From the NCBI GenBank assembly GCA_029887795.1, contig JARXPE010000005.1, forward strand, positions 1-60,088: a stretch of DNA of 60,088 nucleotides, given 5' to 3'. The notes under the pieces were generated by a model. That model saw nothing but the letters and a program-made list of their open reading frames with translations, ran no database searches and was not told where the DNA came from. Position 1 is the first letter of the stretch, and each line of letters starts with the position of its first letter. The position numbers and the translations under genes were made by a program. Of the stretch, positions 1 through 60,088 are shown piece after piece. The DNA comes from Thermoproteota archaeon. GTDB taxonomy: Archaea > Thermoproteota > Methanomethylicia > Methanomethylicales > Methanomethylicaceae.

Positions 1-1
1 G

Positions 2-136
2 GCGCAAGAGATAGCAGATTATATGCGGAGACACGGGCCTTTTATGCCAGAGCGATTAGGTCCCGAGGAGATGGAGTACACCACACTTCCCCAAGTTTTG
101 GAAAAACTTAAGGGGAGGGCGAAGAAAGAGGAGTGA
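2..136 (+). CDS. C-terminal fragment of a CDS truncated by the window edge; product unknown
   Basis: Open frame from the window start, ...AQEIADYMRRHGPFMPERLGPEEMEYTTLPQVLEKLKGRAKKEE*, ending TGA at 134-136, 50 bp before the MoaD-like ORF on the same strand. Confidence 0.55.
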   Translation, partial: AQEIADYMRRHGPFMPERLGPEEMEYTTLPQVLEKLKGRAKKEE

Positions 137-187
137 AATAGAGACGGGTCCTTAAAGCCCTAAACAAAAAAATATTTTCATTTTATT

Positions 188-481
188 TTGGGAGATGAGT
201 CCTTGAGGGTTAAAGTCTCTTACCTCTCGCTGTTAAGAGATGTAACGCATGTTAGTGAGGAGTTCATAGAACTCCCCCAAGGGGCTACCGTGAAAGATCT
301 AGTCGCCCTTCTTGTCAGAAAGTATGGAGAAGGCTTAAAGTCATTTTTGGATCCAGGAACAGAGATGGGGCAAGGGATTTTGGTAACATTGAATGGTGAG
401 CTACTGTCGTCCAACGAAATGGAAAGAGTCATTCATGAAGGATCCGAGGTGCTCATTGGAATACCGCCTTTTGGAGGTTAA
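188..481 (+). CDS. MoaD/ThiS-family ubiquitin-like sulfur carrier protein
   Basis: 97 aa, beta-grasp-like pattern and C-terminal ...IGIPPFGG di-glycine tail; TTG start. Confidence 0.85.
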   Translation: MGDESLRVKVSYLSLLRDVTHVSEEFIELPQGATVKDLVALLVRKYGEGLKSFLDPGTEMGQGILVTLNGELLSSNEMERVIHEGSEVLIGIPPFGG

Positions 482-498
482 TCGGAGAGGGTGAAAAA

Positions 499-2103
499 TT
501 GGGAACACATAGTACCGAAGTTCTTGTGATAGGGGGAGGTTTGGCGGGACTAACTGCAGCGATCTCGTCTGCATCGAATCTATCTGAGACTATGATTGTA
601 AGTAAGACGCTGGTTGGCGGGGCAAATACGACTTCTGTGGCTGCCGGGATAATATCAGGGATCACCAACTTCAAAGACCCGGAGGACAGCAAGGATCTAC
701 ACTATAAAGACACAATTGTCGGCGGACATGGAATAAATGATAAAATCCTTGTAAGAACCATGGTGAATGATGTCTCAAAGTACCTTAACAGGCTCATGGA
801 ATTAGGATTGGAGCTTGATGGCGAGAAGGAACCCAAGAGGCGCATCATACCCGGTCACTCAAAACCAAGATCGTACCTCATTAAAGGAAAATGTTACCGA
901 CTTCAAAGTCTTTTGAGGCGTGTCTGTGAAGGTCTTGGCGTGAAATTTATGGAGAGGACGCTCATAACATCCTTGGTGAAGCATGGTGAAAGGGTCGTCG
1001 GCGCAGTAGGTATAAGGGCAGACAATGCGGAGGTTGTCAGCATAAAAGCCAAATCGGTAGTACTGGCAACCGGAGGGTCCGGGGAACTATATCCCTATAC
1101 ACTGATGCCCTCTGGATCGTCAGGCTATGGGGCCAGTCTAGGTTTTAGGGCTGGAGCGACACTCGTGGACATGGAATTCGTCCAGTTTTATCCAACAATG
1201 GTTGCCGAAGATGGTCTACCGGGAATCTTTGTGGACTACGCACCCCTTCTAAAGTTTGGCGCGGATATTGTAGACAATGAAGGCAGGTCAATATTCAAGA
1301 AGCATGGAATAGCTGAACCTCACAAACTCACAAGAGATCACTTCTCGATAATCATGGCAAAGGAAATGCGCGGAGGCAATTCATTATTTTTAGACTGTAC
1401 CTCAATCAAGGATGAGGACCTCACAAGCAATCCGTTACTATCATCAGCGATCGGAGATCTTGAGTCGAAGAATGTGCCAGTCAGGTCGAGGAAGGTGAAG
1501 GTTGCACCTTATGCACACTTCTTCATGGGAGGGCTTAAAGCTGACGCCAACGGCGCTACAGATGTGCAAGGTCTTTTTGCAGCCGGCGAGTCTATGGGCG
1601 GGGTTCACGGAGCGAATAGGATCGGGGGGAATGCCCTCGCCGCATGCCTGGTCTTTGGATTCAGGGCTGGAATGGCAGCGTCCTTGCACAGCAGCACTGT
1701 CGATGAAGTAGACATCAAAGTGCTCAACGAGTCTGCCTCCAAAATTGTAGAAAGCATAAATTCACAAGGGAGCGAAGATGTAGCCCGCATTAGAGGCATC
1801 GTGCAGAGGAGTATGTGGGATTACGTTGGCATACTGAGGGACAGAAATGGGCTCGAGAAAGCATTGAGTACTTTCAACAATCTGAGAGACCTTAAGGTTT
1901 CATGTAAGAGTCCTGTTGACAAACTGTTAATCCCAATGATGCTCGACAATGCAGAGGTCGTGGCTTTATCTGCTCTGATCAGGGAGGAGAGTAGGGGCGC
2001 CCATTACAGAACAGACTTCCCTGAAACTAAGGAAGAGTGGATGAAGAGGATCTTGCTCAGACTCGAAGAGAGCGAGTGTAAAGTGAGCTTTCTTATACCC
2101 TAA
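499..2103 (+). CDS. FAD-dependent fumarate reductase/succinate dehydrogenase-type flavoprotein
   Basis: N-terminal VLVIGGGLAGLTAA dinucleotide-binding motif, VVLATGG, C-terminal GLFAAGE...GVHGANRIGGNALAACLVFG signature; TTG start. Confidence 0.85.
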   Translation: MGTHSTEVLVIGGGLAGLTAAISSASNLSETMIVSKTLVGGANTTSVAAGIISGITNFKDPEDSKDLHYKDTIVGGHGINDKILVRTMVNDVSKYLNRLMELGLELDGEKEPKRRIIPGHSKPRSYLIKGKCYRLQSLLRRVCEGLGVKFMERTLITSLVKHGERVVGAVGIRADNAEVVSIKAKSVVLATGGSGELYPYTLMPSGSSGYGASLGFRAGATLVDMEFVQFYPTMVAEDGLPGIFVDYAPLLKFGADIVDNEGRSIFKKHGIAEPHKLTRDHFSIIMAKEMRGGNSLFLDCTSIKDEDLTSNPLLSSAIGDLESKNVPVRSRKVKVAPYAHFFMGGLKADANGATDVQGLFAAGESMGGVHGANRIGGNALAACLVFGFRAGMAASLHSSTVDEVDIKVLNESASKIVESINSQGSEDVARIRGIVQRSMWDYVGILRDRNGLEKALSTFNNLRDLKVSCKSPVDKLLIPMMLDNAEVVALSALIREESRGAHYRTDFPETKEEWMKRILLRLEESECKVSFLIP

Positions 2104-2219
2104 TGCCCCGATGCAGAACTTCATCGATAAAGTAAAAAAAGATAAGTAACAAATTCAGAAAAAATTCGAATTCCTTAAATACTTAAAAGTAATTTTCAAC
2201 CCCTACGGAGGGAAGACTG

Positions 2220-4250
2220 TTGGACATGCTTCTGATCTTTCCGTTAATATCGGGCATAATTGCATTAATTTACGCTGCATATCTTGCTCTCAGCGTGTTG
2301 AAGGAGGACGAAGGGACAGATAAGATGAAGAGCATAGCCAAGGCAATAAGGGAGGGAGCCAAGGCATACCTAAACAGGCAGTATAAAACGGTCTTTACAT
2401 TTGCAGCTGTAATAACCGTAATACTGGCACTTGCAATAAACTGGCAATCCGCGCTGGGATTTATTGTGGGGGCTGCACTCTCGGCTTTGGCAGGCTACAT
2501 CGGAATGAATATGACTGTGCAGGGAAACGTCAGAACCGCTAACAAGGCAAAGGAAGGACTTGCGGCAGCGCTTTCGCTGGCTTTCAAGGGCGGAGCGGTG
2601 ACTGGTTTCTCAATAGTCGGTTTAGCAATTGTAGGTCTCTCCGCCTTCTACATTATATTTGGAGAGCCGTCGCTAATGGTCGGATTTGGTTTTGGTGCTT
2701 GCCTCATAAGCCTATTCGCCCGTGTGGGTGGCGGCATCTATACAAAGGCAGCCGACGTAGGCGCCGACCTCGTGGGAAAAGTGGAGGCCGGAATACCCGA
2801 GGACGACCCAAGGAACCCTGCAGTCATAGCTGACAACGTTGGAGATGCCGTAGGCGACTGTGCGGGCATGGGTGCAGACCTATTCGAGACCTATGTTGTG
2901 ACAGCACTGGCTGCGATGTTGCTCGGATCTTCGCCATCTGTGAGGGCGGTGTTTGGGATTAATGGAATTATTTTACCACTTGTGATAGGCGGACTGGCTA
3001 TCTTTGCGACTATTGTTGGAACGTTTTTTGTGAGGTTAGGGAAGAGCGGAGCGATCATGAACGCCATGTACAAGGGCGTCATAGTGACGACGGTGATCTC
3101 AGCGATCGCATTTTATGTGGCAAACTTCTACCTCACAAACGGGAATACAGGTATATTCATTGCATCGATCGTTGGGCTACTGGTTATGGCTGCGATGGTC
3201 GCGCTGACAGAGTATTTCACCGCCTACAGGTATAAACCAGTTCTGACGATTGCAGAGGCTGCCAAGACTGGCGCTGGAACTAACGTTATAGCAGGGCTTG
3301 CTGTCGGATTGAGGAGTTCCTTCCCGCCCACAATTGTGATCGTTATTGGAATTCTGGTGGCTTACTTTGTGTCTGGTGGTGCATCATCTCCAGAGATGGG
3401 GGTGTACGGCATATCCATAGCAGCCGCGGCAATGCTCTCAGCCACAGGTATAATTGTCTCGGTGGACTCATACGGACCAATCACGGACAATGCCGGAGGG
3501 ATCGCTGAGATGGCAGGGATGCCAGAGGAAGTGAGGGCAGTCACAGATCCGCTTGATGCCGTGGGCAACACAACAAAGGCTGTGACCAAAGGTTACGCAA
3601 TAGGTTCGGCGGCATTAGCAGCACTATCGCTTTTCGCAGCATACAGGGACGAGATAGTTGTAAGGGGACTCCCATTCACACTGACCATAGACGACCCCAT
3701 AGTTTTAGTAGGGCTACTGCTCGGTGCGGCGGTACCGTTCCTGTTCACATCGTATCTCATGATGGCGGTGGGAAGAGCAGCATTCCACGTTGTGGAAGAG
3801 GTCAGGAGGCAGTTCAGAGAGATCAAGGGGATATTGGAGGGGACCACAAAGCCTGAGTACGGCAGGGCGGTGGACATCGTAACAAGGGCAGCGCTTAAAG
3901 AGATGGCAATTCCAGCGATTATCGCCGTAGGTTCGCCTTTGGTTGTGGGGTTCCTCCTGGGTTACAGGGCACTGGGCGGAATGCTCATGGGGGTCATACT
4001 CTCGGGCCTCATGCTGGCTATCCTCATGACGACAGGAGGTGCTGCGTGGGACAATGCCAAGAAGTACATCGAACTAGGCAACTTTGGAGGCAAAAGGAGT
4101 CCAGCTCATGCGGCAGCGGTGGTGGGTGATACTGTGGGCGATGCCTTCAAGGATACCGCAGGACCTGCGATAAACCCGTTGATTAAGGTCATGAACACAA
4201 TTGCCATACTCTTCTTAGTGCTAATACTTAAGTACGCATTACTACTCTAA
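2220..4250 (+). CDS. hppA: Membrane-bound ion-translocating pyrophosphatase
   Basis: [45 protein letters not shown] catalytic block, [18 protein letters not shown], many TM segments. Confidence 0.95.
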
Positions 4251-4270
4251 CTTTTTATTTGGTGTTCACA

Positions 4271-4432
4271 TTGGTTGAAAGGACTTTTCTCGTTAGGGTC
4301 AAAGAGGACACCTACATGAAGTTGCTCGAACTTCAAAAGCAGTTGAGGTTTCAAGACAACCAAGATCGAAGGAGAAAGACGATGGACTATGTCATCAGGT
4401 ATTTGTTAAAAAATTATGAAGAGAAGGACTAG
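4271..4432 (+). CDS. Small (53 aa) basic protein, possibly ribbon-helix-helix-like
   Basis: TTG-start ORF MVERTFLVRVKEDTYMKLLELQKQLRFQDNQDRRRKTMDYVIRYLLKNYEEKD*, 20 bp after hppA; below the track's size cutoff. Confidence 0.5.
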   Translation: MVERTFLVRVKEDTYMKLLELQKQLRFQDNQDRRRKTMDYVIRYLLKNYEEKD

Positions 4433-4656
4433 TTTAGAATCGTTACTTTTGAGTTCAATTTTAATATTTTAAAAAAGTTGATTAATACTGATTCGGGAAT
4501 TCTTTCGCCTTTTTCGCAAAATTTCCTATCGGGAACCAACAAGTTTTGCCTCGGATACCCTAGGGACCTTCATCCTATCGTCGGTTTGCATGACTCTCGT
4601 CATCGGCATAAAGAATATTACACAATATGACGTATCAACTTTTCTGTTGGTAGTCT

Positions 4657-5508
4657 ATGGAAGACGAGCATGTGATGGAAGCGCTGGGTCGAACGAAGGT
4701 TGTTGTGAGGGATGGCAAAGTCGTGGAAGTGGGCAAACCCATGATAAGGACTTGCCCATTGGCAGAAAGGTTTGAGGAGCCCGTCCACGAATTAACAGAA
4801 GAATCCATAAGAAAGAACATCGAGAATAGAATCAGGAAAGTAGGGATGTTCACAAAGGAAAGGGTTGTATTATCAGACAAAGACTTTGTTCCTTTCGGAG
4901 CCTCTGAGATGATCAGCTTCGGAATAAAGCAAAACATCCTCGACGGGGCGGTTATAGTATGTGACGGGGCAGGCACGGTCGTGACAAGCAATCCTCTCAT
5001 GGTTCAGGGCATTGGTGGACGAATGTCAGGACTCATTAAAACCACTCCGATTCCGGAAGTCATTGATGCCATAGAAAGAAATGGCGGGGTCGTTCTTGAT
5101 AAAAAAACAGCACTCATAGATCAGGTCAGAGGTGTTGAGCTGGCATACAGGCGGGGTTTATCAAGGATTGCCGTAACAATAACCAATCCTGAGGAAGGCG
5201 AAGCCATCAGGTCAAGGCATCCTGATGCCATGATCTTTGCGACACACCTCACCGGAATTTCTAAGGAAAAAGCTGAAAGATTGGTCAAGGTTTGCGACCT
5301 ACTAACAGGTTGCGCATCAAAGTGGGTCAGGGAGATCGCTGGTGAAAAAGCTCTGCTGCAAGCAGGTTCTTCCATACCCGTCTTCGCAATTACAGAGAAT
5401 GGGAGGGCGCTGGTAATTAACAAGATAAAGGGGATTAATGCGCAAATACTCGTTAAACTTCAGAGACTCCCTTATCAAGGAGACCGACACCCGGAGCCTT
5501 TAATATGA
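4657..5508 (+). CDS. Methanogenesis marker protein 8 family (DUF2099)
   Basis: DEHVMEALGRTKVVVRDGKVVEVGKPMI...CDGAGTVVTSNPLMVQGIGGRMSGLIKTTPI...ALLQAGSSIPVFAITENG matches the remembered family pattern. Confidence 0.85.
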   Translation: MEDEHVMEALGRTKVVVRDGKVVEVGKPMIRTCPLAERFEEPVHELTEESIRKNIENRIRKVGMFTKERVVLSDKDFVPFGASEMISFGIKQNILDGAVIVCDGAGTVVTSNPLMVQGIGGRMSGLIKTTPIPEVIDAIERNGGVVLDKKTALIDQVRGVELAYRRGLSRIAVTITNPEEGEAIRSRHPDAMIFATHLTGISKEKAERLVKVCDLLTGCASKWVREIAGEKALLQAGSSIPVFAITENGRALVINKIKGINAQILVKLQRLPYQGDRHPEPLI

Positions 5509-6323
5509 CTCAGTCTAATGACGAACTCACAGTATGGGTCGCCTTTGTTCACACATTTTGTCTCTATGCCCCGGCAGGGACTATTGAATAAAATGCTGAT
5601 GAGTCCAACCAAAAACCCTCTGAGGAAGCTATTCTGATATCCTTTAATCTCTTTTGCAGCCATCTCCTCAAAGTTGTCCCTTACCCTTATGACTATCCTG
5701 TTTTCCTTGTCATCACATTCGACGAGTTCAAAGATCCCCCAGCCAAAGCTCTGGAGCCTCGCGAAGGCGATCTTCATTCTCTCGACGTTACTCAGTGCGC
5801 CTTTTAGTTTTACTAGGTCGAGCCCCTTCCCCTCTCCAGCATCGTTACCCATGAACCAAAGTAGCGTCATCCCGCCTGCCCCAAACCTCTTTATGAGGCC
5901 TTGGAATAGGGTCTTCCAAGTATGGACGCTTAAGGCTGCAACTGGGGAGTAATTCTCTGAGAAGTTGAATATTAGGGGAAATCCCTTTACGTTGTAGATG
6001 AAGCCGGGTACTCCAGTATCAATGCACTCTATGGAGACCAGCCTCTGACCAAAAATCCTTCTTATTTCTCCTAAGATCTCTTCCTTCTGAGCCTCCTTTC
6101 CAGTTAGATCTGCTATGACGAAATCATGAGTAACATAGTCCTTCTGGTGGGATGTGATGTTAAGTAGAAGGATTCCCCTCCTGTTGAAAATTTTTATGAG
6201 CTCCGCAGTTGGACTGAAATCCGGAAGCTCTATCTTAGACACAATGTACAGTCCACAAAAACTTCTTCCGGGCTCATAATAATGATCAGAGAGGTGAACC
6301 GGCACTTGCAACGAAAGCACCAC
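5475..6323 (-). CDS. V4R-domain ligand-sensing protein
   Basis: C-terminal RGFLVGLISILFNSPCRGIETKCVNKGDPYCEFVI matches the V4R CxxxGdpyCeF pattern; N-terminal ACT-like segment; no HTH seen. Confidence 0.75.
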   Translation of the reverse strand: MVLSLQVPVHLSDHYYEPGRSFCGLYIVSKIELPDFSPTAELIKIFNRRGILLLNITSHQKDYVTHDFVIADLTGKEAQKEEILGEIRRIFGQRLVSIECIDTGVPGFIYNVKGFPLIFNFSENYSPVAALSVHTWKTLFQGLIKRFGAGGMTLLWFMGNDAGEGKGLDLVKLKGALSNVERMKIAFARLQSFGWGIFELVECDDKENRIVIRVRDNFEEMAAKEIKGYQNSFLRGFLVGLISILFNSPCRGIETKCVNKGDPYCEFVIRLSHIKGSGCRSP

Positions 6324-6410
6324 ATTTATGCATTGTTTCTTATTCTATTTAAGAAATTTTATTTTCGAGAGCAAATAAAACCATGATTGCAGAAAATCCT
6401 TTGTTATTAT

Positions 6411-7196
6411 TCACTGTTCCTTTAAAGTCCAACCTTCCTGAGTTTTTATAACTCGTCCTTTTCTTTTAAGATCTCTGAGGGCAGAGGTTACGACATTTCT
6501 CTTTAACCCCAACCGACTCATTATCTCGAGGTAAGTACTCGGCACCCCCCTTTGCTTTAAGAAGTTAAGGATCAAGTTCTTTGTATATGTGGGTCTGGAA
6601 GATTTTGAAAGATCCTCTCTCAAAGGGTACATGGCTCCAGGTAGCCCGAATACCGCCTTGCCATCCTCCAGCCTACACACTGAAATAACATCACCTCTAG
6701 AGCGGAGCGAACGTAGCTGGGCATAGACAGTCCTCTCACCAAACCTCAACCTCAGCCTTGAGACTATTTCTTTTAATGTCAAGCACTCCTTGCCTAGAAG
6801 TTCCAGGATCTCACCTCTGCACTCTCTTGCCAAATTTCGGTTCCGAACATTCAGCAGTAGGGCTCGAGTTGAATTGTTGACTTCAACCAGATCTCCGCCG
6901 CTCAGCGCGGTTCTTAAACCCTTCTCGTCGCCTTTAATGACGAGATATATGCCAAAGTTGAGAGCCAAGTTGATCGAGTCTTGGTCGATTGTGTCCCTTG
7001 CAGCGACCATAATCGCTCTAGCGTCTATTGTTTTTCGAATATCCAAAAGTTTCACTATCTTCTCGTAAAATTTGCTTTTATTTTTTAGAATTTCTACCGC
7101 TATGGGCGGCGGTCCAGGAGAGTAGTAATCAACCATCCAGTTCCTGCTAGCGGGCACTAATACGTTTCTCTCCCCTGGAATCTCAGGACAGTCCAT
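6411..7196 (-). CDS. DNA-binding protein with two C-terminal winged-helix domains and a possible PD-(D/E)xK-like N-terminal domain
   Basis: LTLKEIVSRLRLRFGERTVYAQLRSLRSRGDV and STYLEIMSRLGLKRNVVTSALRDLKRKGRVIK are wHTH-like; N-terminus VDYYSPGPPPIAVEILKNK. Confidence 0.5.
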   Translation of the reverse strand: MDCPEIPGERNVLVPASRNWMVDYYSPGPPPIAVEILKNKSKFYEKIVKLLDIRKTIDARAIMVAARDTIDQDSINLALNFGIYLVIKGDEKGLRTALSGGDLVEVNNSTRALLLNVRNRNLARECRGEILELLGKECLTLKEIVSRLRLRFGERTVYAQLRSLRSRGDVISVCRLEDGKAVFGLPGAMYPLREDLSKSSRPTYTKNLILNFLKQRGVPSTYLEIMSRLGLKRNVVTSALRDLKRKGRVIKTQEGWTLKEQ

Positions 7197-7543
7197 AATT
7201 ATCGCTGTTCAATATGGTTTTAACAATATTTAGAGTTTATGGTTTTTTATTTTAAATCTTAAGATAACAGGCTCCATGAGTTTTCAGAAATACCTCTAGC
7301 TTCCTTATCAAAATGTAAATTTGTAAACAAGTAAACTGGAGATAAAGCTGATCAGAAGGAAAAAACAGGATATTTTCTATATTGCTAAAGGCTTATATTT
7401 TAGAACTTTATCTTTATTAAATCTTGAAATTTATCTGTATTATATTTTATATAATTCATTTAACAATATGTTTTATATTTCGACTTTTGTACACTGCATA
7501 ATGCACTATTAGCCTCACTTGATGTTCTCACACCATCAGCAGA

Positions 7544-7570
7544 TTTCCCAATCTATTTCCGATTGGGAAA
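7544..7570. repeat. Perfect 10-bp inverted repeat with 7-nt loop
   Basis: TTTCCCAATC-tatttcc-GATTGGGAAA read directly. Confidence 0.9.
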
Positions 7571-8022
7571 TGATGTAAAAGTGAGCATAACGGTTGTGTG
7601 AGAGTTGCACTAATGGGGCAGCCACCTGCGATAAGGACCCCGGCCGTGACAAAAATTGCACTTTACAGTTGTCTGCATGTCCCATTAGACTACGCCCGTA
7701 AACTGATGATCCGACGCCTAGAGGGTCTGCCCAGAGCTGATCTGGAAAACCTTTGCAGTTCTTATATTGCAATCTTTTGATACATCATATTTTTAATGTT
7801 AATTGTATGAGGTCTAAAGATATGTAATAAATTTAAAATTTAATATAATTAAATAAAATATATTTAAGATTATTTTTAGAAGTAACTTTACTTGAAAATT
7901 CTTATATATAGCCTAAATCGAAGGTTAAAGAGAAGAGTTGATGTTTATCTGTCTAACCCTTTAATACTTCGTATCAATAGCCAGCCAGAAGTGTTAGGGG
8001 TATACAATAAGGGGGCAGGTCT

Positions 8023-8589
8023 TTGCGAGAACAGGATATCAATTTCAAAGATCTCGTAGGGAAAAGGGTCCTGATCAAAGGGGATGTCGGTACTGGCAAA
8101 ACGCGACTCACTGAAAAGCTCCTCCAATCAGCTGTAAAGTTTTTGCCCCCAGGGCACATCACAGTCATAGACCTTGCGCCTCAAAGAAGGGTTGTGGGTG
8201 TGTTCAGTGTGGGTGGAACGATCTCTGTTCCCAATGAGGTTAAGTACGTGAGGCCTTCCAAGGTATGGGCACCGAGGCTGGAGGGAAAGACAAAAGATGA
8301 AGTGATGGCTTTGGCAAAGGCGAATGCGGAATCCATCGAGGTTTTGTTCGACTTTTTCATCAAGTCCCCTTCTCCCGTCCTTTTCATAAACGATCTTACG
8401 TTGTACCTTCACGCCGGGTCTCTGGAGAGGTTGTTGGAGACAATCAAATTGGCTGACACTTTTGTAGGGAATGCCTACGAGGGGCGCAGGCTGCAGGACG
8501 ATAAAGGGAGCGGGATCTCAGAACGTGAGAGGGACCTCCTGAAACGGCTGGAAGAATTCATGGATATAGTAATAGACTTGAACCAATGA
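8023..8589 (+). CDS. Small archaeal P-loop NTPase, function unknown
   Basis: Walker A GDVGTGKT, Walker B-like PVLFINDL; TTG start. Confidence 0.7.
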   Translation: MREQDINFKDLVGKRVLIKGDVGTGKTRLTEKLLQSAVKFLPPGHITVIDLAPQRRVVGVFSVGGTISVPNEVKYVRPSKVWAPRLEGKTKDEVMALAKANAESIEVLFDFFIKSPSPVLFINDLTLYLHAGSLERLLETIKLADTFVGNAYEGRRLQDDKGSGISERERDLLKRLEEFMDIVIDLNQ

Positions 8590-8692
8590 AGTCAGAAATT
8601 AATTAGACTGGTCTTTAGCATCTAGGCTTCAAAACCCCTTTTTTATATACCCATAGCTCGATAGTTTTATTCAGATATATTTTCCTTAAAAG

Positions 8693-9292
8693 GTGCTGGT
8701 GAGCGGAGGTTACAATGTGTCAGAGCCGAAACAGAGGCTAAAGCTAAAAGATGTGCCATCCTGGAGCGATGTAGAAAAGATGCTCACCACAATGATTAAG
8801 AAATACAAGTCTGGCGTGATCTCCCTGAGGGATCTATGCCTAATCGGGCTGTTGGCCACAACGGGAATACGTACTTCCGAACTCTTGGCGCTTACGCCGA
8901 TGGACTTCAATTTTGAGGACGGCTTGATAACTATAAAGCAGCTCAAGAAGAAGGGGGAGTTCGTCAGGCAGACCGTGATAAGCCCAGATTTAAAGCCCTA
9001 CCTAAAGGAGTACGTCTCGATCTTCCCACCAGAAAAGCCGATATTTTCACTTACCAGGAGGCAGGTGCTGAACATTACTCATAAGTACACCGAAGAGATC
9101 TTGGGGAGGCGCTACCGCAACCATGCCTTCCGCCACGCCTATGCTATCAGGATACTCGAAAAGACCAGAGACGTGGAGCTCTGCAGGCGACTTATTGGGC
9201 ACTCTAGAATAGAAACAGTCAAAATTTATCTGGACTTTGCGATCGGTGACCGAATTAAGGATGTATTGGACGCCATTAAAATTGGTCGCTGA
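8693..9292 (+). CDS. Tyrosine recombinase catalytic domain (XerA/phage integrase-like)
   Basis: TTGIRTSELLAL, NHAFRHAYAIRILE (HxxR), LIGHSRIETVKIYLDF. Confidence 0.85.
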   Translation: MLVSGGYNVSEPKQRLKLKDVPSWSDVEKMLTTMIKKYKSGVISLRDLCLIGLLATTGIRTSELLALTPMDFNFEDGLITIKQLKKKGEFVRQTVISPDLKPYLKEYVSIFPPEKPIFSLTRRQVLNITHKYTEEILGRRYRNHAFRHAYAIRILEKTRDVELCRRLIGHSRIETVKIYLDFAIGDRIKDVLDAIKIGR

Positions 9293-9382
9293 CTCTGGAA
9301 AAGAAACACTCCTCAAAATCTAAAATCTTATAAAATATTAAAAATCTAAAATAAAAAAATAAAAAATAAATTTTATTTTTGA

Positions 9383-10678
9383 TCATACCCTTTTAAGCAC
9401 GAAGATAATTGCCACCGCTATAACCGCGACTATGATGATAACAATGATGTAAATCATATAGTTTGTGGGAAGAGCGATCGAAAAAGTGAAGGCCTTGCTC
9501 GCAGTGTTCCCCGCCATGTCTCTCGCTGAAATCACTACAGTATGTGATCCCTCAGATAGCGTGCCAGAGTATGTCACAGACGTTGCGTTGACCGTGGGCG
9601 TTACAGCAATTCCATCGATCGTCATAGAAACAGAGCTTGTGTTCAGGGCGATATTGTCTGAGATTGATACTGTGAAGGTTATTTCCTTGCTTTCAAAGAC
9701 GGTGTTGTTATTCAGGATATTTCCCGATATCGTCGGCGGAGTAGCATCTATTGTGAAAGTCCAGTTCGTTTTGGCTATGTTCCCTGAGGTATCCATTATG
9801 GACAGCTTTGCAAGGTAGACCCCATCTGTCAAGTTCGCAGAAGCTGTTAGGCTTGTGGATGATATAGCGCTCAAAGTGATCGTGCTGTCGTTTAACTTTA
9901 AGGTGACAGAGTAGGGATCGACTGCTTTATTGTCAGAATATGTGGCGTTTAATGTGATCATGCGCACATTCAGGATGGTTCCGTTGGGCGGATACACTGA
10001 AGATATAACCGGGGGTGAGAGATCAGGAAACTCGACTTTAAAGTTCCAAGTCTTTGACGCCTTATTGCCCGCCAAGTCTTTAACTTCGAAGTAGACGGTG
10101 TGAGAGCCCTCACTTAGATTCGAGACAGGGATGTAGTCGGTCCTCGTTGAGGTTATGGTGGCAGCTGCGGTCACATCAACACCGTCTAACATCATCCTGA
10201 CTGTGGAAAAATCTATGGCTACATCATCGGAATATAAAACTGAGATGATGGGGTTCAATATGCTCACAGTGGTGTTCTCTGCGGGGGAGATGGATGCGAT
10301 TGTGGGCGGCGTCACGTCGGTTATTGTGGATAATGTAAATGTTGTGTTCTTGATTTGACCCACCGAATAGGCTCTAACCGTGTAAACGCCATAAATCCAA
10401 GACCCTGACGGAATTTTTAGGGGGATCTTGAAGGTCATTGAGAAATAGCCGTTAGTTGAAGAGACTTTGTAATCTATATCAACCATAGTTCCATCTGGGT
10501 TGTAAAGTTGAATCGTAACATCTGAGCTCGACTCGGTGGTTCCACTGACGTATATAACATCGCCGGGGTAATACGTCTGTTTGTCGGTACTTACGGTTAG
10601 GGGAGACGCAGATATCGTATTTATCAAGGGTAGGACCATCATCAATGCCAACAATAAATGGAGCTTTCTCGAAAACAA
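9383..10678 (-). CDS. Secreted, membrane-anchored protein with repeated Ig-like domains
   Basis: N-terminal signal-like segment, repeated D.TPPTI...DN.A.....GSHTV.....D.AGN.AS modules, C-terminal TM anchor followed by LKRV. Confidence 0.75.
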   Translation of the reverse strand: MFSRKLHLLLALMMVLPLINTISASPLTVSTDKQTYYPGDVIYVSGTTESSSDVTIQLYNPDGTMVDIDYKVSSTNGYFSMTFKIPLKIPSGSWIYGVYTVRAYSVGQIKNTTFTLSTITDVTPPTIASISPAENTTVSILNPIISVLYSDDVAIDFSTVRMMLDGVDVTAAATITSTRTDYIPVSNLSEGSHTVYFEVKDLAGNKASKTWNFKVEFPDLSPPVISSVYPPNGTILNVRMITLNATYSDNKAVDPYSVTLKLNDSTITLSAISSTSLTASANLTDGVYLAKLSIMDTSGNIAKTNWTFTIDATPPTISGNILNNNTVFESKEITFTVSISDNIALNTSSVSMTIDGIAVTPTVNATSVTYSGTLSEGSHTVVISARDMAGNTASKAFTFSIALPTNYMIYIIVIIIVAVIAVAIIFVLKRV

Positions 10679-10785
10679 ATTTTTTCGCCGTACTCAAGGG
10701 ATTAACCGAGTTTATAAAAGCCTTCCGCATGCTTCTCTGTGTTCTAACTTTTAGAATGTTTTAATTCTCTATTCTTTGTAATTTC

Positions 10786-12312
10786 CTACTTTCCCCTAGT
10801 CGGCATTATCAGTCCAAGATTGTTCTTTATGACTGGCCATATCCACTTCAGCCGCTTTTTAGTCAGTTGCTTGTAAATGAATGACAGGCTTAAGTAAAAC
10901 TTCCTGTACGCGAGTCCTACCAAGTGCGATATTTCTTCCACGGTAAGTTCCTTGGTCCTCATTACGGGGTTTATTGTTGTATACCTGGACCAGTCGTTAG
11001 TGGTCAGGAGTCCCTCCCTCTTTGCAAGTTCGTACACGTCTGTGCCGGGGTAGGGGGTCATAGCTGTGAATTGTGCAAAGTCAATCCCAGATTCCTTGGC
11101 AAACCTTATGGTCTTCATGACGTCTTCCTTCGTCTCGCCTGGAACTCCTATTATGAATGAACCTACGACTTCCATACCTACCTCCTTGGCCCACCTGATG
11201 GCTGATTTTGCTTGTTCCAGAGTTATCCCCTTCCTCAGAATGCTTAGCACCCTCTCGGAGCCAGACTCGATCCCGTAGTATATCAGACCGCAGCCTGCTC
11301 TTTTCATTACCTCCAAAAGCTCCCTCGATACAAGGTCCACTCTGGACCCACATGTCCACCATATTTTGAGGCCCCGCTTAATAATCTCCTCGGCTATTTC
11401 CATGGCTCTTTTCTTATCCACCGTAAAGTTATCATCAACAATTTCAAAAGACCTGATCTTGTATTTGTTCATGAGCTCTTCTATCTCATCAACAACATTC
11501 TTCGGACTTCGAGCCCTAAACCTCCTTCCATAAAACTGGGACGAGGAGCAGAATATGCAGCGGAATGGACACCCACGACTCGTCAGAATGTTGCCAAGCC
11601 TATGTTGTTCCCCCAAGACAGTATACCTATCTAAAGGAAGGAGGTCCCGGGCGGGGAAGGGAATCTCATCCAAATTCTCTATGAGCCTTCTTGGTCGCGT
11701 TCTTAAAATTTTGTTGTCTTTTCGATAAACAATCCCATCAACTTCTGACAGAGGTCTTTTAGTCTCCAAAGCCCTTAGCAGGTTTACTATTGTAGCCTCT
11801 CCCTCTCCGATCACTCCTATGTCAAGAGAGCCACATTCAGCCATCGTATCCTCTGGCAGGGAAGTGATGTGACACCCACCCATGATTGTGATTGAATCCT
11901 GGCAAAACTCCTTCCCAATAGTCACAGCTTTCATAGCATCATAGATTGTTGGTGTGGTTGATGTGACCCCTATCACATCAGGATGTTCCTTTTGTAATAT
12001 TTCTCCCAGTTTATGGTGTGATATATCAAGGGCAGGGGAATCTATGATGCTCACATTATGACCCTCTTTTCTAATCGCCGCAGCAACGTACGCAAGACCT
12101 AAAGGAGGGGCTTTAAGCCCCAAGGTTGCAACGGTCTCTAGGGGTGCAGTAGTAGGAGGATTCACTAGGACGACCTTCAACCCCCCACCCCCAATAATAT
12201 GATCGTGATGGTGAGTATTAACCATTATGTAAGTTAGGCGATGGTCAAACAGGATTGACCAAAACTGATTAAAGGAGACCTTATGATAGATATGCCGAAG
12301 AAATATGTGCAC
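10786..12312 (-). CDS. Cobalamin-binding radical SAM protein
   Basis: LKVVLVNPPTT...PPLGLAYVAAAIRKEGH N-terminal B12-binding-like domain; SRGCPFRCIFCSS radical SAM motif. True start may be TTG at 12180 (GGGGGTGGGGGG-TTG), removing the overlap with paaK. Confidence 0.85.
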   Translation of the reverse strand: MHIFLRHIYHKVSFNQFWSILFDHRLTYIMVNTHHHDHIIGGGGLKVVLVNPPTTAPLETVATLGLKAPPLGLAYVAAAIRKEGHNVSIIDSPALDISHHKLGEILQKEHPDVIGVTSTTPTIYDAMKAVTIGKEFCQDSITIMGGCHITSLPEDTMAECGSLDIGVIGEGEATIVNLLRALETKRPLSEVDGIVYRKDNKILRTRPRRLIENLDEIPFPARDLLPLDRYTVLGEQHRLGNILTSRGCPFRCIFCSSSQFYGRRFRARSPKNVVDEIEELMNKYKIRSFEIVDDNFTVDKKRAMEIAEEIIKRGLKIWWTCGSRVDLVSRELLEVMKRAGCGLIYYGIESGSERVLSILRKGITLEQAKSAIRWAKEVGMEVVGSFIIGVPGETKEDVMKTIRFAKESGIDFAQFTAMTPYPGTDVYELAKREGLLTTNDWSRYTTINPVMRTKELTVEEISHLVGLAYRKFYLSLSFIYKQLTKKRLKWIWPVIKNNLGLIMPTRGK

Positions 12313-13594
12313 TTACAAACTCTCAAAGTCAGAGATAGTGGAGCTGCAGAACAAAAGGCTTAGGTGGCTAGTAAAGTACGTATATGAGAGATCCCCCTTC
12401 TACAGACGACGTTTTATTGAAAATCGAATCGATCCTGACGACATAAGGACTAAAGAAGACTTGAAGAAGATACCATTCACGACTAAGACGGACCTCAGGG
12501 ACAACTACCCGCTCGGTCTTGTCTCAGCAGATCCTTCACAGATCGTGAGGTTCCACGCCTCTTCGGGGACTACTGGAAATCCCACGGTCGTTGCGTACAC
12601 TAAGCAGGATGTGGAAAACTGGGCCGAGTTAAACGCAAGGTGTTTGGAGATCGCAGGAGTCACTTCCAATGATGTCGTTCAGGTCGCATACGGATACGGA
12701 CTCTTCACCGGAGGGCTCGGTTTACACTACGGCGCCGAGAGATTGGGAGCAAAAGTCATCCCAGCGAGTACAGGCAACACTAAGAGGCAGCTCAAGTTAA
12801 TGAAAGACCTTGGTACGACCGTTATATGCTGCACACCATCGTATGGTCTTTTCTTGGCGGAGAGTGCAAGGGACGAAGGGTTAGACCCCAAGAGGGATTT
12901 AAAGATCAGAGTGGGCGTCTTCGGGGCAGAGCCATGGTCCGAGAACACGCGCAGACGACTGGAGGAACAGTTTGTAGAGTCAGCTCACGACATTTACGGC
13001 ATGTCCGAGTTAAATGGACCAGGTGTAGCGATGGAGTGCAGTATGAAAGACGGGCTTCATGTTTGGGAGGACCACTACATTGTGGAGATAATCGATCCCA
13101 ACACTGGAGAGGTGTTGGAACCGGGCGAGAAGGGCGAGATGGCAGTAACAACCATAAAGAAGGAGGGGATGCCGTTGCTGCGGTATCGGACGCGGGACAT
13201 TACGATCTTGGAGGATCAACCGTGCGAGTGTGGTCTGAACCATGCAAGGATAAAGAGGATCTTGGGCAGGACAGATGACATGCTTAAGATAAGGGGCATA
13301 TGCGTATTCCCCAGCCAAGTAGAGGAGATCCTTATGAAGACCGAGGGCGTTTCCCCACATTACCAGCTTGTGGTGGACAGGGAGGGGGTCATGGACAGGC
13401 TGATGGTGAGGGTGGAGGTCTCGGAGGACTTTAAAACAGATAGGTTGACAGATCTTGTGAACTTACAGCAAAAATTGGAGGAGGAGCTAAAGGATACGCT
13501 GAGCATACATGCAGTCGTTGAGCTCGTAGAGCCGAAGAAGCTCCCAAGGAGCGAAGGGAAGGCACAAAGGATAATCGATATGAGAAAGATATAG
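12305..13594 (+). CDS. paaK: Phenylacetate-CoA ligase family AMP-forming enzyme
   Basis: FHASSGTTGNPTVVAYT, DIYGMSELNGPGVAMEC, LRYRTRDIT, GRTDDMLKIRGICVFPSQVEEIL. Confidence 0.92.
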   Translation: MCTYKLSKSEIVELQNKRLRWLVKYVYERSPFYRRRFIENRIDPDDIRTKEDLKKIPFTTKTDLRDNYPLGLVSADPSQIVRFHASSGTTGNPTVVAYTKQDVENWAELNARCLEIAGVTSNDVVQVAYGYGLFTGGLGLHYGAERLGAKVIPASTGNTKRQLKLMKDLGTTVICCTPSYGLFLAESARDEGLDPKRDLKIRVGVFGAEPWSENTRRRLEEQFVESAHDIYGMSELNGPGVAMECSMKDGLHVWEDHYIVEIIDPNTGEVLEPGEKGEMAVTTIKKEGMPLLRYRTRDITILEDQPCECGLNHARIKRILGRTDDMLKIRGICVFPSQVEEILMKTEGVSPHYQLVVDREGVMDRLMVRVEVSEDFKTDRLTDLVNLQQKLEEELKDTLSIHAVVELVEPKKLPRSEGKAQRIIDMRKI

Positions 13595-13621
13595 GGCGTA
13601 ATGAATTAGGAGGCAACATTT

Positions 13622-14017
13622 ATGATAAAACAGTTGAGCGTCTTCTTGGAAAACCGTCCTGGCAGGCTTGCAAACCTTCTCGACATACTTGAAAGAAATA
13701 ATATTAGGGTGCTGGCGATGGGCATAGCCGAGGCCGGCAACTACGGCATAGTGAGGCTTATTCTCGATAAGGAGGGCGAGGCGCTCGAGGTACTTAGAAG
13801 TTCCAACATGGCTGTGAATGAAACCAATGTGATAATCATTGGCTTGAACGACCTCACATCCGCCGTGAAAATCTTAGGAAACGCCAGTATTAACATAGAC
13901 TATGCCTACACCATGGATTGCCAAAAAGTGGTATTGAAGGTCAGCAATGAGATGGAAGCCATGAGGGCGCTATCTGCCGCGGGGATAAAAGTGCTAAGCG
14001 TCCGAGACGAGCAATGA
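13622..14017 (+). CDS. ACT-domain protein (tandem ACT)
   Basis: QLSVFLENRPGRLANLLDILERNNIRVLAMGIAE; immediately downstream of paaK. Confidence 0.85.
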   Translation: MIKQLSVFLENRPGRLANLLDILERNNIRVLAMGIAEAGNYGIVRLILDKEGEALEVLRSSNMAVNETNVIIIGLNDLTSAVKILGNASINIDYAYTMDCQKVVLKVSNEMEAMRALSAAGIKVLSVRDEQ

Positions 14018-14046
14018 TTCGTATAATGTCATTCAAGACAAATTTT

Positions 14047-14376
14047 TCAATCCTGTTTGAATAAGATGCACTGGGCAGGCATCCTTGACAACAGATTTTT
14101 TGAAACCATCCCTGCCTCGGTCCAGGTGCAGAAAGCAACTCCGCATGGCACGAGGCAGTTGGGCTCAAGTCGTGACTCCGAGGCCTTTGTATAAATCGGG
14201 TTATTAAGAATCTCCCTAGCGATCTCCCTGATGGTTAACTTCTTGATCAGGTTTGCATAGTCCTTGATTTTTTCGCATGTGGACTCGATTTTTACATAAA
14301 TGATGGAGCCGTTGATGGAGGCTGTGATTTTGGTGGCATGATCGCATAGGCTGTTAATGGTGAAGGTTGTTGTCAC
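14047..14376 (-). CDS. Conserved hypothetical protein with a Cys-rich C-terminal motif
   Basis: 109 aa; NCLVPCGVAFCTWTEAGMVSKNLL looks like a conserved archaeal DUF motif. Confidence 0.6.
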   Translation of the reverse strand: MTTTFTINSLCDHATKITASINGSIIYVKIESTCEKIKDYANLIKKLTIREIAREILNNPIYTKASESRLEPNCLVPCGVAFCTWTEAGMVSKNLLSRMPAQCILFKQD

Positions 14377-14581
14377 CAGTCATACCTCAATTTCCAATGA
14401 GAGCACAACATAATAACTTTTTTTATTGATCATGTTATCTTCTTCAAGTTAAATTATAATGAAGATGATTATGGAATTATTGTAATGCTATGGTCTTTCT
14501 TTAACCTGACATTGGATAATCTTACCATAAAGCAAGCCTTTTAAGTCCAGCCATCATTTAGAGAGTACTAAGGTGCTTCAT

Positions 14582-14725
14582 ATGGCTAAATGTCCGAAAT
14601 GTGGAGTAGAAGTTGCAAATCCGTCCAAGACCTGGACACTTGCCCCTAAGGGAAGGAAGCCGGTCACCGTCGGTCTCTTCAAATGCCCAAGCTGCGGTGC
14701 ATACTTTAGGGCTTCCGTGAAGTAA
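14582..14725 (+). CDS. Zinc-ribbon protein with Cren7-like chromatin-protein core
   Basis: 47-aa [58 protein letters not shown] ribbon; [17 protein letters not shown] resembles Cren7 (VWALAPKGRKGVKIGLFK, from memory). Confidence 0.75.
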
Positions 14726-14847
14726 GCATACTTTTTCCTTTTTTTATTTACTTTCATCTAATTTTGTCGAGTTTTCAATTTTGTTGATTTTTATAGGCTT
14801 CTAACACTAATTTTTACTTGTTAAGAATTGATCTTAATTATAGCGCT

Positions 14848-15999
14848 TTATTCAAAGAACTTCACTATTCGCCTTATGCCCTCCTTCAGATCCTCGTCTG
14901 GTATTGCATAGCAGAGCCTGAAGTGTCCTCTGGTGTCGCCAAAATACTCGCCCGGGATGACAGCAACCCCTGCCTTCTCTAGGAGATCCTTAGCAAAGAT
15001 CTCCGCATTGGGGAATTTCTGAGTTTTTATGCGCGGGTAGACGTAAAATCCGCCTTCAGGTAATGGGCACTCAAGATCTTTCACGCCACTAAGACCATCT
15101 ACAACAATGCGTCTCTTCTCGGTACACGATCTGACAACCATGTTGATGTGATCTACATACCCTTCCAAGGCGGAGAGGCAGCCGTACTGTGCAAATGTTG
15201 TAGGGGCGCTAACAGTATGCTCCTGCACAGCATGTAGCCTCCTCAAGAGCGCTTTCGGTCCTGCTGCAAATCCAACTCTCCACCCCGTCATGCCAAATAT
15301 CTTGGAGAAGCCGTCTGTGACGATTGTGCGATCCCTCAATTGGCTTAGCGATGCGGGAGATATGAAGCGCCTCCCATCATATAGGTATGCCCAATCGATC
15401 TCATCAGAGAGTACGTAGAGATCATAGTCTTCTGCCAAGTCACGCAGTAGTTTTACATCGCGCTCGTCAAGTAACCCGCCGGTGGGGTTGTTCGGGGTGT
15501 TTACGACGATGCCCCTTGGCCTCATTTTCATTATACCTTTAAGTTCCTCTTCGTTCAAGTGGTACGGTTCCTTGGACCATGTCTCTAAAATCTTCAGCCC
15601 CAACATCATTGGAACCGCCTTGAAGCTAGTCCAGTAGGGCTTTACCAGAACCACGGCGTCACCTGGCTTGAAAAGCCCAAGGAAGAATGCGAAGTTTGCA
15701 AATTTTCCTCCAGTAGTTACCAAAATCTCTTCCACTGAATACTCCAAACCCCTAGTCTCTTTGAGATATTCCGATATGGCTTGCCTTAGTTCTGGCACAC
15801 CCCAGCTGGAAGAGTATCGATGCTTGCCCTTCAGAAGGGCGTCCATTGTGCCCTTCACGGCATTCCAGGGAGGGGCGAACATGGGCTCGGCAACATCGAA
15901 CCGTACTATGCGTGTGCCTTTTTCCTTCTCGATCTTCTCAACCATTTCGAGCAGGGATACAGGCGAAGGTGGTATGACGTCAAATATGTCGCGGAACAT
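14848..15999 (-). CDS. Class I/II pyridoxal-phosphate aminotransferase
   Basis: NTPNNPTGG, SDEIDWAYLYDG, DGFSKIFGMTGWRVGFAAGP. Confidence 0.93.
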   Translation of the reverse strand: MFRDIFDVIPPSPVSLLEMVEKIEKEKGTRIVRFDVAEPMFAPPWNAVKGTMDALLKGKHRYSSSWGVPELRQAISEYLKETRGLEYSVEEILVTTGGKFANFAFFLGLFKPGDAVVLVKPYWTSFKAVPMMLGLKILETWSKEPYHLNEEELKGIMKMRPRGIVVNTPNNPTGGLLDERDVKLLRDLAEDYDLYVLSDEIDWAYLYDGRRFISPASLSQLRDRTIVTDGFSKIFGMTGWRVGFAAGPKALLRRLHAVQEHTVSAPTTFAQYGCLSALEGYVDHINMVVRSCTEKRRIVVDGLSGVKDLECPLPEGGFYVYPRIKTQKFPNAEIFAKDLLEKAGVAVIPGEYFGDTRGHFRLCYAIPDEDLKEGIRRIVKFFE

Positions 16000-16169
16000 A
16001 AGGATCCGTCTATATCTTATTGACGTATTTATTTAAGATTGAGGTAGAAGATTCTGCCAATAGAAAAGCGAATTGTAGCGGACTGCATGTCTTGAAATTT
16101 ATCCAAAACCACAAGACTAAAAGACTTTTTAATTATGTACAAACAAATCAAAAGTTAAAAGGTGCCCTT

Positions 16170-16769
16170 ATGACTGATGCTCTAGGGGTATTCCTGCAGG
16201 GCTTCGTCACTCTACTTGTGATATTTGACCCTATCGGAAACATTCCCCTTTTCCAGACCTTCACTGCCACCTTTGACGTCGCGAAAAAAAAGAAGGTCAT
16301 CAACAGGTCAGTGATGATAGCCATGGCAATACTTGCATTCTTTGCCCTTGGTGGCTTTATAGTATTCGAGATATTCAACATATCAATTAACGACTTCAGG
16401 ATAGCAGGCGGGATACTTCTCTTCATACTCTCCATAGAGGGGCTACTAGGTAGAGAGGAAGCAAGATGGATAAGCAGCGAAGACATCGCAGTGGTCCCTC
16501 TAGCCACGCCGCTCATGGCTGGACCGGGCGCGATCTACACTGTGATATATCTGATGCAGGGACCCTTCGGTCCTGCCGTCACATTATTTGCTATAGTAAG
16601 CAACATTATAATCCAATGGGTGTTGTTATTCTACTCAGAGCGCGTCCTGAGAGCTATAGGAAAGACTGGATCGACCATCATATCCAGGATAATGGCATTC
16701 ATACTCTCGGCGATAGCAATAGGAATGATAAGGGAGGGCATCACCACAATAATAGTTGGTTTAACTTAG
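16170..16769 (+). CDS. MarC-family integral membrane protein
   Basis: GVFLQGFVTLLVIFDPIGNIPLFQTFT, VVPLATPLMAGPGAI; ATG at 16170 preferred over the longer ORF from 16020. Confidence 0.9.
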   Translation: MTDALGVFLQGFVTLLVIFDPIGNIPLFQTFTATFDVAKKKKVINRSVMIAMAILAFFALGGFIVFEIFNISINDFRIAGGILLFILSIEGLLGREEARWISSEDIAVVPLATPLMAGPGAIYTVIYLMQGPFGPAVTLFAIVSNIIIQWVLLFYSERVLRAIGKTGSTIISRIMAFILSAIAIGMIREGITTIIVGLT

Positions 16770-16832
16770 AAACACTTTTTAGAAACGAGTTTTCATTCGT
16801 TAGACGTTAAAGGGACAGATTTTGGTGATTGC

Positions 16833-17852
16833 ATGGATTTGCAAGTGATCCTGCTTATCATTGGGCTGATTCTGGCATTTATTATGGCAATGAACCTCGG
16901 CGGAAACGATGCGGCTAATCCAACGAGTGCAGTTATCGGTGCAGGTGCGCTTTCGCTGAAACGCGCCCTCCTTCTATTTGCAGTATTCACGACGCTCGGA
17001 GCCGCGTTACAGGGGCACATGGTTATGAAGACTGTAGGCAGAGGTATTGTTCCCACAATTGATGTTACTGGCGCCCTTGCGATAATACTCGCTGCCAACA
17101 TATGGATATTTCTTGCCACAATGAGGGGAATGGCCATATCGACCACTCACTCTATTATAAGCGCGGTCATAGGCTACGGAATAATCAAATACAGTCTATC
17201 GGGAATGAACGCCAGTGTGGTCGGAACCATAGCCGCAAGTTGGTTGACTTCGCCTCTATGTAGCATGATTCTGGCTTTCGGGCTGTACAGGGTTCTCTCG
17301 CTTTTAATAAAAAAGTACGAGGATAAGCCCGAACTATTGAGCAAAATATTCAGGCTCCTTTTGGTAGGCTCGTTGTGCTTCTCAGCATATTCTTTTGGGG
17401 CAAACGATGTCGCGAACGCAACAGGGGTATACGTCACGATAGCGGCGAACCTTGGACAGATGCCAGACTCCACCGCCATGTTTATGCTGGCAATATACAG
17501 TTCCGCGGGCATTGTGGTTGGAGGTTTTGTTTTTGGTCCTAGAGTTATAAGGACTTTGGCATACAGAGTTACGAGGCTGGATTTGAACACTGGATTGTCA
17601 GCAAGTCTGGCAAATGCCTTGGTGGTCTATCTCTTCACCACAGTGCCATACATCGTCTTCGGATACGGACTTCCGATCTCCACATCCTATGCGGCTGTGG
17701 GGGCAATTTTGGGAGCAGGAGCTGCTAAGAGTGTCAGTTCGGTGAGTAAAGGTGTTACGGCAAGGTTAGCATTTTACTGGATAGCCACAATACCAATAAA
17801 CATACTACTCGCCATGGCAATCTATTATCTATTGTCTTTCACAATATCTTAG
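16833..17852 (+). CDS. pit: PiT-family inorganic phosphate transporter
   Basis: MNLGGNDAANPTSAVIGAGALS and AYSFGANDVANATG duplicated signatures. Confidence 0.93.
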   Translation: MDLQVILLIIGLILAFIMAMNLGGNDAANPTSAVIGAGALSLKRALLLFAVFTTLGAALQGHMVMKTVGRGIVPTIDVTGALAIILAANIWIFLATMRGMAISTTHSIISAVIGYGIIKYSLSGMNASVVGTIAASWLTSPLCSMILAFGLYRVLSLLIKKYEDKPELLSKIFRLLLVGSLCFSAYSFGANDVANATGVYVTIAANLGQMPDSTAMFMLAIYSSAGIVVGGFVFGPRVIRTLAYRVTRLDLNTGLSASLANALVVYLFTTVPYIVFGYGLPISTSYAAVGAILGAGAAKSVSSVSKGVTARLAFYWIATIPINILLAMAIYYLLSFTIS

Positions 17853-17870
17853 TTTCTAGATTTGAGCAGA

Positions 17871-18554
17871 TTATTGTTTCCCTCTGAGGATTGCCATGGC
17901 CCTCAGCACATCTGCCGTGTCTTCCATTCTATCGGAGGCTGTTTCTATGTTTTCGATGGACTCCTTCAGCATCAGCCAGTTGCTCACGTGTTTTGAGACA
18001 TCGCCCCACTTTAATACTTGGGCAAGTAGATCCACACGCATATCGTCAATGGTCTCCTCCAAGCGTTCGGTCTTCTCTGCCATAACCCTGACGCTCCCCT
18101 TTTTCGATGAGAGGGCTTCAATAGTATCCTTGAGGGCGTTCTTTTCCTCGACTAATGTATTTACTATGGAGATTAGTCCACTCTTAATGTGCTCGGGCAC
18201 ATCAGCCGGAGATGTGTAGAGAAGTTTTCTTGTAGCAGATTTTATATGTGCAGCTATGTCATCTGAGACTGTGATGAGTTTTATTATCTCATCTTGATCC
18301 ATTGGGTGTATAGCGCTCTTCATCAGGTTTTCTATTATGCCTTCTTTTATTCTGTCAGCTTCCCTCTCCAAGTCGGAAATTTCATTTGCAATATAACGGC
18401 TTTCTTCAATTTTATTCTGCGAATACCTCTCCATAAAAAACTTGAACTTGTCAACTATGGTGAATACCATTGTGAGGTGCTTTTCGCAAGAACCTATTAT
18501 TTCCTTCTCGGTCTGCCTAGCAAGCCAGACGGCAACATGACCTGTGCCAAACAT
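17871..18554 (-). CDS. DUF47/PhoU-like phosphate transport accessory protein
   Basis: WLARQTEKEIIGSCEKHL..., helical PhoU-like repeats; next to pit. Confidence 0.85.
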   Translation of the reverse strand: MFGTGHVAVWLARQTEKEIIGSCEKHLTMVFTIVDKFKFFMERYSQNKIEESRYIANEISDLEREADRIKEGIIENLMKSAIHPMDQDEIIKLITVSDDIAAHIKSATRKLLYTSPADVPEHIKSGLISIVNTLVEEKNALKDTIEALSSKKGSVRVMAEKTERLEETIDDMRVDLLAQVLKWGDVSKHVSNWLMLKESIENIETASDRMEDTADVLRAMAILRGKQ

Positions 18555-18592
18555 ATTTAGACGACCTTCTGATCCTTTTCCGAACAGGGTAT

Positions 18593-18638
18593 ATAAGTAT
18601 TTTATTCAGTACATTATAAGTATTTTATTTAGCACATT
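18593..18638. repeat. Two tandem 23-bp direct repeats in a divergent promoter region
   Basis: ATAAGTATTTTATTCAGTACATT / ATAAGTATTTTATTTAGCACATT (2 mismatches). Confidence 0.85.
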
Positions 18639-18789
18639 ATTTTGTTATCATTTTTTGTGTTTCCTTGTTTAAAATTTGATGACGTGCGGTTGAAAAATCG
18701 CCCATCACATCTACAGTTTTAGGGGTGTGCGCAAAGGATGTCAAAGCTTTTTATATTTAATGGGATAGAGAGATTCTGATGAAAGCCTT

Positions 18790-19404
18790 ATGAGTTTTTT
18801 AAAGAAGTGGGAGGAAAAGGGAAGGTTTTCAAAAGTGAAAGGGCCTCTTAAGCCGAAGATCGAAGAGGCGATTAAGATCATTAACCTTCAAATGCAGAGA
18901 CTAGATCTAAAGGGCGCAAAGATAAGGGAATACGACAGAACGCTCTTTGAAAAAGTGGTTTATTATTACAGAAGGCGGGATATAGTGAGGGCTAAAATGT
19001 ACGCCAACGAGCTCACCGAGGTAAGGAAACTTGCCAAATTGATAGTCACCTCCAGACTTGCCCTTGAACAGATAGTCATGAGGTTGGGTACGGTTAAGGA
19101 GTATGGTAATGTTGCTGCGAGTGTAGCGCCCGCGCTCTTCGCTGTCAAAAAAATCTATGGCGGAATAACGCAGCTAATCCCCGAGGCTGATCAGTCATTC
19201 CAAAAACTGGGCGACGTTCTTGACGGGCTGATGGTTGAGGCTTCTCAGTACTCTGATCAGATGCTGAGTCCGTCGTACATAGCAGAAGAGGGACAGGAGA
19301 TACTACAGAATGCCGCAAAGATCGCCGAAAAAGATCTTTCGAAGACGTTGCCCAAAATACCTGGCATAGAAGAGATTAAAGAGAAAGAGGGGTTGCCCAC
19401 CTGA
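18790..19404 (+). CDS. cdvB: Snf7/ESCRT-III-like CdvB-family protein
   Basis: KIEEAIKIINLQMQRLDLKGAKIREYDRTLFEKVVYYYRRRDIVRAKMYANELTEVRKL helical core typical of archaeal CdvB paralogs. Confidence 0.85.
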   Translation: MSFLKKWEEKGRFSKVKGPLKPKIEEAIKIINLQMQRLDLKGAKIREYDRTLFEKVVYYYRRRDIVRAKMYANELTEVRKLAKLIVTSRLALEQIVMRLGTVKEYGNVAASVAPALFAVKKIYGGITQLIPEADQSFQKLGDVLDGLMVEASQYSDQMLSPSYIAEEGQEILQNAAKIAEKDLSKTLPKIPGIEEIKEKEGLPT

Positions 19405-19563
19405 ATTAAGTGCGGATATTGTGGTTATTCATAGTTATTTAACACATTTTATTTTCATTTATTAATTGTTTTAATCAGTTATTTTTTTAATTTAATCTAA
19501 GTTTAATGGTACCTACAATCTCGTCCAAAAGTTATTGCATAATCATTATTGAGAGCTTGTGTT

Positions 19564-20838
19564 TCATTCCCCAAAGGGGTTGCCCCTTTTCATTATGTTC
19601 TCCTTGATTATCCTGTGTTTGTCCGCGAGGTAACCTTTCTCAACGAGTCTTGATTTCAGGCATTCAATCATCTTTGGTACATCGATCTCAAGGGGACATA
19701 CCTCCTTACACCTTCCACATTTTGTGCATGCATCGATCGCGGCCGCAACTTTTTCCTCCCCAGCGGTAAATGCGCTCCAGATTATACCAATACCGCCAAA
19801 GTAATTGTGACCAAAAGATCCTCCGAGGACCCTATATACAGGGCACTCGTACATGCAGCCTCCGCACCTCAGACAGTAAAGTGCCTCCTTCATTATTGGG
19901 TCCCTCAGCATGCGGCTTCGTCCATTATCCAAGAAGATGACGTGGAGCTCCTTTGGACCGTGCGCGCCGTAGACCAAGGTCTTCTCAATATCGGCGGTCC
20001 TACTCGGGCTTGTTATCATCGAAACATAGGCAGACATCAGTATGCCCGTGGCGTAGGGAGGGAGAACTTGAACCACTTTGAACGCGTCTTCAAGTGTCGG
20101 AACTATCTTCTCTATCCCAGTAATACAGATGTGCACGGGTGGTGCGTTGCTGACAAACCTTGCGTTGCCCTCGTTCTCTATTATGAAGAGCGTGCCCGTA
20201 CTCGCTGCGACGACATTGGCGCCTGTAATTCCAACATCGGCTTTGCAGAACTTATCCCTCAGGTATTCCCTGGCAACGCCAACGAGTTCTGGGATGTCCG
20301 GCTTGACCTCCCTGCCCACCAGTTTGGAGAAGGTCTCGGCGACCTCCTCCTTCGGCACGTGCACCGATGGGTTGATGATGTGGGTCGGCTTCTCGCCCCT
20401 AATCTGTATTATGAACTCGCCAAGATCGGTCTCAAAGACCCTGTTTCCATTTCTCTGTAAAGCCTCGTTGAGGTGTATCTCCTCTGTGACCAGTGACTTT
20501 GATTTCACAACGGTCTTGCCGTTCCCCACGAGTTCGAGGAAGATCTTCCTGGCTTCATCGGCGTCCCTCGCAAAGTAGGCGTTTCCATGCGACTCTGTGA
20601 TGCGTTCAGAGGCAATTTTTCTAAGCTCGTCCATCTGCTCTACTGCGGACTCCTTGATCTTTCTCACTTCCTTCCGCGTCTTCTCGAGGTGAGGCAGGCA
20701 GGAAAGAGCATAATCCCTGGCGGCTGTGTATGAGGAGACTGCTCTAGAGAGCCCGCGCCTCCTGTTCTCGTCGTAGAGCCACCTCATAAACTCCTCCTTT
20801 TTAGATGAGAACCACTCGTCAGACATCCTATCCACCAC
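19564..20838 (-). CDS. LutB-like LUD-domain protein with two 4Fe-4S motifs
   Basis: GITGANVVAASTGTLFIIENEGN; CLRCGGCMYECP and CTKCGRCKEVCP. Confidence 0.88.
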   Translation of the reverse strand: MVDRMSDEWFSSKKEEFMRWLYDENRRRGLSRAVSSYTAARDYALSCLPHLEKTRKEVRKIKESAVEQMDELRKIASERITESHGNAYFARDADEARKIFLELVGNGKTVVKSKSLVTEEIHLNEALQRNGNRVFETDLGEFIIQIRGEKPTHIINPSVHVPKEEVAETFSKLVGREVKPDIPELVGVAREYLRDKFCKADVGITGANVVAASTGTLFIIENEGNARFVSNAPPVHICITGIEKIVPTLEDAFKVVQVLPPYATGILMSAYVSMITSPSRTADIEKTLVYGAHGPKELHVIFLDNGRSRMLRDPIMKEALYCLRCGGCMYECPVYRVLGGSFGHNYFGGIGIIWSAFTAGEEKVAAAIDACTKCGRCKEVCPLEIDVPKMIECLKSRLVEKGYLADKHRIIKENIMKRGNPFGE

Positions 20839-21541
20839 ACGCTCTCAGGATAAGTTCAGGGAGGTCTATGACCTCGACTTTCTTGTTGTTGCCCTCCACA
20901 AAATTGTACTTGCAGAAGGGGCAGGCTGTCACGACGATCTCTGTGCCCTCGGGAAGCTCTAAGAGTGTGGACTTTGCTACCTCGAGAGAGACCTCGGGGA
21001 ATGCAGATCGGACGCCGCCTCCAGAACCGCAGCAGAGGGCTTTGTTCCGGTTGTACTTAAACTCTAAGAGATCCACTTCAGGTATCATTTTTATCAGCGC
21101 CCTAGGCTCCTCATATACTCCCATATGCCTGCCAAGGTGGCACGGGTCGTGGTAGACAACCTTGGCTTTCATCGGTCGGAGATGGTCTCTGAGCTCGTCT
21201 CGCATATCGAAGAGGAACTGGGAGATGTGACGGACCTTGAAGGGTACGTTTCTGAAAAAGTTTGCATAGTCTAGGGACATTGTCCTGAAGCAACCAGGGC
21301 AGCCCGTCACGACCTCTTTAACACCGAGTGAGGATAGCCTCTCAAGAGTCCTCTTCGAGACTAAAAGGGCGTCGGCCGTCTGACCAGTCCTGTAAAGGAC
21401 AGAGCCACAGCACCCCTCATCCTCACCGAGGGTCGTGTAATCAACATTCAGCAGGTTTAGCAGGCGCTCTATGGAGTCCGCAATGCTCCTTGTCCTGAAT
21501 CTAGACATGCATCCCTTCCAGTATAGAACCTTTTGGGGCAT
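20828..21541 (-). CDS. CCG-domain Fe-S oxidoreductase subunit (LutA/HdrB-like)
   Basis: DEGCCGSVLYRTGQ...CPGC, HDPCHLGRHMGVYEEPR...ALCCGSGGG; 11-bp overlap with the lutB-like gene. Confidence 0.88.
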   Translation of the reverse strand: MPQKVLYWKGCMSRFRTRSIADSIERLLNLLNVDYTTLGEDEGCCGSVLYRTGQTADALLVSKRTLERLSSLGVKEVVTGCPGCFRTMSLDYANFFRNVPFKVRHISQFLFDMRDELRDHLRPMKAKVVYHDPCHLGRHMGVYEEPRALIKMIPEVDLLEFKYNRNKALCCGSGGGVRSAFPEVSLEVAKSTLLELPEGTEIVVTACPFCKYNFVEGNNKKVEVIDLPELILRACGG

Positions 21542-21657
21542 GATGATCAGACCTTATACTCTTCAAGAGACCTCTATTAAAACATACTGCAGGTTGCACA
21601 TCCTGCCTCCTTTAATTGGCTTTCTCAACCATAACGGTAATATTAATAAAAATTAAA

Positions 21658-22803
21658 TTAGAATTTGAAAAAGTTCTTCTTTGGTTTGACGTCTTGGTCG
21701 AATTCCTTAGCTAGCTCCTCCAACAACTGCCTCTGCCGTGGAGACAGGCTTGTTGGTACGTCGATGTTGACTCTGATCATCAGGTTTCCCCTTCCGTACC
21801 CGCCCAGTTTCGGCATGCCCTTCCCCTTTATCCGAAGTATCTCTCCGGGCTGGGTACCTGGTCTTATGTTGACCACAACATCACCGTCAAGGGTCGGAAC
21901 CGTCGCTTCTGTACCCAGCGCCGCCTGGGGAAAGCCTATCTTTAGGTCATAGTACAGGTCGGCGCCCTTCCTCTTGAAGTATGGGTGTGGTCTTATAGAG
22001 ATGTTCACATAGAGGTCGCCCGGTGGACCACCACTGGGAGATGCCTCACCCTCACCTTTGAGTCTTAGCTGCTGACCGTCGTCTACGCCCGCAGGAATCT
22101 TGACTGTGATGATCCTGCGCCTCTTGATTATTCCAGAGCCTCTGCACTCCCTGCAGGGGGTCTCCACAACGGTTCCAGATCCCCCACAAGTGTTGCATGG
22201 TGTGACTGTCACAAATCTTGCGAATCCTGTGGTCCTCACATTCTGGATCTGACCGGTGCCCCCGCACCTGTTGCAGGTCTTCAGCGAAGTTCCTGGAGCA
22301 GCTCCGGACCCGCCACACACATCGCACCGCTCCGTCCTGGGAACCTCGATCTCCTTCTCCGTGCCCCTGAAAGCCTCCTCTAGAGAGATCTCAAGGTCGT
22401 ATGTGAGATCCCTCCCTCGGACAACCTGCCTGGCGTAGGCGCGCCTACCAAATTCGCCTCCGAAGAACATGTTGAAGAGGTCGCCTATGTCGAATCCGAA
22501 TCCCATCTCCCTGAATATGGACTCGAAGTCCGCACCGCGGAATATGTCCTCCTGGGTGTAGTACTGACCGAAGTCAGCCCTCCCCAAAAGATCGTACTGG
22601 CGCCGCTTCTCGTCGTCTGAGAGGACAGCGTACGCCTCTGAGATCTCCTTGAACTTCTCTTCAGCGTCAGGGGATTTGTTCCTGTCAGGGTGGTACTGCA
22701 TGGCCAGCCTCCGGTAGGCGTCCTTGATCTGCTCCTTTGTGGCGTTTCTCGGGACGCCCAAAATCTCGTAATAGTCTTTCTTGCTGGCCATGCAAACCAC
22801 CAA
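21658..22803 (-). CDS. dnaJ: Chaperone DnaJ
   Basis: J domain with HPD ([12 protein letters not shown]), CxxCxGxG zinc-finger repeats. Confidence 0.97.
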
Positions 22804-22900
22804 CTAAAAAAGTTCCGGATAGGCTATAACACCGCAACTATATTTACCTTAGCCCTTTACCTTGGTATTTATCTTCACTCTTCGCTGTTCCCCTCTCATT

Positions 22901-24778
22901 TCATTTTACTTTGTAATCGGTGTCTACCACTTTTTCTCCGCCAGCCGTTTTATCGGAGTTGCCTTGGGCGGTGGTTTGTTGGGTTGTGCCTTGCTGAGCA
23001 GATCTCTGAGCCGCCTGCTGCTGGTAAACGGTCGCACCGATCTCTTGTAGGGTCCGCGAGAGCTCGTCCATCTTCGCCTTAATCTTGTCGATCTCCTTGG
23101 TTTGCATGACTTCCTTCAAAGCGGCAACGGCCTTGTCTATCCTATCCTTCTGCTCCTGCGATAGTTTGTCTCCCAGATCCCTCTTTGTTCTCTCTGCTGT
23201 GTAAATTACTGTGTCCGCCATGTTCAGGGTCTCCGCGAGCTCCTTCTTCTTTTTGTCCTGCTCGGCGAACTGCTCAGCCTCCTTGATGAGGCGTTCCTTC
23301 TCCTCCTTCGAGAGTTTCGTGGACGCAGTGATCGTAATTTTGGCTTCCTTTCCGGTTCCTAGATCCTTTGCTGAGACGTGCAATATGCCGTTGGCATCGA
23401 TGTCGAAGGTGACCTCAATCTGCGGCACACCGCGAGGTGCAGGCGGTATACCTTCAAGGTTGAACATTCCCAAGGAGACGTTGTCTGCAGCCATGGGTCG
23501 CTCGCCCTGGAGCACATGGATCGTCACCGCGGTCTGCATATCTGCCGCAGTTGTAAATATCTGGCTCCTCCTGCAGGGTATGGTTGTGTTCCTCTCGATT
23601 ATCTTAGTGAAGATGCCGCCAAGGGTCTCAACGCCGAGTGATAGTGGAGTGACGTCCAGAAGCAATATATCCCTGACCTCGCCAGTAAGCACGGCTCCCT
23701 GAATGGCTGCGCCAATGGCAACAGCCTCCATCGGGTCGACTCCTCTCTCTACTGGTTTGCCCATGAACCTTTCAATCATTCTCTGGACTAGGGGCATTCT
23801 CGTGGTTCCGCCAATGAGTATGATCTTGTCGATCTGATCCGGGGTGAGCTTGGCGTCCTGGAGAGCTCGCATAATGGTCCTCTCGGTGCGCCTGACTATT
23901 GGCTCTGCAAGCTCCTCGAGCTTCGCCCTTGTCAGCGTCATGTGTAGGTGCTTTGGACCTGAGGCGTCAGCGTATATGAATGGAAGATCTATGTCAGTAG
24001 TCATCAGTGTGGAGAGCTCAATCTTGGCCCTCTCGCAGGCCTCCTTCAGCCTAGCAAGTGCAGTCCTATCGGTCCTCAGGTCAATGCCTGTATCCTTCTT
24101 GAACTCCTCGATTACATAATCCATTATGGCTTTGTCTATGTCCGCTCCGCCAGTCTCGGTGTCGCCACTGGTCGATAGAACTTGGAATACGCCCTTGCCG
24201 AAGTCCATAACCGTAACATCGTGGGTGCCGCCGCCAAAGCTGAAGACCAGGATCTTCATCTCCTTGTCGAGCTTGTCTATACCGTATGCTAGGCATGCGG
24301 CCGTTGGCTCGTTTATGATCCTCAGGACTTCGAAGCCAGCGATCTCGCCCGCGTCCTTCGTCGCTTGGCGCTGATTGTCGTTGAAGTGTGCCGGGACCGT
24401 TATCACAGCCTTCTTTATCGGGGTGCCAAGGTAAGTCTCGGCGTCCTTCTTTATCTTCTGGAGTATGAATGCCGAGATCTGCTGCGGAGTGTACTCCTTG
24501 CCAAAGATCTTAACCCTGTAGTCTGTGCCCATCTTTCTCTTGATCTCAAAGACCGTTCCCTCCGGGTTCGCTGTCGCCTGGCGCTTCGCCGGCTCTCCGA
24601 CGAGCAGCGTGCCGTCCTTTGTGAATGCGACGACCGATGGAAACATCTTGCCAGCGACGGTCGGACCCTCAGCGCTGGGTATCACTATTGCCTTGCCACC
24701 CTCGAATATGGCGGCTGCGGAATTTGTGGTTCCTAAATCAATTCCTAATACTTTTTCTCCAGGTTGGACTTTACTCAT
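22901..24778 (-). CDS. dnaK: Chaperone DnaK (Hsp70)
   Basis: [57 protein letters not shown]. Confidence 0.97.
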
Positions 24779-25379
24779 GTGAATCTCCCTCCTCTTTCAC
24801 CTTTGAGCTTGATTTCTTTGATATTTTTACCACGCTCGGTCTGATGACCCTTCCACCCATCATATAGCCCCTCCTTACCTCCTCCACAACTAGACCATCA
24901 GAATCGCCATCAACGACGCATGCCACCTCATGAAAGGACGGGTCGAAGGGCTTTCCAATGCACTCGATCTGGGACACCCCCTCCCCTGCCAGAACCTTAT
25001 TCAGTTTCTTAAGCGTCATCTCCACGCCGTTTATCAATGTTTCCAAAGAGCCCGCACTCTTGGCATTTTTTATTGCCATCTCTAATTCGTCCACAACATC
25101 CAAAAGTCCGAGGACGATCCTCTCACTGGACTGGCGCTTGATCTCGTCAATATGGCGATCAATTCGCTTCCTGAAATTTTCGAAGTCGGCCTGCATGTAC
25201 TTCAGGCGGTTCAGGTAGTCCTCAGACCTCCGCTTCTCCTCCTCAAGCGCAGCCTTTAGGGCTTCGATCTTCTTGGCTTCAACCTCGTCGCCCGTTCTTC
25301 CTTCCTCCAAGTCGGGTTTAGCCTCATTTTTTCTTGTACTCTTTTGATGCGCGGGTTCTTGCGTCGGTGTGCTATTCAA
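24771..25379 (-). CDS. grpE: Nucleotide exchange factor GrpE
   Basis: [47 protein letters not shown]; 8-bp overlap with dnaK. Confidence 0.93.
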
Positions 25380-25517
25380 GGGTCACCACCCCAAACCGAG
25401 GTCAAGATTTCGGATTTAATATATCGCACACAAATATATATCTTATTGTCATTGAGAGATCGGAATCGACACCATCACTTAAGTCCTTGCAGGAATGTAT
25501 TTATGGCGATAGAGAAT

Positions 25518-25898
25518 TCATTCACCGCGCCTGAACTTCTCACTGAGAGACATCCGCTTCCCGTCTTTGAGATAAGTTATGGTCGTCTCAAGCCTGACGC
25601 GGAGCCCAAGATCGTAGAAGAGCGTGTATAGGTCTTCGCCTGAGATCGTCTCATTGAGCTTTCCGCTCCTGTAAAGCTTAGCTAGGTACTTAACAACCTC
25701 CCTTGTAGCCTCGGGGTACTGTGACAGGGCAGCATCCAAGACCTCTGGACCTCTATCTGTGAGTTTTGACCTCACAAGCGTAAGATCGTCGACTTCGGGC
25801 TTTGCCTGGGGCTTCTGCTGCAGGGCTGCATACTTACGCTGGAGTTCGAGCATCTTCTTGAACTTTATTGCTGCTAGTTCTTTGTCTTCTTCTGACAT
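25518..25898 (-). CDS. Conserved hypothetical charged protein
   Basis: SKLTDRGPEVLDAALSQYPEATREVVKYLAKLYRSGKL...LGLRVRLETTITYLKDGKRMSL; upstream of grpE on the same strand. Confidence 0.65.
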   Translation of the reverse strand: MSEEDKELAAIKFKKMLELQRKYAALQQKPQAKPEVDDLTLVRSKLTDRGPEVLDAALSQYPEATREVVKYLAKLYRSGKLNETISGEDLYTLFYDLGLRVRLETTITYLKDGKRMSLSEKFRRGE

Positions 25899-26063
25899 GG
25901 CAGTGCCCCCATCAAAATAACAAGAAGAGGGAAATAAGGATAGTGATTTTTGTTGTAAATATACTAGGATAAAAGATCTTTAAAGGGCATTATGGAGCTT
26001 TCGACTCCGCGTATTGAGGCTTAAAGCATAGCCAAAATGTAGGCGGCGATATCCCAGCCATCT

Positions 26064-26750
26064 TTACCACACGATTACATAGCTCACGATCTTGTCATCG
26101 TAGCTAGGAATCACATATCCATTCTGTGCCGCGTATGACTCCCCGATCTTTAGTGTGACTATGTCGTCGTATTGTGGCTCCACAAAGATGAGGCCGCGGT
26201 TCGTAGTGTTGAAGCAAACAACGGCGTGCGCGCTGTCCTTGAACTTTATGTAGACAAACCCGCACTTGTAACCAGTCGCGAATGCGTTGTTCTTGACGTC
26301 GGCGGCGAAATTTATGCAAGTGTAAGATGATGTGTACGGGTTACGGTCGGTCTTGTCGCTGGTCAGGAAGGAAAGCACTTCGAGGAATGTCGGATCTCTC
26401 AAAGTGTAACCTGTCCCAGCGCCGTCCACAACGCCTTTCTGGTAACCCTCGTTATAGCCTAACTCGTAGCCCAGCTGGTAGCCAGTCAGGTTTCCTGTGG
26501 CATATCCTTGCAAATATCCCATACTGTAGCCGCTCTCGTTTCCAAGCCCATAACCTTGCAAACTCCCTCTGACAAATCCAGACTCGAATCCGCTTGAATT
26601 TCCCACAACGTATCCATCCGAGAACCCTAGATCGTATCCCTTCTGCATCCCGCTATTGTAACCGTAGCTATATCCTACATAGCCCATAGCTACTAAGCCA
26701 AAGAATACGAGTATAATCGATGCAACTTCTCCCCACTTCATATAAAACAC
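26064..26750 (-). CDS. Membrane-anchored surface protein with GYxxG repeats and a possible Cys-His (papain/transglutaminase-like) domain
   Basis: N-terminal TM; GYSYGYNSGMQKGYDLGFSDGYVVGN... repeats; C-terminal YTCINFAADVKNNAF...DSAHAVVCF...VEPQYDD. Confidence 0.7.
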   Translation of the reverse strand: MFYMKWGEVASIILVFFGLVAMGYVGYSYGYNSGMQKGYDLGFSDGYVVGNSSGFESGFVRGSLQGYGLGNESGYSMGYLQGYATGNLTGYQLGYELGYNEGYQKGVVDGAGTGYTLRDPTFLEVLSFLTSDKTDRNPYTSSYTCINFAADVKNNAFATGYKCGFVYIKFKDSAHAVVCFNTTNRGLIFVEPQYDDIVTLKIGESYAAQNGYVIPSYDDKIVSYVIVW

Positions 26751-26923
26751 ACAAATTGATTTTACTTATTAGAAGCATAATAGGCTTACCGCTTTTGCCT
26801 ATGATGTTTTAGTTATAAATCAAATTTGTCTTTATTTTTTATTTTTTTATTTTTTAAGGTATATTTTGGAACAGAGTTTTTAGATATATATGCAATATTT
26901 TAAAATGCATACGGAGTGTCTAG

Positions 26924-27151
26924 TTGTCTGAGGGTGTCTATGCTAGGATGCAGAAGGAAAAAGTGAGGGTGATGGAGGAGATAACTAAGGAGCAGGGAAT
27001 TGACAAGTCAGCCCTAATTAAGGGCTTTAGATTACTATATGCGCGATTGGAAGCTTTTTTTGGAATTGTATCAGCGGATGATCAAGGGGTTGGAATCAAG
27101 ACCATTACAAAAAGGCTCCGTTATTGTATGGGGGGCTTAAATGGTGTATGA
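26924..27151 (+). CDS. Small hypothetical protein, translationally coupled to the downstream gene
   Basis: 75-aa TTG-start ORF overlapping the next ORF by 11 bp. Confidence 0.45.
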   Translation: MSEGVYARMQKEKVRVMEEITKEQGIDKSALIKGFRLLYARLEAFFGIVSADDQGVGIKTITKRLRYCMGGLNGV

Positions 27152-27854
27152 TCTGGCGTTAGTGTTGGGAGGCGGGAAGTTCGGGACCATCGCATTCAAT
27201 GTGCTGGTCAGGAAATCTAGGCGGGTCATAGTAGTAGATAAAGATCCAAACTGTCATGCGAGCAAAGCTCTTCGGATGGTTTGCAGTGACCCTTCCAAGT
27301 GCGAGGTGGGTTCAAGGCTCGTTGTGGAAGATGCAATTAACCATGCCATAAAGATCATAAAAGCTGGTACCGTCCCCGACATCATCGTGCCTGCCATGCC
27401 AGGGAATTCCATGGCTATGCTCTTCACGAAATGGGTCTCCGAAAATGGGTTTTCAGTAGAGCCGGAGCCAGAGATGTTGATGAAAGCCTTGATCGAAGTT
27501 CCAAAGGATGTCATCTTCCAAGAGGACAAAAGCACCGCAACGCTGATCTTGTCTCATGCAAAAGATTTCATTTGTAGCCCTTGGTGTGATGAGCCTGAAG
27601 TCTGCCCCGTGACGGGCAAAAAGATTGAGTCTGTGAATTCCATTCTTGCGAGGATGAGTTTTTGCTCCTACAACAAGGTCTTTAGGAGTAGGCTGGTCGA
27701 GAAGGGTGTCGGGGCTATAGACGGGAGGGAGGTCTACAGAGAACTTTTGAGTCTGCCTACGGAATTAGAAAAATACACACTTTGCGTGGGCACTGCCTGC
27801 AATTGCCATGGAATAGTTAATTTCTTGAAAGTTTCAAGGAGGGCAAAGAGTTGA
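27141..27854 (+). CDS. Rossmann-fold protein with Cys-rich motifs, function unknown
   Basis: LALVLGGGKFGTIAFNVLVRKSRRVIVVDKDPN; FICSPWCDEPEVCPVTGKK; CVGTACNCHG. Confidence 0.65.
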   Translation: MVYDLALVLGGGKFGTIAFNVLVRKSRRVIVVDKDPNCHASKALRMVCSDPSKCEVGSRLVVEDAINHAIKIIKAGTVPDIIVPAMPGNSMAMLFTKWVSENGFSVEPEPEMLMKALIEVPKDVIFQEDKSTATLILSHAKDFICSPWCDEPEVCPVTGKKIESVNSILARMSFCSYNKVFRSRLVEKGVGAIDGREVYRELLSLPTELEKYTLCVGTACNCHGIVNFLKVSRRAKS

Positions 27855-28033
27855 GATCAAATTTTGGTATTAACCTGCGTCAAAGAGAATTTTGACTTCA
27901 AGAGGCTAAATTAATCTAGGAATGTTAAATTTGTGAACGGGTTGAGAAACTCGGTAAGCCAATCATGCTCAAAGAAATTTATAACGAATTTGTCAATAGC
28001 TAAAGTAGACGCAAGCCTATAATAATCAAGAGA

Positions 28034-28510
28034 GTGAAGAAAAGCATGATTTTGATGTTTGATGGGCTATGCGAGCCCTACAATCCGGGAGGTATTGCGA
28101 CCTACGGCTTCATTGTTTATCAAGATGGTGTAAAATTGCACGAGGAGGGAGGGTTTGTAGGCGCCGGAATATTGGGTGATGATGTATCGAATAACGTTGC
28201 AGAATACACTGCTCTAATCAAGGGCATGGAGTACATAATAAAGATGGGCTATAATGGTCCTTTGACCGTGAGGGGCGACAGTCAGCTAGTAATAAGGCAG
28301 ATGCGAGGGGAATATGCAGTTAGGGCTAGGCGCTTAATAAAACTTCACGAAAAGGCACGGGAGCTGGCACAAAAGTTTGAGAGTGTTATTTTTGAGTGGG
28401 TGCCAAGGGAGAAAAATGCCGAGGCGGATAAATTGTGTAGGACCGCATATGAAGACTTCGTACGAAAAATAAAAGGAAAAACTGCGGGGAAAGGCTCAAA
28501 AAGTAAGTGA
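28034..28510 (+). CDS. rnhA: Ribonuclease HI family protein
   Basis: MFDGLCEPYNPGGIATYGF, NVAEYTALIKGMEY, VRGDSQLVIRQM, VPREKNAEADKLC. Confidence 0.92.
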   Translation: MKKSMILMFDGLCEPYNPGGIATYGFIVYQDGVKLHEEGGFVGAGILGDDVSNNVAEYTALIKGMEYIIKMGYNGPLTVRGDSQLVIRQMRGEYAVRARRLIKLHEKARELAQKFESVIFEWVPREKNAEADKLCRTAYEDFVRKIKGKTAGKGSKSK

Positions 28511-28961
28511 CAGTCTAAATGTCTGGGATTATTACCAATTTTGCGGAACTTATGATGCAGGTTGGGGGAATTGCAAATCAGGTTTTCTAAATACCTAGTT
28601 TTCCAATATGTCATCAGCGTCTATTCTACGGAAACTGGTGAATTGTTGGCTTATTTTGACCTTTGCACGGGGTCGCCGAAAGGGCTGAGTCAACCAATTT
28701 TTTAAACCACCAAACAACTCACCTTACTTTTTTCTATCGGATTTATCTGGTCAGTTTGAGGTAACAATATAATAATAGATCAATAATAGATTATAGAAAA
28801 GCAGTCGATTAAGAGCTTGTGCGCCAGGGTCACTTGATTGTGCAGGAGGCAGTCATTTCAATTTGTTAAGATTTGACATACTGACTCTTTTTTATTGTTT
28901 TGGCGAAGTGTTCTATTTTTAGAATGGATCGTTCCAATCCATAGTATAAAATAATTTTGAA

Positions 28962-30755
28962 TTGAATGTGATTATGGTAAGCGTCATGAGCGTGTCAGAG
29001 CGCCGTAAAAAGTCTATAATTGTATTCATGTCACTGATAATCATAATGTTTTCCATTTCAGTTTATGCCCCGAGCACACCCTCAAACACCAATCTAAAGC
29101 GTTTCTCAGGAATGGACGAGTTAGAATTGTTTCTCAAGGATAGGTCCCTAGGCTCTAACATATTCATGAAGGATTTCCTAGCCTTAGACGTCACAACCAT
29201 GCAAACGAATGTTAGAGAGTCTTCCCAAGATTACTCCTATCAATACTCTTACTCAACAACAAATATCCAAGTTTCAGGGGTCGACGAGGCGGACATCGTT
29301 AAGAGTGATGGGAGGTACATCTATGTTTCATCAGGCGATACCATCTACATTGTTAAGGCTTATCCGCCGGAAGGCGGCAAGGTGGTGTCAAAAATCAAAC
29401 TTGAGGGCACCTACAAGCCCCAGATCTACATCCGCGGGGACAAACTTGTAGTCATCGGGAGCGCGCAGGTAGTAATTTTTGCCAAGATCTATCCAACGCC
29501 TGCCCCCATGTCGTTTGTTAAAGTTTACGATGTCTCAGACAGAAGTTCACCAGTCCTCGTAAGGGATTTGACGGTAAACGGAAGTATCAGTGGCTCCAGG
29601 ATGATCGGCGATTACCTATACATAGTCTCCAATAAATGGCCCTATGCCTACGACTTCGAAAATAAGGAAATGAAGGTTGAACTACCCTCTTACACATGTG
29701 ATGGTGTTTCCAAAGAGATCCCACCTGAGAAGATCTACTACATAGAATCTCAGGAGGGTCGGTACTCCTTCATCACGGTTATCTCCGTCAACGTGGCGGA
29801 CGAAAATGTGCCCCCCTCAGACGAGACCTTTTTGGCTGGAGCCTCATCCTGCATGTATGTTTCGAGAGAGAACATGTACCTCGTCGCCCATCAGTATCGC
29901 CCAGTAGTAATAACTTCGAACTTGAAGCCAGTCACCGAGTGGAGGGACGAGATGCTCATCTACAGGCTGAGATTGAGGGAAGGAAATATCAAAATAGAAG
30001 GCAGCGGCTCGGTCCCGGGACAGGTCCTGAACCAGTACAGCATGGACGAGTATAACGGATACTTCAGGATCGCCACCACGAAATGGACCTCCTCCGGTTC
30101 AGAGAACGGAATATACGTCATGGACATGATGATGCAAGTCGTGGGATCGGTTGAGGGTATAGCGCCAGGCGAGAGGATATACTCGGCAAGGTTCATGGGC
30201 GACAGGTGCTATTTGGTTACCTTCAGGCAGGTCGATCCCTTCTTTGTTGTTGATCTGAGTGACCCTAGCAATCCAAAAATTCTAGGTTATCTAAAGATAC
30301 CAGGGTACTCCAGCTACCTTCACCCCTTTGACGAAAACCACATAATAGGCGTTGGGAAGGAGGGGAACAACGTTAAACTCTCTTTATTTGATGTGAGCGA
30401 CGTAAAGGTACCGAAGGAGGTGGCTAAGTTCACCATGGACTTTTATTACTCTGATTCAGAGGTGCTTTACGATCAGAAGGCGTTTCTCTTTGATGCTGGA
30501 AAGCATTTGCTCTCTATTCCCGTTAGTTGGACCGAAGGCAAATCGGTGCTTAGTTACTTTAGGGGAGCGTGTGTCTTCAACCTTACTTTGGACGGAGGGT
30601 TCGTTCTCAGAGGTATAATACTGCACCAGAACGACCAAGACGGTGTCAGGCGCATACTCTACATAGACAACATCTTGTACACTGTATCCGGGAGCCAATT
30701 ACGCATGAGCGACCTTACGACCCTTGAATTGATCAAGAGTGTAGATCTACGATAA
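28962..30755 (+). CDS. Secreted beta-propeller domain protein (COG4880-like)
   Basis: N-terminal TM/signal; VSGVDEADIVKSDGRYIYVSSGDTIYIV...; blade-like repeats. Confidence 0.82.
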   Translation: MNVIMVSVMSVSERRKKSIIVFMSLIIIMFSISVYAPSTPSNTNLKRFSGMDELELFLKDRSLGSNIFMKDFLALDVTTMQTNVRESSQDYSYQYSYSTTNIQVSGVDEADIVKSDGRYIYVSSGDTIYIVKAYPPEGGKVVSKIKLEGTYKPQIYIRGDKLVVIGSAQVVIFAKIYPTPAPMSFVKVYDVSDRSSPVLVRDLTVNGSISGSRMIGDYLYIVSNKWPYAYDFENKEMKVELPSYTCDGVSKEIPPEKIYYIESQEGRYSFITVISVNVADENVPPSDETFLAGASSCMYVSRENMYLVAHQYRPVVITSNLKPVTEWRDEMLIYRLRLREGNIKIEGSGSVPGQVLNQYSMDEYNGYFRIATTKWTSSGSENGIYVMDMMMQVVGSVEGIAPGERIYSARFMGDRCYLVTFRQVDPFFVVDLSDPSNPKILGYLKIPGYSSYLHPFDENHIIGVGKEGNNVKLSLFDVSDVKVPKEVAKFTMDFYYSDSEVLYDQKAFLFDAGKHLLSIPVSWTEGKSVLSYFRGACVFNLTLDGGFVLRGIILHQNDQDGVRRILYIDNILYTVSGSQLRMSDLTTLELIKSVDLR

Positions 30756-30953
30756 CACCAAAAACGACGGAATGGAAAAAACAAAAGACCTAGAATTGAA
30801 TAATCCAATCAAATAATTGCAACAATATTATCAAGTGAGGCATTTCTCATTTTTTATTCTTGTCCATCTTATTTCGATGTAAATCGGTGTGATAATTGTG
30901 ATAAAGACAGAAGATATAACCGTCGCTTCACAGATAATGATACTGGTGAGAGG

Positions 30954-31721
30954 TTGGAGGTAAAGGTCGGCACTTGCGGGTGGAGCGTGAGGGGCGGAAG
31001 ATCTGCCTATTACAAGACCTTCTGTTGCATAGAGTTGCAGGAGACTTTTTACAGGCTCCCCAAGGTCGATACCGCCAAAGAGTGGAGGATGGGGGCGCCG
31101 GAAGGATTCGAGTTTGTGGTCAAGGCATGGCAGGCGTTGACCCACCCCGCCGCCAGCCCCACTTGGAGGAGAGCAGGGGGTCCGCCCAAGTGGGGGAAAG
31201 CTGAAAACTTTGGGTTTCTGAGGCCGACTGAGGAGAATTTTAGGGCTTGGGAGGAGACGCTAAAGGTCTGCGAGGTCCTCGGTGCGGGTTTTGTGGTCGT
31301 ACAGACGCCCCCCGCCTTCAAGCCCTCGCCCGAGGCGACTGAAGGAATGAGGGCATTCTTCACTTCAATAGAGAGGCGCGGGGTCAGGATTGGGTGGGAG
31401 CCGCGGGGAGAGTGGAACCAAAGACCAGATGATGTCAGAGCATTGTGCGAGGAGCTCTCTCTGGTCCATGTGGTCGACCCATTTAGGAGGATGCCTTTCC
31501 TGGAGAGCGATGTCGTTTACTTCAGGCTCCATGGGATAGGTGGAGGGGAGACGAACTACAGCTACGCGTATACCGACGATGATCTCAGGAGGTTGCTGCT
31601 GATGCTCGACGAGTTAAAGACAGTAAAGAGAGCGTACATAATGTTCAACAACTTAAATATGGCTCAGGACGCCCAGAGGTTCCTGACCCTCTTGCGCGGG
31701 ACTAGGAAGGTATTTATATAG
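30954..31721 (+). CDS. DUF72 (YecE-like) TIM-barrel protein
   Basis: VGTCGWSVRGGRSAYYKTFCCIELQETFYRLP, FEFVVKAWQALTHP. Confidence 0.87.
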   Translation: MEVKVGTCGWSVRGGRSAYYKTFCCIELQETFYRLPKVDTAKEWRMGAPEGFEFVVKAWQALTHPAASPTWRRAGGPPKWGKAENFGFLRPTEENFRAWEETLKVCEVLGAGFVVVQTPPAFKPSPEATEGMRAFFTSIERRGVRIGWEPRGEWNQRPDDVRALCEELSLVHVVDPFRRMPFLESDVVYFRLHGIGGGETNYSYAYTDDDLRRLLLMLDELKTVKRAYIMFNNLNMAQDAQRFLTLLRGTRKVFI

Positions 31722-31743
31722 TGACCAGAAAAGTCATGTTGCT

Positions 31744-32295
31744 ATGAGGCCAGCCCTAATTGTAATAGATATGTTGAATGATTTTGTCAAAGGGGCGTTA
31801 GCCAGCCCCACTGCAAAGGAGATCGTCCCAAACATAAAAAGGCTCATAACCAAAGCCCGGAGTCTAAAAATTCCGGTCGTATACTTGTGCGACGCACATT
31901 ACCCCGGCATTGACTGGGAGCTTAAGGTTTGGGGCCCGCACGCCCTAGCAGGGACGAAGGGAGCCGAGGTCATAGAGGAGCTTAAACCCGGGCAGGGAGA
32001 CTTTGTGGTGAGAAAGAGGAGGTACAGCGGATTCTTCCAGACCGACCTAGGCATCCTCCTGAGGGAGCTAGGCGCGGACACGCTCATACTCACTGGCATA
32101 GACACCTCAATATGCGTGAGCCTTACGGCTGCAGACGCGTTCTACAGAGGATACGCGCTTATAGTTCCGAGAGATGCCGTCGCCACAATTGACCCAATAG
32201 ACAACGAACGGGCATTGAGCTACTTGAAGAAGGTATACGGCGCAGAGATCACCACGACGGAGGAGTTGATCTCGAGGCTGGATCAAACAAAATGA
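31744..32295 (+). CDS. Isochorismatase-family cysteine hydrolase
   Basis: LIVIDMLNDFV (Asp), VVRKRRYSGF (Lys), LTGIDTSICV (Cys). Confidence 0.92.
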   Translation: MRPALIVIDMLNDFVKGALASPTAKEIVPNIKRLITKARSLKIPVVYLCDAHYPGIDWELKVWGPHALAGTKGAEVIEELKPGQGDFVVRKRRYSGFFQTDLGILLRELGADTLILTGIDTSICVSLTAADAFYRGYALIVPRDAVATIDPIDNERALSYLKKVYGAEITTTEELISRLDQTK

Positions 32296-32351
32296 TGAAA
32301 AAACAGGTACGACCTGCCTCGAGGCACGGCTTCTTTGATTTATATAAAAAG

Positions 32352-32535
32352 TTGTTTGTTCAATCTGTTCAAACAAGTTGTTATTAGCAAGTCCTCAAAA
32401 GGAGAACTTGCGGATTCCTCCTTTTTCCGCAACCCTGTTTCTTTGCGGATCCGCAACCCAGGCGGGGCGGCAACGCCTCGTCTGGACAAATACTAAAACT
32501 TAACTGCCCCCTCTCCCCGCGGGAAGGGGCTTTCC
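32352..32535. ncRNA. Candidate structured RNA or long structured leader (hypothesis)
   Basis: TTTATATA box at ~32338; successive inverted repeats TTGTTTG..CAAACAA (32352-32376), GCAAGTCCTC..GAGAACTTGC (32387-32411), TTGCGG..CCGCAA (32408-32432), TTGCGGATCCGCAA (32443-32456), AGGCG..CGCCT, GCCCC..GGGGC; GC-rich noncoding interval. Confidence 0.3.
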
Positions 32536-32638
32536 TCTGACCCATTATGTCATATAAATGTTGAGATTATCGCATTGAAAATCGGATGGTTAAATTCAAA
32601 ATGTTAAAATAAATGCGCATCGAATATCAACCGCAACG

Positions 32639-33550
32639 GTGGGGATGATGAAGTTCGCAACTTGTGAGTGTGAGAACAAGACTTTCCCGTGCCTAATCAA
32701 AGGCGACTATGCAATCAAATTGACGTCCTTCCTGTGCCTGAGATCCTTGAACCTTCAAGGCGCGAGAGACCTACTGCCTTTCATAGAGAGGATCGATGGG
32801 AATGGTCTTTCTCTGCTAAAAGAGGAGGCAGAGTCCATATCGAGCAACACACTAAAAATGATGGCAGAGAGCGGTGAGGCGGTAAAGCTAGACAAGTTAA
32901 GGCTGAGGGCTCCGCTACTCCGACCGCCATCGGTCTTCTGCTTAGGATTCAACTACAGGTCTCATGCCCCCGAGCTCAACAGACCTATACCCGAGGTTCC
33001 CATAGTATTCCTCAAGACCTCGAACTCAGTGATCGGACCAGAAGAGGAGATAATCCTTCCCAAGGTCTCCAACAGGGTCGATTACGAGGTAGAGCTGACA
33101 ATCGTGATGGGCAAGGGAGGCAGGTACATCAAAAAATCTGAGGCTTATGACAGGATCTTTGGGTATACTATCCTGAACGACATAACGGCTAGGGACATTC
33201 AGGCAAAGGACTTCTCCCTATCAAGACCCTGGCTGAGGTCCAAGAGCTTTGACACATTCGCGCCCATCGGACCTTTCATAGTCACCCATGATGAAATAGG
33301 CGATTCCATGTCACTGGACCTCGAACTCAGAGTCAATGGCGAGATCAAGCAGAAGTCCAACACTAAGGAGATGATCTTCGACGTACCCACAATTGTGGAG
33401 TACATCTCTGCTTTCACGACACTAGAGCCGGGCGCTATAATAGCCACCGGAACGCCTGAGAAGATCGGTCAGCTCAATGACGGGGACGTTGTGGAGGCCT
33501 ACATAGAAAAGATCGGAGTATTGAGAAACAGGGCAGTCAAGGAAAGGTAA
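32639..33550 (+). CDS. Fumarylacetoacetate hydrolase family protein
   Basis: VFCLGFNYRSHAPEL, DYEVELTIVMGKGGRYI, GYTILNDITARDIQ, IATGTPEKIG. Confidence 0.92.
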   Translation: MGMMKFATCECENKTFPCLIKGDYAIKLTSFLCLRSLNLQGARDLLPFIERIDGNGLSLLKEEAESISSNTLKMMAESGEAVKLDKLRLRAPLLRPPSVFCLGFNYRSHAPELNRPIPEVPIVFLKTSNSVIGPEEEIILPKVSNRVDYEVELTIVMGKGGRYIKKSEAYDRIFGYTILNDITARDIQAKDFSLSRPWLRSKSFDTFAPIGPFIVTHDEIGDSMSLDLELRVNGEIKQKSNTKEMIFDVPTIVEYISAFTTLEPGAIIATGTPEKIGQLNDGDVVEAYIEKIGVLRNRAVKER

Positions 33551-33556
33551 TCCGAA

Positions 33557-34246
33557 TTGAGGGCGAGAAGCATAACTATAGTGGCACTTCTTGCGGCGAT
33601 TTACGCAGTAGTCGGGCTGCTTCCCGGTTTTCCAGTTATAGGTGTGCCAGGGTCGGACATAAGGCTGACTAGGTCGCTAGAGATGGGCTACGGGGTGGCT
33701 TTAGGACCAGCTTTGGGGCCGCTTGCTGCATTCGTGGGAGCTGTTGTGAGCAGAGCCATTACAGGGGGCGGTACCGCCATTCTTTTTACCCCACTTGCAT
33801 TGGTGTCCTCTTTCATGGCGGCGACCATGGCTAAGAGGAGTGTCTTCGGAATAAGGGGGTGGATAAACTCCTCATTAGTGATGGCTGCGATACTCCTTGT
33901 TTGGTATGCCACTCCAGTAGGGCAATCCATACCAATATATTCAGTGCCCCATCTGATCGGTCTAGGTCTGATCTTGGTTTTAAGGGATAGGATCGCGGAC
34001 CTCCTCAACTCCGAGGACAAAGGAAAACTCTTCCTGGGAATGTTGATCTCTAGCTATCCTTCTACAATGGCAGGTCAGATGCTTGGAAACTTGATCTTTT
34101 TGGCACTTTTCAACCCAACTCCTGGGTTCTTTATGGCAGTACTTCCGGTAACGCTCGTGGAGAGAAGTGTCATCACTCTGTTGGGAGCCGTGGTGGGCGT
34201 GCCACTCCTATTGACGATAAGGACCTATTTATCTAAGGCTCAATAA
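33557..34246 (+). CDS. Multispanning membrane protein, ECF-transporter S-component-like
   Basis: Hydrophobic; IDGxDIRLTRSLEMGYGVALGPALGPLAAFVGAVVSR-type pattern; TTG start. Confidence 0.55.
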   Translation: MRARSITIVALLAAIYAVVGLLPGFPVIGVPGSDIRLTRSLEMGYGVALGPALGPLAAFVGAVVSRAITGGGTAILFTPLALVSSFMAATMAKRSVFGIRGWINSSLVMAAILLVWYATPVGQSIPIYSVPHLIGLGLILVLRDRIADLLNSEDKGKLFLGMLISSYPSTMAGQMLGNLIFLALFNPTPGFFMAVLPVTLVERSVITLLGAVVGVPLLLTIRTYLSKAQ

Positions 34247-34349
34247 CACATCTTTTCAGTAATTTTTCCGAATTCATTAAAGACTTTTTAAACTCTTTAA
34301 TGAGAAAATTTTAAATATTATTTATTTTCTATTCGACCTTCATTAAAAG

Positions 34350-35726
34350 GTGTGGTTTATGGCTCAAAATAACGAACAAACAAATAAAACTGAAGGGGCT
34401 CTTCAACAGGTTTCCCTGGCAAAGAAGTTGGGCTTTTGGTACCTATGGGCAATTGCAGTTGGTGCTGTCGTCGGAGACGGAATATTTATGCTGATGGGGA
34501 GCGCATTCTCAGAGGCGGGACCTTCATCAGTATTGGCATTCTTCATCGCGGGTGTCCTGCAGGCTTTCCTGATGATATCCTTCGGCGAGCTAGCGGTGGG
34601 AATGCCCAGCGCGGGTGGACCGCAGCTCTGGGGCGAAAGACTGTTGGGAAAGGAGTGGGGTGTCATATCGAACCTCTCTTTTGCGATAGGCTGGATAATA
34701 GCTGGTGGGTCGACTGGTCTTGCCATCGGAGCATACACCCAACAGCTCCTCGGGCTGAACGGCGTGGAGTGGCAGATAATATTCGCGCTCGTATGGAACC
34801 TACTATTCGCACTAGCAAACATAGCAGGAGTTATTGTATCTGCTACGTTCCAGTTCATACTCACAGCCTCGCTGGTCATAATAATGGTTATCTTCGGCAT
34901 TGCAGGTGTCACTCTTATTGATCCCAACAACTTCTCGCCATTCATGCCAAACGGTATGATGGGCATGATCTTCGCCATCCCAATGGGAGTGTATGCCTAC
35001 ATGGGGGCTTCAACGGTGGTCTACGCCGGCGAGGAGACCAAGAGCGCAATCAACCTTCCCAAGGTACTGGTGTGGTCTTCGGTAACGTTCATAGCGGTCT
35101 ACACCCTAAGCCAGATAGTGGTCGTAGGAAGCATACCTTACTCTCTGGTCCCAGAGATGGCGGAGAACATGATCTCGCCCTACACGCTGGCGGCGGAGCA
35201 CCTATTCGGGGGTGTTGCTGCAACGATCATGAACCTTGCGGCTTGGCTTGCCGCAGCAACGTGCCTGCTCATGGGAACGATGTACGCGCCCCCAAGGAGC
35301 CTATATGCTCTCGCGAGGGCAGGCTACAGGATACCGAGGTCGCTGTCTTCTATCAGCAAGACCACAAGAGTTCCGGTTATGGGCACTATCATAACTTTGA
35401 TAGTATCGGAGCTGCTGGTTCTTCTTGGATGGTTCGACCCGAACTTCGTCTACGTGACGCTGGCACTTCAGCTTGTGTTCGCCTGGTGCGTCTCGTGGCT
35501 GATATCGTTGGCTGCAGTCTTTGCGTATAGAAAGAAGTATGCCACCGAAGTTCAGCAACTCAAGTGGAAGATCCCGCTATACCCGATCACGCCGATCATA
35601 GGACTGATTGGAATAATAGTGGTCATTGTCTTCACTTTCATGTACTCCATCATCGACCTCATAGCAGGTATAATATGGGTTTCCCTGCTTTACGTAGCAA
35701 CGAAGTACTACATCTGCAAAGACTGA
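34350..35726 (+). CDS. APC-family amino acid permease
   Basis: 12-TM-like; LWAIAVGAVVGDGIFMLMGSAFSEAGPSSVLAFFIAGVLQAF, MGASTVVYAGEETKSA. Confidence 0.88.
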   Translation: MWFMAQNNEQTNKTEGALQQVSLAKKLGFWYLWAIAVGAVVGDGIFMLMGSAFSEAGPSSVLAFFIAGVLQAFLMISFGELAVGMPSAGGPQLWGERLLGKEWGVISNLSFAIGWIIAGGSTGLAIGAYTQQLLGLNGVEWQIIFALVWNLLFALANIAGVIVSATFQFILTASLVIIMVIFGIAGVTLIDPNNFSPFMPNGMMGMIFAIPMGVYAYMGASTVVYAGEETKSAINLPKVLVWSSVTFIAVYTLSQIVVVGSIPYSLVPEMAENMISPYTLAAEHLFGGVAATIMNLAAWLAAATCLLMGTMYAPPRSLYALARAGYRIPRSLSSISKTTRVPVMGTIITLIVSELLVLLGWFDPNFVYVTLALQLVFAWCVSWLISLAAVFAYRKKYATEVQQLKWKIPLYPITPIIGLIGIIVVIVFTFMYSIIDLIAGIIWVSLLYVATKYYICKD

Positions 35727-35773
35727 ATTGATTGAGATTTTTTTATAAATGATAGGGGTGGTGTTGGCAGAAA

Positions 35774-37108
35774 TTGTCGAAGATTGATGAAGTCCTGAAT
35801 AAGCTGAAAGATTCAGGAGTCAACATTGTGCGGTTCATATATGTGGGGACGGACGGCGTCATCAGGGCGAAGTCCGCCCACATCGACCACCTGAAAGACA
35901 TGGCGAAGAATGGAATAGGCTTAACGAAGGCGATGCAGTCCTTCTCAACGCTGGACCACCTCGTCCCAGAACCTGCTTTCGGACCGCAGGCTGACGATGT
36001 CTTCCTAACGCCCGATATTGAGACGCTGGTACCCCTGCCTTACGCCCCGGGGAGCGCCAGAACCTACTGCGACCTATTGAAGCAGGGCGGAGAGCCATGG
36101 GAGCTCTGCACTAGGTCCATACTCAAGAGAGTGGTCGGTAAAATCAGAGAAGAGCTTGGACTGATCCCCCAGATAGCCTGCGAGTCGGAGTTCTACATAC
36201 TTAGGGGGGTTGATGGGAGGTACGAGCCTTTCGACGGCAGCAGGTGCTTCAGCACGCAAGGGTATGATGCTGGCAACGAGCTGATCCAAGAGTGGGTCAG
36301 GGTTTTGAAGTTAATGGGCGTGGATGTGGTGAGGGTGGTCAAGGAGTACGGTCCTGGACAGTACGAGGTAAACCTCAGGCACACGGATCCGCTGAGGGCT
36401 GCGGAGAACTTCCTGACGCTGAAGGACGTGGTAAAAGGCACGGCGGTGCTCAGGGGGCTCCAGGCGACCTTCATGGCAAAGCCCTTCTCAGAACTTGCGG
36501 GCAACGGGCTCCATCTACATATGAGCATGTTAGACGGTACTGGCGCAAACGCATTCTACGACAGAAATGACCCCCACGGGCTTAGCAGGATCGGGTACCT
36601 GTTCGCTGGCGGCATAAAGCACCACATCAGGGCGCTCACGGCGATAGGATGCCCCACGGTCAACAGCTACAAGAGGTTCAGGCTTGGATCATGGGCACCC
36701 ACCAATGCCACGTTCGGCTACAATAACAGGTCGTGCGCGCTCAGGGTGCCAACCATAAGATCCGGGATGGAGAGCAAGGGCATGAGGGTCGAGTTCCGAG
36801 TGCCAGACGCCACCTGCAACCCGTACCTGCTTATAGCGGCTACTCTGCTCGCTGGCTTGGATGGGATAAAAAGAGAGCTGGATCCAGGAGAGCCAGTGAT
36901 GGTGGACGCCTATACCCTAAAGGACGCGGAGCCGCTGCCGAACAACCTTAAGGAGGCGCTGGACGCGCTCGCCAAGGACAGAGTCATCGTGGAGGGCTTA
37001 GGGGAGACGCTCATACGAGAGTTCCTGAAGATGAAGATCGCCGAGTGGGACGAGTACCACTCGATGGTCACGGAGTGGGAGAGGAAGAGCTACATACCTA
37101 TCTTTTGA
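35774..37108 (+). CDS. Glutamine synthetase-family ligase
   Basis: ACESEFYIL, GPGQYEVNLRHTDPLRAAEN, NGLHLHMSM, SYKRF, RVEFRVPDATCNPYL; TTG start. Confidence 0.9.
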   Translation: MSKIDEVLNKLKDSGVNIVRFIYVGTDGVIRAKSAHIDHLKDMAKNGIGLTKAMQSFSTLDHLVPEPAFGPQADDVFLTPDIETLVPLPYAPGSARTYCDLLKQGGEPWELCTRSILKRVVGKIREELGLIPQIACESEFYILRGVDGRYEPFDGSRCFSTQGYDAGNELIQEWVRVLKLMGVDVVRVVKEYGPGQYEVNLRHTDPLRAAENFLTLKDVVKGTAVLRGLQATFMAKPFSELAGNGLHLHMSMLDGTGANAFYDRNDPHGLSRIGYLFAGGIKHHIRALTAIGCPTVNSYKRFRLGSWAPTNATFGYNNRSCALRVPTIRSGMESKGMRVEFRVPDATCNPYLLIAATLLAGLDGIKRELDPGEPVMVDAYTLKDAEPLPNNLKEALDALAKDRVIVEGLGETLIREFLKMKIAEWDEYHSMVTEWERKSYIPIF

Positions 37109-37123
37109 GGAGTTGGTGCGGCA

Positions 37124-37927
37124 ATGTACAGACCTTGGTACCTGGAAGGGCTGACATACGACTCGGTAACTTTTTTGGGCGAAGCCAAGGCCGTGGATGA
37201 GGAGTATCTGATGGAGGGGGAGCAGAAGGAAAACCTTTGTGGACCTTTTGCGGCGGCGTACATCTTGAGGGGTTTAGGTTACAGACACCACAATGGAAAC
37301 TTTGTTGACCAGGAGTACGTTGCGTACCTCGCAAGGACGCGCGTTAATGCGGGCGAGAAAGGATTGTACAAGTACCCCCTCTTCGAGACCTCGTCGCCAG
37401 CCGAGCTGGGAACAAGTGCCGTTGGACTTAAGTATGCCGTGGAAACCATATCGGAGGGAGGGCTAGCGGTCATCCCCGTGAAAACAGTAGATAGATCCGT
37501 TGGACCGCTGATCGACGAGGATAGGCTCCAAGAGTTAGTTAAGGCGTTCACAGAAGAAAATGCCCAGCTCATACTCAACCTGAACACAAAACACTTGCTT
37601 GAAGGTCCGGACCTTAACAGGAAGTTATTATCCTGCGACTGTGATGTAGACTTGAGAAACGGTCTGAAGAAGAGGGAAGGTGTCGGGCATTTTGTATCCT
37701 GCGCAGGCTTTGTGAGGAGAGTGAAGACATTTTTCATAATAAGGGAGACCTACAAAAAATTCGGGGTGCAGTTGCAGCCCTTCGATTCGATCTTGGAAGG
37801 GTTGAAGAGGGGAGATGGAAGGGAGGGCGGGATACTAGCGATTATTAAAAAGGAAGGCAAGAATTCGCTCATTGGGCGATTGCAAAGTTTTGAGTTGAGC
37901 TTGTGGGACAACGGAAGTCCTTTCTAA
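37124..37927 (+). CDS. Papain-fold-like (C39/NlpC-like) protein of unknown function
   Basis: QKENLCGPFAAAYILRGLGY candidate catalytic Cys and GVGHFVSCAGFV candidate His; 15 bp after the GS-like gene. Confidence 0.55.
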   Translation: MYRPWYLEGLTYDSVTFLGEAKAVDEEYLMEGEQKENLCGPFAAAYILRGLGYRHHNGNFVDQEYVAYLARTRVNAGEKGLYKYPLFETSSPAELGTSAVGLKYAVETISEGGLAVIPVKTVDRSVGPLIDEDRLQELVKAFTEENAQLILNLNTKHLLEGPDLNRKLLSCDCDVDLRNGLKKREGVGHFVSCAGFVRRVKTFFIIRETYKKFGVQLQPFDSILEGLKRGDGREGGILAIIKKEGKNSLIGRLQSFELSLWDNGSPF

Positions 37928-37984
37928 TTTTTATTAATTTTTATGGGCCGAATAATGTGGACCTAAAAACTGGAGAGTTGGTCT

Positions 37985-38471
37985 ATGCAGGGTTTGTGGT
38001 CCAACATTTTGGGTAGCTCAACACTTGAGTTGCATAGAACCCATGTAATAAGTACAATAATGGGACACAACTACTATGCCCCATCAGACGCTTATGCTAG
38101 GCTCCCACTTCCACCGCTGTTCATCAAGGGGATCACGCTAGATGCCACGATTATACCGATAAAAGTCTTGGTGGTCAAATGGAAAAAGATGGATTAGAGC
38201 TCCACTGAATCTTGTGAACTTCTACTACGTTGGTGGTACTAGCATGGCGACGCCGCACGTCTCTGGAGTTGTGGCCCTAATGCTTGAAAAGAACCCAACA
38301 CTAGCACAGTCGGAAGTAGAAAGTATACTGAAAAATACCACTCTTAAAATAATGGAAGGCTGAATGAAAATATACGATTATGACCGTTGGACAACTGTGA
38401 CATGGGGTTCAAATGCCACAGGCCGGGGTCTGATGCAGGCAGACTCGGTAGCGAATAAAGTTCCTGAATAA
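37985..38471 (+). pseudogene. Decayed subtilisin-like serine protease
   Basis: Fragment 1 (37985-38197) STLELHRTHVISTIMGHNYYAPSDAY...GITLDATIIPIKVL; fragment 2 (38214-38363) NFYYVGGTSMATPHVSGVVALMLEKNPTLAQSEVESILKNTT, then in-frame TGA and a short tail. Confidence 0.88.
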
Positions 38472-38608
38472 AGAATAGGGCAAAATACTTTTGCTTTTTT
38501 CCCTTTGTATTTTAACGCTCAATTTAGTTGTTTGATTCGCTTACGCATGTGCCTTATCTATTACTTTCGATTCCACTCATTTTGTTTATGTATTCTGATC
38601 TTGATAAA

Positions 38609-39592
38609 TCAAAATTCTATTTTTTTGCCTAAACCCTTCTCCATCGCGATCTTATAAGCCCGAAGAGCTGCGACGGCATCCTCGAGTGCAAGGCCTACTG
38701 ATTTAAAAACCGTTATTTCTTCATCGCTCGTCCTACCTTCACATTCGCCACTAACGACCTCGCCTAGATCTGCCTTTATGTGCCTCTCGGTTATTGCGCC
38801 TTCCCCTATGGGGATTATGATGTCTCCAGCCTCACGAAGGCATGCATCCCTTGAGTCGACTATGAGCCTACTCCTCTTTATGGTGTCAGTGTCAATTTCT
38901 CGGGCATCGGGCGTATGAGAGCCGATTCCGTTTATGTGAGTGCCAGGCTCTACCGAACTCCCATTGAACACCGGAGTCCTTGATGTTGTTGCCGTGACTA
39001 TAATGTCTGCCCCTTTTAGTATCTCCTCTGGGCTCTCCTTTACTTGCACATCTATGCCCAAAGATCTGGACATTTCGACGGCGAAATCTCTCGCTGCCGC
39101 GTGGTTGATGTCATAGACTTTTGCTCTCCTTATACCTCTGACGCATGCTACAGCCTCCAACTGGGTCTTTGCCTGGGCTCCGCAGCCAAACATTCCTAAA
39201 TTTGTCGCGTCCCTTCTCGCCAAATATTTTGTAGCCACCCCAGTCGTGGCGCCTGTCCTGATTGCCGTTAGAGACCCGCCGTCCAGTATTGCTAACAGTG
39301 ATCCGTCAGATGGGTTATTGAGCAGGACCGTGCCTCGGACCGTCGGGAGACCCTTCTGCAGGTTATCAGGGTGAACCGATACCTCTTTTACGACGAGTGC
39401 GTCAACGCCTCCAACATATGCGGGCATGTAAAGAAACACTGCATTATAGCGCTCAATTTTTATAGGAAGTCTTTGGGGCACTACTGCCGTCTTGATAAGC
39501 CTAAATCCATCTTCGACTGCGCTGATAGCCTCCTTCATGGGGAGGGATTCTCGGACGGCATTTTTATCAAGTATAAGAGCCATACAGACCAT
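38609..39592 (-). CDS. Ornithine cyclodeaminase/mu-crystallin family protein
   Basis: LTAIRTGATTGVATKYLARRDATNLGMFGCGAQAKTQLEAV, IVTATTSRTPVFNG. Confidence 0.92.
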   Translation of the reverse strand: MVCMALILDKNAVRESLPMKEAISAVEDGFRLIKTAVVPQRLPIKIERYNAVFLYMPAYVGGVDALVVKEVSVHPDNLQKGLPTVRGTVLLNNPSDGSLLAILDGGSLTAIRTGATTGVATKYLARRDATNLGMFGCGAQAKTQLEAVACVRGIRRAKVYDINHAAARDFAVEMSRSLGIDVQVKESPEEILKGADIIVTATTSRTPVFNGSSVEPGTHINGIGSHTPDAREIDTDTIKRSRLIVDSRDACLREAGDIIIPIGEGAITERHIKADLGEVVSGECEGRTSDEEITVFKSVGLALEDAVAALRAYKIAMEKGLGKKIEF

Positions 39593-39718
39593 AAAGATCA
39601 GTGTGCAACTTTGCTGAAAAGCTTTTCACGATATTATAAAATTTAAGAAAAATATCCTGCTTGTGGTAATGAAGGAAAATTTTGGCGCATAGGATCCAAT
39701 CATGCACTATTTAGTGTC

Positions 39719-40279
39719 CTAACTCCATATTCCGTAACCGCCGCTGATGGGATCTTGGAAAATCGACAGGTGCGGGGTGTAGTAAGTGAAAAGTATAAAC
39801 ACCATTCCAAGTAGCATTAGAGATAATACGGAAATTCTTAATGAGACCTTTGAGGGTTCTTTCCAGACCATAATTTTATAGCCAACCAATTGACCAATGA
39901 TGACCGCCAAAATGAATATCAGTATGTCCATGATGAGGCTCTCCTCCAAGAATGCTCTGTAAGTGTAGAATAAGGCTACAATAGTTATGGGCATAAGATA
40001 TATTCCTATAGCCTTCCCTAGAAAGAAGCCCGGTACGCCCTTCAATAGCCTGTATTCAATTATGGCATACAATAATGCGGGCCAGTATGCTAGCTTTAGG
40101 TGCTCCCAGACGCTCTCGTTCACGGCTGAAAATGCGCCAACAAGAGGGTTGTTACCGGAGAGTTCAAAGGTGAAGTGTAGTGCACTCCCAAGAACTACTA
40201 TAAAAAGCATCCCAAAAAGCTCTAATCTGAGAATTCGCTTACTATCTGGCTCGTAATGAAAATTATGCACCATAACCAC
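39719..40279 (-). CDS. Conserved hypothetical multispanning membrane protein
   Basis: 186 aa with several TM segments; FSAVNESVWEHLKLAYWPALLYA motif. Confidence 0.65.
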   Translation of the reverse strand: MVMVHNFHYEPDSKRILRLELFGMLFIVVLGSALHFTFELSGNNPLVGAFSAVNESVWEHLKLAYWPALLYAIIEYRLLKGVPGFFLGKAIGIYLMPITIVALFYTYRAFLEESLIMDILIFILAVIIGQLVGYKIMVWKEPSKVSLRISVLSLMLLGMVFILFTYYTPHLSIFQDPISGGYGIWS

Positions 40280-40653
40280 ACCCGATCTTATGAAGTCATT
40301 TAGTATAGCTTTAAGATGTGATATTAAAATATGTTGTTAAAAAAATCGTAGACAACTTGAAATATAAACATACATTAATAAGTATAAATTAATCTCATTG
40401 TTAAAATTAATGAAGTTTAATAGGAAGGCTTGGTATGATTGATCGTAAATTTTTATATGCCTTGTTTAAATCAAATTTTAATGTCCTCCTTTTTCCGCTT
40501 TTTCTCTTTTTTATTTAGTTAATGACAATGGATTAGAAAAGTAGTCAAGTCTTGCCTCTAAAGTTGGCATAAACGAAACAAATGAATAAGGGGAGCGGTG
40601 CTTGACCTAAGCAGACAAGAGAGAAAACAAGTAATATAGAATGAGAAGGGAGG

Positions 40654-40687
40654 ATTGGAATGTTCCAATTAATTGGGACATCCCAAT
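40654..40687. promoter_or_regulatory. Two tandem 16-bp palindromes, candidate operators
   Basis: ATTGGAA-TG-TTCCAAT (40654-40669) and ATTGGGA-CA-TCCCAAT (40672-40687), 18 bp apart centre to centre. Confidence 0.6.
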
Positions 40688-40947
40688 ATAATGGCAAAAC
40701 GTTGGGTTAGCTAAAACTCAACATAGACCAATAAAATCCCAGCAATGATTAAACAAGTTGTTACTTAGCCAAAGGATTCCACTTAAATTAAGCTGAAATA
40801 TCCTCAATTTAGCGTTTATTCCCTTTTAAGACTAAATAAAATAATACTCCCAAAAGTCACAGTTATACATTTAGTAGTTCACTTAACTTTGGGGCAAATT
40901 TTTAAAGTCACTTTGCGAAAGGATCCTATGGAGAAGGCCCTTTGTGA

Positions 40948-41826
40948 GTGGGCAAGCCTCAAAATGAGGCGCAGAAGGTTGTTATCTTGAGAAGTGGGTT
41001 GAAAATTCACGTTCCAATTTCCGTAATGCTCCTCGCATCACTGCTAGTTCTCTCCCCATTAATCAATTTGTCCGCCTCCGGCGAGAGTATAACGATAAGG
41101 ACTCAGCCCGTGACGATATTTGACCCGAATAGGGAGTATGTGTACGCCGAGTATAGGGGAGATGCGGACATCATTGTGGCGGTAGTAAAGTCAGACCCTG
41201 GCATTTTGGTGGAGGGTGGCAAACAGGTCGGCGAAAATGCATGGGGCTACTTCAAGGTCTACATAGCGAACGCCACTTCGAAGTCTTACCTTTGCACGCT
41301 TGCACTAATCTCGTCTCAGCCATTCTTGGTCAACATTTCCTTGAGGAGCGGCGATCTCCCAGGGACCCAGGCGCAAATGATCTCTGTGCCAGCCAACATA
41401 ACCGCGCAGATCGAAATTCCGATAGTTTACGGGAGCTACCAGCAACCAGTCGTGATAGCACCAACGGTGGGATACATGCCTGCCTTTCCGCTATGGTCCC
41501 TCGTCTCCTACCTAGTTTTAATACCGATGTTTCTGGCAACCGCATACCTTGACAAAGGGTCACTTAAGGCTGTTAGAAAGCGGTGGAGTGCCTTTGACAC
41601 CTTCGCGCTTACAGTGAGATACCTCTTTTACTCCTCACTTGTCATATTTGTCTTGGTCACAGTTGGAGTTTTCTTTGAGTTTTTGATGATCAGGTTCTAC
41701 TCTTGGGGCATCCAACTCCATGCGGGGGATTGGCTCCTCGCCTGTGCCCTGCTCTCGGTGTTCGGTCTGATGTACGGCATAGGTAAGTGGAGGGGTTTTT
41801 TTGACAATATCGATGAAGAAGATTGA
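40948..41826 (+). CDS. Membrane protein with extracellular domain, overlapping the AAA-Lon gene
   Basis: N-terminal hydrophobic signal, Ser/Thr-rich ectodomain, three C-terminal TM segments; 26-bp overlap with the next ORF. Confidence 0.7.
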   Translation: MGKPQNEAQKVVILRSGLKIHVPISVMLLASLLVLSPLINLSASGESITIRTQPVTIFDPNREYVYAEYRGDADIIVAVVKSDPGILVEGGKQVGENAWGYFKVYIANATSKSYLCTLALISSQPFLVNISLRSGDLPGTQAQMISVPANITAQIEIPIVYGSYQQPVVIAPTVGYMPAFPLWSLVSYLVLIPMFLATAYLDKGSLKAVRKRWSAFDTFALTVRYLFYSSLVIFVLVTVGVFFEFLMIRFYSWGIQLHAGDWLLACALLSVFGLMYGIGKWRGFFDNIDEED

Positions 41827-44536
41827 AGAAGAGGAGTCGTACTGGTGGGTCAGGAGACCCTACCTACGTAAGCTCTTAGCCCTGCCCCTCTACCTAGCCA
41901 ACAGGGAGTACAGGCGCTGGAGGAACGCAAAACTCAACCCGAGGAAAGTCCAGAAGAAGCTGGCAGAGCTTGAGAAAAAGTTCCCCAAGAAAAGGGAGGA
42001 CGTCGTGGGGAGGGATAAGGAGTACGAGCTCATAATGAGCGCCGTGGGATACCACGTTATCAGGGATCACTCGCTCACGACCGTTTTCAAGGGCGCGCCC
42101 CCGCCCAAGTTCTTCCTCCTCAAAGGCACGACGGGTTCTGGGAAGTCTCTCCTAGCAGAGGTCTGCCTCAGGGACGCCATAGAGTACGGACTCACCAAGG
42201 GAGTAAACGTTCAGCCCATAGTGGTCATGGGCAACGACATATTCAATCCGCTCTACGGTCAATCTGTCCTCAACATGTCCTACATCTTCAGGCGGGCGAA
42301 GGATGTCCCGTCAATAATCTTCTTCGACGAGTTCCAATCCATAGGTCTCCGCGTGGAGCGGTCAATGTACTCCACTGACAGGGAGGACATGAGGGTCCAG
42401 GACGCCTTCGTAGAGCACATCAACAGGATACTGAACACCTCCCAGCGGACCATAGTCATAGCCGCGACCAACAGGTTTGAGGGCATAAGGGAGGACATAA
42501 GGAGGAGGGCACACATACTCGACTTGGACCTGAACATTACTAGAGAGATGCTGTTGGCTGTCCTGAACGCAGAGCTCCAAAAGTTCGGCTGGACCCACCT
42601 CTCCGCGAAGGAGGTCCTCACCGTTCTTGAAAGGGCAGTAAGCACGTACAGGCAGACGCAGCTCACGCCCTTCGACATAATAGACGCATGCAACAAGGTC
42701 AGGAGCAGGAAGATAGAGCCGCTCAGGGAGCGGTTCTTCAGGAGGGTGACCGGAAAGAGGTTTACCCCAGAGGACATAAAGTACCTCGTCACGATAGAGG
42801 ACTTCAAGATAGCGGCGAGGGAGCTCAGGGGCTACACCGAGCAGGAGAAGAGCGACGAGGTCATGTCCTCGGTGCTGAAGATCAAGCCCGCGGTCAGCTA
42901 CAAGGACATAGGCGGGCTGTTCGGAATAAAGGAGAAGCTATTCAAGATAATTTCGCTGAGCCTCTCTACGGAGCTTGCGAGCAAGCTTAGCTGGGTACCA
43001 CCGAAGGGCTTTCTCCTATGGGGCGAGCCCGGGTGCGGCAAGACCTACCTCTCAAAGGCGATAGCTAAGGAGAACGATGCCGCTTTCTTCTACATACCGG
43101 CGGCTCAGCTCCTGATAAACGCCAAGTGGGTTGGAGAGCCGGAGAAGAACATTCGAGATCTATTCGGGCTTGCCAGGAGGTACGCGCCCAGCATCATCTT
43201 CTTCGACGAGTTCGACGTGATCGCCGGGAAGAGGAAGGGCGATCCTGTGAGCGACAGGCTCACGGCACAGATCCTGACGGAGCTCGACGGTCTGCAACCC
43301 CTGGAGAACGTGATAGTAATAGCCGCAACTAACCGACTTGAGATGATCGACGAGGCTATAATAAACAGGTTCGAGCCCTACGTCATAGAGATCCCGCTGC
43401 CGAGGACCGACGCCGAGCGCCTCGACGTTCTGAGAGTTCACATGAGGCACTATGCCGCCCACTTGCACCCGGAGGTGAGCCCGGACAGGGTCCTAGCAAT
43501 ACTGAAGAAATATCGCGCGGTATCACCGAGGGTCGTGGCAGAGATCATCAAGGAGGCGAACAGACTCAGGTCTCAAGAGGTTAACGTCGCGCTCGAGATA
43601 GCAAGGGCGCAGAGCCAAGAAAGGCTCAACGAGATAAACAACCTCTACAAGGAGGACCTAGCCCGCCTTCGTGCTGTCCTAGGAACCGACGACCTCTCAG
43701 CCATAAAGGAGGTCAGCCCCGAGAACTACAAGATAAGGCTCTACCACTTCGAGAAGGCTGCCGAGCAGCTCGAGGGCGAGATGGAGAGGGAGGTCATGGA
43801 CGCCCAGGAGAGCATGGTCTACGAGAGGCTGGACCCAGGGGTCTCGCTCGGGCTCGCCACCGACCCCCAGGGAAGGAGGGGCCTCATCCTCATCGTGGAG
43901 TGCGTCTCCAAGCCGAGGGGGACTGGCAAGGTCACAGTGACCGGCGCCGCAAAGGCTGCCTTCGTGGGCGCCGTGACTCCGGTGGAGGACGTGAGCGTCC
44001 TGGAGAGTGCCACGAACATCGTCGAGTTCGTAAAGAGGTACGTGTACGAGAAGGTGGGCGTAGACATCTCGAACTACGACTTCACCTTCCAGGTAATAAG
44101 CCCACTCGAGGGCGTGGCAGGGATGGGCGTAAGCGGTCCAAGCCTCGGTCTGGCGCTGAGCGTCGCTGCCATATCAGAGCTGGCAGGGATAGAGGGAAGA
44201 CCGGACGTGGTGATGAGCGGGAAGGGCGACATTAAGGGCAATGTTGGTCCCGTCGGCGGCATGGGATGGCGCGGGTCCGGGAAAATAATAGCGGCAGTCC
44301 AGACGAGGAGGATCAAGCTGAAGAAGTTCGTGCTCCCGAGGTGGAACTACGAGCACTCCCCCGACGAGATGGCGATCCTGAAGGAGGAGGGCATAGAGGT
44401 CGTACCGGTGGAGAAGCAGGTGGATGCCTGGCTAAGCATCTTTTCGATTACAGAGGAGGAGCTTTTGGCTAAGCTCGCGGCAAACCTAGGGGAGATCGTG
44501 GGAGTGGAGGTCAAGCCGAAGATAGACATCCTGTGA
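41801..44536 (+). CDS. Double AAA+ ATPase fused to a Lon-type (S16) protease domain
   Basis: AAA1: GTTGSGKS, IIFFDEFQSIG, AATNRFEG; AAA2: GEPGCGKT, IIFFDEFDVIAGKRKGD, AATNRLEMID; Lon: DISNYDFTFQVISPLEGVAGMGVSGPSLGLALSVAAISELAG and GNVGPVGGMGWRGSGKIIAAV. ATG at 41813 is an alternative start. Confidence 0.88.
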   Translation: MTISMKKIEEEESYWWVRRPYLRKLLALPLYLANREYRRWRNAKLNPRKVQKKLAELEKKFPKKREDVVGRDKEYELIMSAVGYHVIRDHSLTTVFKGAPPPKFFLLKGTTGSGKSLLAEVCLRDAIEYGLTKGVNVQPIVVMGNDIFNPLYGQSVLNMSYIFRRAKDVPSIIFFDEFQSIGLRVERSMYSTDREDMRVQDAFVEHINRILNTSQRTIVIAATNRFEGIREDIRRRAHILDLDLNITREMLLAVLNAELQKFGWTHLSAKEVLTVLERAVSTYRQTQLTPFDIIDACNKVRSRKIEPLRERFFRRVTGKRFTPEDIKYLVTIEDFKIAARELRGYTEQEKSDEVMSSVLKIKPAVSYKDIGGLFGIKEKLFKIISLSLSTELASKLSWVPPKGFLLWGEPGCGKTYLSKAIAKENDAAFFYIPAAQLLINAKWVGEPEKNIRDLFGLARRYAPSIIFFDEFDVIAGKRKGDPVSDRLTAQILTELDGLQPLENVIVIAATNRLEMIDEAIINRFEPYVIEIPLPRTDAERLDVLRVHMRHYAAHLHPEVSPDRVLAILKKYRAVSPRVVAEIIKEANRLRSQEVNVALEIARAQSQERLNEINNLYKEDLARLRAVLGTDDLSAIKEVSPENYKIRLYHFEKAAEQLEGEMEREVMDAQESMVYERLDPGVSLGLATDPQGRRGLILIVECVSKPRGTGKVTVTGAAKAAFVGAVTPVEDVSVLESATNIVEFVKRYVYEKVGVDISNYDFTFQVISPLEGVAGMGVSGPSLGLALSVAAISELAGIEGRPDVVMSGKGDIKGNVGPVGGMGWRGSGKIIAAVQTRRIKLKKFVLPRWNYEHSPDEMAILKEEGIEVVPVEKQVDAWLSIFSITEEELLAKLAANLGEIVGVEVKPKIDIL

Positions 44537-44613
44537 ACCGTTAAGTTAGTGTGTTGTGGGTGGAGGTTAGGTTAAATCAGGATAAGTAGGTTTAATTTAA
44601 GTAAAGTTACGGT

Positions 44614-44644
44614 AAAAAGTTATGGCAATATAGGCTAACTTTTT
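44614..44644. repeat. Perfect 9-bp inverted repeat downstream of the AAA-Lon gene
   Basis: AAAAAGTTA-13 nt-TAACTTTTT. Confidence 0.8.
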
Positions 44645-44802
44645 GCTATACATTCATCAGCCCGTCTGCTCATTTTCAATTTTTTCATAATCCCTTCCGC
44701 AGTTTTTGAGTTATTTAAATCCCGTCCATCTTACTTTGTCGTCTTTTTAGGGGAGCCACATGCTCCAAATAGTTTATTTATTCCGGTTTCAAAGCCGATA
44801 GT

Positions 44803-46536
44803 ATGGACGAGCTCTCGAGTTTCGCCGCGATACTTCTGCTGGCATCCATCAGCGCACTGGTACTGAGGAGGTTCAAGATCGCGCCGGTGGCGGCTTACAT
44901 AATTGCAGGTCTAGTTGTGGGACCGATGCTCGGGATAGTCGACCCAAGCTCTCGCTACGTTGAATTCTTGAGCGAGGTCGGGATAGCCCTGATGTCATTC
45001 CAGATAGGGCTCAGCGTCAGGGCCGATTTTCTCAAGAGTCATGGACCAAGGATGTTGCTGATCTCTGTCCTTGAGTTGATGTTTGTGGTTTTCTTCTCAT
45101 CGGTCTTCGGCATTGTTGTAGGAATGCCGATGGCTGTAACTTTCGTTTTAGTACTGATAGCGGTTAACTCGAGCACCATAATAGCCTTCAAGCTGCTGGA
45201 GGGGAGGGGCATGACCAGGAGTTCCCTGTTCACGCTGATAGTCGGACTTGGGATGGGCGAGGATATAACTGTGATGGTCGGGATATCCCTGATCCCAGCA
45301 CTAGCCACACTCGGACGGTTCATGATAGGCGAGGCTTTCTCCATAGTTGGGAACACAATAGCGATCGTCCTTGTGATGCTTGTCTTTGGGCTGCAGATCC
45401 TACCCAAGGTGATAAGGTACGTCATGAGGCATGGAGATATGGAGACCCTAATGTTGATAATTCTGGCTGTGGCGCTGGGTTACGGAATTTTGGGAGGATA
45501 CATGGGTCTCTCCTTCGCCCTGGGCTCCTTCTTGGCTGGTGCGATAGTCTCAAGGATGGAGACGGAGTTGCCGCCTGTCGCCATGGAGAGGCTGACCTCA
45601 CTCAGGGACCTATTCGCGATCATCTTCTTCATTTCCATAGGGCTGTCCATGCCATACATAGGGTCGCCTTTTACGATCCTAACTGGCTTGGGCCTGGCAG
45701 CGGTTATAATACTGATAAAAGCGCTATCAATAACCTTCGCGGGTTGGATCGGGATGGGGATGAGGGACGCCTTCAGGATCGGGCTCTACATGATCCCCAT
45801 AAGCGAGCTCGCGCTGATCGTCGCAAGGGAGGCTTACAAGGCAGGTCTGGTGGATCAAAACATATTCATCTCCTCGGCTTTGGTGGTGCTGATATCGGTC
45901 AGCCTCGCATCAAGGCTTGTTGAGAAAGACAACATAATCGTCGAGAGGGCGGCTTCGCTTGTGCCCGGTGCGATTCAGGGGTTAATGGATAGGTTGACGG
46001 CAAACATCAGAACAATGATGGAAAAAGTCCTAGTATCCAAGGAGTGCCAGCCAATACTGCTAAGCCTATCCAAGAAGCTCGCATCGATGGTCGCTGTCCT
46101 GACGCTGGGCTCCATAATACTCCAGAACGTTATTGTAATCACTCCAGATCTCGCGCCCTTTGTGGAGATCGTGGTCATCTCAGTTTTGCTGGCTTTCTCA
46201 TTTACCATGATCCTGATGGGCAGGAGGGACGTGGAGCGCCTAATAGCATGGTATCTGAATTTTTTCAGGGGAAAGAAGAGCGCTGGTAGCCTGATTAAGA
46301 ACTCCTTCTACCTGATGACTTTCTCATTCTTGGGCGTCGTTGTACTGCTCAATGTAACCTCTATACTCCGCGGCATCCTATCAAACTATTGGGAGACGGG
46401 CGTCGCCAGCGCCATGGTCTTCTTCATATTAATCGTCTTCACAATGCTTGTAATCTACCTGCTGTACGGCAAAATGAGAGGAATATTGGAGTCCATGGAG
46501 ACGAGCCTTGGGAGCTTCTCAAGGGATAACGCCTAA
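44803..46536 (+). CDS. CPA2-type cation:proton antiporter
   Basis: AAYIIAGLVVGPMLGIV, GIALMSFQIGLSVRADFL, LGSFLAGAIVSRME, multi-TM. Confidence 0.87.
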   Translation: MDELSSFAAILLLASISALVLRRFKIAPVAAYIIAGLVVGPMLGIVDPSSRYVEFLSEVGIALMSFQIGLSVRADFLKSHGPRMLLISVLELMFVVFFSSVFGIVVGMPMAVTFVLVLIAVNSSTIIAFKLLEGRGMTRSSLFTLIVGLGMGEDITVMVGISLIPALATLGRFMIGEAFSIVGNTIAIVLVMLVFGLQILPKVIRYVMRHGDMETLMLIILAVALGYGILGGYMGLSFALGSFLAGAIVSRMETELPPVAMERLTSLRDLFAIIFFISIGLSMPYIGSPFTILTGLGLAAVIILIKALSITFAGWIGMGMRDAFRIGLYMIPISELALIVAREAYKAGLVDQNIFISSALVVLISVSLASRLVEKDNIIVERAASLVPGAIQGLMDRLTANIRTMMEKVLVSKECQPILLSLSKKLASMVAVLTLGSIILQNVIVITPDLAPFVEIVVISVLLAFSFTMILMGRRDVERLIAWYLNFFRGKKSAGSLIKNSFYLMTFSFLGVVVLLNVTSILRGILSNYWETGVASAMVFFILIVFTMLVIYLLYGKMRGILESMETSLGSFSRDNA

Positions 46537-46704
46537 AGACCGCAGGGGGACGGATCTATAAAACGAATTGATTACTAAAGGTTTATTCATATATAATCAA
46601 GGTTCTATTTCTATAATTTTCAATTTCTAGATCTTTTCGATCTATCTCAATTGCCTCCATCCGTGATTTAAAAACGAGCAGATGAATTTTTTGACGATCG
46701 CGGT

Positions 46705-47616
46705 TCACCCGTATTTCGATAGGAACTCCTCCACTTCCTTCCTTTCCGGAATCTCATGTGACCCGAGCTTGGTAACCTTCATTGCCGCGACGGCGTTCCC
46801 GAACCTTATTGCCTCCTCCGGACCTGCGCCCTCGCCCATCTTGATGAGAAAGCCTGAGGCGAAGGCATCTCCCGCCCCCGTGGTGTCGATCGCCTTGACC
46901 TTGAAGGCAGGCACCCTGCCCTCCTCTCCATAAATTTTGTAGTAAACCCCCTCGCCGCCTAGCTTGATTATGGCGCCTTTTGCACCGGACTTTGCGAGAG
47001 ACTCTGCGGCTTGCTCTGGGGTGTCACAGCCAGTGAGTAACCCAGCCTCCCTCATGTTCAGTAGAAGTATGTCAGCATACTGTAGTATCGGAGAGAGGTT
47101 CCTCAATCCCTTGTTTATAAGCTCCCTTCCAGGGTCGAAGGTCACGGTCGCTCCAGCGCCCTTGGCGATCTTAGCGGCGGCAAGGGAGGAGTCGATCCTC
47201 AGGCTCGCTATGTGAACGAATTTGTAACCCTCATAACTTACCGTCGAGACCTCCTCCGGGGAGAGTTCCTCTGAGGCGCCCTTTGTCCCGTACATTGCCA
47301 GGTCTCCGTCCTTGTTTATTATCACTATCGTGAAGCCCGTGTCGCACCGTGGGTCGATCTTGACATATTCTAGGGAGACGCCTTCCTTCGTCAGCTCATC
47401 AATAGCCATCCTCCCAAAGGCGTCGAGCCCAACCTTGCCGAGCAGCCCCTCCTCGCCGCCGAGCCTTTTAACCCCGATGGCGACATTTGCTGCCGAGCCG
47501 CCCACGCCGTACTTCACCGCCCTGATCTGGCTTAGCCCGTCCTTGTCGCTAAAGTCCCTCACCCTCAACTTTATGTCGATGAGGATGTGCCCTACCGAGA
47601 GTATCTTGACTCCCAT
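46705..47616 (-). CDS. PfkB-family sugar kinase
   Basis: GGSAANVAIGVKRLGG N-terminal and AIDTTGAGDAFASGFL C-terminal PfkB signatures. Confidence 0.92.
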   Translation of the reverse strand: MGVKILSVGHILIDIKLRVRDFSDKDGLSQIRAVKYGVGGSAANVAIGVKRLGGEEGLLGKVGLDAFGRMAIDELTKEGVSLEYVKIDPRCDTGFTIVIINKDGDLAMYGTKGASEELSPEEVSTVSYEGYKFVHIASLRIDSSLAAAKIAKGAGATVTFDPGRELINKGLRNLSPILQYADILLLNMREAGLLTGCDTPEQAAESLAKSGAKGAIIKLGGEGVYYKIYGEEGRVPAFKVKAIDTTGAGDAFASGFLIKMGEGAGPEEAIRFGNAVAAMKVTKLGSHEIPERKEVEEFLSKYG

Positions 47617-47622
47617 AAAGAA

Positions 47623-48471
47623 TCATTCCCTGGCGAGGCTCAAAGCTTCCTCGGCTGCTTTGCCCCCGTGGACAATGGACATGACAGCCCTCGCGAGCCC
47701 CATGAAGTTCGGGCTCTGGAAGACGTTCCTTCCAACCACAACGCCGGACCCCCCTGCTGAGATGACGCTCTCCACCGCCTTCAAAAAGTCGATCTCCTCC
47801 TTAGCTCTGGTCCCGCCGCTCATCAGTACCGGTACGGGCGAGACCTCCACAACCCTCTTGAAAGTCTCAGCGGAGCCTGTGTAGTAGGTCTTAATCAGGT
47901 CAGCACCCAGCTCTGCACTCGCCCTGCATGCATACCTCACGGTCTCGACATTGTACCAGTCGCTCATGCCAGGTCCGCGCGGGTACGATAGGATCATCAC
48001 GGGCATGCCCACACTATCACAGGTAGAGACTATCGAGGAGAATTGCTCTGCCATCAACTCCTCGTTTGGGGAGCCCCAGTAGACCGTTGCGGCGACGCCG
48101 TCCGCGCCCATGGCGATCGCCTCCTCCACGCTACCAATAGAATACTGCAGAAACTGCTGTTCCGGCGGTCTTATGGAGGTCTTACCAGTGACTTTCAGTA
48201 TCAGCGGCACTCTTCCCGCCCAAAGGTCATAGGTTGCCCTCGCAACGCCCTTGGTCGTCATAATGGCGTCGAATCCAGCCATTGCGGCTAACTCAATCAC
48301 GGCTCGGGGAGACTCTCTGCCCTCAGGGAAGTCTGAGGGTCCGTGCTCGAAGCCATGGTCAAATGCAAAGATCACGGCACGACCGCCCTTCAATATCCTC
48401 CCGAGGCGCACCTTCTTACCTATACTGCTGAACGATCCGTTCAATTCAGTTACCCGATATAATATGGGCAA
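47623..48471 (-). CDS. Archaeal class I fructose-bisphosphate aldolase/DhnA family
   Basis: IFAFDHGFEHGP, ADLIKTYYTGSAETFK (Schiff-base Lys candidate), MSGGTRA. Confidence 0.88.
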   Translation of the reverse strand: MPILYRVTELNGSFSSIGKKVRLGRILKGGRAVIFAFDHGFEHGPSDFPEGRESPRAVIELAAMAGFDAIMTTKGVARATYDLWAGRVPLILKVTGKTSIRPPEQQFLQYSIGSVEEAIAMGADGVAATVYWGSPNEELMAEQFSSIVSTCDSVGMPVMILSYPRGPGMSDWYNVETVRYACRASAELGADLIKTYYTGSAETFKRVVEVSPVPVLMSGGTRAKEEIDFLKAVESVISAGGSGVVVGRNVFQSPNFMGLARAVMSIVHGGKAAEEALSLARE

Positions 48472-48606
48472 ATGTCACATAAAAAGCAATTCACGAAAAT
48501 GTTGACGGGCTTTCAGCGATTCACAACTCGTTTCAGCTATTCACTTGTCAGGTTGATTATCTATAAAAACGATTGAGAAACCGAGGTCGTGACCTAAAGA
48601 TCAAAG

Positions 48607-48654
48607 GTTTATGCCCCAGTTTATATCTCTGTTTATGCCCCGGTTTATGCCCAG
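48607..48654. repeat. Four 12-bp tandem units upstream of the reductase gene
   Basis: GTTTATGCCCCA / GTTTATATCTCT / GTTTATGCCCCG / GTTTATGCCCAG, exact 12-bp period. Confidence 0.8.
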
Positions 48655-48704
48655 AAGATTACTTTTTTATAGACCCTATCGCCTTTAGCCATCTGTGAGG
48701 GGTT

Positions 48705-49871
48705 TTGATGGAGTACGACGCGGTGGTTGTTGGCGCAGGTCCGGCAGGTCTCATGGCTGCCAGGAAGATTGCCAAGAAGGGGTTCTCAGTACTGATACTG
48801 GAGAAAGAGAAGGACCTTGGAGTAAGGGCTTGCGCGGAGGCTGTTTCCGCATCCGCATTCGAGACAGCTGAGATACCGCCATCACCATCCCTTACCTCCA
48901 ACATCATAAACGGGGCTTACGTCTTTCCACCAGACGAGAGTAAGGCTGTAAAGATAGCGGGCGGGGACTACAAAGGGTATATCCTTAACAAACCACTCTT
49001 CCTCTACGCCCTGGCGAGCAAAGCTGCCTCGGCTGGGTGTGATATACAGATGCGGAGCGAGGTAAAGGGCATAAAGATCGAAGACGGTCGGGCAAGATCA
49101 TTGGTCTACGAGAGAAAGGGCGAGATCCAGAGCGTGAATTTCAAGTACTTAGTGGGCGCCGACGGTGTTGGCTCCGTTGTGGCGAGGGGCTGCGGCTTCG
49201 AGATGGGCAGCTACGAGATAATACCCACCATACAGTACGTGATGGTTAACTGCAACATACCCGAGAGGGACATGATAAGGGTCTACATGGGGAACGAGGT
49301 TGCACCACTGGGTTACGTGTGGGTATTCGCCAAGAATGAGTACATGGCCAATGTTGGGATAGGTGTCAGGGGCAGGGCGGCGAAACCTTACCTCGACAGG
49401 TTCATCGAGAGGCACCCGGAGTTCTTCGGCAACGCCAAGGTCATAAAGGAGGGGGGCGGAGGTGTGCCCGTGGGAGGTCAAATCCCAGAATTGGTCAAAG
49501 GAAATGTTGTTATATGTGGTGATGCTGCAGGGCAGGTCATACCCATCACCGGCGGAGGGATAAGGACCAGCATGGCTGCGGGCAGCATCGCTGGAGAGAC
49601 TGTAGCCGAGGCTCTGGAGGCAGGAGATGCCTCAATCCTGAAGAGGTACCCGATGAGGTATAGCGAGCCCTGGGGCTCGAGGATCTCAAAGAGCCTGAAG
49701 GTACTCAGGGTGATCGAGAGCCTCCCGGACAGCGACCTCAACACGCTCGGAGAACTCCTCAGCGGGGACGACATCATAGACCTTGCGAACGGGCTCGACG
49801 TGAAGAGGGTTGCGGCTAAGCTCATGCTACACCCGATGGTGGCGGTTAGGATAGCCTCGAAGCTCATATGA
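48705..49871 (+). CDS. Geranylgeranyl reductase-family FAD oxidoreductase
   Basis: YDAVVVGAGPAGLMAARKIAKKG, YLVGADGVGSVVAR, VVICGDAAGQVIPITGGGIRTSMAAG. Confidence 0.9.
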   Translation: MMEYDAVVVGAGPAGLMAARKIAKKGFSVLILEKEKDLGVRACAEAVSASAFETAEIPPSPSLTSNIINGAYVFPPDESKAVKIAGGDYKGYILNKPLFLYALASKAASAGCDIQMRSEVKGIKIEDGRARSLVYERKGEIQSVNFKYLVGADGVGSVVARGCGFEMGSYEIIPTIQYVMVNCNIPERDMIRVYMGNEVAPLGYVWVFAKNEYMANVGIGVRGRAAKPYLDRFIERHPEFFGNAKVIKEGGGGVPVGGQIPELVKGNVVICGDAAGQVIPITGGGIRTSMAAGSIAGETVAEALEAGDASILKRYPMRYSEPWGSRISKSLKVLRVIESLPDSDLNTLGELLSGDDIIDLANGLDVKRVAAKLMLHPMVAVRIASKLI

Positions 49872-49939
49872 ACGGTTAGCATTTAAAAGAGGATCAGGAT
49901 GCAATTGTGCGAAAATTATTATGGCTTGCGATGGCGCCC

Positions 49940-49989
49940 ACTTTCATAATAATACAATGTAAATACTTTCATAATAATACAATGTAAAT
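49940..49989. repeat. Perfect tandem duplication, 2 x 25 bp
   Basis: ACTTTCATAATAATACAATGTAAAT twice in succession. Confidence 0.95.
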
Positions 49990-50058
49990 AACGTTCTTAA
50001 TTATAAAAACCAATGAAGACCTGTTTTTAATCATTTTCCCTGGTTCCAAACCCTACAC

Positions 50059-50886
50059 TCACTCTTTGATGTATCCGAGAACCTTCTTTCTGCCTGAGCT
50101 GCTCAACGCATCCGGCTTAAATATAAGGACAATGACCAAAGTCAAAACCAATACCACAAGAAAATAGAATGGGAAAACCGGGTAAGATATGCCAGGCTCA
50201 AGGAACAAGACTATGTTAGCCGAGTTTGTTGATGCGTGATATAGCGACACGCTGAAGAGGCTCCCGTTGGTGGAGTTATAGATCCATGTGTAAGATATTG
50301 AGAAAATGAGCATGAACATGAAAAAGAAGGCAAAGTTGTGGTAGTTAACTGCCATGACACTGTCCCTGACTGCAAAGTGAGGCGCGTGCCACAAAGCCCA
50401 AAAGACGCCTACGATTAGGCTCGAGGCGAGGGCGTTGCACTTTCTCTGGAGCGCCGGAAGAGCATATCCCCTCCAACCCACCTCCTCCCACATATTGACA
50501 AGAAAGTTAGACAAGAGTATGGGGAAAAACTCCACCGATTTCATAAAATCGAGGGAGTAAACACCCCCAGATGCGATCCATAGAAGGACCGCTGAGGCTG
50601 AAAGAGCCGGTGGCAGCAGGAGAGATAGGATGAGCCAACGCCTTTGAAAGCCCTTTAAGGAGAATTGAAGGAACAGGTAATCCGCGCCTTTTTTCCCGAA
50701 CTCCATTCTGGCGATTATGAGTGCGGCGAGTGTGGGAGAGGCGCCACCCACTATCATAAGTGGGAATACGTAGTCGGGAGGGAACATGCCGTAAGAAGAT
50801 AGGACCCATGGAGAGTAGGCTAATCCGGCGATCAGTAGGACCAAGGCGAAGTAATAAGCTACAAATTTAGTGTTATTGATGCCCAT
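50059..50886 (-). CDS. CPBP-family intramembrane protease
   Basis: MWEEVGWRGYALPALQRK (EExxR), GVFWALWHAPHF. Confidence 0.92.
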   Translation of the reverse strand: MGINNTKFVAYYFALVLLIAGLAYSPWVLSSYGMFPPDYVFPLMIVGGASPTLAALIIARMEFGKKGADYLFLQFSLKGFQRRWLILSLLLPPALSASAVLLWIASGGVYSLDFMKSVEFFPILLSNFLVNMWEEVGWRGYALPALQRKCNALASSLIVGVFWALWHAPHFAVRDSVMAVNYHNFAFFFMFMLIFSISYTWIYNSTNGSLFSVSLYHASTNSANIVLFLEPGISYPVFPFYFLVVLVLTLVIVLIFKPDALSSSGRKKVLGYIKE

Positions 50887-51077
50887 ACAAATGCATATCT
50901 CACATTTCTCACCGCAAGAACAAATATAGCTTTCTGGTGAATTTTTCTTGTGTCGTTTTAAGCTTTCCCGGCTTTGTTTTTCCTGAGTTTCAGAAGAATA
51001 ATAATTCTAGGATGATTGAAACAAATGCTTTTATACAGCGCTTGGGATAATTCCTTGAGGCGAATTATTTGAAAAAA

Positions 51078-51191
51078 ATGGACGAAAAGAAGATCGATTC
51101 ATGTGGTGGAGATTCTAAGCTGAGAAGCCTCATAAGAAGAATCACGAGAGAGTGCGAGTGGGCCGAGAGGCACAGCTTCCCATCCTGCTGA
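51078..51191 (+). CDS. Candidate 37-aa Cys-containing microprotein
   Basis: MDEKKIDSCGGDSKLRSLIRRITRECEWAERHSFPSC*; TATA-like CTTTTATACAG ~45 bp upstream. Confidence 0.35.
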   Translation: MDEKKIDSCGGDSKLRSLIRRITRECEWAERHSFPSC

Positions 51192-51314
51192 TTCTGGTTT
51201 GATGGACAGAGTCGTTTTCAAGAGTATTTCCAATATTAAGTTTATTAATCAGAGGTTCGGCTAGATTGAGATAAAGTTTTATTGAAAAGGGCGTTATCCT
51301 ACCAATAATTCAAT

Positions 51315-51728
51315 TCATTCTCCCAATATTTCAATGACGACGCGCCGACCGATCCTCGGACCGTCTAATTCAAGGAAGAATACGCTCTGCCAAGTCCCAA
51401 GGCAAAGGGATCCGTCCCTCACAGGAATGACCATCGAAGGTCCCATGAATGCGCCAGCCAGATGTGAGTCGGCGTTATCATCTATCCTGTTGTGGAGCCA
51501 GTCCCTCCCACGCGGAAAATCCTCTTCCACTTTTGTCAGCAAGTCCTCCATCAAACCGCGCTCCGGCTCGTTTATTATTATTGCGCTAGTGGAGTGTAAT
51601 GAGTAGACTACGCATATGCCATTCTTGATCCCACTCTCTTGAACCGCCATAAGCAGTTCTTGGGTAACGTCGATGAGCTCCCTCCTCTTTGTGGTGTTGA
51701 TTTGAATCTCCCTAAAGCTTGTATTCAT
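51315..51728 (-). CDS. YjbQ/UPF0047-family protein
   Basis: GICVVYSLHSTSAIIINEPE, NADSHLAGAFMGPSMVIPV, LGTWQSVFFLELDGPR; internal ATG start chosen. Confidence 0.92.
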   Translation of the reverse strand: MNTSFREIQINTTKRRELIDVTQELLMAVQESGIKNGICVVYSLHSTSAIIINEPERGLMEDLLTKVEEDFPRGRDWLHNRIDDNADSHLAGAFMGPSMVIPVRDGSLCLGTWQSVFFLELDGPRIGRRVVIEILGE

Positions 51729-52455
51729 AAAATCCCCCCTGTTTCGAAATGGCGAGCAAGCGTTTCGCCTCCTCAATCAATTTAATGAGGTCGTTCACCA
51801 CGGCATTTAAAAGGTATTCTCCTTTTTCCTTGTCAGCCTTTGTGGCGTCTCCGGTAAGGGCAATTTCGTAAAGTCGTTCGTCCAACCGCTTTGAGTAAAG
51901 CTTGAAAGATGGATATTGAACTGGGTGAGATTTTGCAAGATCCATCTTTACGAGCTTTCCGTTCACCGCAAGCATGGCACTCGTCTCATCCTCGCCGGCG
52001 TGACCCGTTGATGTGAATTTGGATAGAGCCTCAAGCCCAAGATCCTTCCACCAGTCCACCACTAAAATTGAAATGTCGGTCTCGCGGGCAGCCTCCCTTG
52101 CTGCCATAGCTATTGGGACGGAATTGCCGCCGTGACCATTGATGACAACTAAAAGTTTCATGCCGTTCCTGTGCGCCTCAACCATTATGCACTTGAGGTA
52201 CTTGTACAGAACTTCATCTGGAATGTCAAAGGTCCCTAAGAAGTTGCGCATGGCTTTGCAGGAACCATACCAGACGGGAGGAAGGATTAGACAGTTTAGC
52301 CTTTCTGCAATTTTTTCGGATATAAATTCAGGTATGAGTGTGTCGGTACCAAGTGGGAGGTGATTTCCATGCCTCTCTACACTTCCCACCGGTAGGATGG
52401 CTAGATTCCTATTTAGTATTTCAAACTCGTAACCTGTGAGGGTTTCAACCTTCAA
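51712..52455 (-). CDS. Creatininase-family amidohydrolase
   Basis: AILPVGSVERHGNHLPLGTDTLI, VVINGHGGNS, STGHAGEDETSAML. Confidence 0.92.
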   Translation of the reverse strand: MKVETLTGYEFEILNRNLAILPVGSVERHGNHLPLGTDTLIPEFISEKIAERLNCLILPPVWYGSCKAMRNFLGTFDIPDEVLYKYLKCIMVEAHRNGMKLLVVINGHGGNSVPIAMAAREAARETDISILVVDWWKDLGLEALSKFTSTGHAGEDETSAMLAVNGKLVKMDLAKSHPVQYPSFKLYSKRLDERLYEIALTGDATKADKEKGEYLLNAVVNDLIKLIEEAKRLLAISKQGGFYEYKL

Positions 52456-52735
52456 TTAAACCACCAATTATATAATTATAGCGGGCGGGGTTAAATTAAG
52501 TGCCCTTGCTACTTTTAGTGTTATAAAGTAGTATAATTTAAAATAAAAAAGAATATGGTATGCAAGTGTTTAAGGTTCCGGATAGGTTATTGGGTAACAG
52601 GGTCCAAGGCAAAGATATTATAACAGCTAATCGACAGAATAATGTTACTTTTTGTTATAAAAAGCATCATTGAAACCTTTGGGAACCAATTTTCCCCTTA
52701 GTTTGATTCTCCCCCGTTTAATATTGAGTATAACG

Positions 52736-53880
52736 TTAAAACCTTATCTTTGCATTGAGCTTAACGTTTGACGCTGTGCTAGGTTTTGTTCGAGCTCGTC
52801 TCAACTCCTGCAGCTCCTTAAGACCTTCCTCGACTTGGCGCCTCTCTTCTTTTGTCAACCCTAAAATGTCGTAGACCGCTTCGTCTAACTCTCTTTGGGC
52901 TTTCCTCTCGGCTTCCAAAACCTCTTCGAGCCTATTGAGAGCTTATACAGATCTGAGCAATCTACTTATCAGAGCTGCCTAATCCCCTCATCTTTATTCT
53001 GTTAGCCGAAATTCAATCCCTATAGGGATCTTCATAGGACAATCTTCTGCTTGTCATCCTCCTCTTTGTCCTTTTATGCAGGATAGAGAGCTCGAGGTAG
53101 AGCCGTTCGTCCCCTCTCTCAGAGCCTTTTGCCCTTTCCTGTGCTTCCGCATGCTTCTTTGCTCGTTTCTCTCAGGCGTCATGCCTCTTTAGATCGTTCC
53201 ATATGCCTCAGAATAAGCTAGTTAATGGACTTGCATACCCTCCTCAGCTTCGGTTCTTGAAGCCTGATCAGGGTCTCCTTTTTAACACGAACTGAAGAAT
53301 GCCTCCCAGTTGCATACATTTTTCTTTTGGATGTACTTCTCTTCCTTACTTCCGAGCATTCTCAAGAACCTCCTATAAGAGCATTCTCCACTACAAGATC
53401 GCAAATACGAGGACAATGAGTCCGAAGCCGATGGTTTCTGCAACTACCGAGGACTGTAAAGTCATCCTTTTTCCAAGACCTCCTCTATTTCATGACTACT
53501 TCCGCAGAGTTGGACATGCTACAAAGCGATCTTGTAATCCTTCCATGGTCCACACCCACATGAACATTAATAAATCTTGGATCTTGGTTTGAACTTCTCA
53601 CAGTGAAACTTGGGATTCATCCCTTCCCCTGTGACATGGCAGAACTCCGTTGAAGGTTCGACTCCTGGCATCGCTCACAGCATTCTTTGTCAGCGGAAGA
53701 GGGGAAATTTTATCCCCTCCCTCCCGTGTATTATTTCTCTCTTGTCCTCGCACTGAAGCATGAGAATTTTTGAATTTTCCTCCACCCCCTCGAGTGGAAT
53801 ATATATCCGCATTTTCCGCTTGTCTTCAGGATCAGGGCGCTCCTCGATGAGTCATGCCCCGGATTAATTTCTACATCATA
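52736..53880 (-). pseudogene. Cluster of degraded small genes
   Basis: Minus-strand remnants: coiled peptide LDEAVYDILGLTKEERRQVEEGLKELQELRRARTK (52736-52918), VKKETLIRLQEPKLRRVCKSI*LILRHME (~53190-53290), EFCHVTGEGMNPKFHCEKFKPRSKIY (~53567-53665), MRIYIPLEGVEENSKILMLQCEDKREIIHGREGIKFPLFR (53690-53812). Confidence 0.55.
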
Positions 53881-54056
53881 ACCATTTCAGCACATAGTCA
53901 TTTCATTACATTACTTTCAAAAGGAATAAAGCAATGGCAGAAGGAGTATCAAAAATCTAACTGTTAAAAACTGACAAAATTTAGCAAATGGTCCCTTTTC
54001 AATAGCAGCACTAGAGATTTATACTGTGACCTAGGTTTATAAAATGAGGGTGTCCA

Positions 54057-55271
54057 ATGTTAAGGATTGGCATTATAGGAAAGACTAACACCGGTAAGAC
54101 CACATTCTTCAACGCCGTGACTATGCTGAATGCCGAGATCTCAAACTACCCGTTCACAACAAAAACCCCGAACATTGGTGTGGGATACGTTAAGACCCCG
54201 TGCGTCTGCAGGGAGTTAGGCGTGACGGACAACCCCAAGAACTCTGCCTGCATCAACGGTTGGAGGTTCATACCTGTGGAGGTGGTGGACCTCCCAGGAC
54301 TGATAAAGGGCGCATGGGCTGGCGCTGGTTTAGGTATTCAGTTTCTATCTGTGGCAGCCCAGTCCGACGTCCTACTGCACATCGTGGACGCGTCGGGAAG
54401 TATAAACGCGAAGGGGGAGATCTGTGAGCCAGGAATGGGCTCTCCCCTAGCGGACTACTACGACATTGAGGAGGAGCTCATAAGGTGGTACATGAAGAAC
54501 CTTATAGAGAACGCCGAGCAAGTCCGCAGGTTAATGCAGGGCAAAGGCTTGGATCTCTCAAAGGCGCTAACCGAGGTGCTGGCGGGCATAAAGGTCAAGG
54601 AGTGGCACGTCAAGGAGGCTCTGCAGAGATCCAAGCTCACGGGCATACCGTTCGAGGACTGGGATGACGAGGACTTCAAGGCTTTCGCCACCGAGATAAG
54701 GTACATATCGAAGCCCACCCTGATAGTGGCGAACAAGATGGACCTGCCTGTGGCTGAGAAGAACTTCCAGGGTCTTCAAGAAACATTCGGCGAGAGGTTC
54801 GTTGTGCCATGCTCGGCTGATGTAGAACTGATGCTTCGAAGGGCGGAGAAGGCTGGCGCCATATCCTACGTCCCGGGGGAGGAGGGATTCAAGGTAAAGG
54901 ACGAGAGCAAGCTCACACCCAAGCAGAAGTGGGCTATAAACTACGTCCAGTCGAGGGTCTTCGACAAGTGGCTCAGGACGGGCGTCGACCAGGCACTTTC
55001 CATAGCGGTCTTCAAGCTCCTAATGATGAACGTTGTCTATCCGGTGGAGGACGCAAAGAGGTACTCAGACAAGAAGGGCAACGTGCTCCCGGACGCCTTC
55101 ATGCTGCCCCAAGGATCGACCCCGCTTGATCTGGCGAGGGAGATCCACTCCGAGCTCGCGGAGGGTTTCTTATACGCGATAGACGCGGTCACGGGCATAA
55201 GGCTCCCCAAGGACTACCAGCTCCACGACAGGGACGTAATAAGCATAATATCCACAAGGAAGCGCAGGTAG
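54057..55271 (+). CDS. ychF: YchF/OBG-family GTP-binding protein with TGS domain
   Basis: IGIIGKTNTGKTTFFNAVT, VVDLPGLIKGAWAGAGLGIQFL, IVANKMDLP, C-terminal TGS. Confidence 0.95.
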   Translation: MLRIGIIGKTNTGKTTFFNAVTMLNAEISNYPFTTKTPNIGVGYVKTPCVCRELGVTDNPKNSACINGWRFIPVEVVDLPGLIKGAWAGAGLGIQFLSVAAQSDVLLHIVDASGSINAKGEICEPGMGSPLADYYDIEEELIRWYMKNLIENAEQVRRLMQGKGLDLSKALTEVLAGIKVKEWHVKEALQRSKLTGIPFEDWDDEDFKAFATEIRYISKPTLIVANKMDLPVAEKNFQGLQETFGERFVVPCSADVELMLRRAEKAGAISYVPGEEGFKVKDESKLTPKQKWAINYVQSRVFDKWLRTGVDQALSIAVFKLLMMNVVYPVEDAKRYSDKKGNVLPDAFMLPQGSTPLDLAREIHSELAEGFLYAIDAVTGIRLPKDYQLHDRDVISIISTRKRR

Positions 55272-55350
55272 TCAAAATAGTGAATAAACTCTTTTTTAAC
55301 AAATATATAACAATTCATAAAAACGCAAAAAAGTAAAAGCGGGTAGATTT

Positions 55351-56424
55351 TTGTCGTCAAGAAAGCAATTACTTTTTCAATTGATTCTGATAATAATCGG
55401 AACGGTAAGTTTTTCCGTTTTCATGTTCGGACTTTTAGACCAGCCAAGAGAAACGAAAGTGACGCCAGCGGACAGTCCAAAACTCCCCGATCGAGGGTTC
55501 TTCATGGGAGTCCTGCCCGTGCCAGGAGATGGGCAATCCTTCGGGGAGGCGCACTCTCAGGCGGCGCAGTGTGCTGAGTTTGTGCCGGTCTGGGGGAGAC
55601 CGACCCCCTTTTATGATCTTGCGAAGGACTTGTCGGGCGACTGGGGTAAGAATTTCGTCGAGGAGTATGTGCGCGGTAAAGGGATGTTCCCGCTTGTTCA
55701 CGTATCGTTTATAGGTCCGAACCTAACCCTTGTGGTTCCGCCAAATCTGAAAAACGCGACCCTCAGCGACCCCGCTTGGAGAAGTTTGTACAAACAGGCG
55801 GTTCTTGATGTGGTCAGGGTCTGCAGACCGCTCTATCTCTCCGTGGGCAACGAGGTCAACAGGTGGTACGAGAGATACGGTGCGACAGGAAATGACCCGA
55901 ACGGCTTCCAGCACTTCGTCAGTCTTTACGAGGAGATATACGATGCCGTGAAGGAGATCTCCCCGCAGACTAAGGTCTTCTGCACTTTCGCGAGGGAGAT
56001 CGTATCAGAGAACCGTGAGGCGGACCTCAAGGTTCTATCTATGTTCGACCCAAAGAAGGTCGATATGCTGGTATTCACAAGCTATCCCTACGCGGTCAAG
56101 GAGATAAATAGACCATCAGATATTCCAGACAATTATTATTCCATCGCTTTAGCGTGCCTGCCGGATAAGCCTCTGGGATTTAGCGAAATTGGCTGGCCTT
56201 CAATGGAAGCCTTCGGCGGCGAGCAGGCTCAGGCGGACTTCATAAACCAAGTGGCAGGGCGCCTCACCAAAAGGCAAGGAATCAGCCTGCACTTATTAGG
56301 CTGGGCATGGCTGCACGATTTGGATAAGGATGATTGCTTAGGACTAATAAAAAGGGATTGCACGGAGAAGCCAGACTACGAAGCATGGAAAAGCCTATCA
56401 AGATTAGGGAACGGGGCAGAATGA
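55351..56424 (+). CDS. Membrane-anchored clan GH-A glycoside hydrolase-like protein
   Basis: N-terminal TM; LYLSVGNEVNRWYERYG (acid/base NE) and LGFSEIGWPSMEAFGG (nucleophile Glu, GH17-like SE.GWPS). Confidence 0.72.
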   Translation: MSSRKQLLFQLILIIIGTVSFSVFMFGLLDQPRETKVTPADSPKLPDRGFFMGVLPVPGDGQSFGEAHSQAAQCAEFVPVWGRPTPFYDLAKDLSGDWGKNFVEEYVRGKGMFPLVHVSFIGPNLTLVVPPNLKNATLSDPAWRSLYKQAVLDVVRVCRPLYLSVGNEVNRWYERYGATGNDPNGFQHFVSLYEEIYDAVKEISPQTKVFCTFAREIVSENREADLKVLSMFDPKKVDMLVFTSYPYAVKEINRPSDIPDNYYSIALACLPDKPLGFSEIGWPSMEAFGGEQAQADFINQVAGRLTKRQGISLHLLGWAWLHDLDKDDCLGLIKRDCTEKPDYEAWKSLSRLGNGAE

Positions 56425-56506
56425 ATCATTCGAATCAAAGTACAGGGTCTAAAATGAAGTAGTATGAGGATAGCGTTTTTCGGCTGACGGGGTTTGCGCT
56501 TTTTAA

Positions 56507-56577
56507 TCGATCTTTTTTCCCTTTTACTTTTTCCTTTCTCCTATTCCCTTTTCCTCTATTTTGATTTTTTATTTTAT
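56507..56577 (+). terminator. T-rich polypyrimidine tract between convergent genes
   Basis: cttttttcccttttactttttcctttctcctattcccttttcctctattttgatttttta after the GH-like gene. Confidence 0.5.
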
Positions 56578-57096
56578 CATCGAGATCCTTATCTTGGTTA
56601 ACTCTTCCTTCATCTGGGCGTCTAGTGTGAGTATGTCGAACACCTCTTGTAGGAATACTCCAATAAACTTCTTAATCTCCTCGTTTCCAAATATCAAGAT
56701 GTACTCGTCTTCCATCTTAACAAGCCTGAAGAAGTTGCATGCCTCCAGCCTCTTCAAGATTCTATCCACATCCAAGTAACGGAACTGCTCTGCGTGGCTC
56801 CGGGCAATCCTCCTGTGCTCCTCCCAGAACTTTTCCCTCTGGGGCGTGGACTCTATAATCCTAAGCATGGTCACCAAGTGATCCAAGTCCACTATAATGT
56901 GCTCCCCTCCTGTCAACATCTCCGCGTGTATCTTCAGCCGGTCCAATTCACCCTCACCGAAGCCCCTGAAGGTGTAGTAAAATTTTAGGGCCCTTCGTAT
57001 AAGATCGCTCTGGGAGACGTTCGGCTCCTTGAGCTTCTCGAGGATGCGCAGGGTCTCCTCGTTTAGGGCAATACTCGTCCTTATGGGAAGTTTCAT
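56569..57096 (-). CDS. Ribbon-helix-helix (CopG-like) DNA-binding protein with helical C-terminal domain
   Basis: PIRTSIALNEETLRILEKLKEPNVSQSDLIRRALKFYY. Confidence 0.82.
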   Translation of the reverse strand: MKLPIRTSIALNEETLRILEKLKEPNVSQSDLIRRALKFYYTFRGFGEGELDRLKIHAEMLTGGEHIIVDLDHLVTMLRIIESTPQREKFWEEHRRIARSHAEQFRYLDVDRILKRLEACNFFRLVKMEDEYILIFGNEEIKKFIGVFLQEVFDILTLDAQMKEELTKIRISMIK

Positions 57097-57409
57097 AATA
57101 CAAAGGACACGGATTGAAAATAAAAACTTTACTATTCATTAATATACAGCATTAATTAATTTTTTCAATTTCTAAAACTTTATTAAAAAACTATTTGTTA
57201 ATAGTGTTTGGCTATAATTGAATTGTTATATTGTGCTTAATATTGGACCGGAGCATGCTTGAGCGGCGATCCGCTCATAAAAAACACACCCCCGAAACCG
57301 AAATGGAGGCTACCAATAAAAATCACTCCAGAACAAAACATCCATATCGGCAACAGGTCAGCATCCCCTTTATAAACCACCTGAACAATAGTTTCCGTAG
57401 GCGATTCTT

Positions 57410-58102
57410 ATGGAATATGAGATAAAGTTTAGACCATCATACTCCATGGTGGTCATTAAGCTGAGCCAGGGCGAGACGATCGTCGGGGAGTCCGGGGCAA
57501 TGACATACATGACTCCCAACATCTCGGTAAGGACAAGGTCTAGGGAGGGTCTCCTCGGGTCCCTGGGTCTGAAGTTCTTAGGGGGGCAGTCCTTCTGGGT
57601 AAACGACTATACTGCAGTCAACGGTCCGGGAGAGATCGGGTTCGTCTCGGCGCCTCTTGGGGACATAGAGCGCCTCTCCCTTTCAGACGAGAGGGGCTAC
57701 ATAATCAGGAGGGAGTCCTACGTGGCTTCTTCACCGGCGATAGACCTTGATGTGAAGTGGGAGGGCTTCACAAAGGGTCTCTTCGGGCAGGGTTTATTCA
57801 TGATTAAGGCAAAAGGGGTCGGCGACCTCTTCATAAACACCTTCGGGGCGATAGACAGGCACGTGCTCAAGGAGGGCGAGAGCCTCATAGTGGACAACTT
57901 CCACCTAGTGGCGTTCAGCAACACATGCAGTTACAGGGTTGAGAGGTTCGGCGGACTAAAGGAGACGATATTGAGCGGTGAGGGCTTGGTGACGAGGATA
58001 AACGGTCCGGGAGAAGTCCTGCTACAGACGAAGAATCCAAGGGAGTTCGTGGAGTGGATGTGGACGCTCCTGGAGCCAATGATAAAATCTAGAGCCCGGT
58101 GA
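57410..58102 (+). CDS. AIM24/TIGR00266-family protein
   Basis: YSMVVIKLSQGETIVGESGAMTYMTPNISVRTRS, GPGEVLLQTKNPREFVEWM. Confidence 0.9.
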   Translation: MEYEIKFRPSYSMVVIKLSQGETIVGESGAMTYMTPNISVRTRSREGLLGSLGLKFLGGQSFWVNDYTAVNGPGEIGFVSAPLGDIERLSLSDERGYIIRRESYVASSPAIDLDVKWEGFTKGLFGQGLFMIKAKGVGDLFINTFGAIDRHVLKEGESLIVDNFHLVAFSNTCSYRVERFGGLKETILSGEGLVTRINGPGEVLLQTKNPREFVEWMWTLLEPMIKSRAR

Positions 58103-58647
58103 GGGCTTTGGAGGCAGGAGAGAGGGTAGTCCGGAGCGAGTTGGCCTTCTCTGGCAAACTAATCAAGGTCAGGGTCGACGAGGTGGTGCTCCCCAACGGG
58201 CGAGTCGCCCAGAGGGAGATCGTGGTACACAGGGGCGCAGTTGCCATAATAGGGTTGGAAGGCGACAAGATCATCATGGAGAGACAGTACAGACACGCCG
58301 CTGGGAAGATGATGTGGGAGATACCGGCTGGCACGCTCGAGGATGGGGAGACGCCCCTTGAGTGTGCCAAGAGAGAGCTGCTTGAGGAGACTGGATACGT
58401 GGCGGAGAAGATGGAGGAGTTCATCCACTTCTACGTGGCGGTGGGCTACAGCACGGAGATCATCCATGTCTTCCTGGCGACTGGGCTCAAGAGGGCAGAG
58501 CCAACCCCTGAAGAGGACGAGACAATTAAGACAAAGATGGTGCCATTTGACGAAGTCCTCAGGATGATAAGGGATAACGAAATCGAGGACGCAAAGACCA
58601 TAATTGGAGTGCTCATGCTGAGGGATAGAATGAAGCTTGGGGGGTAA
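58099..58647 (+). CDS. NUDIX hydrolase (ADP-ribose pyrophosphatase-like)
   Basis: Nudix box GTLEDGETPLECAKRELLEETGY. Confidence 0.95.
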   Translation: MRALEAGERVVRSELAFSGKLIKVRVDEVVLPNGRVAQREIVVHRGAVAIIGLEGDKIIMERQYRHAAGKMMWEIPAGTLEDGETPLECAKRELLEETGYVAEKMEEFIHFYVAVGYSTEIIHVFLATGLKRAEPTPEEDETIKTKMVPFDEVLRMIRDNEIEDAKTIIGVLMLRDRMKLGG

Positions 58648-59177
58648 TGCGTCACTGCCAAAGGTTCACAGTTATTATGGGGCGAGACAGGATGGCAGTT
58701 GACAGAGTGAAGGTCTCTAGGATAAGGAAGAGTCGCGGGCAGGGGTTCGAGCGCGAGCTCGTGAAGAGGTACCGTGAGGCTGGCTGGTGGTCTTATCGAA
58801 CCGGTGGGAGCAGCGCGTACCTGCCTGATCTCATAGCCACTAATGACACCACTGGAGAGCTCGATGTTGTGGAGGCGAAGGCGGGCGCAAAGGACCACCT
58901 CTACATCGAGTGGGACCAGATAGCCCGGGACATAATCCTCATAAACGGATTCAAGCGCTATCCCACAAGGAGAATAGTGCTGGCTTTCAAGTTCCTCTCA
59001 AAAAAATCCAAGGGCAAACCAGGCAATTATGAGAGGAGGGAGCTCCGCGAGTACTTCAAGGTTGTTCCAGAAGAATACTGGGAGAAACTTAACGGATGTA
59101 AGATCTCGTGCCATTACGAGCGGGGCTGCCCAGAACTTCCGGATTACAACCCGCCCTTCAAGGTCAAAGGTAAGTGA
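58647..59177 (+). CDS. hjc: Archaeal Holliday junction resolvase Hjc
   Basis: RKSRGQGFERELVKRYREAGWWSYRTGGSSAYLPDLIATN...LDVVEAKAG; true start may be ATG ~58692. Confidence 0.92.
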   Translation: MRHCQRFTVIMGRDRMAVDRVKVSRIRKSRGQGFERELVKRYREAGWWSYRTGGSSAYLPDLIATNDTTGELDVVEAKAGAKDHLYIEWDQIARDIILINGFKRYPTRRIVLAFKFLSKKSKGKPGNYERRELREYFKVVPEEYWEKLNGCKISCHYERGCPELPDYNPPFKVKGK

Positions 59178-59281
59178 ATGTAGACAGTAATCTAAATTTA
59201 AAATTTAAAATTTAATCAACAATTACGTCTTTAAGCCGTAAGAATAGTAATGTTAGGTGTATAACAATATGAAAAAACACA

Positions 59282-59407
59282 TCATTGGTCGAGAGTCACG
59301 CCTTCGCAATTGTGAGTTTCTGGCTGAATGTGGTGCGAACAGAAGTACTTCGTACAATACGGACACCTGAAGACTTCGGTTTCTTGGCAACAAAAATCGC
59401 ATTCCAT
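59282..59407 (-). CDS. AN1-type zinc finger microprotein (41 aa)
   Basis: MECDFCCQETEVFRCPYCTKYFCSHHIQPETHNCEGVTLDQ*, Cys/His spacing of AN1 fingers; below the track cutoff. Confidence 0.75.
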   Translation of the reverse strand: MECDFCCQETEVFRCPYCTKYFCSHHIQPETHNCEGVTLDQ

Positions 59408-60088
59408 AAAACACTCACCAAGATTTGTTAAAGATTTCCTTTATCTGCCCTTATAAACTATCTACCGATTATAGCCCTATTTTAAAAAGGGTGATTAACT
59501 CGCTCACCTATCAATCTGCAGACTAACTTTAAGCAAAAAGGAAACCAATAGCTCGTAAAATCGTGCTGTCGCCGAGAATTAATTACAAGTAAATTTCAAT
59601 AGAGGTTAATGGTTTTGATTCGTATCTCAGAAGCTCAGGAGATAAAAGATAACTCCGTTTATGATGAGATGACCTTTTGTAAACATATTTCAGAACTCGT
59701 ACAATCTTAAAGAGATCACATTATCACTTAAAATGGCGGCCAAAAATTATAGCCTAACCCCTACCAGGTACCACACCACTGTCAGGAAAACCTTCAAACT
59801 CTGCAAAGGGGTGTTGTGAAAATTTATTTTCAAAGGATCGAATATTCATTTTCATATTAGCAACCAAGAATAGTAGTCCAAACCAGGCATGATATAATTG
59901 TTTCATGGATTGTGAGGGATTTCAAGACTCATGAATTTGAGAGGCTTCAGGGCAGTTTGTATGCATGGTGTAACTTTGTTTTGATGCTGCGCTAAATCAA
60001 AAATTTTGATTCACACACTCTCGAAAAGGGTAAAAATAGCGTATGGTAGAATTGTTTCATTTCTTTGGTTCAACATGGATGGTTAAAT

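Follow-up and report, generated by a model that had tools for sequence, protein, structure and literature searches.

We identified a conserved pair of adjacent archaeal genes, one coding for a Lon-type S16 protease with two AAA modules and the other for a membrane protein, which constitute a real two-gene system and apparently one undescribed so far. Our main reading, to which we assign a probability of about two thirds, is that in TACK archaea the pair forms a two-subunit ATP-dependent protease, tethered to the membrane, which performs the function of LonB, and that of bacterial FtsH, where these are absent. The pair lies in a 60,088-nucleotide stretch of DNA (the window) from a 1.25-Mb MAG that is 92% complete and whose closest named relatives over the Lon region are Candidatus Methanomethyliaceae/Methanomethylicota (Verstraetearchaeota) MAGs, with 94-97% identity.

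The features of the locus are collected in Table 1. The original prediction had placed the start of the protease gene within the 3' end of the membrane gene, and the ORF coordinates agree: the overlap is 26 nucleotides when the protease is read from TTG 41801 and 14 nucleotides if ATG 41813 is the start. Since Met5, encoded by this ATG, is invariant in the 13 closest homologues, the protease probably begins there. Against congeneric genomes, dN/dS was 0.015-0.03 for the protease gene and 0.08-0.12 for that of the membrane protein; both genes are thus under strong constraint, and the ORFs are not due to chance. A promoter scan at the locus gave matches no better than shuffled sequence. Elsewhere in the window (37124-37927), a DUF6885 protein is encoded directly 3' of genes for a glutamine-synthetase-like protein and an amino acid permease; these genes could together form an uncharacterised nitrogen or gamma-glutamyl cluster.

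Table 1. Features of the protease and partner genes, in window positions; residue numbers refer to the 292-aa partner and the 911-aa protease.
Feature	Position	Strand	Basis or remark
Membrane partner gene	40948..41826	+	292 aa read from a GTG; actual start uncertain
N-terminal hydrophobic helix (signal peptide or TM), residues 24-38	41017..41061	+	Hydropathy, AlphaFold2
Predicted beta-sandwich ectodomain, residues 47-161	41086..41430	+	AlphaFold2; missing in G063 and G077 partners
TM helix region, residues 182-209	41491..41574	+	AlphaFold2; Trp183 invariant
Basic loop, predicted cytosolic, around DKGSLKAVRKRW	41554..41589	+	D202, W213 conserved
Long helix with TM segment, residues 215-251	41590..41700	+	AlphaFold2; Arg224, Tyr228 invariant
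TM helix, residues 259-281	41722..41790	+	AlphaFold2
Acidic C-terminal tail RGFFDNIDEED	41791..41823	+	Predicted cytosolic; kept in ectodomain-less partners
Tandem-AAA Lon-type protease gene	41801..44536	+	911 aa from TTG 41801; probably 907 aa from ATG 41813
N-terminal Trp-rich amphipathic helical region	41843..41980	+	W15 W16 in 28/29 sequences
AAA module 1	41996..42835	+	Walker A 109-116, D176/E177, N224, Arg234-236, pore-loop Y152-G153
AAA module 2	42854..43600	+	Walker A 408-415, D469/E470, N511, Arg523, pore-loop W443-V-G
S16 (Lon-type) protease domain	43814..44470	+	Pfam Lon_C; S16 tree
Predicted catalytic Ser781 (VSGPSLG)	44141..44143	+	Invariant 29/29
Predicted catalytic Lys828 (WRGSGKI)	44282..44284	+	Invariant 29/29; 46 residues between Ser781 and Lys828

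The protease had been described as carrying two complete AAA modules followed by an S16-like domain with a GPS serine and a GKIIAA lysine, a description borne out by Pfam and by the motifs. Pfam matched AAA in two stretches (E 8.5e-53) and Lon_C above its cut-off (E 4.1e-10, 40 bits against 21.1), and no LON domain appeared among the families matched. Read off the sequence, the protein contains two Walker A motifs (GTTGSGKS, 109-116, and GEPGCGKT, 408-415), FFDEF twice and AATN twice, and in the S16 domain VSGPSLG with Ser781 and GSGKIIAA with Lys828. By hydropathy it has no TM segment, the AAA region included. The AlphaFold2 single-chain model (pLDDT 80, pTM 0.50) matched p97 over about 600 columns, and from motifs and single-chain models we infer that the protein would combine a Cdc48-like tandem unfoldase with a Lon chamber.

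Next, the spread and conservation of the family were analysed. A full-strength match was obtained in 41 of 398 Thermoproteota genomes, plus one more (G112) in which the gene is cut by the contig end. When 84,980 species genomes were scanned with two peptide patterns specific to the family, 33 loci were returned, all archaeal and, where a group was assigned, all from TACK (Methanomethylicia, Nezhaarchaeota, MAGs labelled Hecatellales, Sulfolobales, Desulfurococcales, Bathyarchaeota and other TACK). A viral scan with the protease yielded generic AAA relatives only, with no S16-domain match. We aligned 29 homologues, drawn from Methanomethylicia, Nezhaarchaeota, Sulfolobales/Desulfurococcales MAGs, Bathyarchaeia and a third branch. 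The alignment shows no variation at the Walker A lysine and the Walker B Asp-Glu pair of either module, at the arginine triplet of the first AAA module, or at Arg523, Tyr152-Gly153, Gly445, Pro780, Ser781 and Lys828, and the sensor Asn224 is kept in 27 sequences. The second pore loop has W or Y in every member, allowing for an alignment gap in Bathyarchaeia. A Trp-Trp pair opens the N-terminal helical region in all sequences except one which, as translated, begins later, making this region a candidate partner- or membrane-contact element.

This conservation bears on the possibility that the pair is a membrane protein dislocase or chaperone, in which the AAA motor extracts or remodels its clients and the S16 domain is minor or regulatory. 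CDC48 is a segregase, and the closest motors to that of the protease are CDC48 and PAN, which suits such a role; however, the catalytic Ser and Lys persist even in branches with 36-40% overall identity, where an unused site should decay, and we regard the dislocase as improbable.

Phylogenetic analysis was carried out separately for the two parts of the protein. In the S16 tree, the domains of the family form a single clade (support 98/95), separate from all the comparators: TACK LonB, a LonA and AAA-less S16 proteins. In the AAA tree, both modules group with CDC48/PAN, the first being more divergent and on a long branch. Given the great length of the LonA/LonB branches (3.8-4.8) and the lack of clean monophyly for module 2, we claim only that the motor is CDC48/PAN-like: by sequence, it resembles CDC48/PAN and not Lon. 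The prediction that the second module is Cdc48-like is therefore in agreement with the tree and extends, in this CDC48/PAN-like form, to both. In NCBIfam, the highest-scoring models were likewise CDC48 and PAN over the motor and Lon chiefly over the C-terminus, and none came near its cut-off: LonA scored 59.5 against 608, LonB (TIGR00764) 52.7 bits against 516.6, covering the protease part only, and CDC48 (TIGR01243) 206 bits against 802.65, in a match that starts at profile position 170. A merely divergent LonB or LonA, that is, a member of a known Lon subfamily, would explain the Pfam Lon_C match and the Pro before the Ser, as in LonA, but not the two CDC48-type AAA modules, the lack of a LON domain and of a TM insertion, the scores far under the LonA/LonB cut-offs or the separate S16 clade, and we give this explanation very little credit.

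The membrane protein accompanies the protease with great regularity. The pair is present in at least 47 genomes (23 with the window type, 22 with the Bathyarchaeia type and 2 of the third branch, f58), and no protease locus with sufficient flanking DNA lacks an adjoining partner, so the gene pair proves conserved across archaeal genomes, a point that the original prediction had left to be checked. An unbiased comparison of neighbours found the partner beside the protease in all 14 window-type loci and all 9 Bathyarchaeia-type loci compared, and no other gene conserved across clades next to it. Of the 41 genomes of the window's class, the partner profile matches precisely the 15 with the protease and 0 of the 26 others (Fisher 1.6e-11), and the Bathyarchaeia-type profile matches 22 of 398 genomes, all 22 of them protease-bearing, including a resolved contig-end case. 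In a family with the partner inverted (f14; L157, L159-L164), the two genes are divergent, head-to-head, and still adjacent. Since the two genes occur together in one genome of genus g3 and are both missing from the rest, protease and partner appear to be gained and lost together. A second, stand-alone Bathyarchaeia-type partner was seen in one genome (L176, reverse strand, 1904-2680, G363:C1), with no protease gene within the 7 kb read.

For the partner itself, hydropathy revealed an N-terminal hydrophobic segment and three C-terminal TM segments, and the AlphaFold2 model (pLDDT 80.6) an N-terminal helix, a beta ectodomain and three helices, both in accordance with the predicted signal segment, ectodomain and three TM helices. 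The protein matched no family in Pfam or NCBIfam, and a fold search of the PDB and viral libraries gave no match at E<0.001, with weak beta-sandwich matches only. In Bathyarchaeia the upstream gene has a like layout and another sequence, and in the third branch a signal-ectodomain-TM gene again lies upstream of the protease. Alignment of the three partner types with hhalign gave probabilities of 24-28% (E about 6e-4 to 8.5e-4), values that are suggestive only, and by sequence the three are likely homologous. Across families the partner shows 22-28% identity, compared with about 69% for the protease. In two related genomes, G063 (L105:1415-1819) and G077 (L153, reverse strand, 124-aa ORF), the partner has lost its ectodomain, with all three TM segments, basic loop and acidic tail still present, which makes it a natural deletion mutant. 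Because these partners retain only that part, the TM/cytosolic part is suggested to be the tether.

The same observations speak to a second possibility, namely that the protease is a soluble cytosolic AAA+ enzyme and the partner, instead of a permanent anchor, is a regulating sensor or a dedicated substrate, in a case of regulated proteolysis on an external signal. The ectodomain and the fast evolution of the partner (dN/dS, 22-28% identity) fit a sensor or variable client, as does a protease without a TM segment of its own. The natural deletions, however, remove the sensor part and keep the TM/cytosolic part, and a strict 1:1 co-occurrence is more usual for a subunit than for a client, so that we consider this arrangement unlikely, if less so than the dislocase.

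The tethered two-subunit protease also has to be placed among the other proteolytic systems of these organisms. According to a review, archaea have two ATP-dependent proteases, 20S and LonB, of which LonB is likened to FtsH (PMC4343526). The genome of the window contains five proteasome-family genes, no FtsH M41 peptidase domain and no other Lon_C protein, which answers in the negative whether canonical LonB is also present. In the phylum sample, 28 genomes have LonB-like proteins and 41 the protease family, with an observed overlap of 0 for 2.9 expected (P about 0.04, a value confounded by clade structure). As some relatives (e.g. G004, G014) have neither the protease family nor any Lon_C protein, its role is not universally essential.

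The LonB-like proteins of the sample have a single AAA and two TM inserts, and several TACK examples (L090, L091, L093-L096) show a LonA-type GPS Ser context and a Ser-Lys spacing of 46 residues, which departs from the 42 of the published LonB definition. Crenarchaeal matches of 560-690 aa, considered as LonB, were rejected as AAA-less S16 proteins with an N-terminal signal. Several Thermoproteota families contain secreted or membrane-anchored S16 proteins of 550-690 aa without an AAA motor (L092, L097, L098, L106, L107, L108), with a signal segment, a GPSA active site and a long helical-looking C-terminal part, and anchored versions of about 290 aa occur as well (L101). One genome from the family to which the window belongs encodes a bacterial-type LonA of about 815 aa (L099, G020:C27), on a contig that is masked over a stretch close by, possibly through contamination or transfer.

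Substrates are threaded by AAA rings through their aromatic pore loops, and cleavage by S16 domains takes place inside a closed chamber. For the pair studied here, we infer hexamer formation, threading, proteolysis, the physical contact between the subunits and its topology, and the LonB-like role. The 907-911-aa protein would presumably assemble as a hexamer in which two classical AAA rings are stacked above a chamber of the Lon-type S16 domains; the aromatic pore loops of both rings would draw the substrate through to this chamber, where the Ser781/Lys828 dyad would cleave it. The partner would cross the membrane, with its TM bundle, basic loop and acidic tail binding the Trp-rich N-terminus of the protease and holding the ring entrance at the membrane, and its beta ectodomain, when present, may recruit or sense outside substrates.

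More broadly, and with slightly less confidence than in the tethered protease itself, we lean towards a third lineage of archaeal ATP-dependent proteases beside the proteasome and LonB, with an S16 chamber, a tandem CDC48-type motor and a separate, fast-evolving membrane anchor, which would have arisen by recombination of S16 and classical AAA parts, replaced LonB across several TACK clades and reached an FtsH-like membrane protease by an independent route. If true, such a protease would help to explain membrane policing in archaea without LonB or FtsH. Its architecture would mean that a Cdc48-type double motor is able to drive a Lon chamber, and the pair would be an example from nature of a membrane anchor provided in trans, with a naturally occurring deletion of the ectodomain as well.

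Neither Pfam, NCBIfam nor the open-access literature held a known family with this exact architecture, and no description of a double-AAA Lon was found in that literature, although a prior arCOG, InterPro or subscription-journal name is possible. By the published definition, Lon is a single chain with an AAA+ module per subunit, the membrane anchor of LonB is an insert, exactly 42 residues separate the catalytic Ser and Lys in LonA and LonB, and LonB has Asp before the catalytic Ser (PMC9569914). With Lon_C above its cut-off and an invariant Ser-Lys dyad, the family belongs to the S16/Lon superfamily. It has neither the LON domain nor the single AAA+ module of LonA, and of LonB it lacks the TM insertion in the AAA, a score above the cut-off and the Asp, Pro780 being invariant instead. 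The Ser-Lys spacing is 46 residues across the 29 homologues (48 in two sequences) and 42 in the LonA-type control L099; as a unique signature it was dropped, given that TACK LonB-like proteins also have 46, with the insert at a different place.

Like archaeal LonB (TIGR00764; MEROPS S16 subfamily B), the protease is predicted to be ATP-dependent, membrane-associated, of the S16 Ser-Lys type and with a cytosolic active site, and it probably occupies the same niche; unlike LonB, with its one AAA+ module and its own TM insertion, it has two CDC48-like AAA modules, no TM segment, a membrane protein in trans, Pro before the Ser and a separate S16 clade. With bacterial LonA it shares an S16 domain fused behind an AAA motor and the GPS active-site context, and it differs from this enzyme, which is soluble, starts with a LON domain, has a single AAA+ module and spaces its Ser and Lys by 42 residues instead of 46. 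With CDC48/VAT and PAN (TIGR01243, TIGR01242), of which CDC48 has its motor in tandem, the protease has in common a classical AAA motor that keeps both Walker sets and the aromatic residues of the pore loops. It falls below the CDC48 family cut-off, has no CDC48 N-domain and possesses a C-terminal S16 domain of its own where those motors dock on the 20S proteasome. By analogy with FtsH, a membrane span and an extracytoplasmic domain would be coupled to a classical AAA protease, with the difference that FtsH is one chain with an M41 zinc peptidase, a domain absent from this genome, whereas here two genes encode the system and the peptidase is an S16 serine protease.
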